Of a DNA stretch of 64,000 bases, positions 1-64,000 are shown piece after piece. How positions within the stretch are numbered: position 1 is the first letter of the stretch; each line of letters begins with the position of its first letter. The notes below the pieces were generated by a model. That model made no database searches. It saw only the letters and a list, made by a program, of their open reading frames with translations, and had not been told where the DNA came from. Source of the DNA: Bacteroidaceae bacterium (GTDB lineage Bacteria; Bacteroidota; Bacteroidia; Bacteroidales; Bacteroidaceae); NCBI GenBank assembly GCA_017447625.1, contig JAFSNB010000002.1, positions 31,327-95,326 on the forward strand, written 5' to 3'. The position numbers and the translations under genes are program-made.

Positions 1-711
1 CGTATGTCTGCTTTGGTAGATCAGATGGCAGATGCCAGACGTGCAGGCATTGAGGTTATCCTGATCTCTTCCGGAGCCGTGGCCAGCGGTCGCAGTGAGC
101 TCCATCTGCCAGCAACCGAGGCTGCACAACTCGACAGCGTGGAACAGCGCCAGCTCTTCTCTGCAGTAGGTCAGGCAAAGCTGATGGGACGTTATGTCGA
201 ACTGTTTCGCGACCACGAGATACATGTCGGACAAGTCCTGACCATGAAGGAGAACTTCCAGCAGGGAGAACAGTACGACAACCAGCAGCAATGTATGACG
301 GCAATGCTCAGACATGGAGTTCTGCCTATAGTAAATGAAAACGATACGGTCTGTGTCACCGAACTTATGTTCACCGACAACGATGAGCTGAGTGGTCTCG
401 TGGCTCAGATGCTTAACTGCGACACACTGATAATCCTTTCGAATATCGATGGCATATACTCAGGACATCCGTCTGATCCGGACTCCACGCTAATCCGTGA
501 AGTGGCACATGGCACAGACCTGTCGCAATACATCCAGACAGAGCGTTCTTCAGCCGGACGGGGCGGAATGCAAAGCAAATACCACACGGCTCAGCAGGTC
601 GCTGACGCCGGAATCCATGTGTTTATCGCTAATGGAAAGCGCGATGCAATCATCACAGATGTGTTGTGCAATCCAGACAAAGTTCCCTTTACCCATTTCC
701 TGCCAAGATGA
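1..711 (+). CDS. proB: glutamate 5-kinase (5' end cut by window edge)
   Basis: Phosphorylates L-glutamate to gamma-glutamyl phosphate, the first step of proline synthesis. The reading frame is open from base 1, so the N-terminus, including the first nucleotide-binding strand, lies outside the window; the ATG at 4 is probably internal. Visible family motifs are [25 protein letters not shown] and the glycine-rich GRGGMQSK segment. The protein stops soon after the kinase domain, so it lacks the C-terminal PUA domain of the E. coli type. The stop codon overlaps the proA start (ATGA at 708-711), which implies translational coupling. Confidence 0.95.
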
Positions 712-1940
712 ATAAAGACTTCGCTGTCGTGCGTGATGCCAGTCGTATGCTGGCACAAGCCGGTACAGACCGCATAAACTCCATCCTGATTGACCTCGCA
801 GCTGCAACCGAGGCCAGTACTGAGGCTCTGCTCTCAGCCAACGCTCTTGATCTGGAGCGTATGGATAAGAGTGACCCGCGCTATGACCGCCTGCAGCTTA
901 CTGAGACCCGTCTGAGAGACATTGCCCACGACTTGCGCCATGTAGCAGACCTGCCGTCACCGTTAGGACGTGTCTTGCGTCATAGCATTCTGCCTAACGG
1001 TTTGGAACTTACCCGCGTAAGCGTTCCTTTTGGCGTAATAGGTATAATCTTCGAGGCACGTCCCAACGTCTGTTTTGACTGCTTTGCCCTATGCCTGAAG
1101 GCGGGTAGCGCCTGTATCCTCAAGGGTGGAAGTGATGCCGAACAGTCCTGCCGTGCCATAGTCGGACTCATTCATGAGGTGCTCCGCCGCCACGGCCTGC
1201 CGACAGAGACGGTAATGCTACTGACCAGTCACGCTGACACCGACCGCCTGCTTGCGGCTCAGGGACAGGTGGATCTCATTATACCGCGAGGCAGCAGTCG
1301 TCTGATTGCATACGTCCGTGACCACGCCCGGGTTCCTGTCATCGAGACTGGAGCGGGAGTTGTGCATTGTTACATAGATCAGGCAGCAGACTTGGAGAAA
1401 GCCAAGGCAATAGTCCTCAACGCCAAGACACGTCGCGTCAGCGTTTGCAATGCGCTCGACTGTCTTATCGTTCACCGCGACCGTCTCTCAGATCTACAGG
1501 CCTTATGCCGACCTTTGTTAGAGAAGGATGTCGTTATTGAGGCAGACGAGGAAGCCTACGGCGTTCTGAATGGATTAGGCGAAAACATCAAGAGTGCCGA
1601 TGAGGCTTCTTTCGGAACAGAGTTCCTTGCCCTGCGCATGGCCATAAAGACAGTCGGCTCCTTAGACGAGGCCATCGATCACATCCGGGTCTTCGGCTCC
1701 GGACATAGCGAGAGTATAGTCACTGAGGACAAAGCGGCCGCCGACCGTTTCCTTAAAAGCGTGGATGCGGCCTGTGTCTATCACAATGCTCCCACCAGTT
1801 TCACCGATGGCGGACAGTTCGGTTTGGGAGCCGAGATTGGCATCAGTACGCAGAAGCTGCACGCCCGCGGCCCGATGGCTTTGGAAGAGATCACTACCTA
1901 CAAGTGGCTCATTCGCGGCAACGGACAGACAAGGAAATAA
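708..1940 (+). CDS. proA: gamma-glutamyl phosphate reductase
   Basis: NADPH-dependent reduction of gamma-glutamyl phosphate to glutamate-5-semialdehyde, the second step of proline synthesis. It is an aldehyde-dehydrogenase fold protein of 410 residues, normal for the family. Visible are the [10 protein letters not shown] segment, [10 protein letters not shown], and the catalytic cysteine in [10 protein letters not shown]. The frame is open upstream to 666, but the ATG at 708 overlaps the proB stop by 4 bases and gives the usual N-terminus, so it was chosen. Followed directly by a GC-rich repeat. Confidence 0.95.
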
Positions 1941-2084
1941 GGCCCCCTGCCCCCCAGAGGGGGGAGAGAAAAGAGAAAAAAAAGAGAGTTATTAAGAGAA
2001 AAAATAAACGGCCCGCATAATCGTAAATAAACTCAATTGTAAATAAATTGTAAATTGTAAATCGTAAAATCGTAAAATAAGATT
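1941..2084. repeat. composite intergenic repeat (GC palindrome plus AT-rich heptamer run)
   Basis: Directly after the proA stop lies a GC palindrome (CCCCCCAGAGGGGGG at 1950-1964), then a purine-rich stretch, then from about 2018 a quasi-tandem run of units such as TCGTAAA and TTGTAAA that ends just before argF'. The same two-part layout recurs elsewhere in the window (9630-9968, 58262-58372). No gene is seen here. Confidence 0.7.
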
Positions 2085-2087
2085 TAT

Positions 2088-3068
2088 ATGAGGATATTCC
2101 AGCATGTAACAGATATCGGTGACCTCAGCGCAGCTCTTGCCGAGGCACAGGAAGTGAAGCGTAACCGCTTTGCGTGGCAGAATCTTGGCCACAACAAGAC
2201 AGCTCTGCTCATATTCTTCAATAACTCCCTTCGCACACGCCTCTCTACACAAAAGGCGGCAATGAATCTTGGTATGAATGTTATTGTCCTCGATGTGAAC
2301 CAGGGCGCGTGGAAGTTAGAGACTGAGCGAGGTGTCATTATGGACGGAGACAAGAGCGAGCATCTGCTTGAAGCGATTCCCGTTATGGCCAGCTATTGTG
2401 ATATTATCGGAGTGCGCAGTTTCGCTCGTTTTGAGAACCGCGCAGACGATTATGAGGAGCGCATCCTCAACCAGTTTATCCAGTATAGCGGCCGTCCCGT
2501 ATTCTTCATGGAGAGTGCAACTGTACACCCTCTGCAGGCGTTCGCTGATTTAATAACTATAGAAGAGAACTGGAAGCCATCCAATGCATCCAAGCCCAAG
2601 GTCGTTATGACATGGGCGCCTCACCCCAAGGCTCTTCCGCAGGCTGTTCCCAATTCCTTTGCCGAGTGGATGCTGGCCGCAGATGTTGATTTTGTGATTA
2701 CCCATCCTGAAGGCTATGAGCTCGACCCGCAATTCGTAGGCAGTGCCCGCGTGGAATACGACCAGATGAAAGCCTTCGAGGGAGCAGACTTCGTCTATGC
2801 CAAGAACTGGAGCTGCCCGGGTGTTACCCGCCCGGAGGATTACGGCAAGGTCCTTGACGACTATCATAAGATGATGAACTGGACTGTGGATGCCGCTCAC
2901 ATGGCTGTCACCAACAATGCAGCCTTCTTGCATTGCCTGCCCGTGCGTCGCAATATGATAGTTACGGATGACGTCATCGAGTCCCCGCGCTCGCTCGTTA
3001 TACCCGAAGCTGCCAACCGTGAGATTTCTGCCCAAGTCGTTCTGAAGCGTATGCTTGAAAGCCTATGA
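2088..3068 (+). CDS. argF': N-succinylornithine carbamoyltransferase-type transcarbamylase
   Basis: Transfers the carbamoyl group of carbamoyl phosphate to an N-acylated ornithine in the Bacteroidetes arginine pathway. The 326-residue protein has the carbamoyl-phosphate motif NSLRTRLST (46-54), HPLQAFADL and HCLPVRRN. It matches the recalled Bacteroides fragilis enzyme closely. Residue 90, which decides between acetyl- and succinyl-ornithine in this family (Glu in acetyl-, Pro in the B. fragilis succinyl-enzyme), is Ser in MDGDKSEHLL; published E92S mutants of the acetyl-enzyme prefer succinylornithine, so succinylornithine is the likely substrate. It follows proBA, grouping glutamate-derived amino acid synthesis. 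Confidence 0.93.
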   Translation: MRIFQHVTDIGDLSAALAEAQEVKRNRFAWQNLGHNKTALLIFFNNSLRTRLSTQKAAMNLGMNVIVLDVNQGAWKLETERGVIMDGDKSEHLLEAIPVMASYCDIIGVRSFARFENRADDYEERILNQFIQYSGRPVFFMESATVHPLQAFADLITIEENWKPSNASKPKVVMTWAPHPKALPQAVPNSFAEWMLAADVDFVITHPEGYELDPQFVGSARVEYDQMKAFEGADFVYAKNWSCPGVTRPEDYGKVLDDYHKMMNWTVDAAHMAVTNNAAFLHCLPVRRNMIVTDDVIESPRSLVIPEAANREISAQVVLKRMLESL

Positions 3069-4357
3069 AGACTACGCGTACCCTCCTCTTAATTGCCGTT
3101 CTTCTGTCAACTGTGGCAGTAAGTGTTCAGGCACAGTCTCCTGGCTGGCATTTCAAGCTGACTGGTGAGAAACTGAAACAAGGGCATTGGACACAGGTCT
3201 TGCCTGCTGACCGCTACGATGCTGAACATGACTACGGTTATGATTTCATTTCGTCTCCTGCAAAGCTGGACGAGGGTAAGACCGTGTTCTTCAGTCTCCG
3301 TGTTCCTGATGGCAATTACCGTGTCACCGTAACTGTCGGCAGCAAGAAGCGTGCCGCCGAAACAACTGTCCGTGCCGAAAGCCGCCGACTTATGGCTGAA
3401 AACGTGGCTACGCGCAAAGGTGAGTACAAGACCGTTTCTTTCGTTGTTAATAAGCACTCACCCGTTATAGACAAGGAACACAGCGTCCGGATAAAGGAAC
3501 GCGAGCGTACAAAACTGAATTGGGACGACCGTCTGACGATAGAGATAAACGGCACAGCACCCGCCGTAGCCACGATAGACATCGAGCCAGACACCACAGC
3601 CACAACCATATTCCTTTGTGGCAACAGCACAGTCGTGGATCAGGACTATGAGCCGTGGGCGTCTTGGGGCCAGATGATTACACGCTGGTTCGGCCCAGAT
3701 GTGTGCATAGCCAATTTCGGCGAGAGCGGCGAGAGCGCAAGTACCTTCATTCAGGTCGGTCGTTTGGCTAAAGCTCTTTCGATGATGCGTCCGGGCGACT
3801 ACCTCATTGCTGAATTCGGGCATAACGACCAGAAACAGAAATTCCCCGGAGCCGGAGCCTACTATAATTATGCCACTGCTCTCAAAACCTTCATCGATGA
3901 AGTAAGGGTCCGCAGGGGGAATATCATCTTCGCCACCCCGACCCAGCGACGTTCATTTGCCGACGGGAAGATACGTGAGACTCACGGAGACTACCCCGAT
4001 GCAATGCGATGGGTGGCTGTCCGGGAGCAGGTTCCCGTCATAGAACTGCACGATATGACACGTACTCTCTTCGAGACGTTAGGGGAGGAGGGTAGCAAGC
4101 AGTGCCTTGTTCACTATCCCGCCAACACCTTCCCCGGTCAGGCAAAGCCTTTAGCTGATAACACCCACTTCAATCCTTACGGGGCATACGAGGTGGCAAA
4201 ATTGGTAATCGAGGGGATGCGTACACATGAATTCCCCTTCTTGAAGGCCTTGAGTAAAGACTATATCCCCTTCAATCCTGCCAAACCGGACGACCCGAAG
4301 TCGTTCCGATGGCAGCAAAGCCCCTTCTACGAAGGCCTCAAGCCCGATGGCAACTGA
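3065..4357 (+). CDS. secreted SGNH-type esterase, rhamnogalacturonan acetylesterase-like (CE12)
   Basis: Probably removes acetyl groups from pectic polysaccharide. A signal peptide (residues 1-24, ending VQAQS) precedes an N-terminal beta-rich domain (about 28-175, GHWTQVLPADRYD...) and a C-terminal SGNH hydrolase. Visible blocks are FLCGNSTVVD with the candidate nucleophile Ser188, GESGESAST, the Asn block EFGHNDQK, and DNTHFNPYGA carrying the Asp and His. The start overlaps the argF' stop by 4 bases (ATGA), an odd coupling between a degradative enzyme and arginine synthesis. Substrate is inferred from family only. Confidence 0.85.
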   Translation: MKTTRTLLLIAVLLSTVAVSVQAQSPGWHFKLTGEKLKQGHWTQVLPADRYDAEHDYGYDFISSPAKLDEGKTVFFSLRVPDGNYRVTVTVGSKKRAAETTVRAESRRLMAENVATRKGEYKTVSFVVNKHSPVIDKEHSVRIKERERTKLNWDDRLTIEINGTAPAVATIDIEPDTTATTIFLCGNSTVVDQDYEPWASWGQMITRWFGPDVCIANFGESGESASTFIQVGRLAKALSMMRPGDYLIAEFGHNDQKQKFPGAGAYYNYATALKTFIDEVRVRRGNIIFATPTQRRSFADGKIRETHGDYPDAMRWVAVREQVPVIELHDMTRTLFETLGEEGSKQCLVHYPANTFPGQAKPLADNTHFNPYGAYEVAKLVIEGMRTHEFPFLKALSKDYIPFNPAKPDDPKSFRWQQSPFYEGLKPDGN

Positions 4358-4389
4358 TAATTGACCAATAAAACCATCCATCTTCCTCA

Positions 4390-4430
4390 TTCTGCTCCCT
4401 CCCTACAGGGAGGGCGGGGGGAGAGTCCGA
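4390..4430. repeat. GC-rich palindromic repeat
   Basis: CTCCCTCCCTACAGGGAGGG forms a perfect-looking stem around 4396-4415, followed by GCGGGGGGAGAGTCCG. The latter string also occurs, inverted, near 9640-9660, which shows these are copies of one family. It lies between two secreted-protein genes and could also act as a terminator, although no long T-run follows. Confidence 0.6.
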
Positions 4431-4448
4431 ATTTAAATATTTCAAAAT

Positions 4449-6689
4449 ATGAACACAAACAACCTATTACACAAGTGGGCTTGCCTCGCCCTCTTATTCA
4501 TCTGCACGCTGAACGCAGCTGCCGAGAAAACCGTCTATATCCCCAATGAGTGGCGCAATCCGTGGAATCCGGACACTCTGCTCTATGCCGAGAGTGACCC
4601 CAACAACCAATACACGTGGTCTAAGAGCCGCTCTGTGGAGACAGACAACTTCATCATCTTCTGGGATAAATACTGGGGAAAGACTGCGCCGGACAAGCTC
4701 CCAAGCAGCAACTTCTTCTATTTCGACCTCGCATATATGAAGCAGCAGCTGGAGGCTTTCTATGATTTAGAAATCAACACGCTGGGATTCGTGGATCCTG
4801 AAACCAGCAACGTGGCCAAGTACAAGATTATGGTACTGCTAAACCACACAGAGACCTGGACCTGCTATGGCGGCGGTTACGACTATATGGTACCTGCCCT
4901 TTGGCTCAATCCTGCAACGAGCAAGCCCGTAGGACACTCTGTGGCACATGAGGTGGGCCATTCGTTCCATTATATGTGTTATGCCGAGGCTGTTAATCAC
5001 TATGAGAACAACAACATCGGCACAGGCTTCCACCTGCAGGTCGGCAATGGACAGACCATCTGGGAACAGACAGCCCAGTGGCAGGCCAATCAGAGTTTCC
5101 CGGAATTGATGTATTTGCAGAGCTGGGGCGTGTTCCGCAACTCGCACAACTATGCCTTCACTCACGAGTGGCACCGCTATCAGAGCTATTGGCTCCACTA
5201 CCATCTGGCAGATAAATATGGGATAACTACGGTGGCTGATGTGTGGAACACCCCGATGCGTAAGTCATCGGACTTCACTACAGATGGCTGCGACTTCAAC
5301 CAAAGCCTGATGAAGCTGAAAGGCTGGAAGCCCGTGGACCTCTATCGCGAATACTACGACTATGCCGCCCACTGCGCCACTCAGGACTGGGCTGCCTGCG
5401 CCCCTTACCGCAATGCGTATATCGGTGATTTCAACTACGAGGCTGTCCTCACCGAAGACGGGGCCTATCAGGTGGCTATGGGGAGCTGCCCGCAGAGCAC
5501 GGGCTTCAACATTATTCCTTTGGAGGTTCCTGCTGCCGGCACTACCATCAAGGCCGACTTTACGGCGCTTCGCACAAGCTCAAAACTCGCCACAGGCGAT
5601 GCCAAACGCTGTATGGATGGAGAGACCTCATGGGGCTCTTGGGCTTCAGACGCCTACAACACCTCCAACAATGGTGCCCGCGATTCCCGTAAAGGCTTCC
5701 GTCTGGGATATGTGGCTCTGCTCGACGACGGCACACGCGTCTATCTGAATGCCGACTCCGTCTATTGCAAGGGCACAGGAAATCGCTCAGCAGAGGTGGA
5801 AGCCGTTGTTCCGGAGGGAACACAAAGACTGTGGATGATTGTGTCGCCCGCTCCGACCGAGTATTTCCAGCATCTCTGGGACGAGGATCTCACTCGCAAC
5901 GACGATTTCTGGCCCTATCAGGTGAGCTTCACAGGCACCGACATAGACCAGGCAACTGCCATTGTTTATGCTCAGCCGACGCTCGACGGGCGTGACATAG
6001 CTGACGCCACCTTTGAATACGATCTCAATCTGGCTCTTGATGCCCACGCCTATACTGGCACCACGGTGGCCATCAGCGGTAAGGTCGCTGCAACACTCGG
6101 CACCGCTTTCCAGATTGTTCCCGCAGATCTCAGGACAAAGATGGTGACTTGGAGCAGCACCGGACCTCAGAAGGACCAGATCATGTTCTACGCCGCTACC
6201 TACAATAACGGCCGCATCAGCCAGCAGAGCACAGGCAGCACCGCTAATGGCTATGGCCATTGGTTCAATGCTAGCGGACGGGCTATCAGCTATGGAGACT
6301 CTGGCTCAAGAGTCTATTCCGAGTTCTCTTCCGGTAACAACACCTTCTACATAGGTCAGTACCCAGGCCGATGCCGTGCCGGCGACCAATATACCATCTG
6401 TCAGTTGTTCCGCTACAAAGACCAGAACAACAAAGTGGCCAAAGCCGCCTTCGTCTTCCATATCACAATGGGCTCAACCACCAGCGTTTCCCTGCGTAGC
6501 ATATCCTATTCCAACCCGACTGGAATTGAAGAAATTCATAATTCTCAATTCACAATGCATAATGAGGCTGGCGCAGTATATGATCTCAGCGGACGCCGAG
6601 TCTCTGTGTCCTCTGTCTCCTCTGTGCCCTCTGTGCTCCCGAAGGGAGTCTATATCGTCAACGGAAAGAAGGTTTACATTAATAAATAG
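4449..6689 (+). CDS. secreted zincin-like protein (DUF6055/DUF4859-type) with sorting-like C-terminus
   Basis: The 746-residue protein has a signal peptide (1-25), a metallopeptidase-like region with HEVGH at about residues 168-172 (AHEVGHSFHYM), a middle beta-rich region, and a region from about 510 to 690 resembling DUF4859. The HExxH motif supports zinc binding; peptidase activity is inferred, and the third ligand was not identified. The end reads YDLSGRR...LPKGVYIVNGKK, like short type IX secretion sorting tails. The linker before that tail carries sequence nearly identical to an intergenic repeat (6531-6567) and a TCTGTG-rich microsatellite (about 6599-6640). Family names are from memory. 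Confidence 0.75.
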   Translation: MNTNNLLHKWACLALLFICTLNAAAEKTVYIPNEWRNPWNPDTLLYAESDPNNQYTWSKSRSVETDNFIIFWDKYWGKTAPDKLPSSNFFYFDLAYMKQQLEAFYDLEINTLGFVDPETSNVAKYKIMVLLNHTETWTCYGGGYDYMVPALWLNPATSKPVGHSVAHEVGHSFHYMCYAEAVNHYENNNIGTGFHLQVGNGQTIWEQTAQWQANQSFPELMYLQSWGVFRNSHNYAFTHEWHRYQSYWLHYHLADKYGITTVADVWNTPMRKSSDFTTDGCDFNQSLMKLKGWKPVDLYREYYDYAAHCATQDWAACAPYRNAYIGDFNYEAVLTEDGAYQVAMGSCPQSTGFNIIPLEVPAAGTTIKADFTALRTSSKLATGDAKRCMDGETSWGSWASDAYNTSNNGARDSRKGFRLGYVALLDDGTRVYLNADSVYCKGTGNRSAEVEAVVPEGTQRLWMIVSPAPTEYFQHLWDEDLTRNDDFWPYQVSFTGTDIDQATAIVYAQPTLDGRDIADATFEYDLNLALDAHAYTGTTVAISGKVAATLGTAFQIVPADLRTKMVTWSSTGPQKDQIMFYAATYNNGRISQQSTGSTANGYGHWFNASGRAISYGDSGSRVYSEFSSGNNTFYIGQYPGRCRAGDQYTICQLFRYKDQNNKVAKAAFVFHITMGSTTSVSLRSISYSNPTGIEEIHNSQFTMHNEAGAVYDLSGRRVSVSSVSSVPSVLPKGVYIVNGKKVYINK
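6531..6567. repeat. in-frame copy of an intergenic AT-rich repeat
   Basis: The segment beginning ATTCATAATTCT inside the zincin-like gene matches the non-coding copy at about 24551-24580 at 28 of 30 positions counted by eye. It encodes IHNSQFTMHN between the last domain and the sorting-like tail. Confidence 0.75.
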
Positions 6690-6764
6690 TGCGTGTGCGC
6701 GAGCCGCAGATTGCCTCAATTCATTAAAATTAGGTACTTGCGGTATAAAAAAGAGCGCAAAAGT

Positions 6765-6795
6765 TTTGGCAGATGCTCAGAAATAGGTACATTTG
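6765..6795 (+). promoter_or_regulatory. Bacteroidetes-type promoter for the ferredoxin gene
   Basis: A TTTG box at 6765-6768 and TACATTTG at 6788-6795 are separated by 19 bases, matching the -33/-7 consensus TTTG / TAnnTTTG. They lie about 75 bases upstream of the ferredoxin ATG. Confidence 0.7.
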
Positions 6796-6868
6796 CAGCG
6801 GCAAAGGCACAATTGAGCTGTCTGCCACCTCCAAAAAGTATTGAGTAACCCTTAAAAAACAGACAATT

Positions 6869-7033
6869 ATGGCTTACGTAATCAGTAACGACTGTGTAGC
6901 ATGCGGCACCTGCATTGATGAGTGCCCCGTTGGAGCTATCTCCGAAGGCGACATCTACTCCATCAATCCGGACGAATGCACCGAGTGTGGCACTTGTGCC
7001 GACGCTTGCCCCTCAGGAGCTATCAGCCTCTGA
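6869..7033 (+). CDS. 2[4Fe-4S] bacterial-type ferredoxin, 54 residues
   Basis: A small electron carrier with two CxxCxxCxxxCP clusters: cysteines 9, 12, 15, 19 and 37, 40, 43, 47, each followed by a proline. The symmetric layout (VACGTCIDECPVGAIS and TECGTCADACPSGAIS) is that of clostridial-type ferredoxins. It likely serves cytoplasmic low-potential electron transfer, for example with pyruvate:ferredoxin oxidoreductase; the partner is not visible here. It has its own promoter (6765-6795) and terminator (7062-7095), so it is a single-gene transcript. Confidence 0.96.
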   Translation: MAYVISNDCVACGTCIDECPVGAISEGDIYSINPDECTECGTCADACPSGAISL

Positions 7034-7061
7034 ACCGTTGCACACATCTAAACGTCAACTT

Positions 7062-7095
7062 AAAGCCTTTACCCTTTGTGGTAGAGGCTTTTTTT
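7062..7095 (+). terminator. rho-independent terminator of the ferredoxin gene
   Basis: The stem AAGCCTTTACC / GGTAGAGGCTT around a CTTTGT loop is followed by a run of T (to about 7095), 28 bases after the ferredoxin stop. Confidence 0.85.
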
Positions 7096-7148
7096 GTTCT
7101 ATTTCGTAAAAATAAGCCTTTTTTGTTGGCGGAATAAATAAAAAGGCA

Positions 7149-7156
7149 TACTTTTG
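7149..7156 (+). promoter_or_regulatory. -7 promoter box (TACTTTTG)
   Basis: TACTTTTG fits TAnnTTTG and lies 28 bases before the FAS1 lipoprotein start. TTGG at 7126-7129 is a possible -33 element with 19-base spacing. Confidence 0.6.
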
Positions 7157-7184
7157 CAGACAAATCCCTTATAAACCATCTATT

Positions 7185-9386
7185 ATGCGTACGAGTTTCT
7201 TTCGCCTCTGCGCCATCGTGTTGATAGCATGTGGCTGCCTTGCAAGCTGCAAGGAAGATATAGATGTATCTAACCGCTATACCTTTACAGACCAGACTGT
7301 GCTGAGTTATCTGCAGGCTAACGACAGCATATTCAGCGACTATCTGCGTCTGCTCGGTGAGACCAAAGTGAGCGACTATTCAGAGTCGTTGATGTCAAGC
7401 CGTCTCTCTGCCCGTGGCCATTTCACAGTCTTTGCCCCGAGCAACGACGCCATCCAGCTTTATCTTGACACCCTTTACCGTAAGGGCATTCTGACTGAGC
7501 CTTCGTGGAAGGGATTCAAGAACACCAACGACGAGGATTCTATCCGCAGGGTCATCGTCTTCAACAGCATCATTGACGGTGGCGACCAGGTATCCTATGC
7601 CACGGCGAACTTCCCTCCGAAAGAGAATGAGGAATTCGACATCTCCAACATGAACGACCGTCCCCTGTCCGTCTCCCGCGACAGCATAAATTCCGATATT
7701 ATTCGTATCAATGGTTTATATCCGATATCCCTTCGCAACCGAGATATCGAGGTAATCAACGGATATGTGCATCAGATGGAAGCGGTGATTGCCCCGAGTA
7801 ACGACCGCATCTCGGACTTCATAGAGACGTGGGCCACCACTCCGGGCAGCGGTTATATGGTGATGTCCAAACTGCTGCTGGCCTGCGGACTGCAGGACAC
7901 CCTCAGCGCTTATCGCGATGACACTTGGGAACGGATGTACCTGACTAAGCAGGTGTTAGACCTGCCCGTACATAACACATTCGGTCAGGTAGGAACGATG
8001 CCGGAGCACCGCTATTTCGGCTTCACCATCTTTGCGGAGACCGATGACTTCTGGCTCAGCGCAATCCCCGGAAAGGCCAGAGTGGAAGACATCACGGTCG
8101 AGGACGTGAAGGCATATCTCGAAGGACTGGATGTGTTCGGGAATGTCGTGGGGACGACCTACGATGACGACTACCAGAATCCGCTGAACATCATAAACCA
8201 GTTCACCACCTATCACGTGCTGCCGCAGCGTATCGGGCGTGACAAGCTGGTAATCCACTACAACGAGTTGGGTTATACTTATGGCACAAGTCAGGTTCCC
8301 ACGATTCCCATAATGGACTATTACCAGACGCTTGGCGTCCCGCGTCTGCTGAAGACCTACGAGAGCCGCGAGAGCAACGGCATATACCTGAACCGCTTCC
8401 CAATTCTGCAAAACGGGCGCGGACGCTTCTCACCAGAGAACGAGAACAAGAACGACTACCACGAGTGTGGTGACTTCTTTGAGATTCGCGGCGCAGCCAC
8501 CACCCCGACTGAGAACGAGGGAATCGAGATTCTCAATCCGCTTGAGCTGAATGTGGATAACACCAGCATCCTCAATGGCATCATCTATCCCATAAACAAA
8601 CTCCTGGTCTGCACCGAGAATGTCTGCACTCAGATGATGAACCAGCGCGTACGCATAGATGTGGGCTGTATTATGCCCGAGATAATGACCAACGGCATCC
8701 GTTCCAACCGCTCTTACTTCCCCACGGGCGCGACCAACTGCCGTGGTTTCCCGGACAACTATCAGTACATCAACAATGTTGATATCGCCGAGGGCACAGA
8801 GTTCTATTACCTGCCGGGCTACTTATGCAATTGGTACAATCTGCAGGGAGACGAGTTCAATATCATCGGTCAATATGACTTCACTATCAAGTTGCCGCCA
8901 GTGCCCAAGTCGGGCCAATATGAGATTCGTTTCGGCGTTGCCTCTGGTACCCAGTGGCGTTCTATGGCTCAGGTCTATTTCGGCGCGTCTAAGGATAATA
9001 TGCCGGCTGTCGGCATTCCTATGGATCTGCGCATGGGCGGTGTCTATCGCCGACTGGTCGGTGTAACCCAAGAGTCCGGCGTGGGCTGGGAGGACGACAC
9101 CAACGATCAGGAGTACGACGACGAGGTAAACAAGCGGATGCGTGCCATCGGTTTCATGAAGGCTCCGAACTCATGGAGTAACCAGTTCGGCGGCAAGTCC
9201 GTAAGACACGCCGAGTTCACCACCCGCCGTGTGATGGTCAGTCAGCACCTCGAAGCAAACAAGAACTATTATATCCGTTTCAAGAGCGTATTGAAGGACA
9301 AGAAGAAGGAGTTCTTCATGGACTACTTCGAGTACGTCGCCAAGGAAGTCTATGATAATCCAAACGAAAGCGAGGATATCTGGTAA
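7185..9386 (+). CDS. fasciclin (FAS1) domain lipoprotein
   Basis: A 733-residue surface or periplasmic lipoprotein. The N-terminus has a lipobox (CLASC, cysteine near residue 22). A first FAS1 repeat is marked by FTVFAPSNDAI (about 83-93) and a second by FTIFAETDDFW with the later TYHVLP box. The C-terminal third is beta-rich (from about 510) with no catalytic motif that I recognise. FAS1 domains generally mediate adhesion or glycan/protein binding; such lipoproteins often accompany SusC/SusD pairs in Bacteroidetes, but no SusC/D neighbour is present. It appears monocistronic between its own promoter and a tRNA. Confidence 0.85.
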   Translation: MRTSFFRLCAIVLIACGCLASCKEDIDVSNRYTFTDQTVLSYLQANDSIFSDYLRLLGETKVSDYSESLMSSRLSARGHFTVFAPSNDAIQLYLDTLYRKGILTEPSWKGFKNTNDEDSIRRVIVFNSIIDGGDQVSYATANFPPKENEEFDISNMNDRPLSVSRDSINSDIIRINGLYPISLRNRDIEVINGYVHQMEAVIAPSNDRISDFIETWATTPGSGYMVMSKLLLACGLQDTLSAYRDDTWERMYLTKQVLDLPVHNTFGQVGTMPEHRYFGFTIFAETDDFWLSAIPGKARVEDITVEDVKAYLEGLDVFGNVVGTTYDDDYQNPLNIINQFTTYHVLPQRIGRDKLVIHYNELGYTYGTSQVPTIPIMDYYQTLGVPRLLKTYESRESNGIYLNRFPILQNGRGRFSPENENKNDYHECGDFFEIRGAATTPTENEGIEILNPLELNVDNTSILNGIIYPINKLLVCTENVCTQMMNQRVRIDVGCIMPEIMTNGIRSNRSYFPTGATNCRGFPDNYQYINNVDIAEGTEFYYLPGYLCNWYNLQGDEFNIIGQYDFTIKLPPVPKSGQYEIRFGVASGTQWRSMAQVYFGASKDNMPAVGIPMDLRMGGVYRRLVGVTQESGVGWEDDTNDQEYDDEVNKRMRAIGFMKAPNSWSNQFGGKSVRHAEFTTRRVMVSQHLEANKNYYIRFKSVLKDKKKEFFMDYFEYVAKEVYDNPNESEDIW

Positions 9387-9402
9387 GTTTTTCCCCGTTT
9401 TG

Positions 9403-9434
9403 TTTGGCAGTTCCGAAAAAATCGCTTACCTTTG
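9403..9434 (+). promoter_or_regulatory. promoter of tRNA-Met gene
   Basis: TTTG at 9403-9406 and TACCTTTG at 9427-9434 are separated by 20 bases, a good match to the Bacteroidetes vegetative promoter. It sits about 50 bases upstream of the tRNA. Confidence 0.7.
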
Positions 9435-9484
9435 CACCCGCAAAACCGCAAGGGGGCTCTTTGAGGCCCCTGAGCCGCAAGGCT

Positions 9485-9558
9485 GGCGGGGTAGCTCAGC
9501 TGGTTAGAGCGTCGGATTCATAATCCGAAGGTCGCGGGTTCAAGCCCCGCCCCCGCTA
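9485..9558 (+). tRNA. tRNA-Met (anticodon CAT)
   Basis: A cloverleaf can be drawn: acceptor GGCGGGG/CCCCGCT (first pair G-U), D-arm GCTC...GAGC, anticodon stem TCGGA/TCCGA with loop TTCATAA, T-arm GCGGG TTCAAGC CCCGC, discriminator A. CCA is not encoded. The anticodon stem lacks the three G-C pairs of an initiator, so it is an elongator Met tRNA; a lysidine-modified Ile tRNA cannot be excluded by eye. Confidence 0.93.
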
Positions 9559-9575
9559 CAAGGTTAGACAATTGC

Positions 9576-9611
9576 AAAAGGGCATTGACGGAACACGCCA
9601 ATGCTCTTTTT
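9576..9611 (+). terminator. hairpin terminator after tRNA-Met
   Basis: AAAAGGGCATTG pairs with CAATGCTCTTTT around a short loop and ends in T residues, 17 bases after the tRNA. Confidence 0.75.
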
Positions 9612-9968
9612 GCATGTGAAGGAGGACCCACCCCCCAAACGGACTCTCCCCCCGCCGGCCCTCTGTCGCAAGTGGTGACTTGCTCCCCTTTGTGGGGCCG
9701 AAGCCACATTCAGTGGCTTCTCTAAAGACCCCAGTCGCCCTAAAGGGAGGGAGCAATATGAGGACAAGAGATGCTATCAATAAACGAACACGAATTATCA
9801 CAAATATAATTAATGAGAAATTAATGGAAAATGAATGATAATTATATGTGAAAAATCCTAAGCAGCGCGCAGCCTAAATCGTAAATAAGCTCAATCGTAA
9901 ATAAATAGTAATTTGGACTCGCTACGCGCTTGACACTTCAAGAAATCGTCAAATCGTAAATTAATTCT
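9612..9968. repeat. intergenic repeat cluster between tRNA and GH2 gene
   Basis: No gene is seen. From about 9628 to 9756 there are several GC-rich palindromes (CCACCCCCCAAACGG, TCCCCCCGCCGG, CCCCTTTGTGGGG, GCCACATTCAGTGGC, CCCTAAAGGG); part of it is the inverse of the 4405-4430 repeat. From about 9874 to 9962 an AT-rich run of AATCGTAAATA-like units follows, as seen before argF' and porX. Confidence 0.65.
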
Positions 9969-12590
9969 ATGATTAAATCATTATTATCCAATCTGCGCGC
10001 AGCAGTTCTCCCCCCTACGGGGGGAGTTAGAGAGGGGCTTGTTCTTTTTCTGCTCTTTTCTTTCTTTTGTATTGTATGTTCTGCCCAACCCCTCCGCACT
10101 GACTCCGTCATTAACTTCGACTGGCGCTTCCACGCTGGCGATGTCATTGGTGGCGAACGGCCCGAGACACCAGACGACTCATGGCGCGTGCTCTCTCTGC
10201 CCCACGATTTCCAGATAGAACAGCCTTGGGAAGTCCCCGGCGATGACGAACGGCCGGACAACAGCGACCCGGGAGCGAACCGCCGCAGCCGCCTCAGTTC
10301 ACGCGGGTTCAAGGAGATGGGCATCGGATGGTATCGCAAGACCTTCACACCTCCCGCTTCGTGGCAGGGCAGACGTATCCTCATAGACTTCGAGGGCATT
10401 ATGCTCGTTGGCGATGCCTGGCTCAACGGCCAGCCCATAGGCAAGACCGATTACGGATACCTCGGCTTCGAGGCTGACATAACGAAGATGATAAAATTCG
10501 GTCAACCGAATGTGATTGCGGTGCGGGCAGACACCCGCTATGCCAACTCGTCACGTTGGTACACGGGCGGCGGCCTCTATCGCGACGTGCATCTTGTCAC
10601 CACTCACCCCATGGTCTATTTCAACCGCCACCCCCTGAAGATTACCACCAATAATGGTCAATGGTCAATGGTCAATGGTCAATCCCTCTCCCCCCAACGG
10701 GGGGAGTCGGAGAGGGGCCTCGTATCCATCCAAGCCGACGTAACCTGTCTTGGCCCGGCTCCGAAAGACCTGACCTTCGGCATCCGTATTCTCGACCGTG
10801 AAGGGCGCGTCGTTGCGGAGAAGAATTGCTATGAGACATTCCGCGCAAACCAGCGCAGTCGCGAATACCAGCTTACTGACATCCAGATTCCCAACGCTCA
10901 TCTCTGGGATCTCGACGACCCGTATCTCTACACCGCCGAGGTGTCTGTATATAGTAAGGGTGAGGTGGCCGACTGTGTCCGGAGCACTTTCGGCGTGCGC
11001 ACCATAGAATACGGCCCCGACTTCGGCTTCAAGCTGAACGGCAAGAAAGTAATCCTCAAGGGCATAGCAAACCACCACACCCTTGGAGCGCTCGGTGCAG
11101 CCGCATATCCTCGAGCCATAGAAAAGCGTGTCAAACTGCTCAAGGACTTTGGCTTCAACCATATCCGTACCAGCCACAACCCCTATTCAGACGACCTGCT
11201 CGACCTCTGCGACAAATACGGAATCCTCGTCGTAGATGAACTATATGACAAGTGGTTAAAGCAGTTTGCCGGCGACCGCGTCTCCTGGACAGAGCTTTGG
11301 CAACATGACGTCCCTGAGTGGATTCGTCGCGACCGCAACCACCCGTGTGTGGTTATGTGGAGTCTCGGCAATGAGCTACAGACCTATTGGGCTATTCCTT
11401 ATGCAGACTGGGGCGTGACGCCTTACCGTCTGCAGAAGGCGCTGCTCCAACGCTACGACCAGACACGCCCGATCACCGTGGCTATGCATCCGCGCGGACG
11501 CAGTCAGGAGACCGACTCCCTGCCGGCCCCGCTTGTGATGGAGACCGACATCGCCGCTTATAACTATCGTTATATGTACTTCCCGGGCGACGGGCGCCGC
11601 TTCCCGTGGATGAAGTTCTACCAGAGCGAGGCCACCACAGCTGCCATGGGACCCAACTACTATGAGATGGACCTGAATAAAGTCATCGGTCTTGCCTACT
11701 GGGGAGCCATCGACTATCTGGGCGAGAGTCAGGGCTGGCCTGCCAAAGGGTGGGCTCAGGGTGTCTTCTATATAGACCTCTCCACGAAACCCAACGCCTA
11801 TCTCGCCAAGTCTATCTTCTCCGACGAGCCCGTTGTCCACATCTGCGTCCAGGAGCAGAGTCAGGACATCGAGTGGAACGGCGTGAAGCAGAAAATCCGC
11901 CGCCTCACAGACCACTGGACCCGCACCGAAGGTGAACAACTCAGCATCACCACCTACACCAACGCCGATGAGGTGGAGCTGGTCGTCAACGGCAAGAGTC
12001 TCGGCAAGAAACAGAACGAACTTTCCAACCCGAAGGTACGCAACCAGATTCGTTGGGACAAAGTCGATTATCACAAAGGCTACATAGAGGCCATCGCCCG
12101 CAGCGGCGGCAAAATCGTTGCCCGCCACCGCGTCGAGACCGCCGGTCCCGCAAAGAAACTCAGCCTACAACCCGACCTCACTTCCTCAACAGACAAAGGT
12201 CAACAGTCTAAGGTCGAAGGTCAACAGTCAACTGTCAACTCCCCCCTCCGGGGGGCAGGGGGGCCGTCAATCCCAGGGGGGCCGTCAATCCCCTGGTTAG
12301 CCGACGGTCGCGACCTCCAGCACATCGTCGTCACCGCCACCGACAGCAAAGGCCGCGTTGTGCCTTCTGCCAACACCGACATCACCTTCTCTGTTGACGG
12401 CCCGGCTGAGATTATTGCAGTCAGCAGCGGCGACCACTACAGCGACGAGCTCACCTTCACCAACCACCGCCGCCTCTACGACGGCCGCTGCCTCGTGATC
12501 CTCCGTTCCGGCCGCACCCCGGGCAAAGTGACCCTCACCGCCACCGGCGAAGGCTTCAAACCCACCCGCTTGGTGATGACCACAAAGTAG
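9969..12590 (+). CDS. secreted GH2 beta-galactosidase-like glycoside hydrolase
   Basis: Hydrolyses terminal beta-linked galactose or a related sugar from glycans, probably in the periplasm. Domains: signal-like core (24-40, ends CSAQ), GH2 sugar-binding domain (about 45-225), Ig-like domain (about 250-350), TIM barrel with acid/base Glu469 (SLGNELQ) and nucleophile Glu554 (YQSEATT), then DUF4982-like and a C-terminal Ig-like domain. Length 873. Three repeat-derived segments interrupt it: residues 13-24 (before the hydrophobic signal core, with no other ATG after it), 229-251, and about 740-776 (includes a doubled GGPSIP). Other family members recalled lack these. Exact sugar specificity is not resolvable. 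Confidence 0.88.
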   Translation: MIKSLLSNLRAAVLPPTGGVREGLVLFLLFSFFCIVCSAQPLRTDSVINFDWRFHAGDVIGGERPETPDDSWRVLSLPHDFQIEQPWEVPGDDERPDNSDPGANRRSRLSSRGFKEMGIGWYRKTFTPPASWQGRRILIDFEGIMLVGDAWLNGQPIGKTDYGYLGFEADITKMIKFGQPNVIAVRADTRYANSSRWYTGGGLYRDVHLVTTHPMVYFNRHPLKITTNNGQWSMVNGQSLSPQRGESERGLVSIQADVTCLGPAPKDLTFGIRILDREGRVVAEKNCYETFRANQRSREYQLTDIQIPNAHLWDLDDPYLYTAEVSVYSKGEVADCVRSTFGVRTIEYGPDFGFKLNGKKVILKGIANHHTLGALGAAAYPRAIEKRVKLLKDFGFNHIRTSHNPYSDDLLDLCDKYGILVVDELYDKWLKQFAGDRVSWTELWQHDVPEWIRRDRNHPCVVMWSLGNELQTYWAIPYADWGVTPYRLQKALLQRYDQTRPITVAMHPRGRSQETDSLPAPLVMETDIAAYNYRYMYFPGDGRRFPWMKFYQSEATTAAMGPNYYEMDLNKVIGLAYWGAIDYLGESQGWPAKGWAQGVFYIDLSTKPNAYLAKSIFSDEPVVHICVQEQSQDIEWNGVKQKIRRLTDHWTRTEGEQLSITTYTNADEVELVVNGKSLGKKQNELSNPKVRNQIRWDKVDYHKGYIEAIARSGGKIVARHRVETAGPAKKLSLQPDLTSSTDKGQQSKVEGQQSTVNSPLRGAGGPSIPGGPSIPWLADGRDLQHIVVTATDSKGRVVPSANTDITFSVDGPAEIIAVSSGDHYSDELTFTNHRRLYDGRCLVILRSGRTPGKVTLTATGEGFKPTRLVMTTK
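10008..10041. repeat. GC palindrome copy inside GH2 signal region
   Basis: CTCCCCCCTACGGGGGGAG followed by TTAGAGAGGGGCTTG. It encodes LPPTGGVREGL and nearly repeats the copy in tsaE (60011-60045). Confidence 0.85.
10654..10719. repeat. composite repeat (ATGGTCA heptamers plus GC palindrome) inside GH2
   Basis: About four tandem ATGGTCA units (10654-10683) run into CTCTCCCCCCAACGGGGGG (10686 onward) and AGTCGGAGAGGGGC. It encodes the low-complexity WSMVNGQSLSPQRGESERGL between the sugar-binding and Ig-like domains, and keeps the frame. Confidence 0.85.
12194..12297. repeat. composite repeat (GTCAAC units, GC palindrome, 18-bp tandem) inside GH2
   Basis: GGTCAAC/AGTCAAC-type units (12194-12240) join CCCCCCTCCGGGGGG and then an 18-bp tandem pair (unit begins CAGGGGGGCCGTC, about 12256-12291). 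The order of parts matches the intergenic copy at 22859-22924. The frame is kept. Confidence 0.8.
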
Positions 12591-12591
12591 C

Positions 12592-12647
12592 CTCACTCAA
12601 TAACTACATAAACATTTCAGGGCAGCCCATCATTTGAGCCGCCCTGA
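12592..12647 (+). terminator. 56-bp terminator cassette, copy 1
   Basis: It starts one base after the GH2 stop. An unpaired leader (CTCACTCAATAAC...) precedes a hairpin CAGGGC(A)GCCCATCA..TTGAGCCGCCCTG. Copy 2 at 22411-22466 matches at 54 of 56 positions by eye and sits in the same place relative to another stop codon. No strong T-run follows, so termination is inferred. Confidence 0.75.
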
Positions 12648-12970
12648 ATAATTAACGCCATACTTTGGAAAAGAATCCGCAAGAATCCGCAAAAATTCTT
12701 GTTTATTGTTGCATGTTGTTTTCGTTTAATCCGAAACAAATGTGAATAATATGAATAATCTAATCCATAAATTATTATTATTCGTGGGGCAAATTATTCT
12801 GATTATTCCTATTCGTTTCAGAGCTAAATCCGTTGAATCCGTGTAATCCGTTGTTAATAGTTTAAGGAGTTTAAGTGAGGGGCTTTATTTTTTCTCTTTA
12901 AATCTCTCTTTTCTCTTTTTTCGCCTTCGCTTGGGCAATTCGTCTCTTTTATTTTCGCCATCGCCATGTT
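12648..12970. other. non-coding, short-repeat-rich stretch
   Basis: No gene is seen. It contains AGAATCCGCA repeated twice near 12671, a group of AATCCGT-like units near 12826-12855 (CCGTTGAATCCGTGTAATCC), and an AT-rich region. It separates the convergent GH2 and ATPase genes. Confidence 0.5.
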
Positions 12971-14194
12971 TTATTTGAAGAAAGATGTTAGCTTCTTGCT
13001 GTTATTCTCCATGTCGAGCATGAAGTCAAACATGAACTCTCCAAAGGTCAGTTCCATGTCGCCAGCATATCTGTACAGATATTTCAACTTAGATGGATTA
13101 ACCTTCGCAAAATGAGCCAGTCCGTCATGCATGGGAAGACCGAAAAACATTTGCTCTGGCTGCATATAGCGCATCAGATAGGGCGAGTGACTCGTCATCA
13201 GTATTTTGGTATTTGATGCATATGCCTGTATGGTAAGAAGAAGATTCTCCATCAGCTTTGGATGGACGGAGTTTTCTGGTTCCTCGACCATAATCATTGG
13301 TATGTCTTGCTTCTGAGCAGCCATACACAATGTGAATAAGAAGATCATACGCTTGCTACCGCTTGACAACAACCGGATACTGGTGGGCTGTGAATTAAAT
13401 TCCTCCTGTATTCTTATATCATAGACTTTGCTGCGTCCGTCACTCAATGTTATTTCATCTGGTTCGAATGACACCACGCCAGAAATCAGCTGCTTAATAC
13501 CATCTGACAAGATGCTGAAACTATCAGCATCCGTCTCCTTCATCCGATAGATATATTCGCTTAGAGTCATGCCACCGAGCATGGCGATTCCGTTGCCCCC
13601 GTCTATGGAGAAGTATGATTCGGGGTTATCCAAAGTCTGCAGGTTCGGGATGCTTATGCTACATATTTCCTTGGCTAAGTCCGACAGAAACAATCCACCG
13701 TTGGCTATCATTGGCAAGGATAGTTGTTTAGGGGTGGCGGCAAAAGGTTTGTTACAGCGCCCCATAGCCGACGGAACGATCATAGAGTAGTAGCCGTCCT
13801 GTCTGTTTATCATTTGTCGATAGCGTTGCTCACCCTCGGTCTTAATCTTTAACCACTCCGAAAGCACATAGCCAGGAATCGCGCCCTCTGCCCATTGGCA
13901 TTCATAGCCATACTGCACGAGTTCTGTACGTCCATCACGCTGTAATCTGCCAAGAATCTCAAAGTGGAACTTCTTTTCCTTGATGGAGACATTAATGGGG
14001 AGAAAGCGGCTTTGAAGCATCTGACCTTTTGTTTCTTCATTAGCATTCAGATACATCAAACCAAAACTGATGGCACTGAGAACGTTACTCTTGCCATAAC
14101 CGTTAGGGGCGATGAGGGCATTTATCTCTCCTACATCTAAACGTATATGCTCAATGTTTGAAAATCCCTCAATGATAAAACTGTCTATAATCAT
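12971..14194 (-). CDS. AAA-type ATPase (SMC/ABC-like, AAA_21/OLD-like), orphan
   Basis: An ABC-ATPase-like protein of 407 residues from the ATG at 14194; the frame is open further upstream, but MIIDSFIIEGFSNIEH is the normal family N-terminus. Seen: Walker A APNGYGKS (29-36), signature-like LLSSGSKR, Walker B IPMIMVEEPENS with a following HPKL, and H-loop MTSHSP. No TOPRIM or nuclease domain follows. Such ATPases occur in phage-defence and mobile-element modules, usually with a partner gene; none is visible, as the next downstream gene is the convergent GH2. A 26-bp direct repeat lies just upstream. Function not established. Confidence 0.85.
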   Translation of the reverse strand: MIIDSFIIEGFSNIEHIRLDVGEINALIAPNGYGKSNVLSAISFGLMYLNANEETKGQMLQSRFLPINVSIKEKKFHFEILGRLQRDGRTELVQYGYECQWAEGAIPGYVLSEWLKIKTEGEQRYRQMINRQDGYYSMIVPSAMGRCNKPFAATPKQLSLPMIANGGLFLSDLAKEICSISIPNLQTLDNPESYFSIDGGNGIAMLGGMTLSEYIYRMKETDADSFSILSDGIKQLISGVVSFEPDEITLSDGRSKVYDIRIQEEFNSQPTSIRLLSSGSKRMIFLFTLCMAAQKQDIPMIMVEEPENSVHPKLMENLLLTIQAYASNTKILMTSHSPYLMRYMQPEQMFFGLPMHDGLAHFAKVNPSKLKYLYRYAGDMELTFGEFMFDFMLDMENNSKKLTSFFK

Positions 14195-14284
14195 AACTCG
14201 TGCAAATATTTTTGCGTCAGTATCACTTAAATCTGTTGCAAATATACTAAATAAAAGCAACTCGTGCAAATATTTTTGCGCCAG
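14195..14284. repeat. 26-bp direct repeats upstream of the AAA ATPase
   Basis: Copies at 14195-14220 and 14259-14284 (AACTCGTGCAAATATTTTTG...) differ at one base. The first abuts the ATPase start codon. They may be operators, or a duplicated promoter or leader; on the minus strand each contains AATATTTG, one mismatch from a -7 box. Confidence 0.7.
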
Positions 14285-14627
14285 TTGGGTCAATTTTTAA
14301 TTATTTTTATCGCTATATACCCTAAAGCAGAGCAATATGTGACAATTTTCAGACTCATTATAAACATCTGAACGGATTCTGAGCAACAGATTATAGTCTA
14401 TAAATTCAAAAGAAACCGTCCAATCCCAGTTATTGTGCATTGATCCCACATATTATCAGTCGCTATAATCGCTCAAAAAATCTTGTTTTATCCACGAATA
14501 ACAGCCAAAAACGGGGCTCAACTGCGTGATTGTTTCGTGATGCACCCGTTATTTAAAAGTGGCTTGCCCTCCGATTCGTAACGGGGTTCCTTTGCAGCAC
14601 GATTCCACTAAAGGGTCGTGTTGTAAA

Positions 14628-14738
14628 ATGACAAATAATCAAATCACGTTCAATGACCTTCCGCAGGTCGTTGCCGAACTTCGGGATGAAGTGTCGGGCA
14701 TGAAGGCGTTACTGCTGAACGTTTTCGTTAAGCCATGA
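14628..14738 (+). pseudogene. truncated excisionase/HTH-protein N-terminus (36 residues)
   Basis: The short frame MTNNQITFNDLPQVVAEL continues through RDEVSGMKALLL and stops at residue 36. This start is typical of the coiled-coil lead of helix-turn-helix/excisionase-like proteins on Bacteroides mobilisable elements, but the HTH itself is missing. I read it as a remnant of an element. TTCCTTTGC upstream (about 14587) could have been its -7 box. Confidence 0.5.
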
Positions 14739-14896
14739 GCAGAGAAAACTTGTTTGCTATGCCATGGCGAGAAAACGAAGGATGGAATCCAACCTACAGA
14801 ACAGACCAACTCAGCAGAGAGAGAACAGACACCGCCCTGTCACACCAGAGCAGCGTGCCGAGAAATCGGCTTGCCGATGCCACATTTTTCAAGTAG
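14735..14896 (+). pseudogene. short frame coupled to the excisionase remnant (53 residues)
   Basis: ATG at 14735 overlaps the previous stop by 4 bases and the frame runs 53 codons (MSRENLFAMPWRENEGWNP...). I do not recognise it. Tight coupling suggests it was the next gene of the same element, cut short; it could equally be chance. Confidence 0.3.
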
Positions 14897-15217
14897 TGGG
14901 TAGCCTAATACCCCATCTCCACGTCGTTTGATTGGAGGATTCCACTTCAAGGCAAGCCTGTCGTAGATGCTATTTCTTGATAGCTCTGCGAACACAAACA
15001 ACTCTGTATATTAGAGAGAAAGTGTTATCGCAAAAGCAAAGCCCATAGGTTTCCGTACATCTTTAGGAGCATAGAAGGCGTATGGATTTCCACAAAACTG
15101 TTCTACATTGTCGGCTCCCTTTCCCTCCTGTCAATTATAACGATTGTATTGGAGATTGCCTTCTATGTGTATTTCCATTGGACTCAATAAGTATTATCTC
15201 GAAGTACTGTGGAAAAA
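14897..15217. other. non-coding flank left of the insertion sequence
   Basis: No frame that I can support. Probably decayed mobile-element DNA between the excisionase remnant and the IS. Confidence 0.4.
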
Positions 15218-17064
15218 GAGGGTGTGTCAAAATAGGCACATCCTCTTTTTTTGCATCCCAATCGCTGCATAGGAGAGCATTTCTTCCTATGCGGCTATTT
15301 TCGTGAAAAGACGCCCTGTGATGCTGATGCGGCGGCATTTGGCCGCATCAATTCTGTATATAGGCTCCAAGATGTCATTACGATGCTGCTTATTGGGCAT
15401 TTCTCGCCTTTTTGCAGCCATTTTCTTGATGTCAAAGGCAATGGCGAAGAAGGCAAAGTCCATAGTGACCTTGTCTTTACCGAAATGGCGGAAGCGTTTG
15501 TATTGCATATTGTATTTCATCTGTCCGAATACAGCCTCCGGTTCTGTCGGTCGCCTGGATCTGTGCTCCTGTCCTCTCTCCGATGTCAGCCTCTCCCTGG
15601 CTTTCCGCTTGTATTCCATCAGGCGGTGGTTGACCTCTATCTCCCTGTCACCTCGTTTTTTCTTGTAGCATCCCCATCTGAGCGGGCATCCCTCGCACCT
15701 TTGCTCCCGATAGACGGCACTCTCCGTCCTGTAGCCGCTGCCTGTCTTGTCATGGCGTGTGCCGGCCCTTGTCATGTGCTGCCCCATCGGACAGACGAAG
15801 TAGTCTTCATCCTGATTATAATACAGGTTCTCGATGCGGAAGATGTCGTTCTTGAAGGCACGTTTCTGCTCCTTGTGGAAGTAGTTGTACTTGACGTATG
15901 CCTCTGTGCCGTTGGCCTCCATGTATGCATAGTTCTCCTCGCTACCGTAGCCTGCATCGGCACAGACCTCCTTGGGCTGGCGGTCATAACGCATAGAGAA
16001 TGAGGAGAGGAAGGGAATCATTGTAAGCGTGTCGGTTGGATTGGGGAAGAATCCGAAGTCGGTAATGAACTGGTTCTCCGTACCTGTCTGCAGGTTGTAG
16101 CCGGGCTTGGTCTGCCCGTTGTTCATCGCATCCTCCTTCATGCGCATGAAGGTCGCTTCCTTGTCGGTCTTGCTGTAGGAGTTGCGCTCTCCCAGCGTCT
16201 CCAAGTGGCTGTTATATTCTGAGAGCTTGTCTGCCATCTCCTCCAGATGCCTTACTTGTTTTTGCTTCTTCCGCAATGCCTTCTTTCCTTCCTTACTTTT
16301 AGAAGCAGGCTGTTCCGCCAGGGCATCACGCAGCTCTGTGGCAATCTCCGTCAGCGTCTCAGGAGTGAAACTGACCGCCTCCTCCTCCGCCTTATCCTGT
16401 GCAATGGCATCATCCACCTGTGAGAGCAATACACGTATCTTCTCCAGCAGCTTCGCGCGGTTCTTCTCCACTGTCTTGCGCCAGACAAAAGTGTACTTGT
16501 TTGCCTTAGACTCAATCTTGGTCCCATCTATGTATTCCACGTCAAGTGTTACCAGCCCCTTTGCATTAAGTAAAAGGACCAGCTGGGTGAACACGTTGTT
16601 AATCTCATGCTTGACACGATTGCGGAAGCGGTTGATGGTGATGAAGTCCGGCTGCTCATAGCCAGCCAGCCAAATGAAATGGACGTCGCGCTTCAGGCTC
16701 CGCTCTATCTTACGACAGGAGTAGATGTTGTTCATATAGGCGTAGATGATGACCTTAAGGAGCATCTTAGGATCATACGGACTGCGGCCACGCTCCTTGT
16801 AGAGCTTGCGGAAACTACTCAGATCAAGGCTCTCTACAATGCCGCTGACAAGGCGGACGGGATCCTCTTCCGCAATATCTTTGTCGATTCTTTGCGGAAA
16901 AAGCACCATTTGGTTTGGTGAATACGGACGAAAGTGGTACTTTTGCATAACTTTTGAATTCTGTCGTAAAGGTACAACATTTTTGCGACATAACAAAGCC
17001 CTGGCTTGAGAAAGTCGGGGCTTTGCGAAAAAAAAAGAGGATGTGCCTATTTTGACACACCCTC
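15218..17064 (-). mobile_element. IS1182-family insertion sequence, complete (about 1.85 kb)
   Basis: The ends are inverted repeats of at least 35 bases: left GAGGGTGTGTCAAAATAGGC (15218 on) continuing ACATCCTCTTTTTTT, and the reverse complement at 17030-17064. A single intact transposase lies inside on the minus strand. No clear target-site duplication is visible in the flanks (AAAA on the left, CTTA on the right). Confidence 0.92.
15287..16948 (-). CDS. IS1182-family DDE transposase
   Basis: Catalyses transposition of the surrounding element. From the ATG at 16948 (MQKYHFRPYSPNQMVLFP) it has 553 residues; a longer frame starts at 16996. Seen: the N-terminal DUF772-like region (YKERGRSPYDPKMLLKV), a first acidic motif in VEYIDGTKIES, ADAGYGSEENY for the second, a cysteine-rich segment (CPMGQHM ... 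CEGCPLRWGC) and PEAVFGQMKYN with the terminal Glu. No frameshift is visible, so the copy may be active. Confidence 0.93.
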   Translation of the reverse strand: MQKYHFRPYSPNQMVLFPQRIDKDIAEEDPVRLVSGIVESLDLSSFRKLYKERGRSPYDPKMLLKVIIYAYMNNIYSCRKIERSLKRDVHFIWLAGYEQPDFITINRFRNRVKHEINNVFTQLVLLLNAKGLVTLDVEYIDGTKIESKANKYTFVWRKTVEKNRAKLLEKIRVLLSQVDDAIAQDKAEEEAVSFTPETLTEIATELRDALAEQPASKSKEGKKALRKKQKQVRHLEEMADKLSEYNSHLETLGERNSYSKTDKEATFMRMKEDAMNNGQTKPGYNLQTGTENQFITDFGFFPNPTDTLTMIPFLSSFSMRYDRQPKEVCADAGYGSEENYAYMEANGTEAYVKYNYFHKEQKRAFKNDIFRIENLYYNQDEDYFVCPMGQHMTRAGTRHDKTGSGYRTESAVYREQRCEGCPLRWGCYKKKRGDREIEVNHRLMEYKRKARERLTSERGQEHRSRRPTEPEAVFGQMKYNMQYKRFRHFGKDKVTMDFAFFAIAFDIKKMAAKRREMPNKQHRNDILEPIYRIDAAKCRRISITGRLFTKIAA

Positions 17065-17155
17065 CTTAGGTGCCTATAGGACTTTTGAACAAAAATTACT
17101 TTGTTTGTTTAACTGATCTTCTTTTATTTACTATTTACTAACTGTTTTAACTGTC

Positions 17156-17443
17156 TTATAACTTAAACGTTGCCCTGAGCAGGGCGGTGCGGCCGCAGAG
17201 GGTGTAGTCGTAGGTGTAGGTGTTGATGCCGTTGAAGATGGTGTAGGCGTAGTGGCGCTGGTTCAGGAGGTTGTCGAGTTCGAGGCGGAGGACGAGGCGC
17301 TTCCATTTGTACTGGGCGGAGGCGAAGGACACATCATAGAAACAACGTGTTTTATTGGTGTAGGTTTTTTTCAGTGTGAGCCACTGATCCGACTTTTGGA
17401 TAAAATTGTTGCAAAAGTTACGAAAAAAGGGAGGAAGTTCCAA
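17156..17443 (-). pseudogene. C-terminal remnant of a TonB-dependent receptor
   Basis: The last 50 or so residues (LRLELDNLLNQRHYAYTIFN ... GRTALLRATFKL) have the final beta-strands and terminal aromatic-x-Leu pattern of an outer-membrane receptor barrel. The first 30 or so codons do not look like a receptor. Plug, TonB box and most of the barrel are absent. It lies 92 bases from the IS end, so deletion linked to the IS is plausible. Confidence 0.75.
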
Positions 17444-17450
17444 ACTTCCT
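17424..17450 (-). terminator. terminator of the ECF sigma operon
   Basis: On the minus strand AGGAAGTTTGGAACTTCCT is a tight hairpin followed by CCCTTTTTTCG, downstream of the last operon gene (stop at 17494). Confidence 0.8.
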
Positions 17451-17493
17451 GCCCTGTTTTTTTCGATACACCGTATAGCTTATGGTGATTGTT

Positions 17494-18354
17494 TCAGAAG
17501 GCAGCAGGGGCCTGCCAATTGGCAATAGGCACATCAGTGCCAAAGAGCTTCTGGAAAACCTGGGGCATACCAGAGCGTTTCCAAAGTTCCTCGACAATGG
17601 TGCCGTCACCGCGATCGAATTTTAGGACGAACGAGTCGGCGTTCCGCCATGTGATGGCACACTCATTGTTGTCACCCTCCTTGATGCTAACTTCGCCCTT
17701 AACAACGAGTGGCTTGTAGTAGACGGTGGCACCGTTGAGACGGTCGCCCTGACAGAAAAGGAAGGTGACGTCCTTCTCGCCGTAGACCTTGAAGAGGTCG
17801 GAGTTGGGCTTCATCAGCATGCGCTCGCCGTCCATCGTAGTGTAGTTGCCCATCATACGCCAGCAGCCGGCAAAGCGGTGCTTGGGTTGCTGGTGTTTCA
17901 TCTCAAGCATTTCAATGGAGCGTTGCATCTGCTGCTCCATGTCACGGCGGTCATAGTACTCGATGATAAACTCGTTCATCGGGAACACCTTGCCTTCGTT
18001 GGGCCGCACGGTGTTGTACCATTTCAACGTGAAGTGTTCGCTGTCTGAGTCGTAGATACGGGTGCCATAACCATCCTGTCCCACAGCTATGTTGCCGGTG
18101 AAATTGTAGGGGTGTGGCTCGTCCATTCGCATGACGTAGACATAGTCCATCGGTGTGTTCTTCATCACCATCAGGGTCATGGGAACGTAGTCGGTACTGT
18201 ATTTGTACTGCGTCATCTCGGGCAAGTGGTCTGGCTGTCCGTTCTCGTAGCCAAGACGCTGTAGTTTGTAGAGTCCGCGAGGGTTTTCGCTCTGAGCGAG
18301 AGTGCTTGCCGTAGCTATCGCTAAGCAAGCGATGAGGGTTGATAATCTTTTCAT
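17494..18354 (-). CDS. secreted DUF4488-like protein
   Basis: A 286-residue exported protein with a signal peptide (1-20, STLAQS). Two similar halves seem to surround a charged helical middle (RRDMEQQMQRSIEMLEMKHQ); the second half, GCWRMMGNYTT ... ELWKRSG, resembles DUF4488/lipocalin-like proteins of Bacteroidetes. Last gene of the sigma-factor operon, 18 bases after the previous stop. Function unknown; it may be the envelope protein whose level the sigma factor adjusts. Family name is from memory. Confidence 0.65.
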   Translation of the reverse strand: MKRLSTLIACLAIATASTLAQSENPRGLYKLQRLGYENGQPDHLPEMTQYKYSTDYVPMTLMVMKNTPMDYVYVMRMDEPHPYNFTGNIAVGQDGYGTRIYDSDSEHFTLKWYNTVRPNEGKVFPMNEFIIEYYDRRDMEQQMQRSIEMLEMKHQQPKHRFAGCWRMMGNYTTMDGERMLMKPNSDLFKVYGEKDVTFLFCQGDRLNGATVYYKPLVVKGEVSIKEGDNNECAITWRNADSFVLKFDRGDGTIVEELWKRSGMPQVFQKLFGTDVPIANWQAPAAF

Positions 18355-18372
18355 TTTGTTGTTTTTATTAAT

Positions 18373-19401
18373 TTATTTAATTCGTTGTTTCCAGTTCCTT
18401 GGTATCCAATATTCTCCGTCAACATCGAGGCGCAGAATATAGAGTTTGCCATCCTTGTCGAGGTCGGCCATGAGAAAGGCCGATTCAGCGATGTCGTTGA
18501 CGCGATACTTGGTGGTGTTCTTAATGCCGCTCAGCTTGAAGTGGCGATTGGTGTACTCCAACACACAACATTGTGTGGGGTTCGTGTCCAAGTGATGCTT
18601 GGCGGCATTGAGCAAACGGTGGTATAAGTCACCGCCATCGTTGACAACGTAGAGTGTGCCCAGCGATTCGCTCTTGCCCTTCGTCTTCGGCAACAAGTAG
18701 TCGGTAAAGTAATAGGTGTCACTAATGAGGATGGGCGCACCAGAGGCATGGGAATAGTGGACAGGGCGACTGTCAGCGATACCATTGAGCAGACTGTCTA
18801 ATGGCGAAATGTCGAAGTGATAGTACATGCCCTGTGCCTCGTTCACCTGCGTCGTCATGGCGATGATGTTACCACGCCCCTGGACATAGTCAAACATCAC
18901 GGCTTCGCGAGCACCGAAGTACATCTTGCGGTTATTACCTCCAAGCAGTTCGAAGAAGCGCCTTTCCTGCTGCATGTAGGGGTTGGGATAGAGATAGCTA
19001 TGCGTCTTGCGGAAGTCGCTGTAGTCGTTGGTCCAGCTGCTGGATGGGTCTTCCACGCGAGCCAAGTCCAACACATAGTCATCCTTTATGCCGTAGCCGC
19101 GCATGGCGATGCTGTAGGTGATGGTGTCGTTGCCGTTACGGTGGCTCTCATAGCGGTAGGACTCCACGGCGTAACGGGCCATGCGGTCAAGTACCGTACA
19201 GATGCTATCTGCCATGGAAAGGTCGTTGTCGAAAGTCACATTATAGCGGCGTGACAGGTGAAATTTGTCGTTGATGCGTGACACCGACATCCTGACGCCC
19301 CGTTCTGCCAAGTGCTTCATCAGGTCATCCAATTGTGCGTCTTGTGCCGCAACGCCTATTGCGCAGCTGACAAGCAGGATAAAACTCAGTATTCGTCTCA
19401 T
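18373..19401 (-). CDS. secreted protein of unknown function in ECF operon
   Basis: 342 residues with a signal peptide (MRRILSFILLVSCAIGVAAQ). The rest is mixed alpha/beta with many Tyr and Asp residues; no catalytic motif or named domain that I recognise. It starts 4 bases after the membrane protein gene on the same strand, so it is part of the operon with the sigma factor. Its partner could be the DUF4488-like protein downstream. Expression of the gene is supported by good coding structure and tight spacing only. Confidence 0.8.
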   Translation of the reverse strand: MRRILSFILLVSCAIGVAAQDAQLDDLMKHLAERGVRMSVSRINDKFHLSRRYNVTFDNDLSMADSICTVLDRMARYAVESYRYESHRNGNDTITYSIAMRGYGIKDDYVLDLARVEDPSSSWTNDYSDFRKTHSYLYPNPYMQQERRFFELLGGNNRKMYFGAREAVMFDYVQGRGNIIAMTTQVNEAQGMYYHFDISPLDSLLNGIADSRPVHYSHASGAPILISDTYYFTDYLLPKTKGKSESLGTLYVVNDGGDLYHRLLNAAKHHLDTNPTQCCVLEYTNRHFKLSGIKNTTKYRVNDIAESAFLMADLDKDGKLYILRLDVDGEYWIPRNWKQRIK

Positions 19402-19405
19402 AACC

Positions 19406-19975
19406 TTAATTTGTTTCTAATAATTCCTGATTCATAATTGCCATCGCCAGGCGCAGGTCTTCTCCCTGCTGCTGCACCGCCTCCATGTCGATGTCGAGTA
19501 GAGACGGTTCGGATGGTTCATCGGCTACGGCAACAAGCCGCTCCACCTTTTTCACAGTCCTCTTTCTTTTGGATTTCTGTGGTTCCGATTTCTGCTCAAC
19601 CTCCGTATCCATTTCAGGCAGTTCCACATTGGTCAGTTCAGCCTTTGGCGTAACTACTGCCACTGGCTTCGCTGCCCCGGCCGGGATGTCTGCCTTCGGC
19701 CTCAATAATCTGAGAAAATACCAACTAAGACCGAAAATCACCAACACCGAAGCAGCAACGGAAAGCCAACGCTTCATGGGCACTATTTTAGCATGATGAT
19801 TAGAAGAGGCGGCCTGCTGACGGAATCCTCGGAACATCACAGCGTATGCTTCCCACTCTGCGGGCAAATCTACTGCCTCACAGAAGTAGTCGGTCAATAG
19901 CCGCTCTTCCGCCTCCGTTGTCGTACCGGCCATAAACCGGTCGAGCATTCGTTGTATGTCATGTCTGTCTGTCAT
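19406..19975 (-). CDS. single-pass membrane protein, probable anti-sigma factor
   Basis: 189 residues: a cytoplasmic N-terminal helical part (MTDRHDIQRMLDRFMAGTTT, typical of anti-sigma leader domains), one membrane segment (about 69-88, WLSVAASVLVIFGLSWYF), then a proline/lysine-rich exported part. Its start overlaps the sigma-factor stop by 4 bases. That pairing is the main reason for the call; no zinc-binding HxxxCxxC motif is seen, so it is not a ZAS-type anti-sigma. Confidence 0.75.
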   Translation of the reverse strand: MTDRHDIQRMLDRFMAGTTTEAEERLLTDYFCEAVDLPAEWEAYAVMFRGFRQQAASSNHHAKIVPMKRWLSVAASVLVIFGLSWYFLRLLRPKADIPAGAAKPVAVVTPKAELTNVELPEMDTEVEQKSEPQKSKRKRTVKKVERLVAVADEPSEPSLLDIDMEAVQQQGEDLRLAMAIMNQELLETN

Positions 19976-20475
19976 CTTATCTGCTGATTGATTAGTTCCA
20001 CCATTCTTGTTCGTGCTTTCGAAAGCAGTCCGCGCACAGACGATTCTGATGTGCCGAGCACTGCGGCAATCTCTGCGAAACTCATGTCCTCAATATTGCG
20101 CATCTGGAGCACTCGTCGCCACACTATGGGCAGCTGCTGCAAGGCTTGGCTGAAAGCAGAGTCGGCATCAGAAGCCTCCATACGGCGCAGCGGTGTTTCG
20201 CTTGTCTCGCAGTCGTGTCGACTGAGCAACCTCAGAATAGGCCATCGTCGCTTCTGACGGAGGCGGTTTTGTGCCAAATTCCGTGCCGTCACAGCGGCAA
20301 AGGCTTTCGCTCGCCTTGCGTCATCGTCTAACCTTTCGACATTCTCCCACATCCTAAGCATCGTTTCCTGTGCCACGTCCTCAGCCTCCTCACAGTCATC
20401 AAGAATGGCAAGCGCTGCACCTACGGCAGCGCACCGCAAGTCTGGTACCAAGGATATGAAATCTTGTTTGTTCAT
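19972..20475 (-). CDS. ECF RNA polymerase sigma factor
   Basis: 167 residues with sigma region 2 (DDCEEAEDVAQETMLRMWEN, about 27-46) and region 4 helix-turn-helix (MSFAEIAAVLGTSESSVRGL, about 131-150). Directs RNA polymerase to its own regulon, probably in response to an envelope signal through the adjacent membrane protein. First gene of a four-gene operon (sigma, membrane protein, two secreted proteins). The upstream region up to 20580 is AT-rich and likely holds an autoregulated promoter. Confidence 0.92.
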   Translation of the reverse strand: MNKQDFISLVPDLRCAAVGAALAILDDCEEAEDVAQETMLRMWENVERLDDDARRAKAFAAVTARNLAQNRLRQKRRWPILRLLSRHDCETSETPLRRMEASDADSAFSQALQQLPIVWRRVLQMRNIEDMSFAEIAAVLGTSESSVRGLLSKARTRMVELINQQIR

Positions 20476-21027
20476 CTGTTACTTTCGTGACCTTCTACTC
20501 TATTATACACCAAAAGCGAGAAAATGCTACGCTAAATGGCAACTTTTTTCATTGCATCTGCTTTTTTTCTTTGCATGTGAATGATTAGCCATTGTTTTTG
20601 CGCCAATCCCCCACCGTATTCTTTTGTTTCTTATGTCGTTCCCTATATCAGCCAATCCGATCATGTGCTTATTCCTCTATTTGCTTACAGCTCCACACCT
20701 TCGCTCTCTGTCTGTATGCTCTTACACTCCATCATGCACATCTCTCCATGCACTCCCGTAGGTGATCAGCTTGCCACTTCGCTCGTCGAAGAACTCTAGG
20801 TCCATTTTCTCCTTGTAGAATTGAAGTGCTTGTTTGGTATCATATTCGCCAATTTCCTGATTCGTGGGTACAAAGGTAGTCATTTCTCAGCACAAATCGT
20901 TTCTTTTTGTTATACCACAGCCTTGTTTTAGACTAAATTTGCTTAAATTATTCGTGAAACGCTAAATAAATGCTCGCCTTTCGATAAAAATGAGTACCTT
21001 TGCAAGGTAAAAGAGAATTCATATAAA
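20476..21027. other. long non-coding stretch with a possible gene relic
   Basis: It separates the divergent sigma operon and AlbA-like pseudogene. On the minus strand a frame 20722-20883 encodes 53 codons; the part from 20805 (MDLEFFDERSGKLITYGSAW, 27 codons) follows a strong AAGGAG site, while 20871-20878 on the minus strand reads TACCTTTG, a -7 box. It may be a short leader or relic of a truncated gene. Confidence 0.35.
20995..21002 (+). promoter_or_regulatory. -7 promoter box (TACCTTTG)
   Basis: A perfect TAnnTTTG 26 bases before the AlbA-like reading frame. No good -33 element seen. Confidence 0.55.
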
Positions 21028-22409
21028 ATGGAATTAAAGACTCTGATAGCTGAATGTACAGCATACGACTTCAAGGTGATGCTTGAAGAGAAGAAACCTA
21101 AGAGCTGGCTGAAGAGCGTAAGTGCTTTTGCCAATGGCTTGGGTGGTTCCCTTTTCTTCGGCATTGATAATGATGGGATCGTCAAAGGTCTTGATGACGT
21201 GCAGCATATTTGTGAGACTATCAGTAGCAAGATTCGCGATTACATGGATCCCCTGCCAGAGGTGGAAATGATTCCGCATGATATGGATGGCTTGCGCATC
21301 TTGCATCTCAAAGTCAATTCAGGACATTATACACCATATTACTACGTTGGTGATGGTCAGCGCATAGCCTGATGAGAGCCTTCCTGCTACGGCAGAGCAA
21401 ATGGTACGCTTGGTACTGAAAGGCTCAAACAAAACATACGACTCCCTTCATACTGATTATAAAGCAGAGGACTACTCTTTTACCATTCTGGCCAACACGT
21501 TCAAAAAGCGCACCAATCAGGAATGGGACAAGAAATACCTTTTGTCGTTTGGGCTGGTAACAGGTACAGGGAACCTAACGAATGCTGGTGCATTGTTCGC
21601 CGATGATTGTCCTTTATGGCAATCACGTCTCTATTGTACACGATGGGATGGTAAGGAAAAGGGTGATGCCATCAATGATGCAGAGTTTACAGGCAATGTC
21701 CTCATGTTGCTCCGTGAAGCCATGAACTTTGTGAAGTCAAACACCAAGAGAGGCTGGGAGAAATTGCCTGATGGACGGAAGAACAAACCCGAGTATGCCG
21801 AACGAGCAGTTCTTGAAGCAATGGTAAACCATTTCATCCATCGTGACTACACCGTGATGGGTAGTGAAGTTCATCTTGACATCTATGATGACCGTCTCAC
21901 TGTAACGTCTCCTGGAGGCATGTATAATGGATTGTTGATACAGAATTTGGATATTGCTGATGTGTCTTCTGAAAGGCGCAATCCCATTCTTGCAAACGTA
22001 ATGGCTCAATTGGATTATATGGAAAAGCGTGGTAGTGGACTCACACGCATCTGTAATGAGACCAAAGCCTTGGAAGGTTATAAGGACGAACTGAAACCAG
22101 TCTTCAAATCTACTCCGACCCAATTCCAGACCGTTATCTTCGCCTCCTCCGATACACAAAATGTCGGAGACCATGTCGGAGACGAAACTCACTGAGCGTC
22201 AGCAGAAAATCCTCAATCTCATCAAAGAGTCTCCGACAATCACCGGCAAACAAATGTCGGAGACTTTGTCGGTGAGCCAACGCACCATCGAACGAGACCT
22301 TTCAGCTTTACAAAAGCTTGGCGTTCTGAAGCGTGAAGGCAAGGATAATGATGGTAAGTGGGTTGTAATCAAAGCCGATGGCACCGCAACCAAACTCCTG
22401 GTTAAGTAA
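21028..22409 (+). pseudogene. AlbA_2/Schlafen-type ATP-binding regulator, broken by two frameshifts
   Basis: Three frames join into one protein: AlbA_2 domain (21028-21372, ANGLGGSLFFGIDNDG), a HATPase_c_4-like part (in frame through 21371-22195; VNHFIHRDYTV, LTVTSPGG, RRNPILANVM, KRGSGLTRI) and a winged-helix end (22161-22409, SVSQRTIERDLSALQKLG). After GQRIA at 21369 about 14 bases seem missing, since homologues read YxRxGDESLPATAEQ and here DESLPATAEQ resumes one frame on. A second shift falls in a 12-bp repeat (ATGTCGGAGACC). Such proteins are common on mobile or accessory DNA. Confidence 0.82.
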
Positions 22410-22410
22410 T

Positions 22411-22466
22411 CTCACTCAATAACTACATAAACATTTCAGGGCGGCCCATCAATTGAGCCGCCCTGA
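22411..22466 (+). terminator. 56-bp terminator cassette, copy 2
   Basis: Nearly identical to 12592-12647 (54 of 56 by eye) and likewise begins one base after a stop codon. Hairpin CAGGGCGGCCCATCA..TTGAGCCGCCCTG. Confidence 0.75.
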
Positions 22467-22629
22467 TTATATAATAACCAGAAGCATTATTGGCTGCTTT
22501 GTGGCATTAAAGATCAAATTATGTTGCAGGCTGTGCGTTGTTATATGAAGGATAACAACCCTTTAGGCCAAGGTGGAAAATGTGTTAGACCTTGGGACAC
22601 AATCCTTTTGTAGTCGTTGCAAATTGAAA

Positions 22630-22706
22630 TTCTCGGCGTGGTTTGTTGGATTCTCGGCCTGGATTTAATAATCCTCGGCGTGGATTATTAAATCCGTGGC
22701 TTGGTT
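22630..22706. repeat. four degenerate 20-bp tandem units
   Basis: TTCTCGGCGTGG, TTCTCGGCCTGG, TCCTCGGCGTGG and TCCGTGGCTTGG recur at about 20-base intervals with AT-rich spacers, in an otherwise gene-free 22467-22814 stretch. Confidence 0.75.
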
Positions 22707-22814
22707 TTATCGTTTTTCTGCTCTTTAGCTACAACTTGAAGTATGGCGGAAAACGTATCTTTTAACGCTGCAAAGATACAACTTTTTCCTGAATTATGCA
22801 AATTTGCGGCCAAC

Positions 22815-22856
22815 AAAAAAACGGGAACACTCATATAAGAGCGCTCCCGCTTTTTT
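22815..22856. terminator. bidirectional terminator
   Basis: CGGGAACACTCATA / AAGAGCGCTCCCG forms a stem flanked by A7 on the left and T6 on the right, so it can end gpmI transcription (minus) and transcription from the left. Confidence 0.85.
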
Positions 22857-22858
22857 AA

Positions 22859-22924
22859 ATGTCAACTTGTCAACTTGTCAACTATCAACTATCAACTGTC
22901 CACCCCCACCGGGGGCAGGGGGCA
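22859..22924. repeat. composite repeat (GTCAACT units plus GC palindrome), intergenic
   Basis: GTCAACTTGTCAACTTGTC and ATCAACT units run into CCACCCCCACCGGGGGCAGG directly beside the gpmI stop. It has the same order of parts as the in-frame copy at 12194-12297 in the GH2 gene. Confidence 0.8.
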
Positions 22925-24445
22925 TTAGTCCTTGATGAGGCAGTGGCCTGTCATGTCCTTGGGCTGCTTGAGGCCCATGATGTGGAGGATAGAGGGAGCC
23001 ACGTCGGCAAGGATGCCGTTCTCGACCTTGGCCTGAGTGTTCTCTGTGACGTAGATGAAGGGAACGGGGTTGAGGCTGTGGGCGGTGTTGGGTGTGCCGT
23101 CGGGGTTGATGGCGTTGTCGGCGTTGCCGTGGTCGGCGATGATGATGACCTCGTAGTCGCCCATGGCCTTGGCGGTCTCCACTACTTCCTTGACGCAGGC
23201 ATCAACGGCCACGACTGCTTTCTCGATGGCCTCATAGACTCCGGTGTGGCCCACCATGTCGCCGTTGGCGAAGTTGATGACGATGAAGTCGTACTTGTCC
23301 TCCTTGATGGCAGCGACGAGCTTGTCCTTGACCTCGTAGGCAGACATCTCGGGCTTGAGGTCGTAGGTGGCTACCTTGGGACTGGCCACGAGGATGCGGT
23401 CTTCGCCCTCGTAGGGCTGCTCGCGTCCGCCGTTGAAAAAGAAGGTGACGTGTGCGTACTTCTCGGTCTCGGCTGTGTGGAGCTGCTTGAGTCCCTGATT
23501 GCTGATGTACTCGCCGAGGGTGTTCTCCACGTTCTCCTTGGGGAAGAGGATGTGCACGCCCTTGAACGATGCGTCGTAGGGGGTCATGCAGTAGTACTGC
23601 AGGCCGGGGATAGTCTTCATTCCCTGCTCGGGCATATCCTGCTGAGTGAGGACTATGGTTAGCTCCTTGGCGCGGTCGTTGCGGTAGTTGAAGAAGATGA
23701 TGACGTCGCCCTCCTTGATGGTGCCGTCGATGTTGGCGTTGTTGATGGGTTTGATGAACTCGTCGGTGACGCCGTCGGCGTAGCTGAGTTCCATGGCCTC
23801 AATCAAGTCCTTGGCCTGATAGCCTTCGCCGGAGATGAGCAGGTCGTAGGCAATCTTGACGCGTTCCCAGCGCTTGTCGCGGTCCATGGCGTAGAAGCGG
23901 CCGATGATGCTGGCTATGGCGGCTCCGGTCTGCTGGCATTTGTCCTGCAGCTGGCGGATGAAACCGATGCCGGACTTCGGGTCGGTGTCGCGGCCGTCCA
24001 TGAAGCAGTGGATGAATGTCTTCTGCACCTTGTACTCTTTGGAGATGTCGCAGAGCTTGAAGAGGTGTTCGAGGCTGGAGTGCACGCCGCCGTCGGAGGT
24101 GAGGCCCATGAAGTGCACGGCTTTGCCTTCGCGCACGGCGTAGTTGAATGCGCTTTGGATCTCGGGGTTCTCAAGGATTGAACCGTCCTTGCAGGCGCGG
24201 TTGATCTTCACGAGGTCCTGATAGACGACGCGTCCGGCGCCGATGTTGAGGTGTCCTACTTCGGAGTTACCCATCTGTCCGTCGGGCAGGCCTACGTTCT
24301 CGCCGCTGGCCTGGAGCTGGCTGTTAGGGTAGGTCTTGTTGAGATAGTCCATGTAAGGCGTGGGCGTCTGGTAGATGACATCGCCTTTTCCTTTGTTTCC
24401 GATGCCCCATCCGTCGAGGATCATCAGTAGAGCTTTCTTTGCCAT
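22925..24445 (-). CDS. gpmI: 2,3-bisphosphoglycerate-independent phosphoglycerate mutase
   Basis: Interconverts 3- and 2-phosphoglycerate in glycolysis, using two Mn2+ and a serine nucleophile. 506 residues, normal for the family. Seen: N-terminal metal site MILDGWGIG, nucleophile serine in [21 protein letters not shown], and the C-terminal [10 protein letters not shown] metal motif with GHTGVYEA. Single-gene unit with a promoter at 24538-24545 and a terminator at 22815-22856. Confidence 0.97.
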
Positions 24446-24459
24446 AATATTTATTGTTT

Positions 24460-24515
24460 AGGGTCCACCCCCGTCCCCTCCCAAGGGAGGGGGGATATGG
24501 GGGGTAGAGCGGTTT
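24460..24515. repeat. GC-rich palindromic repeat upstream of gpmI
   Basis: CCACCCCCGTCCCCTCCC pairs imperfectly with GGGAGGGGGGATATGGGGGG. It lies in the gpmI leader, between the -7 box and the start codon, so it would be transcribed. Confidence 0.65.
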
Positions 24516-24537
24516 ATAGTTTTTGAGTTTGCGGGTG

Positions 24538-24545
24538 CAAAGGTA
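24538..24545 (-). promoter_or_regulatory. -7 promoter box for gpmI (TACCTTTG on minus)
   Basis: TACCTTTGCACCCGC reads away from 24545 toward gpmI. The leader to the ATG is about 90 bases and includes the GC palindrome. Confidence 0.65.
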
Positions 24546-24546
24546 C

Positions 24547-24586
24547 AATTAATTCATAATTCTTAATTCATAATGCATAATTTTTT
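24547..24586. repeat. AT-rich repeat, intergenic copy
   Basis: AATTCATAATTCTTAATTC followed by ATAATGCATAAT. Its near-identical partner lies in frame within the gene at 4449-6689 (6531-6567). Confidence 0.75.
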
Positions 24587-24639
24587 CTCTTTTCACTCAT
24601 TTTTTCTCCTTAACATTTTACATTTTACATTATAAATTG

Positions 24640-24647
24640 TACCTTTG
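24640..24647 (+). promoter_or_regulatory. -7 promoter box for corA (TACCTTTG)
   Basis: A perfect TAnnTTTG in an AT-rich stretch with repeated CATTTTA units upstream. It predicts a leader of about 120 bases. Confidence 0.65.
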
Positions 24648-24675
24648 CCGCCGCTAAACCATACAACAAAAGTAA

Positions 24676-24711
24676 ATGGACGATTATCACCCGGAGAATT
24701 ATCAATTCTAA
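24676..24711 (+). other. possible 11-codon leader ORF before corA
   Basis: ATG to TAA reads MDDYHPENYQF within the predicted corA leader, followed by a GC-rich segment (GGGGGCGGAG ... GGCTCCCGC) able to form an imperfect hairpin. A leader peptide controlling a Mg2+ transporter is conceivable, but no independent support is seen. Confidence 0.25.
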
Positions 24712-24777
24712 GGGGGCGGAGTTAGCAGCAGATGTGCGGCTCCCGCTTCCCTGAAAAAAGCATGGAGGAACCGCCAG

Positions 24778-25704
24778 ATGCGAACATACTGGAACACAAA
24801 AAACGGTCTGCACACGCTGGACCAATGGCAGCCGGGCTGCTGGGTACAGGTCACCTGCCCGACACAGGACGATGCCCATTTCCTGCAGGAAGAGCTGCAT
24901 ATCCCTGACTATTTTATCGGTGACATCGCAGATACCGACGAGCGAGCCCGCTATGAGTTCGACGACGGCTGGATGCTCATTATCCTGCGTATCCCTTATG
25001 TCAAGGAGGTGCGCTCGCGAACACCATATACCACTATCCCTCTGGGTATAATCCTGAACAAGGAGGTGTGCATTACGGTTTGCCATTTCGAGACGAACAT
25101 GATGATAGACTTCGTCACCTTCCAGCAGAAGCGCGGCGTAGGCTTCACCGACTCGGTAGATATGGTGTTCCGCCTGTTCCTCTCCTCGGCCGTGTGGTAT
25201 CTGAAACGTCTGAAACAGATCAACGCCCTCATCGAGGCCGCCAAGCAGCATCTGGACCGCAAGGTGGACAATGTGGACCTGATCAGTCTGAGCCGACTGC
25301 AGGACAGTCTGACTTATTTTGCCACTTCAATCAGAGGCAACGAGACCCTGCTCTCGAAACTGAAATTCAAGCTGCCGGTGGATGAACTGGATGCAGACCT
25401 GATTGAGGACGTGAACATCGAGATGAACCAGGCGCGTGAGACTACGAACATCTACACGAACATCCTGGACTCAACTATGGACACCTACGCAAACATTATT
25501 AATAATAATATGTCCACGGTGATGAAGACCCTCACGCTGGTGAGCATGTTCCTGATGGTGCCGACGTTGATAGCCAGCTTCTTCGGAATGAATCTGGTCA
25601 ACGGAATGGAGACAAGTCCCATCGGTTTCCCCTTCGCTGTGGCACTTTCTGTGTTGCTAACAGCCGCTTTTTGGTGGTATGCAAGGCATAAAACATGGAT
25701 TTAA
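24778..25704 (+). CDS. corA: CorA-type magnesium/cobalt transporter
   Basis: Pentameric inner-membrane channel for Mg2+. 308 residues: a large cytoplasmic N-terminal domain, a long helix (about 190-250), then two membrane segments. The pore signature is present as FFGMNLVNG at the end of the first membrane segment (VSMFLMVPTLIASFFGMN), and the protein ends with basic residues after the second segment (WWYARHKTWI). GGAGG lies 9 bases before the chosen ATG. Single-gene unit. Confidence 0.94.
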   Translation: MRTYWNTKNGLHTLDQWQPGCWVQVTCPTQDDAHFLQEELHIPDYFIGDIADTDERARYEFDDGWMLIILRIPYVKEVRSRTPYTTIPLGIILNKEVCITVCHFETNMMIDFVTFQQKRGVGFTDSVDMVFRLFLSSAVWYLKRLKQINALIEAAKQHLDRKVDNVDLISLSRLQDSLTYFATSIRGNETLLSKLKFKLPVDELDADLIEDVNIEMNQARETTNIYTNILDSTMDTYANIINNNMSTVMKTLTLVSMFLMVPTLIASFFGMNLVNGMETSPIGFPFAVALSVLLTAAFWWYARHKTWI

Positions 25705-25802
25705 CGCAGTTTTTTGCCAATTTGTTAGGCCAATTCAACAATTTTGCCGTAATTTGCAGCACTTTACGTGAACGAGTTTATCTCAAATAAAAACACAAGA
25801 CT

Positions 25803-27980
25803 ATGACTGAGAACGAAGAACTGCAGCCCACAATGACCCCGGAGGTCGAGGCCGCAGAAACATCAAAGGAGCAGGCTGCCCCTCAGGTAGAGGCACAGAC
25901 TGCAGAGACAACCACTGAATCAACAGTTGAAACTGAGGCTCCCGCAGCCGCAGAAGAACCCGTAATCGAGGAGGCTCCCGTAGCTGAGGCAGCTCCCGCT
26001 GAACCCGCAGCAGAGGAGGCCGCTGAAGAGCCCGCAGCTGAGGCCGCACCCGCAGAAGAGCCCGCAGCTGAGGCAGCACCCGCAGAAGAGCCTGCAGCCG
26101 CAGAAGAACCCGCAGCTGAGGCCGCACCCGCAGAAGAGCCTGCAGCTGAGGCAGCACCCGCAGAAGAACCCGCAGCTGAGGCAGCTTCCGAAGAAGAACC
26201 CGCTGCAGCCGAGACGGAGGACGCTGCCGAGGACAAAGTAATTTACGAAACCAAAGAGCAAGTGCTGGAGCGTCTGGATGCAATCCGCGAAGCCGGCGAC
26301 GGCGGCGACCGTCAGGAGCTCGACCTGCTGAAGCAGGTATTCTATAAATTCCACAAGGCCGACCAGCTGGCCGCCCGCAACGCCTTTATCGAGGCTGGAG
26401 GGAACGTGGAGGACTATCGTCCCGAACCGGATGTGCTGGAAGAGAACTTCAAGGCTGCGATGCAGACCATACGCGACCAGCGCGCCAAAATAGCAGAAGA
26501 GGCCGAGCACCAGAAGGAAGAGAATCTGGCACGCAAGCTCTCTATCATAGAACGCATCAAACAGCTCGCCACCTCACCCGAGGAGGCTAACAGCCATTTC
26601 GATGAGTTCAAGCAGTTGCAGGCTGAGTGGAAGGAAATCAAGGCCGTTCCGGCAGAGAAAGCCACCGAGGTGTGGAAGACCTTCCAGCTCTATGTGGAGC
26701 AATTCTACGACCAGCTGAAACTGCATATCGAAGCCCGTGAATACGACTTCCGCAAGAATCTCGAGGCCAAGACCCGCCTGATTGAGGCTGCTGAGCGTCT
26801 GGCCGACGAGACAGATATAATCACCGCTTTCAACAAACTCCAGGCTCTGCATGCCGACTACAAGGAAATCGGCCCCGTGGCCAAGGATCTGCGCGAAAGC
26901 ATTTGGGAGCGTTTCAAGGCTGCCAGCACCGTGATAAACAAACGTCATCAGGAACATTTCGAGGCTATCAAAGCACGCGAAGAGGCAAATCTCACCCGCA
27001 AGACGGAGTTGTGCGAGCAGGTGGAAGCGATTGATACCGCTGCCCTCACATCCTTCGCCCTGTGGGACGAGAAGACCAAGGAGGTTCTGGCTCTGCAGGC
27101 CGAGTGGAAGACCATAGGCTACGCTCCGCAGAAGATGAACCAGCGTGTGTTCGACCGCTTCCGCGTGGCCTGCGACCATTTCTTCACCGCCAAGGCTGAG
27201 TTCTTCAAGACCATCAAGGACGAGCAGTCAGAGAATCTGGAACAGAAGCGTAAGCTGGTTGAAGAGGCCGAGGCTCTGCAGGAGAGCACCGAGTGGCGCA
27301 AGACCACAGACAAGCTGATAGACCTGCAGAAGCGATGGAAGGCCATCGGCGCCGTGCCTCGCAAGTACAGCGAGCAGTTGTGGAAGCGCTTCACCGCCGC
27401 CTGTGACCATTTCTTCGAGGCCAAGCAGGCTGCAACAGCCAGCGCACGCAGCGAGGAGCAGGCCAACCTCAGCGCCAAGCGCGACATCATAGAACAACTG
27501 AAGGCTCTCGCCGAGGATGCCGCTTCTGCAACCATCGATCAGGTGCGCCAGCTCCAGCAGCAATGGAACGAGGTCGGACATGTGCCTTTCCGCGACAAGG
27601 ACAAGGTGTATGCCGCCTATCGTGAGATCACCGACCAGCTCTACAAGCAGTTCGGTCAGAGCGCTGCCCGCCGCCGTCTCGAGGGATTCCAGAAGACTAT
27701 CCGTCGCGCAGCAGACCAGGGCGGAAGCGCATTGGCACGCGAGAAGGAGCGTCTGCTCCGCATCTATGAGCAGCAGAAGGCCGAGATTCAGACCTACGAG
27801 ACGAACCTCACCTTCCTCAGCGCCAAGAGCAAGAGCGGTAACAGCCTCGTAGCTGAACTGACCAAGAAGGTCGAGAAGCTTAAGGGCGAACTCTCTCTCC
27901 TGGCCGAGAAAATCAAGGCCGTGGATGCAGAGATGCGTGCACCGAAAGAAGAGGAGCAGCCCGCCGAGACAAAGGACTGA
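25803..27980 (+). CDS. DUF349-repeat protein with acidic EPA-rich N-terminus
   Basis: 725 residues. Residues about 30-140 are a repetitive Glu/Pro/Ala stretch (AAPAEEPAAE units) with no predicted fold. From about 150 on, several roughly 75-residue helical DUF349 repeats follow, each with a W-K-x-I/V-G-x-x-P core (QAEWKEIKAVPAEK, QAEWKTIGYAPQKM, QKRWKAIGAVPRKY, QQQWNEVGHVPFRD). A coiled coil ends the protein (KKVEKLKGELSLLAEKIKAV). DUF349 proteins are cytoplasmic and of unclear role. The next gene starts 52 bases later. Confidence 0.88.
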   Translation: MTENEELQPTMTPEVEAAETSKEQAAPQVEAQTAETTTESTVETEAPAAAEEPVIEEAPVAEAAPAEPAAEEAAEEPAAEAAPAEEPAAEAAPAEEPAAAEEPAAEAAPAEEPAAEAAPAEEPAAEAASEEEPAAAETEDAAEDKVIYETKEQVLERLDAIREAGDGGDRQELDLLKQVFYKFHKADQLAARNAFIEAGGNVEDYRPEPDVLEENFKAAMQTIRDQRAKIAEEAEHQKEENLARKLSIIERIKQLATSPEEANSHFDEFKQLQAEWKEIKAVPAEKATEVWKTFQLYVEQFYDQLKLHIEAREYDFRKNLEAKTRLIEAAERLADETDIITAFNKLQALHADYKEIGPVAKDLRESIWERFKAASTVINKRHQEHFEAIKAREEANLTRKTELCEQVEAIDTAALTSFALWDEKTKEVLALQAEWKTIGYAPQKMNQRVFDRFRVACDHFFTAKAEFFKTIKDEQSENLEQKRKLVEEAEALQESTEWRKTTDKLIDLQKRWKAIGAVPRKYSEQLWKRFTAACDHFFEAKQAATASARSEEQANLSAKRDIIEQLKALAEDAASATIDQVRQLQQQWNEVGHVPFRDKDKVYAAYREITDQLYKQFGQSAARRRLEGFQKTIRRAADQGGSALAREKERLLRIYEQQKAEIQTYETNLTFLSAKSKSGNSLVAELTKKVEKLKGELSLLAEKIKAVDAEMRAPKEEEQPAETKD
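25975..26215. repeat. in-frame minisatellite encoding AEEPAAEAAP
   Basis: Units close to GCACCCGCAGAAGAGCCCGC with GCAGCTGAGGCA spacers recur across this stretch. Unit lengths are multiples of three, so copy-number change would vary protein length without a frameshift. Confidence 0.85.
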
Positions 27981-28032
27981 GAAGCCCTTTCCTCGCGATA
28001 AATCCTCTATTGTTTCACTAAAGACAATTGAT

Positions 28033-29979
28033 ATGAATATTTTCTATAAGATATCATCGCATTACTTCTCGAATAAGGCGGCGCCGTATTGGATAGTACT
28101 TCTGTTTGACTGCTTGGTGGTGGTGATCTCGATGCTGGTGACCTACACGTTGTACCAGGGTGCTTCGGCAACAGCTGTTACCTTTTGGCCTTTGGTAGGA
28201 ACACTCATCTTGTATCTGGTTCCCTACATCGTGGGCTTCAGAGTAATGCATACCTATCAGGGAGTTGTCCGCTATTCCGGATTCACCGACCTTTACCGTG
28301 TAGCCATAGCCAACTTCATAGGAATTGCTATCATTGAGTTCCTGCGACTGACCATAAACATGGATAAGTGGCTTGTTTCTATCAATTTCCGCGAGCTGCT
28401 GTTCTCCTGGCTGCTGGCAACGGTGGTTATGGTCGGAACCCGCATTGTTGTGAAGTATCTGTTTGACTTAGTCAGAGGCGCTGAGGCTTCAAAGAATGTA
28501 TTCATCTACGGTTGTAAGGCTGGCGGCCTGATGCTGGCAAAGGCCATCCGGATGGAGGAGCCTGCACGCTTCACGCTGAAGGGCTTTATCTCCGACTCAG
28601 AGGATATGCCCGGCCACATGCTCATGGGAACAATGGTCTTTGCCAACGATGAGCACTTGATAGAGAACATGCGCAAGGCAAATACGAAGACTCTTCTTGT
28701 GTCTCCGCTGAAGAAGAACCGTATCTCCGAAAACCAGGCTATGGTGGATAGACTGATAGAAGCCGGTATCACACTTTATACGCTGAATCTGGCGCAGACG
28801 TGGGACGGCTCTTCGGACATCAACACCTCACAGTTGCAGGAGGTGCAGATTGAAGACCTGCTGCCGCGTGAGGAAATTGAGGTGGATATGGATGTCATCG
28901 GCAATATGCTGCGCGACAAATGCATCTTCATCACCGGTTCTGCCGGCTCTATAGGCTCGGAGATGGTGCGTCAGATCTCCAAGTACTCGCCCAGACAGCT
29001 TGTGCTGGTCGATGAGGCTGAGACTCCGCAGCACGACATACGCCTGATGATGGCCAATGATTTCCCGGGAATCAAGGCGGAGACTGTGGTGACAAGCATC
29101 ACAAAGAGCCGCCGGATGGAGAGCCTCTTTAAGGCTTACCGGCCAGATTACGTGTTCCACGCTGCTGCCTACAAGCATGTGCCTATGATGGAGGACAACC
29201 CCAGCGAGGCTGTGCAGAACAACATCGACGGTACACGAGTCATAGCCGACTTGGCTGTCAAGTACGGAGTCAAAAAGTTCGTGATGATTTCTACCGACAA
29301 GGCTGTGAATCCCACAAACGTCATGGGATGCTCCAAGCGTATTTGTGAGATTTACGTCCAGGCTCTCAACCGCAAGCTTCAGAAAGAAGCTGCTTCTACC
29401 GTGGGTGCGGAAGGCAAGCCAAAGGAGTACTGCCAGTTCGTGACCACTCGTTTCGGTAATGTCCTTGGTTCAAACGGCTCTGTTATTCCTATCTTCAAGG
29501 AGCAGATTCGTAAGGGAGGTCCCGTAACGGTGACTCATCCTGACATCATCCGCTACTTCATGTTGATACCTGAAGCTTGTAAGCTGGTGCTTGAGGCTGG
29601 TACAATGGGCAAGGGCGGCGAGATATTCGTCTTCGACATGGGGCAGCCCGTGAAGATTGCCGATCTCGCACATCGAATGATCCGTCTGAGCGGCGCCAAG
29701 AACGTCGAAGTGAAGTTCACCGGTCTTCGTGATGGCGAGAAGCTCTACGAAGAGGTGCTTAACGACGAGGAACTGACCAAACCGACCTTCCACAAGAAAA
29801 TCAAGATTGCACAGGTGCGCGAGTACGACTACGAGACAGCTGCTGCGCAGATTGATGCTCTCGTGGCTCAGAGTTATCTCTATGACGACATGGAGACTGT
29901 ACGTCTGATGAAGCAGATCGTTCCGGAATACAAGTCCAAGCAGTCCAAGTACGAAGAACTGGACAAAGAGGAAAGTTAA
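28033..29979 (+). CDS. membrane-bound nucleotide-sugar 4,6-dehydratase (PglF/WbpM/CapD type)
   Basis: Likely converts UDP-GlcNAc to its 4-keto-6-deoxy derivative for surface glycan or capsule. 648 residues: four N-terminal membrane helices (about 18-135), a first Rossmann-like domain (NVFIYGCKAGG) and a catalytic SDR domain with NAD motif ITGSAGSIGSE (about 297-307), STDKAVNPTNVMGCSKR (Met in place of the usual Tyr, as in PglF/WbpM) and FGNVLGSNGSV. The frame is open to 27925, overlapping the DUF349 gene, but the ATG at 28033 gives the family N-terminus. No other glycan genes are adjacent. Confidence 0.9.
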   Translation: MNIFYKISSHYFSNKAAPYWIVLLFDCLVVVISMLVTYTLYQGASATAVTFWPLVGTLILYLVPYIVGFRVMHTYQGVVRYSGFTDLYRVAIANFIGIAIIEFLRLTINMDKWLVSINFRELLFSWLLATVVMVGTRIVVKYLFDLVRGAEASKNVFIYGCKAGGLMLAKAIRMEEPARFTLKGFISDSEDMPGHMLMGTMVFANDEHLIENMRKANTKTLLVSPLKKNRISENQAMVDRLIEAGITLYTLNLAQTWDGSSDINTSQLQEVQIEDLLPREEIEVDMDVIGNMLRDKCIFITGSAGSIGSEMVRQISKYSPRQLVLVDEAETPQHDIRLMMANDFPGIKAETVVTSITKSRRMESLFKAYRPDYVFHAAAYKHVPMMEDNPSEAVQNNIDGTRVIADLAVKYGVKKFVMISTDKAVNPTNVMGCSKRICEIYVQALNRKLQKEAASTVGAEGKPKEYCQFVTTRFGNVLGSNGSVIPIFKEQIRKGGPVTVTHPDIIRYFMLIPEACKLVLEAGTMGKGGEIFVFDMGQPVKIADLAHRMIRLSGAKNVEVKFTGLRDGEKLYEEVLNDEELTKPTFHKKIKIAQVREYDYETAAAQIDALVAQSYLYDDMETVRLMKQIVPEYKSKQSKYEELDKEES

Positions 29980-29984
29980 ATAAA

Positions 29985-30018
29985 GCGAGGCTGCGTCAGT
30001 TGGCGCAGCCTCGTGTTT
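29985..30018. terminator. terminator between convergent genes
   Basis: CGAGGCTGCG (29986-29995) pairs with CGCAGCCTCG (30004-30013), followed by GTGTTTTA. Upstream AAATAAA would serve as a weak T-run on the minus strand for pyrH. Confidence 0.85.
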
Positions 30019-30040
30019 TAAGGAGAATTCGTTGAGGTGG

Positions 30041-30751
30041 TTAGTTGTGGACTAATGTGCCGATTTGCTCTCCATCCATCACCTTCTTCAGGTTACCATA
30101 GATGTCCATGTTGAAGACGTAGATGGGGAGGTTGTTCTCCTTGCACATCGTGGTGGCGGTGAGATCCATAACCTTAAGACCGCGAGTGTAGATTTCGTCG
30201 TAGGTGATGTCGGTGAACTTAACAGCTGTGGGATCATTCTCGGGATCGGCGGTATAGACTCCATCCACGCGGGTGCCTTTCAGCATCACGTCAGCTTCTA
30301 TCTCAATGCCGCGCAGGCTTGAACCTGTATCTGTGGTGAAGTAAGGGTTGCCTGTGCCGCCGCTCATAATCACCACCTCTCCGGCTTCCATAGCCTCGAT
30401 TGCCTTCCACTTAGTGTAGAACTCGCCGATAGGTTCCATTCGGATGGCTGTGAGCACGCGGCTTTTAACGCCGATGGTGCCAAGAGCGCTGCTCAAAGCG
30501 AGCGAATTGATAACTGTAGCGCACATGCCCATCTGGTCACCTTTGACGCGGTCGAAGCCCTTGCCGGCACCGCTCAGGCCGCGGAAGATGTTTCCGCCGC
30601 CGATGACGATACCTATCTGCACGCCCATAGCGTGTACTTCCTTGATTTGTTCTGCGTATTCGGCCAGACGCTGTTCGTCGATGCCGTACTTCTTTGCTCC
30701 CATGAGGCTTTCACCTGACAACTTGAGCAAGATGCGTTTGAATTGTGCCAT
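30041..30751 (-). CDS. pyrH: UMP kinase
   Basis: Phosphorylates UMP to UDP in pyrimidine nucleotide synthesis; hexameric cytoplasmic enzyme of the amino-acid kinase fold. 236 residues. Seen: LLKLSGESLMG (8-18), IGIVIGGGNIFRG with the GGGN loop, GTGNPYFTTDT, and TADPENDPTA. It lies upstream of nothing obvious on its strand, with an AT-rich repeat leader between it and birA. Confidence 0.97.
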   Translation of the reverse strand: MAQFKRILLKLSGESLMGAKKYGIDEQRLAEYAEQIKEVHAMGVQIGIVIGGGNIFRGLSGAGKGFDRVKGDQMGMCATVINSLALSSALGTIGVKSRVLTAIRMEPIGEFYTKWKAIEAMEAGEVVIMSGGTGNPYFTTDTGSSLRGIEIEADVMLKGTRVDGVYTADPENDPTAVKFTDITYDEIYTRGLKVMDLTATTMCKENNLPIYVFNMDIYGNLKKVMDGEQIGTLVHN

Positions 30752-30778
30752 AGTTTTTGAGGTTTTATTGTAATGTCG

Positions 30779-30882
30779 TTATAACGTTATTTTGTTATTT
30801 TGTTATTTTGTTTAATCGTTTAACCGTTTAATCGATTATTCGATAAATCCTAAAATCCTTAAATCTTTAATTCTTTAAATCC
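30779..30882. repeat. AT-rich quasi-tandem repeat run
   Basis: Units such as GTTATTTT (three times), GTTTAATC/GTTTAACC and AAATCCTT/AAATCTTT fill the gap between birA and pyrH. It resembles the heptamer runs at 2018-2080, 9874-9962, 37985-38070 and 58310-58370. Confidence 0.7.
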
Positions 30883-31659
30883 TTAAATGTGTTCAACTTC
30901 CTTGAAAGCATAGCGGCGGATACGCCCGTCCGTGTCGCGAAGACAGATGTGGCCGTCGGGCTCCACATCGCTGATACTAGCTTGGAAACTGCCATCTGCA
31001 TCCCGGAAACCATGAATCCCTGACCTGCGGTAGAGGTGTTGCAGAAAGGTCTCGTGGATTGAGGTATAGTTATGGCTCTGGATTTCTGCGTATAGAGATG
31101 TGAAGATGCTGATGATATGCGCGAGAATGAACTGACGCTCGTGCTCCTTGCCTGTGAGCTGAAGTAGGGATACCGGGTTCGGAGCATCGCTTAAGAACTC
31201 CTGTTGATTGACATTCAGCCCAATGCCTATTATTGCGCGAGATATGGTGCGACCTTGTAATTCATTCTCTATGAGGATGCCTGCGATCTTGCTGTCATCT
31301 ACGTAGATGTCATTTGGCCATTTTACGGTTACGGCGTGGTTCGCTGCGCCGGATTCCTTCAGGGCTGTATCGACAGCGTCCCGCACAGCGAGAGCTATAG
31401 CTTCGCTTAGTGTGAAGATGTTGGTTGGAGGGAGGGCTGTCGGATGAATCTTGATACTGAACAACAGGTTCTGTCTTGCTGCCGACTCCCAGTGATTTCC
31501 GGCCTGTCCACGGCCTGATGTCTGAAACTCAGCCGTGACAACTGTCATTTCGACTGGTCGCGGCGGCTGATATCCTGCAAGGAAAGAATTGGTCGAAACG
31601 GTCTCTGCCAATTCAACCAAATGGAAGCGGGGGGAGTCGTCGAGACAGTAATGTTTCAT
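30883..31659 (-). CDS. birA: biotin--[acetyl-CoA-carboxylase] ligase
   Basis: Activates biotin with ATP and attaches it to the carboxylase carrier lysine. 258 residues with no N-terminal helix-turn-helix, so not a BirA-type repressor. Seen: ETVSTNSFLA, the biotinyl-AMP loop SGRGQAGNHWES (GRGRxGRxW-like), VKWPNDIYVDDSKIAGILIE, and IIGIGLNVNQ. The start overlaps the rsmD stop by 4 bases on the same strand. Confidence 0.95.
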   Translation of the reverse strand: MKHYCLDDSPRFHLVELAETVSTNSFLAGYQPPRPVEMTVVTAEFQTSGRGQAGNHWESAARQNLLFSIKIHPTALPPTNIFTLSEAIALAVRDAVDTALKESGAANHAVTVKWPNDIYVDDSKIAGILIENELQGRTISRAIIGIGLNVNQQEFLSDAPNPVSLLQLTGKEHERQFILAHIISIFTSLYAEIQSHNYTSIHETFLQHLYRRSGIHGFRDADGSFQASISDVEPDGHICLRDTDGRIRRYAFKEVEHI

Positions 31660-32234
31660 CTGAACAGAGAGAAATTAACGCTTCCGTAAGCGCGGTGCTC
31701 TATGAAATGCGGATGTGACGAGAAATCGTTTGTATGGCCGTGCTCCAAGACGAAGAGGCCACCTGGTTTCAGAATAGTTGAAGTCCCATCTGATGTCGCA
31801 GTGGAGTCTGCCTGTGACTCCTTGAAAATCAGGTCGGGTAGGAGAGGGAGCTCCGGCAGATTGTATGGCGGGTCGGCAAAGATGAAGTCAAAGCTGCTCG
31901 CGCGCGCGTTATTAATATAGTGTAAAGCATCAGCGCGGAGAACGATAGCGTTTTCTGCTCCCAATTGCTTCAGGAACTGATTGATGAAACGGCAGTGCAG
32001 GGGCTCTTTCTCAACAGAAATGACTTGCTTGCATCCCCGGCTTAGCAGTTCCAAGGTGATGCTCCCGGTTCCGGCAAACAGGTCAAGCGCCATTGTCTCC
32101 TCTTCTTCAAAATCCATATAGCCCTGCAGAACGTTGAAGATGTTCTCTTTGGCGAAGTCGGTCGTGGGACGCGCCTTGAATGTGCGTGGCACGTCGAAAT
32201 GCCGCCCTTTGTATTTCCCTGTTATAACGCGCAT
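31656..32234 (-). CDS. rsmD: 16S rRNA (guanine966-N2)-methyltransferase
   Basis: SAM-dependent methylation of G966 in 16S rRNA. 192 residues: MRVITGKYKGRHFDVP start, PTTDFAKENIFNVL, SAM-binding DLFAGTGSITLELLSRG (51-67), acidic VEKEPLHC, and catalytic DPPYNLP. Upstream of birA, with a 46-base gap from the DUF3822 gene, so probably one transcript with 33763-30883. Confidence 0.95.
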   Translation of the reverse strand: MRVITGKYKGRHFDVPRTFKARPTTDFAKENIFNVLQGYMDFEEEETMALDLFAGTGSITLELLSRGCKQVISVEKEPLHCRFINQFLKQLGAENAIVLRADALHYINNARASSFDFIFADPPYNLPELPLLPDLIFKESQADSTATSDGTSTILKPGGLFVLEHGHTNDFSSHPHFIEHRAYGSVNFSLFR

Positions 32235-32280
32235 CAGCTATGGTGATATTGAGTGTTTGAGTGCTTGTTGCCCGGAAGAA

Positions 32281-33096
32281 TCAGAGACGGTTGAGAAGCA
32301 GGGCTGCGGTGTCCAGCGGTACATCCTTCTCTTTGGCCAATGGGATATTCGGGAAAAGCATAGATGGGTTGATACGGATAATGTTCGCTACGTAGTTCGG
32401 CAGCTCTTTCAACCACTGCGTTTGTCCAAGCAGCAGGCAGTGGTCACGCTCGGCATCCAGGCCGAGAGTCTTCCATGCGTAGAGGATGAAATAGAGCGCA
32501 TCCGGCGCGTTATGTGCGGTGAAGGTGTTGGACATCCGGAGCCTTCCATTGTCAAAGTGGAACACAGTCAGGTTGTCTCCATCCGGATAGATGAAGAACA
32601 GTCTGATGCCATCTGTCTTTTCGTTATCTAACCGCAACAGACGCTCCATGAGCATAGCGTGTGCCCCGAAGAAGCGGGCCGTGGGGTAATATTGCAGGAT
32701 AGCATGTTCTACCTCGCGCGGTATGCTGTAAAGCTCCACAGTCTCCAAGTGAGGCAGGATGTTGTAGCTCACATGTATCTTCTCCATGTCCGGGTGGTTG
32801 AATGTAAGCTCGTACATAGCCTCGGAGCTCTCGCGCCGGAACTCTTCCAGAGGGATATGCGTGATATTCTCGGTGGAGAGCACGAAGACCTGGTCTATGT
32901 TATGATTGAAGTATTCTGGTCTGCCCAACTCGGTCTGCAAGCGTTCACCCATATCCTCATCTGCCCCCACGTCAAAACGCTCGCATCGGACGAGGCTGCT
33001 GTCGTGTGGGTTGCAGACGAAAAAACAAAATCCATCCGCACGGAGGCGGATGGATAAGTTTTGTGGAATGTGCGTTTTACTCCCAGTTGCCGGCAT
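32281..33096 (-). CDS. DUF3822 family protein
   Basis: 271 residues from the ATG at 33096 (the open frame goes up to 33159). LSIRLRADGFCFFVCNP is the typical start of the family, and the rest (VLSTENITHIPLEEF, LLLGQTQWLKELPNYVANI) fits DUF3822, a Bacteroidetes family often located beside rsmD; the fold may be ASKHA-like. No enzymatic motif. It overlaps the preceding gene by 20 bases. Confidence 0.8.
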   Translation of the reverse strand: MPATGSKTHIPQNLSIRLRADGFCFFVCNPHDSSLVRCERFDVGADEDMGERLQTELGRPEYFNHNIDQVFVLSTENITHIPLEEFRRESSEAMYELTFNHPDMEKIHVSYNILPHLETVELYSIPREVEHAILQYYPTARFFGAHAMLMERLLRLDNEKTDGIRLFFIYPDGDNLTVFHFDNGRLRMSNTFTAHNAPDALYFILYAWKTLGLDAERDHCLLLGQTQWLKELPNYVANIIRINPSMLFPNIPLAKEKDVPLDTAALLLNRL

Positions 33097-33763
33097 TGTT
33101 GTTCCAATTGTTGAGGTCACCAATCTTAAGTCCGGGATAGTTGCCCATATCGTCAGCAAGCTGACGGCGGTTGATGATGAGGCGGTCGCCCATACGGCCC
33201 ATTCCTTTCAGGAAAGAAGAGTCGGGAGCGCAGCACTCCATAACGTATTGCAGGGTGCCGGAGCGGGTGAGGTTGGTAAACGACTGGAGCATGAAGGTGT
33301 CACCCTGTGAGAAGGGGATGTAACGCAGGCTGTCTGCGCAGAAGTCGGGGCCAAAGAGAGAGTCGCTCAGCTGTACCCAAGTGGTGTCACGACGGAAGCC
33401 TTCAAGACCGTTGGCCTTGATGGCAGCCTGGTCGCCACTGTTCACGATTGCAGCAGCCTTAGCTTCGGTAAGACCCTTCTCCATCTGCTCATCAGAGAGT
33501 ACGCCTTCTTTCACAACCTTGGGGATGCGTCCGTTGCGGACAAACTCTACGAGCTTGAAGAGGCTGTCGCAATAATCGCCAACCTCGCTCTGGAGTTTCC
33601 ATTCTTCCTCAGCGGCACGAATCTGCAGTAAGCGTTCCTTGACTGCGTTCTCACGCTCGGTTACTTCCTTGTTGAAATCGATGTCGTCCTGGATGCTGCG
33701 CCAGCAAATGAAGAGCAGGCCGACCACACAAAGTGCTAAAAGCACGTTAAAAACCTTTTTCAT
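33077..33763 (-). CDS. membrane-anchored protein of unknown function
   Basis: 228 residues with one N-terminal membrane segment (MKKVFNVLLALCVVGLLFIC), a coiled-coil-prone charged stretch (EVTERENAVKERLLQIRAAE) and an exported C-terminal domain with PFSQGDTFML. The Asn-rich end (NNWNNNAGNWE) is unusual. I recognise it only as a conserved type among Bacteroidales near the rsmD cluster. A promoter at 33801-33808 makes it the first gene of the unit. Confidence 0.75.
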   Translation of the reverse strand: MKKVFNVLLALCVVGLLFICWRSIQDDIDFNKEVTERENAVKERLLQIRAAEEEWKLQSEVGDYCDSLFKLVEFVRNGRIPKVVKEGVLSDEQMEKGLTEAKAAAIVNSGDQAAIKANGLEGFRRDTTWVQLSDSLFGPDFCADSLRYIPFSQGDTFMLQSFTNLTRSGTLQYVMECCAPDSSFLKGMGRMGDRLIINRRQLADDMGNYPGLKIGDLNNWNNNAGNWE

Positions 33764-33800
33764 TTTGTATATATGTGACTTTTTTCGTTATTTCGCATCG

Positions 33801-33808
33801 CAAAAGTA
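33801..33808 (-). promoter_or_regulatory. -7 promoter box (TACTTTTG on minus)
   Basis: TACTTTTGCGATGCG lies 38 bases upstream of the membrane protein start at 33763. Confidence 0.65.
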
Positions 33809-33858
33809 GAAAGAATTATTGATATACGCTTCATCAAAACATAATTTTTTATTGCTCA

Positions 33859-35298
33859 ATGACCATAATTGACCAAATGAGGGCCGTAATTCTCGAAAAT
33901 TGCCCCTTTCAGCCCACAAAAGACCAACTTTTGGCCACCAATTTGCTCGCAAATTTCATTTTTGACCGCGATTGTGATTCTGTTTTCATTCTTCGTGGTT
34001 ATGCAGGCACTGGGAAGACCTCTTTGGTGGGTGCTTTGGTCAGGACTTTGGTCCAGTTGGAACAGAATGTTGTGCTGATGGCACCGACTGGAAGAGCTGC
34101 AAAAGTGTTCTCTATGCACTCCGGGCACTCGGCTTTTACTATTCATAAACGCATATATCGACAGAAAGCGTTCACTGGAGACATGGTGGATTTCCTTCAG
34201 GGCGTGAATTTGATGAAGCAGACTCTGTTCATTGTTGATGAGGCCTCGATGGTGGCAAACGACGGCTCAGGTGACAGCGTATTTGGAACGGGACGCTTGC
34301 TGGATGATCTTGTGCAGTTTGTATATGGAGGTGAAGGGTGTCGCCTACTTATGGTTGGAGATACCGCGCAGCTGCCCCCTGTAGGTGAGGAACAGAGTCC
34401 GGCACTCTCTCGTGAGGCATTGGAAAGCTACGGGTTGAAGGTGACGGAGGCTTCACTGACTCAAGTGGTGAGACAATTGGATGAGAGTGGAATCCTCTGG
34501 AACGCAACTATGTTGCGCCAACTGATAATGGATGACGAGATGTACTCTTTCCCAAAACTGAAGTTAAGTGGCTTCCCGGATATCTGTAACATTCCTGGTG
34601 ATGAACTCATAGAATCGCTGGAGATGTCGTATCGCGAATGTGGCACTGACGGCACTATTGTTGTTACACGCTCAAATAAACGGGCGAATGTATATAACAA
34701 CGGCATCCGCGCAAGGGTGTTGGATTACGATGACGAGCTTGTATTTGGCGACCAACTGATAATTGTTCGGAACAATTATCATTGGGTGAAACCGTCTGCA
34801 ACAGAGCAGGACTCAAAGCAGATGGACTTCATCGCTAACGGTGATATTGCTATAGTCAAGCGGTTCCGCAACGTGAGGGAGGAACATGGATTCCGGTTTG
34901 CAGATGTGTCTCTCACTTTCCCGGACTTTGATGAGTTGGAAGTGGATGCCACGATGTTGCTCGATACACTCCAAGCGGAAGCCCCTGCTTTGCCACGCGA
35001 CCGTCAGCAGGAACTCTTCCAGCGGGTTTGGGATGACTATCCTGAGATTACCACTAAGCGTGAACGAATGAAGGCAGTGAAGGAAGATCCATATTTTAAT
35101 GCCTTGCAGGTTAAATATGCCTATGCTGTCACGTGTCACAAGGCGCAGGGCGGCCAGTGGCAACACGTTTATATCGATCAGGGATACGTGACAGAGGATA
35201 TGCTCTCGCCTGATTATTTCCGGTGGTTATATACAGCTCTCACGCGAGCAACCGAACGGGTCTTCCTCGTTAATTGGCCAACAGACTTACAGAGTTAA
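33859..35298 (+). CDS. RecD/Dda-like superfamily 1 DNA helicase
   Basis: ATP-dependent DNA unwinding, probably 5'-3'. 479 residues. Seen: Walker A GYAGTGKTSLVGAL (about 48-61), motif II IVDEASMV, motif III LLMVGDTAQLPPVG, a central arginine motif TEASLTQVVRQ, and the C-terminal UvrD_C_2 region TCHKAQGGQWQHVYID with LYTALTRATE. It lacks the long N-terminal domain of RecD2, so it is closer to the Dda-like short helicases common in Bacteroidetes. Divergent from the membrane protein gene. Confidence 0.9.
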   Translation: MTIIDQMRAVILENCPFQPTKDQLLATNLLANFIFDRDCDSVFILRGYAGTGKTSLVGALVRTLVQLEQNVVLMAPTGRAAKVFSMHSGHSAFTIHKRIYRQKAFTGDMVDFLQGVNLMKQTLFIVDEASMVANDGSGDSVFGTGRLLDDLVQFVYGGEGCRLLMVGDTAQLPPVGEEQSPALSREALESYGLKVTEASLTQVVRQLDESGILWNATMLRQLIMDDEMYSFPKLKLSGFPDICNIPGDELIESLEMSYRECGTDGTIVVTRSNKRANVYNNGIRARVLDYDDELVFGDQLIIVRNNYHWVKPSATEQDSKQMDFIANGDIAIVKRFRNVREEHGFRFADVSLTFPDFDELEVDATMLLDTLQAEAPALPRDRQQELFQRVWDDYPEITTKRERMKAVKEDPYFNALQVKYAYAVTCHKAQGGQWQHVYIDQGYVTEDMLSPDYFRWLYTALTRATERVFLVNWPTDLQS

Positions 35299-35358
35299 AA
35301 ACACATAAAAGCGCAGAAGAAAAGCACGTTTTCTGACTGTTTCTCGTACAATAATCAT

Positions 35359-35366
35359 TATCTTTG
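35359..35366 (+). promoter_or_regulatory. -7 promoter box for the araC-type gene (TATCTTTG)
   Basis: TAnnTTTG match 31 bases before the regulator start. Confidence 0.6.
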
Positions 35367-35396
35367 TGCGCATAATTAAGAGATAATAGAATACAG

Positions 35397-36296
35397 ATGG
35401 CTAATAATCCCGTCCCATTGACTTTGAATTTGTCTTCACCACCGCCCAATGTGAAGGTAAACTGGATGAAGAACAGATGCTGGATTCTTGATAATCTGGA
35501 TCAGAAAGTGCCGCGTCCTGATATAGACCCGTTTCCTGTGAAGACGGAGGCGATGATGGCTTGTTGGATTCTGCAGGGGGGATTGGATTTCACAATCAAT
35601 CTGGAGAAAGTCAGTATCCGTAATAATCAGATGCTTGTTATTATGCCGGGCTGTGTTTTCCAGATAGCGAGCGGGGTTGAGAATACAAAATTCATATTGA
35701 TGGCGATAGATGCAGATGTCGCCAACGATATGCTTCGAAAGCTGGGCCTATATATGGCTTTGGCTGATCGCTATTATCATTACCTGATTCGTGAAATCAA
35801 TACGGATGCAGCCGTCCAGAGTAATCTGGAATTGTATAAGTTCTTAAAGAAAGAGCTGTTGGAGCCTGACTATCCGAATAAGACAGAGGTTATCAACCGC
35901 CTCTTTGAGATTTGGATTATCAAGATTTTGGCACTTGAAAAGACCCAGAATACCTCTCTGCTAGGCAAGTCCTTGACTCGCAAAGAACAGATATTCCGTG
36001 ACTTCCTCATTCTTTTGGATAAGGATTTCCGCCGCGAACGCAGTATAAGTTATTATGCTGACAGAATGTGTCTGACGCCCAAGTATCTGAGTACAATTAT
36101 CCGTGAGGTCAGCGGCAAACACGGAATGCAATGGATTGATGAATACGTTGCACTTGAAGCGAAAGCTCTGCTTCACAGCAGCGAAATGAGCGTCAAGCAG
36201 ATAAGTGATGCGTTGAACTTCCCGTCACAGAGTATGTTCGGACGCTTTTTCCGCAAGATGACAGGCTACTCGCCTAAGCAATACAAGATGCTTTAA
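35397..36296 (+). CDS. AraC-family transcriptional regulator
   Basis: 299 residues: an N-terminal cupin-like sensor region (about 30-130) and a C-terminal double helix-turn-helix (about 200-299) with the usual landmarks YYADRMCLTPKYLSTIIREV and VKQISDALNFPSQSMFGRFF followed by GYSPKQYK. Regulates unknown targets; neither neighbour is an obvious sugar-utilisation gene. Single-gene unit ending at a repeat and terminator. Confidence 0.92.
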   Translation: MANNPVPLTLNLSSPPPNVKVNWMKNRCWILDNLDQKVPRPDIDPFPVKTEAMMACWILQGGLDFTINLEKVSIRNNQMLVIMPGCVFQIASGVENTKFILMAIDADVANDMLRKLGLYMALADRYYHYLIREINTDAAVQSNLELYKFLKKELLEPDYPNKTEVINRLFEIWIIKILALEKTQNTSLLGKSLTRKEQIFRDFLILLDKDFRRERSISYYADRMCLTPKYLSTIIREVSGKHGMQWIDEYVALEAKALLHSSEMSVKQISDALNFPSQSMFGRFFRKMTGYSPKQYKML

Positions 36297-36317
36297 GACA
36301 AAAGCAATAGCTCGTGA

Positions 36318-36363
36318 CTAAGAAAGCCAAAGAAGAAGGCAGGCAAAGAAGGCAGGCAAAGAA
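36318..36363. repeat. short tandem repeat (AAAGAAGGCAGGC)
   Basis: The 13-base unit occurs twice in full (about 36332-36360) after a partial AAGCCAAAGAAG, between the araC-type gene and its terminator. Non-coding. Confidence 0.6.
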
Positions 36364-36393
36364 AAGGGGCTGAGTCGATTGACACAGCCCCTT
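36364..36393. terminator. bidirectional terminator
   Basis: AAGGGGCTGAGTC / GACACAGCCCCTT forms a stem with an AT loop, placed between the convergent araC-type and exbD genes. Confidence 0.8.
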
Positions 36394-36413
36394 AATCTGT
36401 TTATTGTCTGAAT

Positions 36414-36863
36414 TTAATTGCGGCGTGTAGCCGAGTAGTTAATCTTCAGAGCCCAGGATTTACGCAGCACTTCCTTGATATCGGTGATGATACCCATCTG
36501 AGTGTGCTGGTCAATCTTCATAGACATAACCTGTGATGCAGGGTCGGACATTGTCGTGCGCTCCTGTGCAACGAAATCCATCACCTCGCGCGGCTCGGCA
36601 TAGCGGTCGTTCAGCTGAATGCGGGTACCGCTACCCATCTGAGCACGCAGTTGGTCGGTGGGAGGACCTACGTAGATAAAGGATACACATGACTTCTTCT
36701 CCAGTTTCTCCAGTTCGGTACCAGAGGGCACCGTGAACTTAACCTTCAGTGTCACCTCACGCATGGTGGTAACAATCATGAAGAAGAACAGAATGGTGAA
36801 AATCAAGTCGGGCAGAGATGAAGTGTTCATCTCGGGCATCTCACGTTTTTGTTTCTGTGCCAT
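36414..36863 (-). CDS. exbD: ExbD/TolR-family biopolymer transport protein (second copy)
   Basis: Part of the proton-driven ExbB-ExbD-TonB motor. 149 residues with one membrane segment (about 19-36, LPDLIFTILFFFMIVTTM) carrying the essential Asp near its start, then a periplasmic domain. It lacks the DKSV motif reported in some ExbD proteins. It lies 2 bases after the other exbD gene on the same strand; paired exbD genes are usual in Bacteroidetes. Confidence 0.93.
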   Translation of the reverse strand: MAQKQKREMPEMNTSSLPDLIFTILFFFMIVTTMREVTLKVKFTVPSGTELEKLEKKSCVSFIYVGPPTDQLRAQMGSGTRIQLNDRYAEPREVMDFVAQERTTMSDPASQVMSMKIDQHTQMGIITDIKEVLRKSWALKINYSATRRN

Positions 36864-36865
36864 GA

Positions 36866-37456
36866 TTAGTTTCCTCCTCCGTAGTTTTTAGGTTCAGCCT
36901 CAGATATCTTCTGGGGATAGTATGTGCGGATGGCCACCTGCTCATCCTCGGAGCAGCGTGCGTAAGGGCGGCCGAACTTAGCAATTGCGAGGTCGTCTCG
37001 CAGCTCGTTATAAGCTGCAACCAGTTCGTTCTGCACCTCAAAGTAAATATTGTACGGCGTGCCGCGGTCGGTCTGCACGGAGATAACGTGCTTGTCCGTC
37101 ACATAGCACTGACCCAGCAAGTCGATGTTCTTGGCGTGCTTCTCAGGGAGGCTCGAGAGGTTGTTCCTGTTCTCGATAAACTCCTTGGCGCGTGCCCGCA
37201 ACTGGTCGATGCCGATGAAGTCGTGGTTCACCATCAGGTTTCCGGCGGCATTCATGCGCACATTCAGCACGTTGCGCTCCTTCACGTCAATCTGTGCATT
37301 CTCCTGGTCTTTCTCGGGCGGTTGGGGGAGGCGTCGTGCCAAACCCATATCGGTGTCCATGGAGGTGGTCACCAGGAAGAAGATCAGCAGTATGAAAGAG
37401 ATGTCGGCTGTAGAACTGGAGTTCAGGCCTGGCACTTTTTTCTTCTTTCTTGCCAT
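36866..37456 (-). CDS. exbD: ExbD/TolR-family biopolymer transport protein (first copy)
   Basis: 196 residues. A lysine-rich cytoplasmic start (MARKKKKVPGLNSSSTADIS) leads into a membrane segment with the conserved Asp (TADISFILLIFFLVTTSM), then a periplasmic domain longer than in the second copy. Probably pairs with the 149-residue copy as the two ExbD subunits inside the ExbB pentamer. 30 bases downstream of the four-helix protein. Confidence 0.93.
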   Translation of the reverse strand: MARKKKKVPGLNSSSTADISFILLIFFLVTTSMDTDMGLARRLPQPPEKDQENAQIDVKERNVLNVRMNAAGNLMVNHDFIGIDQLRARAKEFIENRNNLSSLPEKHAKNIDLLGQCYVTDKHVISVQTDRGTPYNIYFEVQNELVAAYNELRDDLAIAKFGRPYARCSEDEQVAIRTYYPQKISEAEPKNYGGGN

Positions 37457-37486
37457 AATGTGGTTTAATGTTTAAAGTACATTTAA

Positions 37487-37984
37487 TTATTCCTTGGGCG
37501 TTGCGCTCTTAGTGAGATATCCGCTCATGCTGACGATGACTGCAGCAACGGTCACGACGGCAAGGATATAGATGGCAACGAGGAACATATCGACAACTGT
37601 CACCATACCGCCGGAGGTTGTCTTGCCGGAAACCGTAGTGAAGGCATCTTCACCAAGGCCGCATACGAGGCCGATGACGAGGCACAGGATGACTCCGCCC
37701 CATGTGCAAATCGTAATCTTGTTTGAGGGAATGCCGGTGGGACTTGGACCTGTGTTGCCTGAATTGATTTTCACGCCACGTACTAAACTCCAAATGGTGA
37801 GTCCGGCAGTGAGGACGAAGAGCATGTACATCAGGACCAGAATAAGGTCTGTAAGTAAAGGCGACTTGTGGACGCCATCGAATTCCATGTTATTGTAATC
37901 GACCAGGAAGAAGAGGCCGAAACAGATAACACCGACAACGATGCATCCAATCAACGCATAATTAGATAGTTTTTCGAGTTTCAT
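37487..37984 (-). CDS. four-helix membrane protein of the exb locus
   Basis: 165 residues with four predicted membrane segments (about 10-28, 44-66, 89-110 and 130-155) and no known motif. It sits between exbB and the exbD pair, a position where many Bacteroidetes have a small membrane protein of unknown role. Likely an accessory part of the motor, by context only. Confidence 0.8.
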   Translation of the reverse strand: MKLEKLSNYALIGCIVVGVICFGLFFLVDYNNMEFDGVHKSPLLTDLILVLMYMLFVLTAGLTIWSLVRGVKINSGNTGPSPTGIPSNKITICTWGGVILCLVIGLVCGLGEDAFTTVSGKTTSGGMVTVVDMFLVAIYILAVVTVAAVIVSMSGYLTKSATPKE

Positions 37985-38070
37985 AATTTAATTTTACGAT
38001 TTTACGATTTACGAATTACGATTTGATTTGCACCTAACGGTGAATCTGTTAAATTGTCAAATCGTCAAAT
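37985..38070. repeat. AT-rich repeat run between exbB and the membrane protein gene
   Basis: TTTTACGATTTTACGATTTACG and, farther on, GTCAAATCGTCAAATT are copies of the TCGTAAA/TCGTCAAA unit. Same type of sequence as before argF', porX and pnp. Confidence 0.7.
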
Positions 38071-38074
38071 TAAC

Positions 38075-38923
38075 TTATTTCTGGCACTTCGGGCTCTTGA
38101 CACAAGTGTCGAGCAGGCTCATGGCAGCCTCTTCCATGTTGGAGTTCAGGGCCTCTACGCGGGAAAGGATGTAGTTGTAGAACACCTGCAGGACGAGGGC
38201 TACGATAATACCGAAGATAGTTGTGATAAGGGCAACCTTCATACCTCCAGCAACGACGGTCGGGCTGATATCACCGGCGCGCTCGATGTCATCGAAGGCC
38301 TGTACCATACCGATCACAGTTCCAAGGAATCCGAGTGACGGTGCCATGGCGATGAACAGTGTAATCCAGGAGCAGTTCTCTTCGAGGTAAGCACCCTGCA
38401 CCTCAGCCTCAATGTTGATGGTGCGCTCGATGGTGGCAATGTCGTTCTGGTCTGTGCTGTTGAGTGCAGTAAGAGCCTTCTTGCTTATCTGAGCCACGGG
38501 GCCGCGTGTGCCCTTGCAGTATTCGATAGCGTCTTCAATCTTGCCAGCGGCTACCTTGTCAGCAATCGTCTTCATGAACTTCTGGGTGTTCACCTGAGCG
38601 AGGGTCAGGTAGATAACGCGCTCAATGCAGAATGCGAGACCGAGAACGAGAGCGATGGCAACGAGGCTCATGAAGCCGGCGTCACCTTCGATGAACTTTG
38701 TCTTCAGGGTCTTGTGAAGACCTTCTTCTTCCTCTACGGGAGCAACAATCTCTTCAGGAGCGGCTGCTTCTTCGGCAACGCTGTCAACGGCAACGCTGTC
38801 AACGGCAACGGAATCAACCTGTTCTTCTGCGGCTTCGACTGCTTCGTCTTGAGCCATCACTGAGGTGGTCATGCCAAAGGTGAAGGCAGCGACCATTGCA
38901 ACAAATGCAAAATACTTTTTCAT
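38075..38923 (-). CDS. exbB: MotA/TolQ/ExbB-family proton channel with signal peptide and acidic extension
   Basis: Stator of the TonB motor. 282 residues: a signal peptide (1-25, ends VMAQ), an acidic low-complexity exported segment (26-70) with DSVAVDSVAVDSVA, then the ExbB core with three membrane segments (about 80-100, 190-212, 235-258) and the GxxGTVxGM signature near GFLGTVIGMVQAF. The exported extension is longer than in E. coli ExbB. Followed by the repeat run at 37985-38070. Confidence 0.92.
   Translation of the reverse strand: MKKYFAFVAMVAAFTFGMTTSVMAQDEAVEAAEEQVDSVAVDSVAVDSVAEEAAAPEEIVAPVEEEEGLHKTLKTKFIEGDAGFMSLVAIALVLGLAFCIERVIYLTLAQVNTQKFMKTIADKVAAGKIEDAIEYCKGTRGPVAQISKKALTALNSTDQNDIATIERTINIEAEVQGAYLEENCSWITLFIAMAPSLGFLGTVIGMVQAFDDIERAGDISPTVVAGGMKVALITTIFGIIVALVLQVFYNYILSRVEALNSNMEEAAMSLLDTCVKSPKCQK
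38773..38817. repeat. 15-bp tandem repeat in exbB
   Basis: CGGCAACGCTGTCAA occurs twice exactly and a third time with two changes. It encodes the VDSVA repeats of the acidic extension. Confidence 0.85.
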
Positions 38924-39092
38924 TGTGAGTTGTGATTAAATGATGATTAATGTTATCTTATTTGTTCTTTTTATACTTCTTTCCGCAAAATGCGCTACAA
39001 AAATATCCTTTTTTTGGCTATCTTCCTCACATTTGCCCAAAAAAAGTGCTTATTGAGGCGTTTTTTCTTCTTTTTAAGGGTTAAAGTGGGTC

Positions 39093-39911
39093 TTAAATGG
39101 CCCTTGGGAATGTTTTTAGTGCATTGTTTGATGTTATTTCGGCAACTTCGGAGACACTTACGCCATAAATCTCAGCCAACTTCTCAACGACGGCTTTGAC
39201 ATAGGCACTTTCGTTCCGTTTTCCGCGATATGGGACAGGGGCCATATATGGTGAGTCTGTCTCTACGACTATGCGGTTGAGGGGGACTGTCGAACGCAGC
39301 ACTTCGGGCAGTTTGGACTTCTTGAAGGTGACAACGCCACCAATGCCGAGCATGAAGTCTGGGAAGTCAAGCAGTTCACGTGCCTCCTCTTCGCTTCCGC
39401 TGAAGCAATGGAAAACACCTGTTAATTTACTATTTGACGATTTACTATTTAACGATTTATTATTTGGCGATTTGCTTTTTACGATTTCCACCATCTCGCG
39501 GTGTGCATCTCGTGTGTGAATTATAAGCGGCAGATTGTATTCCAATGCCCAGTCGATCTGGATGGCAAAAGCCTCCTGCTGCTCTTCGTAGAGTTCGCGA
39601 CTCCAATAGTAGTCTAATCCCACTTCTCCCACTCCGATGAATGGGTGGTTCGTGTCTTTGAGGCGTGTCTCCATCTCAGCCAAGACCTCGCGCCAGTCGT
39701 CTGCGATGTCTTCGGGGTGAAGGCCAATTGTCGGATAGCAGAATCCGGGGTAAGCACGGCACAGCTCAAGCATCGGGCTTATGGAGGCGGCGTTGATGTT
39801 TGGCAGGAATATCTTATTCACTCCTGCTTCCTTCGCGCGCGTCACCACTTCGAAGATATCCTCGCGGAACTCTTCTCCATAGATGTGGCTGTGGGTGTCT
39901 ATTATAGTCAT
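39093..39911 (-). CDS. tatD: TatD-family metal-dependent hydrolase (DNase)
   Basis: TIM-barrel metallo-hydrolase with reported 3'-5' nuclease activity. 272 residues. Seen: IDTHSHIYG (metal HxH), GEVGLDYYW, HTRDAHREM, and ETDSPYMAPVPYRGKRNES. Residues about 143-164 (KSPNNKSLNSKSSNSK) interrupt the barrel between the HTRDA strand and GVFHCFSG; E. coli TatD has only a few residues there. The DNA of that insert is the same AT-rich repeat found between genes. Start overlaps the synthase stop by 4 bases. Confidence 0.92.
   Translation of the reverse strand: MTIIDTHSHIYGEEFREDIFEVVTRAKEAGVNKIFLPNINAASISPMLELCRAYPGFCYPTIGLHPEDIADDWREVLAEMETRLKDTNHPFIGVGEVGLDYYWSRELYEEQQEAFAIQIDWALEYNLPLIIHTRDAHREMVEIVKSKSPNNKSLNSKSSNSKLTGVFHCFSGSEEEARELLDFPDFMLGIGGVVTFKKSKLPEVLRSTVPLNRIVVETDSPYMAPVPYRGKRNESAYVKAVVEKLAEIYGVSVSEVAEITSNNALKTFPRAI
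39423..39486. repeat. AT-rich repeat copy inside tatD
   Basis: TTTACTATTTGACGATTTAC and TATTTAACGATTTATTATT units, matching the intergenic TCGTAAATAGTAAAT type on the other strand. In frame, encoding Lys/Ser/Asn-rich residues. Confidence 0.85.
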
Positions 39912-40912
39912 GACTGACGGTTCATCAGTTGGTGAGCCAGCTCGAGGAGTGGCTGCTTGCGTTCGTCTGGAAGGTTGATTGCTTTCAGACAGTCAAGTGC
40001 CTCGGCGAAATAGTCGTTGATTTTGGCCTCAGCCATAGCTCGCACCCCGATAGCGTCGTAAAGCGCTGTTACGGCCTGAATCTTCTCCAGCTCTGCCTCG
40101 CTGCGCCCTGCGCTGCTACCAGTTTCGGAAATGATGGTGTTGAGCCACATCTCCAGCTGTGTGCGCTGTTCGTCGTTGGCGTTGCGAAGAGCCTGAATCA
40201 GCATATAGGTCTTCTTGTTGCAGAGGATGTCGCCACCTATCTGCTTGCCGAAAGTACTGTAGTCGCCATAGACGTCCAGCAGATCGTCCTGCAGTTGGAA
40301 GGCCAGTCCCATCCGCTCGCCGAACTTATACAGCAGGTCGGCATCGGCGGCGGGAGCCTGAGCCTGCACGGCTCCAATCTTCAGAGCGCAGGCCAACAGG
40401 ACGGAGGTCTTCAGACGGATCATCTCAATATACTCCTCCTCGCTCACATCCATACGCTGCTCGAAATCCATATCGAACTGCTGTCCTTCTCCAATCTCCA
40501 AGGCTGTCTGGGTGAAGATACTGAGCACTTCGGCCAGACATCCGGGCCTGGCTTGGGCCATGAGCTGATAGGCCAATACGAGCATTGCGTCGCCGCTCAG
40601 GATGGCTGTGTTGTCATCCCACACACGGTGCACGCACGGTTTCCCGCGTCGCACTTCGGCACGGTCCATCACGTCGTCGTGAAGCAAGGTGTAGTTGTGA
40701 TATGTTTCTATGCCAAGAGCTGTAGGCATAATGCTTTCGATATCGTCGCGATACATCCCATAGGCCATAAGCATCAGTGCGGGACGTATGCGCTTGCCTC
40801 CCAGAGAGAGTACATAGCGGATTGGTTCGTAGAGTCCTTTCGGCTCTTGTCGGTCTGGAACCTGCTTGATAGCTTCAGCTACCAGATTGAGTATTTCTTG
40901 GAATGACTGCAT
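39908..40912 (-). CDS. trans-isoprenyl (polyprenyl) diphosphate synthase
   Basis: Condenses isopentenyl diphosphate units onto an allylic primer, supplying menaquinone or undecaprenyl-type chains. 334 residues from the ATG at 40912 (MQSFQEILNLVAEAIKQ); a longer frame starts at 40954. Seen: GGKRIRPAL, first Asp-rich motif LLHDDVMDRAEVRRGKP, second QLQDDLLDVYGD. Chain length cannot be set by eye. A terminator-like hairpin separates it from tonB upstream. Confidence 0.92.
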   Translation of the reverse strand: MQSFQEILNLVAEAIKQVPDRQEPKGLYEPIRYVLSLGGKRIRPALMLMAYGMYRDDIESIMPTALGIETYHNYTLLHDDVMDRAEVRRGKPCVHRVWDDNTAILSGDAMLVLAYQLMAQARPGCLAEVLSIFTQTALEIGEGQQFDMDFEQRMDVSEEEYIEMIRLKTSVLLACALKIGAVQAQAPAADADLLYKFGERMGLAFQLQDDLLDVYGDYSTFGKQIGGDILCNKKTYMLIQALRNANDEQRTQLEMWLNTIISETGSSAGRSEAELEKIQAVTALYDAIGVRAMAEAKINDYFAEALDCLKAINLPDERKQPLLELAHQLMNRQS

Positions 40913-40928
40913 TGCGTTAGGATAATAA

Positions 40929-40955
40929 AGAGTGAAGAACCGACAGTCCTTCACT
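40929..40955 (-). terminator. terminator downstream of tonB
   Basis: AGAGTGAAGAACC / GTCCTTCACTCT stem; on the minus strand it is followed by TTTATTATCC. It lies between tonB and the prenyl synthase. Confidence 0.65.
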
Positions 40956-40995
40956 CTCTTTCTTCTATATTATATATATATTAATGTATAAGGGA

Positions 40996-41712
40996 TTACT
41001 GCAAGCGGAACATCACAGGCAGGTTGAAGCGTGAACGCACAGGCTTGTTACCCTGACGTGCGGGCTTCCAACGAGGCATCATTTTCACGACACGCTCGGC
41101 CTCCTTGGAGAGGGAGGGATCCGGTGAGCGGAGCACCTTCACATCCACGATGGAACCGTCCTTGTTTACCACGAACTGAACGAATACACGTCCCTGAATG
41201 CCCTGCTCGTTAGCGATGGCGGGATATTTGATGTGTTCTGCCAGCCAGCGGTAGCACTCTTCGTCACCACCGGGGAACGATGCGTTCTCTTCCACGACCT
41301 CAAAGATGCGGTCGTCATCAGACTCCTCACGCACGGGGCCTACGGGAGCGGATGCAACGACAGCGGTGGGAGCGCCTTCACCAGTGACTGTGCTGATAGC
41401 CTGGTTCACTTCCTCGGAAGTCTGTACTTCCTCTTCATTCAGCTCGGTGTCGTCCTCCACGATGTTGAGGATTTCAGCCACCTTCGGAGCAGCGGCTGGA
41501 GGCGGAGCCATCACTTCTTTCTGCTGTGTGATAGGAATCATGTCCTCTTCGAAATTACTCTCGTAGATAGGCTCAAACTCCTCGATCTTCAGTTCTCTTG
41601 TGGTGTACTCGAAAGCCACAAACATAAGGCCGAGCACAAGAACATAGCCCAGTAACAGGCTGGTACCACGCTGACCGCGCAGTTCTTCAGTCATTGACTT
41701 GGTTTCTTCCAT
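40996..41712 (-). CDS. tonB: TonB-family energy transducer
   Basis: Links the ExbB/ExbD proton motor to outer-membrane receptors. 238 residues: short cytoplasmic start, one membrane segment (about 18-37, TSLLLGYVLVLGLMFVAFEY), a Pro/Ala/Glu-rich periplasmic linker, and the C-terminal TonB domain (about 150-238) with FPGGDEECYRWLAEHIKYP, GRVFVQFVV and WKPARQGNKPV. First gene of the locus, with its promoter at 41745-41752. Confidence 0.95.
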   Translation of the reverse strand: MEETKSMTEELRGQRGTSLLLGYVLVLGLMFVAFEYTTRELKIEEFEPIYESNFEEDMIPITQQKEVMAPPPAAAPKVAEILNIVEDDTELNEEEVQTSEEVNQAISTVTGEGAPTAVVASAPVGPVREESDDDRIFEVVEENASFPGGDEECYRWLAEHIKYPAIANEQGIQGRVFVQFVVNKDGSIVDVKVLRSPDPSLSKEAERVVKMMPRWKPARQGNKPVRSRFNLPVMFRLQ

Positions 41713-41744
41713 GATTTTTATCTTCGTTGTTTTTTATTACGGCA

Positions 41745-41752
41745 CAAAAGTA
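41745..41752 (-). promoter_or_regulatory. -7 promoter box for tonB (TACTTTTG on minus)
   Basis: TACTTTTGTGCCG lies 33 bases upstream of the tonB start. Confidence 0.65.
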
Positions 41753-41849
41753 GTTATTCTTTTTGATACTAAGTTTCCTTTCGGCCTATTTTTTTTGCTT
41801 CTAAACGTTTTTTTTGCAAAAAAAGGCGTTCTTGCACCCTAAAAGCGGT

Positions 41850-41857
41850 TATATTTG
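41850..41857 (+). promoter_or_regulatory. -7 promoter box for porQ (TATATTTG)
   Basis: TAnnTTTG match divergent from the tonB box, leaving a leader of about 20-50 bases depending on the porQ start. Confidence 0.6.
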
Positions 41858-41908
41858 CGTTTATATTAGGAAATAATGCGTATTTTTGTGCCCGAAAAAG
41901 ACATTCTG

Positions 41909-42907
41909 ATGCTAAATCGATATAATTTTTTGAAATCACTCCCCATTGCGGGTCTCTTTTTCTTCATTTCCTCAGTTGCCCAGGCTCAGGAAGAGGGGAC
42001 TTCTGTCTTCAATTTCCTCGGCCTTCCCTCTTCGGCCCACTCTATGGCCTTGGGAGGGACCTCTATCTCGATGCCTGATGACGATGCTTCGCTCTTCTTC
42101 CATAACCCCGCTCTGATGGCTAATGTGGAGGACAACACTCTAAACCTCGGCTTCTTAACCTATATGCAGGGCTGTAAGATGGGCAATGCTTCGTTTGTGA
42201 AAGCAGCGGGTAAGCGTGGAACATGGGCTATAGGAACCAAATTCCTAGGCTACGGCTCTATGGCGGAGACAACTGTCGAGGGAATCTCTGTCGGACAGTT
42301 CCGTGCGTTGGACATGCTACTCACAGGCGGCTACACCTATATGCTTGGTGAGCGCTGGGCGGGCGGAGCCACAGCCGAATTCATTTATTCCAAGTACGGC
42401 CCTTATACAAGCATCGGCCTCGCTGCTACGTTGGGGCTGAACTACTATAATCAGGAAAAGGACTTCTCGTTCTCATTCGTGGCGGCGCATCTCGGCGGTC
42501 AGGTGAAAGCCTTCGGCGACACACATGAACGTCTGCCTTTCGACTTCCGCGTTGGTTTCACTAAGCGGTTGGCTCAGGCTCCTATCCGTTTCACGGTGAC
42601 TATGGTCGATCTCACGCGATGGAGTAGCGATTATTTCTATAATCCTTCACATAACGAGAAGTTCGGTAAGATCCTTCTTAATCATTTCCAGGTGGGAGTT
42701 GACATAATTCCGTCTTCCTACTTCCACATTTCGGCCGGCTTCAACTTCCGTAGAGCCAGTGAGATGAAGGCGGCAGGTAGCAGTCACGCCGCCGGCCTAT
42801 CTTTCGGCGCCGGTCTGCATATCAAGCGTTTCCGCCTTGACCTGGCCTATGCCAAATATCACGTCTCCACCCCTGGTTTCATGCTTAATGCTCAAGTGAG
42901 GCTGTAG
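41909..42907 (+). CDS. porQ: type IX secretion system protein PorQ
   Basis: An outer-membrane beta-barrel of the FadL-like type that works with PorU, PorV and PorZ in attaching type IX cargo to the surface. 332 residues from the ATG at 41909, which gives a clean signal peptide ([17 protein letters not shown]); the ATG at 41876 is an alternative with an 11-residue extension and AGGAAA just before it. Seen: [19 protein letters not shown] and the final strand [13 protein letters not shown]. Followed by cmk after 25 bases. Confidence 0.9.
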
Positions 42908-42932
42908 AATAATCACCATAAATATACTTACT

Positions 42933-43622
42933 ATGCCCATTACTATTGCTATTGACGGCCACAGCTCTTGCGGAAAGAGCACTATGGCAAAAGATTTGGC
43001 CCGACAGATCGGGTACATATATATAGACAGTGGCGCAATGTACCGCTGCTGTACTCTGTTCTGCATTGAACAGGGACTTATCCGCGAAGACGGTACAGTC
43101 GATGTTGAGGCGTTGGAACCCCGCATGGGGGAGATTAACGTCTCGTTCCGCTTCAACCCGGAGACCGGCCGTCCCGATGCATATCTAAACGGTGAGAATG
43201 TGGAGAGCCGCATCCGCACTATGGAGGTTTCCTCCTACGTCAGCCCCGTTGCAGCTATCCCCTTTGTGCGCAAGGCGATGACCGCTCAGCAACAGCTTAT
43301 GGGGCAGAAGGGTGGCATCGTGATGGACGGGCGCGACATAGGCACCGCCGTCTTCCCCAATGCCGAGATGAAGGTTTTCGTGACAGCCTCTCCAGAGGTG
43401 CGCGCCCAGCGCCGTTATGATGAGCTTCGTGCCAAAGGCGATGATGTCTCCTTCGACGAGATTCTCAAGAACCTTCAGGAGCGCGACCGCATAGACTCCA
43501 CCCGCGAGGTGGCTCCCCTGCGTCAGGCTCCCGATGCCCTGGTCCTCGACAACAGCCATCTCACCATCGAAGAACAGAAACAGTGGCTCTTAGACAGATT
43601 CAAGGAAAAGACAGGGGAGTAA
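42933..43622 (+). CDS. cmk: cytidylate kinase
   Basis: Phosphorylates CMP and dCMP. 229 residues: P-loop [14 protein letters not shown] (8-21), [22 protein letters not shown], and the lid [15 protein letters not shown]. Likely cotranscribed with porQ and ispH (2-base gap). Confidence 0.96.
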
Positions 43623-43623
43623 T

Positions 43624-44505
43624 ATGGAAAGGACGGGTAAAGAGTCCCTCGTTGAAATCGACACTGGGTCAGGCTTCTGCTTCGGAGTTACTCGTGCCAT
43701 CGGAAAGGCAGAAGAGGAGCTGAGCGGAGGACGCACACTCTACTGTCTCGGTGACATAGTTCACAACGGGCGTGAGGTGGAGCGTCTGCGCAGTCTTGGG
43801 CTGGTGACCATTGACCATGAGCAGTTTGCCCGTCTTCATGATGCCAGTGTGCTGCTGCGCGCCCACGGCGAACCGCCTTCCACCTACCGCCAGGCCGCTT
43901 CCAATAATATAAATATAATAGATGCGACCTGTCCCGTGGTGCTTCATCTGCAGGAACGCATTAAACGCGAATACGACTCCGACCCCTCGCACCGCCGACA
44001 GATAGTGATTTACGGCAAACGCGGACATGCCGAAGTGCTTGGGCTCGTGGGACAGACCGAAGGCACAGCCATCGTCATCGAGACACCCGACGAGGCAGCT
44101 ACTCTTGATTTCACCCGTGACATAGCCCTCTATAGTCAGACAACCAAATCGCTCGACGGCTTCCGTCAAGTTGTGGAGTTCATACGTCAGCATATCGTCC
44201 CCACCGCCACTTTTACCTACTACGACACCATCTGCCGTCAGGTGGCCAACCGCATTCCGCACATCCGCGAGTTCGCCGCCAGACAAGACATCGTTCTCTT
44301 TGTATGCGGGCGCAAGAGCAGTAACGGCCGTGCACTGTTCGAGGAGTGCCGCCGTGCCAACCCCCGCTCATTTATGATAGACAGTCCCGATGAGATAGAC
44401 AGCCTCCCCCTGGACTTTACCAGTGCCGGGAGCATCGGCATCTGCGGTGCCACCTCCACCCCCAAGTGGCTTATGGAACAGTGTAAGGCGAAGTTCTCAA
44501 CCTAA
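43624..44505 (+). CDS. ispH: 4-hydroxy-3-methylbut-2-enyl diphosphate reductase
   Basis: Last step of the MEP isoprenoid pathway, a [4Fe-4S] enzyme. 293 residues. The three cluster cysteines are in SGFCFGVTRAI, DATCPVV and YDTICRQVANR; also seen are the histidine motifs IVHNGREVERL and RAHGEPPSTY. Starts one base after the cmk stop. Bacteroides often have ispH fused or adjacent to cmk; here they are separate. Confidence 0.96.
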   Translation: MERTGKESLVEIDTGSGFCFGVTRAIGKAEEELSGGRTLYCLGDIVHNGREVERLRSLGLVTIDHEQFARLHDASVLLRAHGEPPSTYRQAASNNINIIDATCPVVLHLQERIKREYDSDPSHRRQIVIYGKRGHAEVLGLVGQTEGTAIVIETPDEAATLDFTRDIALYSQTTKSLDGFRQVVEFIRQHIVPTATFTYYDTICRQVANRIPHIREFAARQDIVLFVCGRKSSNGRALFEECRRANPRSFMIDSPDEIDSLPLDFTSAGSIGICGATSTPKWLMEQCKAKFST

Positions 44506-44546
44506 ATATACTGAACAGATATTACCTAACTAAAAATACTAATTCT

Positions 44547-46094
44547 ATGACGAAAAGATTTACTCTATGCCTCTTGGCTATGGCTCTGGCGGTTACGGCA
44601 GCCCAAGCCAGGAGAATTGTCATTAAGGTCTATGGCGAGGACGAGAAGACTCCTCACCAGAAGATTACAGGCTTCGGAGCAGCCGACTGCGACGGCGCCA
44701 TGAAACCTTACGGTTCCGACATCAAGCCTGTGCAGCTTCTCTATGGAAAGACCTCAAAGGTCGGCCTGAACATCATGCGAATGGAAATCTCCCCCAGTTT
44801 CAATGGCGACGATGGTGTCAGCTGGGGTAGTACCTACAACTGGTATGGCTCAGTGCCTTGTGCCAGAGAGGCCAAAAGGCGCGGCGCTATCGTCTTTGGC
44901 ACTCCGTGGTCCCCTCCAGGTGCTTACAAGACCAACGGCACTGCTCAGGGCGGCAATTCCGATGATCAGGGGAACCAACGCGGTGAACTGCGTGAGGACT
45001 GTTACGAGAAGTTCTTCCCCTGGTTGAATTCATATCTGGCCTACATGAAGTCCAAGGGCATTGCCGTAGATGCAGTATCCGTCCAGAACGAGCCAGACTG
45101 GTGGGTTAGTTACTCAGGTTGCCTCTATACGCCTGCGCAGCAGGTGACTCTGGTCAAGAACTATGCTCACATGCTCGACCGCGAGACTTATAATGGTGTG
45201 AAACTTATTAGCGCCGAGCCACTTGGCTTCACCCAGAACTATTCTGATGCTCTGATGAACGACCCCGTAGCTCGTGAGCAGATTGACATCGTGGCGGGTC
45301 ATATTTACGGACATGCGCCGTTGGACAATGGCAATATGAAGGATGCCGCCGTGCTGGCTCTCAAGTATGGCAAGGAAATCTGGATGACTGAACACTCCGT
45401 GTCTGACTATCTTGAGGACCGTCTGCCCAACTGGGATGAGCAGATAGACTTCGCTCAGGAAATCAACGAGTGTATGGAAGCCGGATGTTCGGGATATATA
45501 TATTGGTATATGCGCGCGCACTGGGCTTTCGTAGGCACAGGCGAAACAAAGTATGGCTCAGAGAACAAGAAGAACGTGCTGCTTCCACGTGCATACATCT
45601 ATTCCCACTTTGCAAAGCATCTGGCTGGTTCTACACGCCTGCAAACTAAGACTTCCCCGGCTGATGTCTTTTCGGGTACGAATTCCAACTTCGAATATAA
45701 TGCTTTTGTCAATGGTGACTCCCTCATTATGATTGCCATCAACGCCATTGAAACTCCGAACAAATTGGTGTTTAAGTTCCCCAAGGAAGTGAAGGTTGGC
45801 AAGCAGATTATTTCCACAGGCAACGACAAGACTGAACGCTGTATAGAGACGGACATCGAACTCGAGGAACCGACGACAGACGTGACTGTGGACCAGCCCG
45901 GAAAGAGCATCTGCACCTTCATCTTTAAAGTCTATCACGAGGAAGATGCCATCAGCAACATAGATGCAGACAAGGCTCTGCTGGCTAATGACCGCTTCTC
46001 AGACGGAATCTATGATTTCTCAGGTCGCCGCCTTTCTGTCAAGCCCATAAAGGGACTGTACATCCAGAACGGAAAGAAGATGATGCTGAAGTAA
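44547..46094 (+). CDS. secreted GH30 glycoside hydrolase (xylanase/glucanase type) with sorting-like tail
   Basis: Cleaves a beta-linked backbone, perhaps glucuronoxylan or a beta-1,6-glucan. 515 residues: signal peptide (1-21, ends AQAR), TIM barrel with acid/base Glu182 (SVQNEPDWW) and nucleophile Glu282 (IWMTEHSVS), then a side beta-domain, and a C-terminal tail IYDFSGRRLSVKPIKGLYIQ NGKK like the tails at 6689 and 50232. A fit to GH30 subfamily 8 is suggested by the HSVSDY context but not certain. Ends at a strong terminator. Confidence 0.87.
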   Translation: MTKRFTLCLLAMALAVTAAQARRIVIKVYGEDEKTPHQKITGFGAADCDGAMKPYGSDIKPVQLLYGKTSKVGLNIMRMEISPSFNGDDGVSWGSTYNWYGSVPCAREAKRRGAIVFGTPWSPPGAYKTNGTAQGGNSDDQGNQRGELREDCYEKFFPWLNSYLAYMKSKGIAVDAVSVQNEPDWWVSYSGCLYTPAQQVTLVKNYAHMLDRETYNGVKLISAEPLGFTQNYSDALMNDPVAREQIDIVAGHIYGHAPLDNGNMKDAAVLALKYGKEIWMTEHSVSDYLEDRLPNWDEQIDFAQEINECMEAGCSGYIYWYMRAHWAFVGTGETKYGSENKKNVLLPRAYIYSHFAKHLAGSTRLQTKTSPADVFSGTNSNFEYNAFVNGDSLIMIAINAIETPNKLVFKFPKEVKVGKQIISTGNDKTERCIETDIELEEPTTDVTVDQPGKSICTFIFKVYHEEDAISNIDADKALLANDRFSDGIYDFSGRRLSVKPIKGLYIQNGKKMMLK

Positions 46095-46121
46095 AGTCCT
46101 CTCCCTTGAGAGAGAACAAAA

Positions 46122-46155
46122 AGCGCGGGGCTGCACATCGATGCGGCCCCGCGCT
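46122..46155. terminator. bidirectional terminator
   Basis: AGCGCGGGGC pairs with GCCCCGCGCT around a TGCACATCGATGCG loop; it is between convergent GH30 and OmpA genes and flanked by AAAA and TAATTT. Confidence 0.85.
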
Positions 46156-46207
46156 AATTTGTAATGTTGATTATTCGTAAATCAGCTGTTAAGTAAATCA
46201 ACTTTGA

Positions 46208-47098
46208 TTACTCTCCCTGTTCCTTGGCCTTATCCTCGCCCGGAGCCTGCTCAATCAGATCCATGAACTCATCAAGCTGCGGAGTGATGATAATCTGTGT
46301 GCGGCGGTTGCGAGTCTTGTTCTTCGGGGTGTCGTTGGCAACGAGAGGATTGTATTCGCCACGACCACCTGCGGTAAGACGCTTGGGATCTACACCGTAC
46401 TTGTTCTGGAGCTCCTGAACTACGGAAGATGCGCGTAAGCAGGAGAGGTCCCAGTTGTTACGGATGTTGGTCTTCTTGATGGGAACGTCGTCGGTGTTAC
46501 CCTCGATAAGCACGTCATAGTCCTTGTAGTCCTTGATGATCTTAGCAATCTTGGAGAGAGTCTCGCTGGCGCGGCTGTTGATGAGGTAGCTTCCGCTCTC
46601 ATAAAGCATGTTGTCTGCCAGAGATACATAGACTACGCCCTTGAGCACCTGCACATCAACTTCTTTCAGTTCTTCCTTGGAGAGGCTGCGTGTGAGGTTG
46701 TTTGTGAGAGTGATGTTCAGACTGTCGCTCTTGTCCTTAGCCTGAATGAGCTGTTTGATGAATGCGTTTGACGCGTTGATCTCATCCACGAGCTTTGCAA
46801 TATTTACATTGCCCTCGCGAGCCTGCTGGATACTCTGGTCCAGAGCGCCCTGCATGGCACGATAGTTATCCTGCATGGCAGAACGTGCTGAGCGGGCATC
46901 TTCCATCTGCGACTGCAGATTCTCAACGTTGGTGCGGCATACGGCCAACTCTGTTTGTGTTGTCTGATGCTGCTCCTTTAAGGATGCATAGGTGCTCTTA
47001 AGTTGCTTGTGTTCAGTCTCTAAGGCCAGATAAGTCTTCTTTGAAACGCACGAGGTGAGCATCAGCCCAGCTGCGCAAATGATAAATAAATTCTTCAT
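46208..47098 (-). CDS. OmpA-family lipoprotein with coiled coil
   Basis: Anchors the outer membrane to peptidoglycan. 296 residues from the ATG at 47098 (MKNLFIICAAGLMLTSCVSK; lipobox LTSC); the open frame extends upstream to 47155. A long coiled coil (about 25-130) precedes the OmpA domain (about 165-285) with IEGNTDDVPIKK, NWDLSCLRASSVV, LTAGGRGEYNPL and NRRTQIIITP, the peptidoglycan-binding landmarks. Ends in an acidic tail. Confidence 0.92.
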   Translation of the reverse strand: MKNLFIICAAGLMLTSCVSKKTYLALETEHKQLKSTYASLKEQHQTTQTELAVCRTNVENLQSQMEDARSARSAMQDNYRAMQGALDQSIQQAREGNVNIAKLVDEINASNAFIKQLIQAKDKSDSLNITLTNNLTRSLSKEELKEVDVQVLKGVVYVSLADNMLYESGSYLINSRASETLSKIAKIIKDYKDYDVLIEGNTDDVPIKKTNIRNNWDLSCLRASSVVQELQNKYGVDPKRLTAGGRGEYNPLVANDTPKNKTRNRRTQIIITPQLDEFMDLIEQAPGEDKAKEQGE

Positions 47099-47255
47099 AT
47101 TAATTCGGTTTCTGTTGGTTCTACAATAGGTGTTTATTGTTTTGACACGGTGCAAAGTAATAGGTTTATTCTGAAACTGCCAAATCTTTACACCATTATT
47201 ATATTAAAAAGGGTTAAATGCGCTAAAGTATTCCTCCTATTTATGGAAAAATAAA

Positions 47256-47263
47256 TACCTTTG
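47256..47263 (+). promoter_or_regulatory. -7 promoter box for the GH43 gene (TACCTTTG)
   Basis: Perfect TAnnTTTG about 15-20 bases before the GH43 start, implying a very short leader. Confidence 0.6.
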
Positions 47264-47277
47264 AAGCCTAAAAACCT

Positions 47278-50232
47278 ATGATTATGAAATTTTTTACTAT
47301 TATGTGTTGCGGAGTGGCAGCTATGCTGTCCACGCAAACCTATGCACAGGAGCTGACGTCGCTTACAGCTGCCGATGTCACTAACTACACGAAAACCACA
47401 ACCCGTCAGTATGCGGGTATTCATGATCCGAGCATAGTGCAGAATGGGTCGCAGTTTTATATCATGGGCACGCATCGTGGCTTTGCACGCTCAACAGATC
47501 TGAAGAACTGGACTGCTCTTGATATGCGTTTTGCAAAAGTGAATACAAACGGAAGCACGTCCTCTTGCGGTTTTGCAGAGGCATTCAGTACACAGCAGAC
47601 TCGTAAGGTGCGTGCTTTGGTAAATGGCGAAGTGAAGGAAGTTAATTTCGGAAATTATGATGCTGAGGCCTGGGCTCACGCAGACGATGCAGGGTATAAC
47701 ATCGGTGGCAATCTTTGGGCTCCTGATATTATATACAACCCCACTATGAGGAAATGGTGTATGTATATGAGCGTGAACGGAACTGGGTGGCATTCAGTGA
47801 TAGTGTTGCTCACGTCCAACTCCATCAATGGCGAATATGTTTATCAGGGGCCTGTGACTTTCTCAGGTTTCATCAACAGTACCAACCCCGCAATCTCATG
47901 GAAGAAGACAGACTTGGAACTGGTAATAGGAACGCAGTCGGCTCTGCCTTCACGCTATAACAAGGGAAATGATTGGGGCTGGCACTGGCCAAACAACATA
48001 GATCCGTGCGTGTTCTACGATGCAGACAGCACCTTGTGGATGTCCTATGGTTCTTGGAGCGGCGGCATTTTCATGCTGAAGCTTGACCCAACAACCGGCT
48101 TACGCGACTACACCGTCACTTACCCGTTGGTTAATGTCTGGGGTGACCATGCTTCATCCGACCCTTACTTCGGTAAGCGTATCGCAGGCGGTGACTATGC
48201 CAGCGGCGAAGGCTCTTATATTCAGAAGATAGGCAACTACTATTACCTCTTTATGAGCTATGGCGGCTTGGACTCAGTCGGAGGCTATGTGATGCGTCTG
48301 TTCCGCTCGGAGAATCCCGACGGGCCCTTTGTGGATTCTCGCGGGAATACAGCCACTTATGACCGCTATGCCTTGAACTTTGGCCCGAATAGCGACAATC
48401 GAGGCGACTTGATTATGAGTGCGTATAGTTATTGGGGCTTCCAGCAGGAAGGCGAAGGGCGTGTGGCTCAGGGCCATAATTCCGCTTTCGTGGATAATAA
48501 GGGCCGTGCCTTTGTGGTCTATCACACCCGCTTTGACAACGGCACAGAGTGGTTCCAAGACCGTGTCCATCAACTCTTCCAGAACAAACAAGGCTGGCTC
48601 GTCTGTGCCCCGTTTGAATATAACGGCGAGACAATCACACAGGAGGACATCGAGAATGGATGCCAGTTCACGAAAGAAGAGATACCAGGTAGCTACAGCC
48701 TGTTGCTGCATCGTTACGGATTGGATCACACAGAACTTCAGACTGCTACTCCGACTCCTGTAACCCTTTCCTCAGACGGGAAGGTTAGTGGCGATTATGA
48801 TATCTCTGGCACTTGGAAATTGGAAGATGGTACCGGCTATATTACCTTATATATTAATAATGTAAGATATTATGGAGTTGTGACGGAGCAGACAGTAGAA
48901 GGTTCAACAGCTAAGGCCATCTGTATCTCGGCTCTGTCTTCCAATACAGGCGCACCGCTGTGGGCATACAAGATGGAACCGCAGTATGCCGTTGCATACA
49001 CTGCCAAAGATTATGCCGAATACATTGGAATTAAGAACAATGAAACCATCAGTAAGAACTTCGAGCTTCCTATCGGATTAGATAATTATGGAGCCACGAT
49101 AGAATGGACGTCGTCTGTGCCGGAGGTCTTGTCTCTTGTTCCTGATAAAGGCTGGTATTGGGCTCATTACAACCCCGCCGACACCATAACTCCCGTCACG
49201 CTCACATGCCGCATTTCTGTCGAGAACTGCTATTATGACCAGGTGTTTGAAGTGAAGGCTGCCCGCAACACCATTTCCGACAGTCAGCGTGATGCCGTGC
49301 TCTCTCCGCTTGTAGCCTACTATGACTTTGAGCAGACGACCGGAACCACGGTAAACCAGCTTGACGAGACGCAGAAGATGACATTCTCCAAGGGAACGAA
49401 CGGCACAAAGCCTACGCTGGAAAAAGGAAATGCCAGAGAGACGCAATTCGTCTTCATATATGAAGGAGAAACCACAGCAAAGTCGTCTTATACCTATTGC
49501 CCGAATCCGTTGCAAGGTAAGGATTTGAAGGACGGCTTCAGCGTATCTTTGTGGGTGTTGCTGAACGGTGATGACACGTCTCAACGGACTCTCCCAATTT
49601 GGAGCATCACGGACAAACGAGCTAATATGAGCAACCTGAAGCAGACGCTTTATTTCACACCGAACGTGATGGTCGGCTTCACGACCGAGGATGACTATTT
49701 CTATGCTAACAAGCCCGCTGATGAAAATGCGAACGGAACGGGTTATATGAGTAACTTTGAATGGAGATTCGTTACCTTCACCTGCGACAGCACGGGAATC
49801 GCCACATACATCAATGGCGTTAAGAAGGCATTGAAGTCGTTCGAGAGTAGCGCCGGCACAGCTACATCACCCTCCAAGGCTGCTGTTATGTTCGATTATG
49901 CTAAGGTGCTCGATATGGTTTCTTCCGCTGAGTTCTTGCAGTTGGGCCTCGGAGTGAAGGGTCTGGGTTCTCCCAATTTCGCGGCAGACGACCTTATGGT
50001 TCATCAGAAAGCCCTCTCATCCTCAGAGGCCGCTACGCTGAACCGCCTAGCCACGCGCGTCACCGACTTCACATCCGGCATCTTCGCAGTTCCTTTCTCA
50101 GTGAATACTTTCTCGGGTGCCGTCTCCGACGGTGTTATCCGTGACCTCTCCGGCCGCAGGGTAGCCGCCAAGGACTTCCGCTCGCTGCCTGCCGGCATTT
50201 ACATTGTCAATGGCCGCAAGATTAAGAAGTAA
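47278..50232 (+). CDS. secreted multidomain GH43 glycoside hydrolase with LamG-like domain and sorting-like tail
   Basis: Probably an arabinan/arabinoxylan-active enzyme. 984 residues: signal peptide (1-24), five-bladed GH43 domain (about 40-430) with base Asp50 (GIHDPSIV), NNIDPCVFYDADS for the second Asp and ASGEGSYIQ for the general acid Glu, a lipocalin-like accessory domain (about 480-580), an Ig-like domain (about 585-660), a LamG/concanavalin-like domain (about 675-910; LSPLVAYYDFEQT), and a tail IRDLSGRRVAAKDFRSLPAG IYIVNGRK. ATG at 47284 is an equal alternative start. Subfamily not assignable by eye. Confidence 0.88.
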   Translation: MIMKFFTIMCCGVAAMLSTQTYAQELTSLTAADVTNYTKTTTRQYAGIHDPSIVQNGSQFYIMGTHRGFARSTDLKNWTALDMRFAKVNTNGSTSSCGFAEAFSTQQTRKVRALVNGEVKEVNFGNYDAEAWAHADDAGYNIGGNLWAPDIIYNPTMRKWCMYMSVNGTGWHSVIVLLTSNSINGEYVYQGPVTFSGFINSTNPAISWKKTDLELVIGTQSALPSRYNKGNDWGWHWPNNIDPCVFYDADSTLWMSYGSWSGGIFMLKLDPTTGLRDYTVTYPLVNVWGDHASSDPYFGKRIAGGDYASGEGSYIQKIGNYYYLFMSYGGLDSVGGYVMRLFRSENPDGPFVDSRGNTATYDRYALNFGPNSDNRGDLIMSAYSYWGFQQEGEGRVAQGHNSAFVDNKGRAFVVYHTRFDNGTEWFQDRVHQLFQNKQGWLVCAPFEYNGETITQEDIENGCQFTKEEIPGSYSLLLHRYGLDHTELQTATPTPVTLSSDGKVSGDYDISGTWKLEDGTGYITLYINNVRYYGVVTEQTVEGSTAKAICISALSSNTGAPLWAYKMEPQYAVAYTAKDYAEYIGIKNNETISKNFELPIGLDNYGATIEWTSSVPEVLSLVPDKGWYWAHYNPADTITPVTLTCRISVENCYYDQVFEVKAARNTISDSQRDAVLSPLVAYYDFEQTTGTTVNQLDETQKMTFSKGTNGTKPTLEKGNARETQFVFIYEGETTAKSSYTYCPNPLQGKDLKDGFSVSLWVLLNGDDTSQRTLPIWSITDKRANMSNLKQTLYFTPNVMVGFTTEDDYFYANKPADENANGTGYMSNFEWRFVTFTCDSTGIATYINGVKKALKSFESSAGTATSPSKAAVMFDYAKVLDMVSSAEFLQLGLGVKGLGSPNFAADDLMVHQKALSSSEAATLNRLATRVTDFTSGIFAVPFSVNTFSGAVSDGVIRDLSGRRVAAKDFRSLPAGIYIVNGRKIKK

Positions 50233-50252
50233 AGAGCTGCTGCCCTCAGCCT

Positions 50253-51584
50253 ATGACAGTCATTTCGCTCTACGAACTTAACAATCTGGTGCGCTCCACG
50301 CTGGAGACCACTCTGGAGCCTTCCTATTGGGTGAAGGCAGAGCTGGCTGAGGCGCGAGTGGCCTCCAACGGCCATTTCTACTGTGAGTTCGTTCAGAAGG
50401 ACGCAGATACGAACACCTTCCTCGCCCGAGCCAGAGGTGTTATGTGGAACCGTACATACAACCTCCTTGGTCCGCTCTTCGAACGTGCCACGGGCGAACG
50501 ACTGCGTGCGGGTCTGACGGTGCTGGTCGAGGTAGAGCCGGAATTCCATGAGGTTTATGGTTTCTCGCTGAAGATAGTGGACATCGACCCATCGTTCACA
50601 ATGGGCGATATGGCCCGACGCCGTAAGGAGATACTTGACACGCTGACAGCAGCCGGTATTATAGACGACAACAAGACGCTCCCGCTGCCGCAGCTCCTGA
50701 AGAATATCGCCGTCGTGTCATCTGCCAGTGCTGCTGGTTATGGCGATTTCTGCGACCAACTGTCCAACAACCCTTACGGACTGTATTTCAACATAAAGCT
50801 CTTTCCCGCCATTATGCAGGGAGAGAACGTCCCGCAGAGCATTATGCATGCGTTGGAAGAGATCGCCAACGAGTGTTACGAAGGGGAAAACGGGTGGCAT
50901 TGTGTGGTTATTATCCGTGGAGGAGGAGCCACCAGCGACCTTGCCGACTATGAGAATCTCGAACTGGCCACGGCCGTAGCTCAGATGCCCGTACCCGTAA
51001 TTGTGGGAATCGGACACGAGCGGGACGAGACGGTATTGGACTTCGTAGCGAACACACGGGTGAAGACGCCTACTGCCGCCGCCGCCTTCCTCATTGAGCA
51101 TGGAGCGCAGGAACTTGTTGACTTGCAGACTCTCGCGGACACCCTGCGCACGGCTGCCTCCCTGCTCATTACCCGCCAGCATAACGAACTGGAGCATATC
51201 ACCAAACTCCTGCCGCACATCCACGCCCTTATTCATGAACAGCAGACCCGTCTCCTCGACGCTTTGGCCACGCGCACGGCTACAGCCACCCAGCGGTGTC
51301 TTTGGGTTGCGGCGCAGAATCTGGATAAATCGCAGGCTTCGATAGAGCAGGCCTTGAAGATGAAGATGCAGAAGGAGCAGTTCTGGATGCAATCCATCGG
51401 ACAGCGACTCGACAGTCTCGACCCGTCGCTGATGCTCAGGCGCGGCTACACCCTTACTTACCTGTCAGACGGAAAACTGGTGCGCTCTGTGTCGGACCTG
51501 CATCAAGGCGACCGTCTTACCACACGTCTTGCCGATGGCTCTGCAACGGCCATCGTGGAAGAGATTATACCATCAAAGCAATAA
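50253..51584 (+). CDS. xseA: exodeoxyribonuclease VII large subunit
   Basis: Degrades single-stranded DNA together with XseB. 443 residues: N-terminal OB-fold (ISLYELNNLVRSTLE ... WVKAELAEARVASNGHFYCE), catalytic domain with RGGGATSDLADYENLELA and GIGHERDETVLDFVA, then coiled coil and LRRGYTLTYLSDGK. Starts 20 bases after the GH43 gene and is coupled to xseB 13 bases downstream. Confidence 0.96.
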   Translation: MTVISLYELNNLVRSTLETTLEPSYWVKAELAEARVASNGHFYCEFVQKDADTNTFLARARGVMWNRTYNLLGPLFERATGERLRAGLTVLVEVEPEFHEVYGFSLKIVDIDPSFTMGDMARRRKEILDTLTAAGIIDDNKTLPLPQLLKNIAVVSSASAAGYGDFCDQLSNNPYGLYFNIKLFPAIMQGENVPQSIMHALEEIANECYEGENGWHCVVIIRGGGATSDLADYENLELATAVAQMPVPVIVGIGHERDETVLDFVANTRVKTPTAAAAFLIEHGAQELVDLQTLADTLRTAASLLITRQHNELEHITKLLPHIHALIHEQQTRLLDALATRTATATQRCLWVAAQNLDKSQASIEQALKMKMQKEQFWMQSIGQRLDSLDPSLMLRRGYTLTYLSDGKLVRSVSDLHQGDRLTTRLADGSATAIVEEIIPSKQ

Positions 51585-51597
51585 AAACAACCAGAAT

Positions 51598-51801
51598 ATG
51601 GAAGGCAAAGATAAAGAAATGACATACGAGAGCGCAAAGGAACGCCTCGAAGCAATCACCAGCGAACTGGAAGCGGGAAACGTACAAATAGACCTGCTCG
51701 CAAAACGGCTTAAGGAAGCGCAGGAACTGCTGCGTTTCTGCAAGGAGAAGCTAACAAAGGCAGAGGAAGAGGTGGGCAAACTACTTCAGCCGGCCTCATA
51801 G
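51598..51801 (+). CDS. xseB: exodeoxyribonuclease VII small subunit
   Basis: 67 residues from the ATG at 51598; the open frame to 51529 overlaps xseA and lacks family sequence. TYESAKERLEAITSELEAGN and LLAKRLKEAQELLRFCKEKL are typical of XseB, a two-helix subunit that binds the XseA coiled coil. Its last 16 bases overlap the convergent FAD oxidoreductase. Confidence 0.93.
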   Translation: MEGKDKEMTYESAKERLEAITSELEAGNVQIDLLAKRLKEAQELLRFCKEKLTKAEEEVGKLLQPAS

Positions 51802-53375
51802 CCTAAACCTTTCGCTGCCGCTTCAGCGCAGCGCTCACCGTCTATGGCGGCACTTACGATTCCGCCTGCATAACCAGCCCCTTCACCACATGGATACAGT
51901 CCTTCCAGGTCTATGTGGCGGAGGGCTTCTTCGTCGCGGACTATGCGGCAGGGAGCCGACGTGCGCGTCTCCACCCCGATTATGCAGGCTTCGTTAGTGA
52001 GGAAGCCATGGCTGCGCCGCCCGAACACGCGGAAGCCTTCTTGCAGACGTGTGGAGATAAAGTCGGGGAGCCAGAAATGGAGCGGCGAAGGAACCAACCC
52101 CGGAGCGTAGCTGCTTGCCGGTAGCGAACAGCCCAGCCGTCCGTTGACGAAATCAGCCATTCTCTGTGCGGGAGCCGTCTGCCTCCGACCGCCCTCTTGC
52201 CAAGCCATCTTCTCCAGACGCTGCTGAAATTCCATCATTTTCAACACGGGATATTCGGACACCTCATAGATATCCTCCGTGCGTACTTCAACCACCATTC
52301 CGCTATTGCTCCAGCGGGAGTTGCGCCCTGAAGGGCTCATCCCATTCACAACGACCTGCTCAGGCCCACTGGCAGCCGGAACGACGAAACCGCCCGGACA
52401 CATACAGAAGGAATAGACACCTCGCCCCTCAACCTGATGGACAAAGGCATATTCAGCTGCTGGCAGCCAGCGTCCGCGCCCGTCGCGGCTGTGGTACTGG
52501 ATTCTGTCTATCAGCTCCGACGGGTGTTCAAGGCGCACCCCAACGGCTATTCCTTTCGGCTCGATTGTCCATCCCTTACGCGCGAACATTATATATATAT
52601 CGCGCGCAGAGTGTCCTGTGGCGAGAACCACAGGCCCCATGAAGGAGCGTTCGCGAGTCCCGGCGCCAGAGTTGTCTTCGGCTTCGACACCAACAACGCG
52701 GCCACGCTCTACAATCAGGTCGGTGACGCGTGTCTGGAAATGGACTTCGCCTCCGCTCGCGATTATTGTGTTGCGCATGTTCTCAATGACTCGCGGCAGG
52801 CGGTCTGTTCCGATATGCGGGTGTGCATCGATGAGGATGTCTGTCGAGGCTCCGTGCTGGCAGAAGACGTTGAGAATCTTCTGCACGTTGCCGCGCTTCT
52901 TGCTGCGGGTGTATAGTTTTCCGTCGGAGTAGGCTCCAGCGCCTCCTTCGCCGAAACTGTAGTTGCTCTCAGCATCCACAATATGTTCACGGCTGATGCG
53001 TGCGATGTCCTTCTTGCGCGAATGGACATCCTTGCCGCGCTCCAGGACGATGGGCCGGAGGCCCAGCTCGATGAGACGCAGAGCGGCGAAGAGACCTCCC
53101 GGGCCGGCTCCGACCACAACCACCGGCTCTCTGCCGCTTACATCCGGATATTCCGTGTGCTCGAACGGCTCGTCCGTCGGTTCCTCGTCCACATAGGCTC
53201 TGACGTTCAGATTCACCATGACGGCACGTCCGCGAGCATCTATGCTGCGACGCAGAATCCTTATGGCTTTGATGCTCCGCCCGTCTATGGCGGCTTCTTC
53301 GGCCATAGCCCGGCGCAGCAGCTTGTCTGTGCCGGCACATTCGGGTGAAACTCTCAGTTGAACTTCCTTTATCAT
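51786..53375 (-). CDS. FAD-dependent oxidoreductase (NAD(FAD)-utilising, HI0933/YhiN-related type)
   Basis: 529 residues: an N-terminal extra domain (1-85), FAD-binding VVVVGAGPGGLFAALRLIEL (80-99), a central substrate domain, and a C-terminal GEGAGYAGGIVSAAIDG FAD motif. Conserved across Bacteroidetes; the substrate is not established. Convergent with xseB, sharing 16 bases. GC content and codon use look like the neighbours. Confidence 0.88.
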   Translation of the reverse strand: MIKEVQLRVSPECAGTDKLLRRAMAEEAAIDGRSIKAIRILRRSIDARGRAVMVNLNVRAYVDEEPTDEPFEHTEYPDVSGREPVVVVGAGPGGLFAALRLIELGLRPIVLERGKDVHSRKKDIARISREHIVDAESNYSFGEGGAGAYSDGKLYTRSKKRGNVQKILNVFCQHGASTDILIDAHPHIGTDRLPRVIENMRNTIIASGGEVHFQTRVTDLIVERGRVVGVEAEDNSGAGTRERSFMGPVVLATGHSARDIYIMFARKGWTIEPKGIAVGVRLEHPSELIDRIQYHSRDGRGRWLPAAEYAFVHQVEGRGVYSFCMCPGGFVVPAASGPEQVVVNGMSPSGRNSRWSNSGMVVEVRTEDIYEVSEYPVLKMMEFQQRLEKMAWQEGGRRQTAPAQRMADFVNGRLGCSLPASSYAPGLVPSPLHFWLPDFISTRLQEGFRVFGRRSHGFLTNEACIIGVETRTSAPCRIVRDEEALRHIDLEGLYPCGEGAGYAGGIVSAAIDGERCAEAAAKGLGYEAG

Positions 53376-53464
53376 AGATGCGTCTCTCTTCTCGCCCCGC
53401 AGGGCTTATGTAAAAAACAAGTGAGCAACAACCTCAAGGCCGTTGCTCACTCTCTGCAAATTTG

Positions 53465-53539
53465 TCGGGATGACTGGATTCGAACCAGCGACCACACGCC
53501 CCCCAGACGCGTACTCTAACCGGACTGAGCTACATCCCG
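53465..53539 (-). tRNA. tRNA-Pro (anticodon GGG)
   Basis: On the minus strand: acceptor CGGGATG/CATCCCG, D-arm GCTC...GAGT, anticodon stem CGCGT/GCGTG with loop CTGGGGG, T-arm GCTGG TTCGAAT CCAGT, discriminator A. CCA is not encoded. Confidence 0.94.
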
Positions 53540-53578
53540 AACATCGGCCCGAAAGGGGCTTCTTTCGTTTTGCGGGTG

Positions 53579-53586
53579 CAAAAGTA
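53579..53586 (-). promoter_or_regulatory. -7 promoter box for tRNA-Pro (TACTTTTG on minus)
   Basis: TACTTTTGCACCCGC reads toward the tRNA 40 bases away. It shares the TTTGCACCCGC context with the tRNA-Met and gpmI boxes. Confidence 0.65.
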
Positions 53587-53618
53587 CTCGTTTTTTTTGA
53601 TGCCTGCAAATTTTTCCC

Positions 53619-53626
53619 TACTTTTG
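53619..53626 (+). promoter_or_regulatory. -7 promoter box for aroA (TACTTTTG)
   Basis: TAnnTTTG match, divergent from the tRNA-Pro promoter, 36 bases before the aroA start. Confidence 0.6.
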
Positions 53627-53661
53627 TGGCGGATTTTGCAAAAAAAGATAGTTAAACGCTC

Positions 53662-54954
53662 ATGAAGTACCGAATAATAGCCCCAAAAAGCTTGAAGGTT
53701 AAAGTCTCTCTTCCTGCAAGCAAGAGTATTTGTAACCGCGCGTTGATAATAAATGCGCTGTGTCCGGGTGGAGGCGGGGAGATACAGAACCTCTCCGACT
53801 GCGACGATACGCAGGCAATGCTTCGCGCGTTGTCCGACCTGAGTCAGACTACGGTTGATGTGGGAGCTGCCGGAACAGCTATGCGTTTTCTAACAGCCTT
53901 CTTGTCCTTGCAGCCCGGAAAGCGTGTGCTTACTGGTTCTGAACGTATGCGTCACCGTCCTGTCGGGGTTCTTGTAGAAGCCTTGCGCTCACTTGGAGCC
54001 GACATCCGATACGTGGGTGAAGAGGGCTTCCCGCCTCTCGAAATCACCGGCTGTGAACTGCAAGGCGGCAACATAGAACTGGCCGGAGACGTCAGTTCGC
54101 AGTATGTGTCCGCCCTGATGATGATAGGCCCGATGCTCCGTGAGGGCCTTCATATACGACTGAAGGGTAGGGTAGTGAGTCGCCCTTATATCAAGATGAC
54201 TATGGAGATGATGCGACAGTTCGGGGCAGACGTCAGATGGCAGGGGCAGCGCGATATCCTTATAGCCCCAAAACGATACACGCCCACGGCCTATGCGGTC
54301 GAACCCGACTGGTCTGCCGCCTCCTATTGGTACGAGATACTGGCACTTACGTCTGACCGCAATGCCGTTGCCTCTTTGCCCGGACTGCGCAAGGACAGCT
54401 TGCAGGGCGACGCGCAGGTGGCGAAGATGTTCGAGAGTTTGGCCGTTAAAACCTTTTTCTTTGACGGCACAGGGGCTTTGGGCTATCAGGGATGTCAGAT
54501 TCTGCGCTACGGGCGTGCAGTCAAATACCTCGAACTGGACTTCAAAGAAAACCCCGACGTGGCCCAGACCTTTGTCGTTACTTGCGCCATGCGCGGAATT
54601 CCTTTCTACTTCTCCGGCTTGGAGACTCTGCGCATCAAGGAGACCGACCGCATCGCTGCTCTCTGTCAGGAAATGGCCAAAGTGGGCGTTCATATAATGA
54701 TAGATTCCGATAACAGCTCTCTCATCTGGCCCGGCCCCGACCGTCAGGTGGGCGGACGCGAGTGTTACCTGCACCCGATGCCGAACTGTGTAATTAAAAC
54801 CTACGATGATCACCGCATGGCGATGGCCTTTGCGCCCATGGCCTTGGTTATGGGGAGCGTCATCATAGATAACCCGGAGGTTGTCAGCAAGTCCTATCCT
54901 TCTTTCTGGGAGGATCTCGAGAACTCTGGCTTTGAAGTAATTGAAATGGACTGA
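53662..54954 (+). CDS. aroA: 3-phosphoshikimate 1-carboxyvinyltransferase (EPSP synthase)
   Basis: Joins phosphoenolpyruvate and shikimate-3-phosphate in aromatic amino acid synthesis. 430 residues. Seen: LPASKSICNRALIINAL, GAAGTAMRFLTAFLS (the GTAMR motif), SSQYVSALMM, RIKETDRIAAL and DDHRMAMAFAP. The stop overlaps the next gene by one base (TGATG). Confidence 0.95.
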   Translation: MKYRIIAPKSLKVKVSLPASKSICNRALIINALCPGGGGEIQNLSDCDDTQAMLRALSDLSQTTVDVGAAGTAMRFLTAFLSLQPGKRVLTGSERMRHRPVGVLVEALRSLGADIRYVGEEGFPPLEITGCELQGGNIELAGDVSSQYVSALMMIGPMLREGLHIRLKGRVVSRPYIKMTMEMMRQFGADVRWQGQRDILIAPKRYTPTAYAVEPDWSAASYWYEILALTSDRNAVASLPGLRKDSLQGDAQVAKMFESLAVKTFFFDGTGALGYQGCQILRYGRAVKYLELDFKENPDVAQTFVVTCAMRGIPFYFSGLETLRIKETDRIAALCQEMAKVGVHIMIDSDNSSLIWPGPDRQVGGRECYLHPMPNCVIKTYDDHRMAMAFAPMALVMGSVIIDNPEVVSKSYPSFWEDLENSGFEVIEMD

Positions 54955-55244
54955 TGATGAGCAAGGAAGAGAATTTCGTCTGTTGCGGCCAACATGCCGT
55001 TTGCGAGCGTGAGAGCATGATGGCAGCTGCGAGCCGGGAGATAGACTACTATGAAGACGAGGAGCTGGACCGCTTCCGAGGCCGTCCCTCAGACAGCTTC
55101 TCAGAAACGGAGACCGAGGAATTTCGCGAGGTTCTTTATACTATGCGGCCGGACGAGGTGCCAGGCTGGGTGCGCAGCCTGACTCTGCGCGAGGTGCCTC
55201 TTCCTGACGGCATACGCGACGAAGTGTTGATGTTTATGCAATAA
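54954..55244 (+). CDS. small acidic protein of unknown function
   Basis: 96 residues, no membrane segment; ATG at 54957 is an equal alternative. It has a CCGQHAVCE cysteine cluster near the N-terminus and an EFREVLYTMRPDEVPGWVRS core. I recall similar short proteins after aroA in Bacteroidales but no function. Translationally coupled to aroA and 30 bases from porW. Confidence 0.75.
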   Translation: MMSKEENFVCCGQHAVCERESMMAAASREIDYYEDEELDRFRGRPSDSFSETETEEFREVLYTMRPDEVPGWVRSLTLREVPLPDGIRDEVLMFMQ

Positions 55245-55274
55245 ACCGCGTTTTTCTGCGTTCTTATTAAAGAA

Positions 55275-58244
55275 ATGAGATATACGCGTCCGATAGGATG
55301 GTTTGTAGCTGTGCTGATGGCAGGGCTGCTTTTGTCGTGTTCCACGCATAAGAACACGGCGACAAGCCGTCGTTGGCATGCGTTTACCGCACGCTTCAAC
55401 ACCATCTACAACGGACAGCGCGCTTTCGAGGACGGTCTGGAGGCTCAAGTGAAGGGGCATCGTGACAACTACAACGAGCTGCTTCCGATGTTTATCTCTG
55501 CCGACAAGAAGACAGCCGCAATAGGCAAAGGCAGCTACGAGACGGCAATTACTAAGGCCGAGAAAGCCATCAAGCAGCACTCTATCAAGGCGAAACCCAA
55601 GAGACCGACGGGGCGCAAGCTCACCACCAAAGAGCTCGCTTTCTACAATCAGCGTGAGTTCAATCCCTATCTGCGCAAGGCCTGGATGATGTTTGCCGAC
55701 GCGCAGTTCCAGCAGGGCAACTTCATCGAAGCCGCCTCCTCCTACAATTATATCCTACGCCTCTATCAGAACGATGTGGATGTCACCAATGTGGCTCGTG
55801 CAAAACTGGCCCGCTGCTATCTGCTGCTCGAATGGCCCTACGATGCCGAGGACATACTGAACAAGATGCGTCGCGACAGCCTCACCTCGCGCGGCAAGAA
55901 GGAGCTGGATGCTAGTCAGGCCGCATTCCTCATCTACAACCAACGCTTTGCTGAGGCTATCCCGTATGTGAAGAATGTCGCCTCGAACACCAAAGGCAGT
56001 CAGATGAAGGCTCGAATGTGGTTCCTGCTCGCACAGTTGTACCGTCAGACGGGTGACAACAAGGAGGCTTACAAGGCGCTCTCCAAATGCACCCGTCTCA
56101 ATCCGTCACACGAACTGGCTTTCAATGCTCAGATTATGCAGACAGAAGTGATGGCAAAGGGGCAGGGCAAGGCTATGTTGAAGCGTCTGGACCGTATGGC
56201 CAAAGACCCAGGCAACAAAGACTATCTCGACCAGATCTACTATGCCAAGGGTAACATCTGCATAGCCAGTCAGGACACTATTCACGCCATTTATGCCTGG
56301 AAGAAGGGCATAGAGGAGAGCACTCAGAACAGCTTTGCCAAAGCCGTACTCTGTCAGCGTTTGGGCGAACTCTACTGGAATCAGCAGAACTATATCGATG
56401 CCCGCGAGTGTTACGACAATCTCGTGGGTCTGATGGACAAAGAGAACAAGCTCTATCCAGAGGTGAGCCGCCGCAGCAAAGTGCTTGACGAGGTCGAGCC
56501 GCATCTCTCTGCGGTGAAGCTGCAAGACAGTCTGCAGGCTCTGGCCAAGCTGCCGGAGAAGGAATATCTGGCTGCCATTGACCGCGTCATCGAAGAGCTG
56601 AAGAAGAAGGAGACGGAGGCCGAGGAGAAGGAGTGGGAGAAGAGTCAGACCACCAACCGTCAGACGGCAGGTCCCGTCGGAGGCCCCACGAGCCGTGGCG
56701 GAGGTGCCGCCACTACAGCCCGTGCCGGAGCCGGACGCGGTGCGCAGCAGGCCACATTCTATTTCTACAACGCACAGAGCGTGATGCAGGGCAAGCAGGA
56801 GTTCCAGCGCAAGTGGGGCAAGCGTACCAACGAGGACAACTGGCGTCGTGCCAACAAGACGGTGCTTGCAGGCGAGGAATACTCTGAGTACGACTACGCC
56901 GCAGAGGACTCGCTCGCAGCTGTGGCCGACAGTCTCGCCGTAAACGGCGGAGCTGCAGGTGGCGCTGCGGGCGGTGAGGAACTGTCTGAGGAGGAGCAGG
57001 CTCTGAAAGACTCTCTGGCAAACGACCCGCACCAACGCGAATATTATCTCAAACAGATTCCTTTCACCGAGGACCAGCTGGCTGCCTCCAACCAGCTCGT
57101 CATCGACGGCCTCTACCACGGCGGCGTCCTGCTCATGGAGAAGGTGGAGAACTTCCCCCTGGCCCGTCGCACCCTGTTGCGGGCGGTGAATAAGTTCCCG
57201 GACTACGAGCATCTCGATGACATCTATTACCACCTCTTCCTGCTCTCCCTGCGCGAAGGCAAGCAAGATCAGATAGACCTCTACAGTCAGAACCTGCAGG
57301 CCCTCTTCCCGGACAGCAAATACGCTAAGGCCATTAGCCATCCGCGATTCCTCCAATTGGCATCCCGTGGACGCCACCTCGAAGACTCCCTCTATGCGGA
57401 GACATACGATGCCTACAAGGCAGGCAACTACGCTCTTGTAAACCAGAACTTCGAGCTCTCCACCTCCGACTTCCCCGACGGGACCTATCGCGGCAAGTTC
57501 CTCTTTATCCACGCTATGACGCTGCTCTACACAGGCCAGCGCGACGCCTTCCTCGAGGAACTGAAAGAGATGGTGAAATCCTATTCCAAGGACGAACTGG
57601 CAGAGATGGCAGGACTCATCGTCAAGGGCGTGCAGGAGGGCCGTCTGCTGGCTTCGGACAAATGGGACAACGGCGACATCTGGGCGCGTCACTCGCTGGC
57701 CTCCACCTCGGACAGCACGTCTGTGGCAGACAGCCTCGTGGCCGACCCGTTACAGCCGTTCGTCTTCCTGCTGGCATATCCCACGGGCTCGCTCGACGAG
57801 AACCAGCTGCTCTTCGAGATTGCCCAGTACAACTTCACCTCATTCATGGCGCGAAACTTCGATATGGAGCTTGTGCCGGGGGCAGAAATCAGCCAGTTGC
57901 GCGTGAAGGGCTTCCAGTCCTACGACGAGGTTCACGCCTACGCACAGCAACTCTACTCTTCGCCTGAGATGCGCATCCGTCTCGAGGGTATCCGCGGCAT
58001 CCTCATCTCTGAGGCAAACCTGAAACTGCTTGGCACCAAGTACAGTTATGACGAGTATGCGGACTTCTATGAGGAGATGCTCTCGCCAATCGAACTGCCT
58101 GAGGGCATAAATCTCGACGAGCCGACAGATGCTGACTCCACCGATCCCGACGACCTGCCGTCAGACACTCCGGCCTCCACATCCGAGGACGAGGAAGAAG
58201 ACGGCGGCGAAGAAGAAGAGGACGATGAAGATTGGCTGTATTAA
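55275..58244 (+). CDS. porW: type IX secretion lipoprotein PorW/SprE
   Basis: An outer-membrane lipoprotein with TPR repeats needed for type IX secretion and gliding. 989 residues: lipobox LLLSC (Cys about 22), N-terminal TPR-rich half (RKAWMMFADAQFQQGNFIEA, KARMWFLLAQLYRQTGDNKE), a coiled coil (EELKKKETEAEEKEWEKSQ), a Gly-rich linker, more TPR, and an acidic tail. It lies just before porX; known PorW and PorX both act in type IX secretion. Confidence 0.88.
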   Translation: MRYTRPIGWFVAVLMAGLLLSCSTHKNTATSRRWHAFTARFNTIYNGQRAFEDGLEAQVKGHRDNYNELLPMFISADKKTAAIGKGSYETAITKAEKAIKQHSIKAKPKRPTGRKLTTKELAFYNQREFNPYLRKAWMMFADAQFQQGNFIEAASSYNYILRLYQNDVDVTNVARAKLARCYLLLEWPYDAEDILNKMRRDSLTSRGKKELDASQAAFLIYNQRFAEAIPYVKNVASNTKGSQMKARMWFLLAQLYRQTGDNKEAYKALSKCTRLNPSHELAFNAQIMQTEVMAKGQGKAMLKRLDRMAKDPGNKDYLDQIYYAKGNICIASQDTIHAIYAWKKGIEESTQNSFAKAVLCQRLGELYWNQQNYIDARECYDNLVGLMDKENKLYPEVSRRSKVLDEVEPHLSAVKLQDSLQALAKLPEKEYLAAIDRVIEELKKKETEAEEKEWEKSQTTNRQTAGPVGGPTSRGGGAATTARAGAGRGAQQATFYFYNAQSVMQGKQEFQRKWGKRTNEDNWRRANKTVLAGEEYSEYDYAAEDSLAAVADSLAVNGGAAGGAAGGEELSEEEQALKDSLANDPHQREYYLKQIPFTEDQLAASNQLVIDGLYHGGVLLMEKVENFPLARRTLLRAVNKFPDYEHLDDIYYHLFLLSLREGKQDQIDLYSQNLQALFPDSKYAKAISHPRFLQLASRGRHLEDSLYAETYDAYKAGNYALVNQNFELSTSDFPDGTYRGKFLFIHAMTLLYTGQRDAFLEELKEMVKSYSKDELAEMAGLIVKGVQEGRLLASDKWDNGDIWARHSLASTSDSTSVADSLVADPLQPFVFLLAYPTGSLDENQLLFEIAQYNFTSFMARNFDMELVPGAEISQLRVKGFQSYDEVHAYAQQLYSSPEMRIRLEGIRGILISEANLKLLGTKYSYDEYADFYEEMLSPIELPEGINLDEPTDADSTDPDDLPSDTPASTSEDEEEDGGEEEEDDEDWLY

Positions 58245-58261
58245 TATAATGTCGAAATAAC

Positions 58262-58372
58262 GAATCCTGGCCCTCTTAATCCCCCAGAGGGGGATGTGAG
58301 GTAAATGGTAAAATTACTCAATAGTAAATAAATCGTAAATTGTAAATAGTCAAATCGTAAATTATATAGGGA
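58262..58372. repeat. composite repeat before porX
   Basis: TTAATCCCCCAGAGGGGGATG (58276-58296) joins an AT-rich run AGTAAATAAATCGTAAATTG ... GTCAAATCGTAAATT that ends at the porX start. The order is the same as after proA (1941-2084). Confidence 0.75.
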
Positions 58373-58373
58373 T

Positions 58374-59933
58374 ATGATGAATGGACTGCTTCTTTGGGTT
58401 GACGACGAGATAGAGCTGCTGCGCGGCCACATCCTCTATCTCCAGAAAAAAGGTTATGAGGTAGATACCGTGAGCAACGGCTTCGATGCCGTTGACCGCT
58501 GCGCCGAGCGCACTTACGACCTCATCCTTCTTGACGAGAATATGCCGGGAATCAGCGGCTTGGAGACCCTGCAGCGCATCAAGGAGATTTCGCCCACTAC
58601 ACCTGTTGTTATGGTGACGAAGAGCGAGGAAGAGAACATCATGGATCAGGCCATCGGCAGCAAGATAGCCGATTACCTCATCAAACCCGTGAATCCCAAT
58701 CAGATCCTGCTGACACTCAAGAAGAACATCCATAGCCGCGAGATAGTCTCCGAGCACACCCAGACAGCCTACGGACAGGCTTCCTCCCAGATGAACATGC
58801 TTATTCAGGACGCCACGCGCATAGACGACTGGATGGAGGTCTATCGTAGGCTCGTAGCCTGGGAACTGGATCTCTCCGACACCGACTCTGCCATAAAGGA
58901 GATGTTACAGATGCAGAAGAGCGAGGCTAATCGCGATTTTGCCCGTTTCATCGCTAAAAATTATCTCACTTGGATTGCCGATAAGGATGCCGCCGGACGC
59001 CCCATTATGAGCCCGGACATCTTCAAGAAGAGTGTCTTTCCGGCTCTCGACCGAGGCGAGAAAGTATTCCTCATCGTTATAGACAACTTCCGCTACGACC
59101 AGTGGCGTATGCTCTACGGCGAACTGGCGGATCAGTTCTCCATCGAGGAGAATCTCTATTGTACTATCCTGCCAACCGCCACTCAGTATGCGCGCAACGC
59201 CATCTTCTCCGGCCTGATGCCGAACATCATCGCGGAGATGTTCCCCGACCTCTGGGTCGATGAGGACTCCGAGGAGGGCAAGAACCTCAACGAAGCCCCG
59301 CTTATCCAGACGCAGTTCCAGCGCTACCGCCGCAACAACAGCTTCACTTACCACAAGGTGAATGACTCCGTGGCTGCCGAGAAACTGGTGGCCCGTTTGT
59401 CGCAGCTGAATAAATATGACCTCAACGTCTGCGTGCTTAACTTCATCGATATGCTCAGTCACGCACGTACCGAAAGCCGCATGGTGCGGGAGCTGGCGTC
59501 CAACGAGGCCGCCTACCGCAGCATCACCCTCAGCTGGTTTAGACATTCGGCCGTGGGCGAGTTGTTCCGAGCACTGGCCCAGAGCGACTATCACATCATC
59601 ATAACCACCGACCACGGTTCTATCCGATGCAGCACTCCCATCCGCGTCAAGGGAGACAAGAACACCAATACGAACCTGCGCTACAAACTGGGAAAGAATC
59701 TGGAGTACAATCCGAAAGAGGTCTTTGACATCATCGACCCGCATCGGGCTCAGCTCCCGGCTCCGAATCTTTCCACCCGTTACATCTTTGCCACGGGCGA
59801 TTCCTTCTTTGCATACCCCAACAACTACAACTATTACGTCAACTACTATCGCGACACCTTCCAGCATGGCGGCATCTCTATGGAAGAGATGCTCGTTCCC
59901 CTCGTGGAACTGACTCCGAAAAAGAAAAAGTAA
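58374..59933 (+). CDS. porX: PorX, response regulator of type IX secretion
   Basis: 519 residues: receiver domain (1-120) with phosphoacceptor Asp54 (LILLDENMPG), acidic DDE at 10-12 and Lys in YLIKPVNPN; then a linker, then a PglZ/alkaline phosphatase-like domain (about 215-515) with VIDNFRYDQW, FIDMLSHAR and TTDHGSIR metal motifs. PorX with PorY and SigP controls type IX genes in Porphyromonas gingivalis. No adjacent PorY-like kinase is seen, as usual. ATG at 58377 is an alternative start. Confidence 0.93.
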   Translation: MMNGLLLWVDDEIELLRGHILYLQKKGYEVDTVSNGFDAVDRCAERTYDLILLDENMPGISGLETLQRIKEISPTTPVVMVTKSEEENIMDQAIGSKIADYLIKPVNPNQILLTLKKNIHSREIVSEHTQTAYGQASSQMNMLIQDATRIDDWMEVYRRLVAWELDLSDTDSAIKEMLQMQKSEANRDFARFIAKNYLTWIADKDAAGRPIMSPDIFKKSVFPALDRGEKVFLIVIDNFRYDQWRMLYGELADQFSIEENLYCTILPTATQYARNAIFSGLMPNIIAEMFPDLWVDEDSEEGKNLNEAPLIQTQFQRYRRNNSFTYHKVNDSVAAEKLVARLSQLNKYDLNVCVLNFIDMLSHARTESRMVRELASNEAAYRSITLSWFRHSAVGELFRALAQSDYHIIITTDHGSIRCSTPIRVKGDKNTNTNLRYKLGKNLEYNPKEVFDIIDPHRAQLPAPNLSTRYIFATGDSFFAYPNNYNYYVNYYRDTFQHGGISMEEMLVPLVELTPKKKK

Positions 59934-59967
59934 GCGGCCTTTCTCCCGGCCGCAAAATAAAACTAAA

Positions 59968-60429
59968 ATGGAAAAAAGAAATTCTTCTGATATAGCATCC
60001 CGCAGGCTTACTCTCCCCCCCACGGGGGGAGTCGGAGAGGGGCTTGCCGCCGCCGCCCACCAGTTTGTAGAGGCAATCGGCGAACGCCGCGTGTTTGCCT
60101 TTTATGGCAAGATGGGAGCCGGCAAGACCACCTTCATTCGCGCCGTCTGCGAGACGCTGGGTGTCACCGACCCCGTCACCTCCCCCACATTCGCCATAGT
60201 GAACGAGTACAAGAGTCCGTCTGTCGGTAGTATCTTCCACTTCGATTTCTACCGTATCAAACGTATGGAAGAAGCCTACGACATAGGCTTCGAGGAATAT
60301 CTCTATAGCGGCTCGCTCTGTCTGATTGAGTGGCCTGAGCTCGTGGAAGAACTGCTCCCTACGGACGCGGTCAATGTCACAATCGAAGTACAGGATGATG
60401 GCACGCGCATTATTTCCTTCGCTTGCTGA
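59968..60429 (+). CDS. tsaE: tRNA threonylcarbamoyladenosine synthesis ATPase TsaE
   Basis: Works with TsaB and TsaD to make t6A37 in tRNA. 153 residues: Walker A FYGKMGAGKTTFIRAV (about 47-62), SPTFAIVNEY, Walker B-like LCLIEWPEL. Residues 15-26 (LTLPPTGGVGEGL) come from a GC palindrome repeat and replace part of the normal N-terminal strand region; no other ATG lies between the repeat and the core. The comF start overlaps its end by 32 bases. Confidence 0.93.
   Translation: MEKRNSSDIASRRLTLPPTGGVGEGLAAAAHQFVEAIGERRVFAFYGKMGAGKTTFIRAVCETLGVTDPVTSPTFAIVNEYKSPSVGSIFHFDFYRIKRMEEAYDIGFEEYLYSGSLCLIEWPELVEELLPTDAVNVTIEVQDDGTRIISFAC
60011..60045. repeat. GC palindrome copy inside tsaE
   Basis: CTCTCCCCCCCACGGGGGG followed by AGTCGGAGAGGGGCTTG. 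The second part is shared with 10686-10719 exactly up to GGGGC and, with two changes, with 10008-10041 in the GH2 gene. Confidence 0.88.
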
Positions 60430-61087
60430 TTTCCTCTTCCCGCGTTATTGTGCCGGATGCGGTCGCCGACTCGCCGTAACAGAGCACCTTGTATGCCCCG
60501 AATGTGTATTCAAAATTGCCCGTTTCAACGATAAAAACTCTATATTTGACCGACTTTATCGTTGGGACGTCAGAACGCCGATGCTGCATGTCGGAGCCTT
60601 CGCTTCCTACCATCGTCGTGAGACCGCAGCCCATCTCGTACATGCCTTGAAATTCTACAATAAGCCGGAGATTGGCCGCTGGATGGGCCAGTGGGCGGCT
60701 ACCTCCATGCAGCCCGAGGGTTTCTTTGACGGAGTGGATTGTTTCGTGCCGATCCCGCTCTCGCGAACCCGTCGCCGTGAACGCGGTTACAATCAGGCCG
60801 AACTCATTGCTCAGGGGCTGAGTGCAGTCACCTCTATCCCCGTGGACACCAGCCTCATTTACCGAAAGCATGATAACACGGCTCAGACCCATGTGAACCT
60901 CACCGACCGCGCCGCGAATGTGCAGGATGTATTCGCCATCTGCCCCGATGCTCAGGCCGAGGGCCGCTCGGTGATGCTCGTTGATGATGTGATAACCACC
61001 GGCGCCACTATGTCCAATGCCATAAAACTACTTTCGGGGATAGACGGTATCCGCCTTTCGGTGTTCTCTTGGGCCGCTGTACCTTAA
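60398..61087 (+). CDS. comF: ComF-family phosphoribosyltransferase-like protein
   Basis: 229 residues from the ATG at 60398; the frame is open to 60326 but inside tsaE. Seen: a zinc-finger-like CAGCGRRL ... CPEC, PIPLSRTRRRERGYNQAEL and the PRPP motif VMLVDDVITTGATM. ComF acts in DNA uptake in competent bacteria; the role here is not known. It overlaps tsaE by 32 bases in another frame. Confidence 0.88.
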   Translation: MARALFPSLADFLFPRYCAGCGRRLAVTEHLVCPECVFKIARFNDKNSIFDRLYRWDVRTPMLHVGAFASYHRRETAAHLVHALKFYNKPEIGRWMGQWAATSMQPEGFFDGVDCFVPIPLSRTRRRERGYNQAELIAQGLSAVTSIPVDTSLIYRKHDNTAQTHVNLTDRAANVQDVFAICPDAQAEGRSVMLVDDVITTGATMSNAIKLLSGIDGIRLSVFSWAAVP

Positions 61088-61136
61088 AAAAACGTAAAAA
61101 AACGTTTGCGCGTGTGCGTAATAGCGCGTAAAACAC

Positions 61137-61144
61137 TACCTTTG
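61137..61144 (+). promoter_or_regulatory. -7 promoter box for pnp (TACCTTTG)
   Basis: A perfect TAnnTTTG 93 bases before pnp. A TTTG at 61105 is too far for ideal spacing. Confidence 0.5.
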
Positions 61145-61186
61145 CGCCGTTTTTGCCGCAATAGATGTAAGAAACATATATTTTTA

Positions 61187-61234
61187 GACGCAATTCGTAA
61201 ATAGTAAAATCGAAAATCGTTAAATCGTAAAATC
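61187..61234. repeat. AT-rich repeat run before pnp
   Basis: ATTCGTAAATAGTAAAATCG, AAAATCGTTAAATCGTAAAA: copies of the AATCGTAAA unit, ending 4 bases before the pnp start. Confidence 0.7.
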
Positions 61235-61237
61235 AAA

Positions 61238-63484
61238 ATGTTGAACGTAATCACAAAGACAGTCCAGCTCCCCGATGGCCGCGAAATATCCATCGAGACT
61301 GGCAAGCTTGCCAAGCAAGCCGACGGCGCCGTGATGCTTCGCATGGGCAACACCATGCTCTTAGCCACCGTTTGTGCCGCCAAGGACGCTGTTCCCGGAA
61401 CAGATTTTATGCCGCTTCAAGTTGAATATCGCGAGAAATATTCCGCCGCAGGCCGTTTCCCCGGCGGATTCACGAAGCGCGAGGGTAAGGCCAATGACGA
61501 CGAAATCCTTACTTGCCGCCTTGTTGACCGCGCGCTCCGTCCTCTTTTCCCCAGCAATTATCACGCAGAGGTTTATGTAAACGTAATCCTCTTCAGCGCC
61601 GACGGCATCGACATGCCCGACGCTCTGGCCGGTTTCGCAGCCAGCGCTGCCCTAAGCTGCTCGGACATCCCGTTCGAAGGCCCGATTTCTGAGGTGCGTG
61701 TTGTCCGCATCAACGGCGAATTCGTAATCAACCCCACATTCGAACAGATGAAGAGTGCCGACATGGACCTCATGGTCGGTGCCACCGAGGAGAATATCAT
61801 GATGGTCGAGGGCGAGATGAAGGAAGTCTCCGAGCAGGATCTGCTCGCAGCCCTCAAAGCCGCTCACGAGGCTATCAAGCCCATGTGCCGCCTGCAGAAG
61901 GAACTCAGCAAGGAGCTCGGCACAGACGTGAAGCGCGAGTACTGCCACGAGGTGAACGACGAGGACCTGCGCGAGGCCGTAAAAGCCGCTTGCTATCAGC
62001 CCGCTTACGACGTCACCAAGCAGGCTCTTGAGAAGCACGCCCGTGCAGAAGCTTTCGAGAAGATCCGCGAGGACTTCAAGGAGAAATATATGTCCGAGCA
62101 CGCCGACCTCGCAGAGGACGCTGCCAAGGCAGAGGAGTTCAACGCACTCGTTGACCGCTACTACCACGACGTGGAGCGCGACGCTATGCGCCGTTGCATC
62201 CTCGACGAGGGCATCCGTCTCGACGGCCGCGGCACCACCGACATCCGCCCCATCTGGTGCGAGGTGAGCCCGCTGCCCGGACCTCACGGAAGCTCCATCT
62301 TCACTCGTGGTGAGACCCAGAGCCTCAGCACCGTCACCCTCGGCACCAAGCTCGACGAGAAGCTCGTGGATGACGTCCTCGACCGTTCCTATATGCGCTT
62401 CCTCCTGCACTACAACTTCCCGCCCTTCTCCACAGGCGAGGCCAAGGCTCAGCGCGGCGTAGGCCGTCGTGAGATCGGTCACGGCCACCTCGCATGGCGC
62501 GCCCTGAAGGGTCAGATTCCCGCAGACTACCCCTACACCGTACGTGTCGTCAGCGACATCCTGGAGAGCAACGGTTCAAGCTCAATGGCAACCGTTTGCG
62601 CCGGCACCCTCGCTCTGATGGACGCCGGTGTACCTATTAAGAAGCCCGTCAGCGGTATCGCTATGGGTCTCATCAAGAACCCGGGTGAAGACAAGTACGC
62701 AGTCCTCTCCGACATCCTCGGTGACGAGGACCACCTCGGCGACATGGACTTCAAGACCACCGGCACACGCGACGGCCTCACCGCCACACAGATGGATATC
62801 AAGTGCGACGGCCTCAGCTTCGAGATTCTCGAGAAGGCTCTTATGCAGGCCAAGCAGGCACGTGAGCATATCCTCGGCAAGATGCTGGAGACCATCTCCG
62901 AGCCGCGTCCCGAGCTGAAGCCCCACGTACCGCGCATCGAGCAGATCATCATCCCGAAGGAGTTCATCGGTGCAGTCATCGGTCCTGGCGGCAAGATCAT
63001 CCAGGGTATGCAGGAAGACACCGGTGCCACCATCACCATCGACGAAGAGGATGGCGTTGGCAAGGTGCAGGTCAGCGGCCCCAATGCCGACTGCATCAAC
63101 GCAGCTCTGGCCAAGATCCGTGCCATCGTTGCTGTTCCCGAGGTCGGTGAGGTTTATGAAGGAACTGTCCGTTCTATCATGCCTTACGGCTGCTTCGTGG
63201 AGTTTATGCCGGGCAAGGACGGTTTGCTCCACATCTCCGAGATCGACTGGAAGCGTCTCGAGACCGTTGAGGAGGCAGGCATTAAGGAAGGTGACAAGCT
63301 CACCGTGAAGCTTCTGGACATCGACCCGAAGACCGGTAAGTTCAAACTCTCCCACCGTGTCCTCATACCGAAACCCGAGGGCTATGTGGAGCGTCCTCCC
63401 CGTCAGCGTCGCGAGCGCCCCGACCGCCCCGAGCGCGGTGAGCGTCACGAACACAGCGACCACCGTCCCCGTCACGAGGAATAA
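61238..63484 (+). CDS. pnp: polyribonucleotide nucleotidyltransferase (PNPase)
   Basis: Phosphorolytic 3'-5' exoribonuclease and RNA-tailing enzyme. 748 residues: two RNase PH domains (about 10-230 and 320-545; [33 protein letters not shown]), KH domain ([15 protein letters not shown], about 573-587), S1 domain ([20 protein letters not shown]) and a basic/acidic tail ([20 protein letters not shown]). The tail is long and low-complexity, perhaps for partner binding. Confidence 0.96.
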
Positions 63485-63509
63485 TCCCGAATCCCCAAAT
63501 AACTGTCAG

Positions 63510-63548
63510 TCCCGCTGCATCCATCCGGATATGGCGGGATTTCTTTTT
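63510..63548 (+). terminator. terminator of pnp
   Basis: TCCCGCTGCAT ... ATATGGCGGGA stem followed by TTTCTTTTTG, 26 bases after the pnp stop. Confidence 0.8.
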
Positions 63549-63602
63549 GACCATGGGCAAAATGCAAATTGCCCATGGGAAAAACCACTTTTGCCCATGG
63601 TC
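63549..63602. repeat. inverted repeat of CCATGGGCAA
   Basis: GACCATGGGCAAAA (63549-63562) is the exact reverse complement of TTTTGCCCATGGTC (63589-63602), and a third half-site TTGCCCATGGG (63569-63579) lies between. A strong stem is possible. Confidence 0.8.
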
Positions 63603-63610
63603 AAAACACA

Positions 63611-63760
63611 AATGCACCTTGATGTAATTGCACTTACACCTCGATGTAATTGACGGCCCCCCTTAATCCCCCCGGAGGGGGGAGAAGGGTTGACGGAAAA
63701 TCGTTCGGCATCGAACCTGCTTTCGTACAGCATCAAACCACCATTCGTACAGCATCAGAA
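63611..63760. repeat. short repeats and GC palindrome downstream of pnp
   Basis: It includes a pair CTTGATGTAATTG / CTCGATGTAATTG, a GC palindrome (CCCCCCTTAATCCCCCCGG AGGGGGG, about 63657-63682), and TTCGTACAGCATCA twice (about 63722 and 63744). No gene is seen. Confidence 0.7.
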
Positions 63761-63793
63761 TGCGGTTGGACCTGCATCAATTTTTTGACCTCG

Positions 63794-63996
63794 CCTAAAT
63801 AATGACTACCTTCATCATTTCCTGCTTAAACTACTGAGTAATAGAAGGTTGCATCGAAGCAAACCTACATAAAACCTACATGCAACCATCATCATGTAGA
63901 TCCAATGTAGGTTTGATGTAGGTTTAGTGTAGGTTTATTTTGAACTAGTTTCTTGTGAATCAATTATTTAGGCTTAAAATGATGAAGGTTGCATAA
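63794..63996. repeat. cluster of crossed inverted and direct repeats at window end
   Basis: CCTAAATAAT (63794-63803) matches ATTATTTAGG inverted (63963-63972); ACCTTCATCATTT (63808-63820) matches AAATGATGAAGGT inverted (63977-63989); GAAGGTTGCAT occurs twice (63844, 63984). Between them ATGTAGGTTT/GTGTAGGTTT occurs three times and its inverse AACCTACAT twice. No gene. Confidence 0.8.
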
Positions 63997-64000
63997 CATC

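Follow-up and report, generated by a model that had tools for sequence, protein, structure and literature searches.

How does a GH2 enzyme come to carry a run of 7-mers and a palindrome, both in frame, between two of its domains? The question arises from an ORF in a stretch of 64,000 nucleotides from a Bacteroidaceae bacterium, hereafter called the window. The genome to which it belongs (G000) is a draft of 2,563,528 bases (2.56 Mb) in 46 contigs and is 73% complete.

Repeat-derived segments of the GH2 enzyme

The hairpin repeat in the interior of the GH2 ORF (Table 1) is a 31-nt word, CTCCCCCCAACGGGGGGAGTCGGAGAGGGGC, with the palindrome CCCCCCAACGGGGGG inside. Together with the 7-mer array it forms residues 229-251, and both parts are in frame, as the sequence-only reading had described. 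The insert lies between the Pfam sugar-binding domain (residues 51-212) and the GH2 domain (residues 248-344). The suspicion that it is an addition was borne out by alignment with eight GH2 homologues of 66-75% identity, all of which lack the segment. At the site, two of the eight, L075 and L076, show a short stretch of unrelated residues. In four of the six homologues shown as DNA, four codons (for example GGC ACC GAC AGC) stand in place of the insert; about four ancestral codons were replaced, which blurs the insertion event. The second internal insert is also missing in homologues, and the linker there varies in length. Including the N-terminal copy, the enzyme has three repeat-derived segments.

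Table 1. Coordinates of the repeats and their host ORF in the window
Feature	Position	Strand	Basis
Hairpin-and-tail repeat, other type	1941..1966	-	sequence
GH2 enzyme ORF, 873 aa, host of inserts	9969..12590	+	Pfam
Family-1 repeat at GH2 N-terminus, LPPTGGVREGL; may be upstream of real start	10008..10038	+	pattern search
7-mer array AATGGTC x 4.4, in frame	10653..10683	+	within GH2 ORF
Family-1 hairpin-and-tail repeat, in frame, peptide around SLSPQRGESERGL	10688..10718	+	pattern search
Second internal GH2 insert: degenerate 7-mers and hairpin-and-tail of another type (12239-12265)	12187..12289	+	homologue comparison
Copy just outside gene: TGTCAACT 8-mers and hairpin CCCCCACCGGGGGCAGGGGGC	22860..22923	+	sequence
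Hairpin-and-tail repeat, other type	58270..58295	-	sequence
Family-1 repeat at N-terminus of TsaE ORF (59968-60429)	60013..60043	+	pattern search, Pfam
Hairpin-and-tail repeat, other type	63655..63684	-	sequence

The sequence-only reading had taken the 7-mers and the palindrome for one element in two parts. A search of G000 for GTCAANN x 3 revealed 54 matches, against 2 in the control. There are 25 clusters of 7-mers, 17 of them in stop-free frames of at least 200 aa, where they read as VNGQWSM-type repeats; a bias towards the sense strand is trivial here, because the antisense strand has a stop in every frame. A GC hairpin lies within 120 bp of 4/25 clusters, two of these in the GH2 ORF of the window, and we therefore reject a single element. 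The same arrangement had been claimed between genes of the window: a copy just outside a gene is real, but it combines an 8-mer with another hairpin type, and overall the two-part architecture is mostly a coincidence of two repeats. The 7-mer array is a separate, minisatellite-like repeat, which would grow at the same tolerant sites. In cyanobacteria, 7-mer tandem repeats (STRR) form seven-base arrays scattered in the genome; the arrays described here are alike in this respect and differ in that most clusters lie in the long stop-free frames.

Dispersal of hairpin-and-tail repeats in and between genes

The sequence-only reading had named presence in many ORFs of the full genome as support for a spreading element, and the search revealed such presence. 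The strict pattern CTCCCC-N3-9-GGGGAGTNNGAGAGGGG (family 1) was found at 41 places in G000 (26 and 15 on the two strands), compared with none for the reversed pattern, and in 7 of 60 relatives with 1-4 copies each. By the pattern used, the hairpin is followed in all 41 strict copies by AGT-NN-GAGAGGGG, where NN is TA, CG, TG, CA or GG. A stop-free frame of at least 200 aa runs across 32/41 copies, which lie in unrelated genes, compared with 834/1000 random window positions; the family-1 repeat thus does not avoid genes, and some of these frames may be spurious.

Pfam provided names for 24 ORFs holding 26 family-1 copies, with Bac_transf (L007) below its cut-off. Copies inside or between domains were found in PheT, EamA, MetH, AroC, Lpd, ClpB, AsnB, AroE, a peptidyl-arginine deiminase, an FHA protein, GH31 and the GH2 of the window. 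N-terminal copies occur in TsaE, CysS, TrmB, DUF1573, melibiase and TPR ORFs, and some of these may precede the true start of translation. For MetH, AroC, ClpB and PheT, the best solved homologue shows a gap where the insert lies; for Lpd no match to solved structures was obtained at the strict limit of 1e-90, which is uninformative either way.

At least four of the six frames are free of stops in every one of the 41 words, and the peptides LPPTGGVREGL and SPPRGESERGL recur in unrelated enzymes. In Pfam-supported genes, 22 family-1 copies are in sense and none in antisense orientation (binomial p 5e-7; tallied by hand, four inverted pairs left out). The TsaE copy is sense in its Pfam-supported frame, the longest frame there being antisense. 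We propose that the inserts persist as short Pro/Gly/Ser/Arg-rich peptides in loops and domain linkers. The RNA fold of the repeat has -22.2 kcal/mol with a z of -0.84 against shuffles; its strength follows from composition and is by itself no evidence. A known RNA family was also considered and rejected, as Rfam matches in the window comprise two tRNAs only and the loci L016, L175, L160 and L129 gave none at the gathering score.

MetH illustrates the variety of such insertions at one site, the linker between the homocysteine and pterin domains (17 of 24 fetched loci were printed). In G000 this linker carries two tandem family-1 repeats in frame, and G017 and G018 have other hairpin inserts, also in frame, so that the three genomes have three different hairpin inserts. 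Not every repeat keeps the frame: the G001 linker contains a tandem-repeat array across which the frame changes, and the gene is accordingly broken there or misassembled. MetH of G004 also changes frame, with no repeat seen, and by eye the remaining 12 of the 17 loci show no such repeat.

Family 2, defined by the pattern CCCTAACAGGGGAGGGG, occurs at 43 places in 6/61 genomes (G028 18, G015 12, G003 5, G000 4, G017 3 and G032 1). The top three genomes are those with DUF559 genes bearing family-2 ends (L151, L129 and L152), their own ends being counted. Among the 23 places that were read, 16 lie in frames of at least 200 aa, and all nine family-2 ORFs scanned have a Pfam match. The hosts include an OMP beta-barrel, a MiaB-like radical SAM protein, OEP, a KdtA-like protein, AsnB, GH2 and a CarA-CarB frame.

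DUF559 genes flanked by inverted hairpin repeats

Between gcpE and cysS, G000 has a DUF559 gene with family-1 repeats on both sides. Searching the 61 genomes revealed 65 DUF559 matches in 30 of them; 54 loci were fetched, leaving aside the other 11 (ten fragments and a longer match containing a stop), and 51 loci from genus and order were tested after three partial matches had been dropped. For the test, the 300 bp on one side of the gene were compared with the 300 bp on the other, and the best inverted match without gaps was scored, with a threshold of 16. Inverted flanks of at least 16 were found in 37/51 loci, compared with 0/95 positions 800 bp away. Across Bacteroidota (the best 80 of 566 matches, 77 testable) the result was 34/77 against 0/148 controls, and at a threshold of 14 it was 42/77 against 2/148. 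None was found in a third control, 243 segments from other loci, which brings the controls to 0/486. Inverted matches beat direct ones in 43/51 loci and the reverse applies to 7/51; in L162, the family-1 DUF559 element of G000 itself, direct beats inverted and an extra internal repeat is present. The threshold was missed by 14/51 and 43/77 loci, respectively.

The element ends share a plan of a hairpin, about two bases and a G-rich tail, and most are directed outward; in 17/51 loci the search did not find one end or either end. Outside Bacteroidota, eight of 47 plasmid records were chosen by taxon before their flanks were seen (five Cyanobacteriota, one Deinococcota, two Alphaproteobacteria). 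Five of the eight reach 16, one of them (L331) with a higher direct match; by eye, two of the remaining three have hairpins on both sides and one on one side only. These loci from other phyla look alike in part.

The hairpin type co-diverges with the DUF559 protein. Across 43 elements, end similarity correlates with DUF559 identity at r 0.42, and at r 0.37 for pairs under 80% identity (0/2000 permutations as good), shared host ancestry not being removed from these values. The three DUF559 genes of G000 each have an end type of their own. By eye, the second internal insert of the GH2 enzyme resembles the end type of another of these genes (L134). Within the genus, generic hairpins are more numerous in the 20 genomes with DUF559 than in the 17 others (p 9e-5; p 0.043 after subtraction of two hairpins per gene), with gene counts entered by hand and the short G011 fragment treated as no gene. 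An exception is G017, with 10 generic hairpins and no DUF559 found.

An alignment of 47 DUF559 domains showed ten invariant residues (T, E, Q, D-F, E-x-D-G, H, D), from which we conclude that function is kept. The profile matches PDB 3hrl (endonuclease-like, E 3.9e-30) and 3r3p ('Mobile intron protein', E 1.9e-7), the latter being the phage enzyme I-Bth0305I. On the basis of this homology and of the conserved acidic residues, DUF559 is predicted to be a Vsr-like or homing-endonuclease-like nuclease. In Caulobacter, a DUF559 protein is reported to be linked to DNA damage in the absence of a methylation mark (PMC12907096).

Copies of the repeat stand alone, in tandem or in inverted pairs separated by a spacer of 39-51 nt. 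Four inverted pairs (pheT, clpB, asnB and gcpE) span 100, 102, 103 and 112 bp, and the DUF559 form has 469 nt between its outer ends. The spacers of pheT, clpB and asnB are alike (0-4/1000 shuffles as good); the clpB and asnB spacers are also similar to the inner end on the 3' side of DUF559 elements (1-44/1000 shuffles; best of 24 comparisons, five of which fell under 50/1000), a likeness expected of deletion derivatives. The gcpE spacer resembles neither the other spacers nor the DUF559 inner end. Of the two features of a MITE, inverted ends are present, and no target-site duplication could be defined.

Among the 20 of 30 gcpE-cysS loci that were examined, the element is present in G000, G015 and G003, the last with a hairpin of another type, and by eye reading G010 holds a decayed remnant. 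It is absent, with the genes adjacent, in five, and eleven have no cysS motif nearby. The best named match of the DUF559 of the window's genome, at 75% identity, is in RUG14659, an uncultured Bacteroidales genome, which also has the gcpE-cysS element. In G000 the frame of IspG continues into that of DUF559, and the ATG of cysS is inside the element; elsewhere DUF559 shares one frame with a phosphoglycerate mutase, a guanylate kinase and an epimerase, and sits within LeuRS.

Origin of the repeats and comparison with known systems

The segment in the GH2 enzyme is probably part of a nuclease-linked, REPIN-like selfish element that tolerates translation. Its fuller form would be the pair of inverted repeats around a DUF559 gene, and the GH2 segment would be a copy of the dispersed selfish repeat. 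The DUF559 nuclease may recognise its own hairpin ends and then cut or nick there, and repair could copy the element, or gene-less derivatives, to new sites. Frame-keeping insertions in loops and linkers would survive as short peptides; insertions that keep the frame can persist because the repeat is stop-free in most frames. We infer the cutting, the copying and the role of DUF559, rather than another enzyme, as driver from its association with the hairpins. No mobility event was seen in the analysed genomes, and since G000 is incomplete, it may hold an unseen transposase. The interpretation offered by the sequence-only reading is, on the whole, supported.

The main rival reverses the order of events: the hairpins would have spread otherwise, and DUF559 would be a homing endonuclease that invades existing hairpin pairs and cuts those without it. 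The gene does sit at the spacer position of a pair, its profile matches the mobile intron protein 3r3p, and the gcpE-cysS element has different hairpin types in different species. Homing alone, however, explains neither why the number of hairpins follows DUF559 nor why pair spacers resemble the inner end of its elements, and we regard it as rather unlikely. A classic REP/RAYT system, in which the hairpins would be mobilised by a Y1 tyrosine transposase with DUF559 as a passenger, is improbable. Single REPs, inverted pairs and REPs in genes are all described for such systems in PMC3733652, and strong Y1 matches were found in 5/37 genomes of the same genus and in many of the order. But the Y1_Tnp search, repeated for G000, gave no match at E 0.001 in the hairpin-rich G000 or G015, with E. 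coli and four other controls positive and with the completeness of G000 as stated, and the hairpin is followed by AGT-NN-GAGAGGGG instead of a GTAG tag. RAYT was rejected as the mover on the Y1_Tnp result.

An artefact of assembly or binning could be suspected in a draft of so many contigs and such completeness. This is very improbable, as the same architecture was found again in independent genomes, among others in the gcpE-cysS element of RUG14659, and also on plasmid records of named strains. Even less can be said for an ordinary variable loop that became GC-rich or repetitive by chance. The site is indeed a domain linker at which other GH2 homologues differ in length; the word, however, stands at 41 places in unrelated genes and in intergenic DNA, and its two peptides appear in unrelated enzymes, by which this explanation is refuted and left with a negligible probability.

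Beyond this lineage, we put forward more tentatively, as a real possibility, that DUF559 (PF04480) enzymes might be the missing mobility enzymes of widespread hairpin-and-tail REPs in Bacteroidota, Cyanobacteriota, Deinococcota and Alphaproteobacteria. They would constitute a second REP-nuclease system besides REP/RAYT, able to live in translated genes and to make new linkers, gene fusions (IspG-DUF559, the CarA-CarB frame) and new start codons (CysS). DUF559 is new here as a candidate partner of such repeats, on the strength of the observed association. In the open-access literature searched on DUF559, COG2852 or PF04480, with subscription journals outside the scope, no title or abstract opening names a link to hairpins, and nothing was found there linking Vsr with palindromes and mobile elements. 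Rickettsia is the best-known case of palindromes lying in frame in proteins, and no enzyme spreading those is known to us. In the present case one Bacteroidales lineage has many of them, in methionine synthase and chorismate synthase among others, and the candidate enzyme DUF559 can be expressed and tested. If it moves the repeats, this would give a role to a family annotated as repair endonuclease and account for many odd linkers in proteins of Bacteroidota.

The likeness to Vsr-like and EDxHD homing endonucleases lies in the match of the DUF559 profile to 3hrl and 3r3p; the differences are that no Rfam intron reached the gathering score in the four loci L016, L175, L160 and L129 and that the insert stays in frame. 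With REP and REPIN sequences the repeats share the form of short hairpins, single or as inverted pairs, here with the spacers given above for four pairs. According to PMC3733652, most REPs lie between genes and some within ORFs, with 20-30 aa encoded by grouped copies, whereas genes are not avoided here. They differ from GTAG/CGTC REPs with RAYT also in lacking a GTAG or CGTC tag, in that the flanked gene is DUF559, and in that no Y1 transposase was found in G000 and G015. The Rickettsia palindromic elements (RPE), to which the sequence-only reading had likened the insert, are, according to PMC2229807, 105-146 bp long with 12-bp terminal inverted repeats, and lie in frame in many conserved protein genes as well as between genes. 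The likeness holds in principle, in the in-frame insertion into conserved proteins (GH2, MetH, AroC, ClpB, PheT) and the absence from homologues. Set against these descriptions the repeat is probably not of the RPE family: it measures 31 nt singly and 100-112 bp as a pair, which does not match the 105-146 bp, it belongs to another phylum, and its full form holds a nuclease gene between the repeats.

Orientation and tandem growth of the hairpin repeats

Within Pfam-supported genes of G000, the genome that holds the window, 22 family-1 copies (the dispersed GC-rich hairpin with its G-rich tail) lie in sense and none in antisense orientation, inverted pairs excluded. Such a bias could point to selection, or to insertion that favours one strand. 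At some hairpins (L014, L015, L020, L105, L011) the left half is tandemly repeated in units of 17-18 nt and the right tail in units of about 12 nt, as if the element had grown from its ends.

A possible gene fusion and frame changes

A single 907-aa frame at L263 (G000:C22) spans CarA and CarB domains, with hairpin repeats where they join; this may be a fusion made by the element. In two related genomes, the MetH frame shifts in the linker between the homocysteine and pterin domains: at L311 (G001) across a tandem-repeat array and at L317 (G004) at the same linker, where no repeat was seen. These changes reflect either genuine damage or assembly error.

Other repeats and a plasmid locus

The AT-rich array is a different kind of repeat within an enzyme, which we take from its sequence to be a TatD-like hydrolase; it immediately precedes the residues VFHCFSG. 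Units of the separate 7-mer (ATGTTCAATGGTCAATG...) are also present in the C-terminal linker of G000 CysS (L016, ~160-210). The Vsr-like DUF559 gene of the plasmid locus is enclosed by two transhydrogenase subunit genes.

Coordinates of further repeats and of the plasmid-borne gene
Feature	Position	Strand	Setting
AT-rich 15/7-mer repeat SKSPNNKSLNSKSSNSKL	window 39425-39487	(-)	in frame in ORF 39093-39911
30/60-nt repeat, Pro/Ala/Glu-rich	window 25977-26203		inside ORF 25803-27980
Hairpin-flanked DUF559 gene	L336 780-1175		Sphingomonas plasmid
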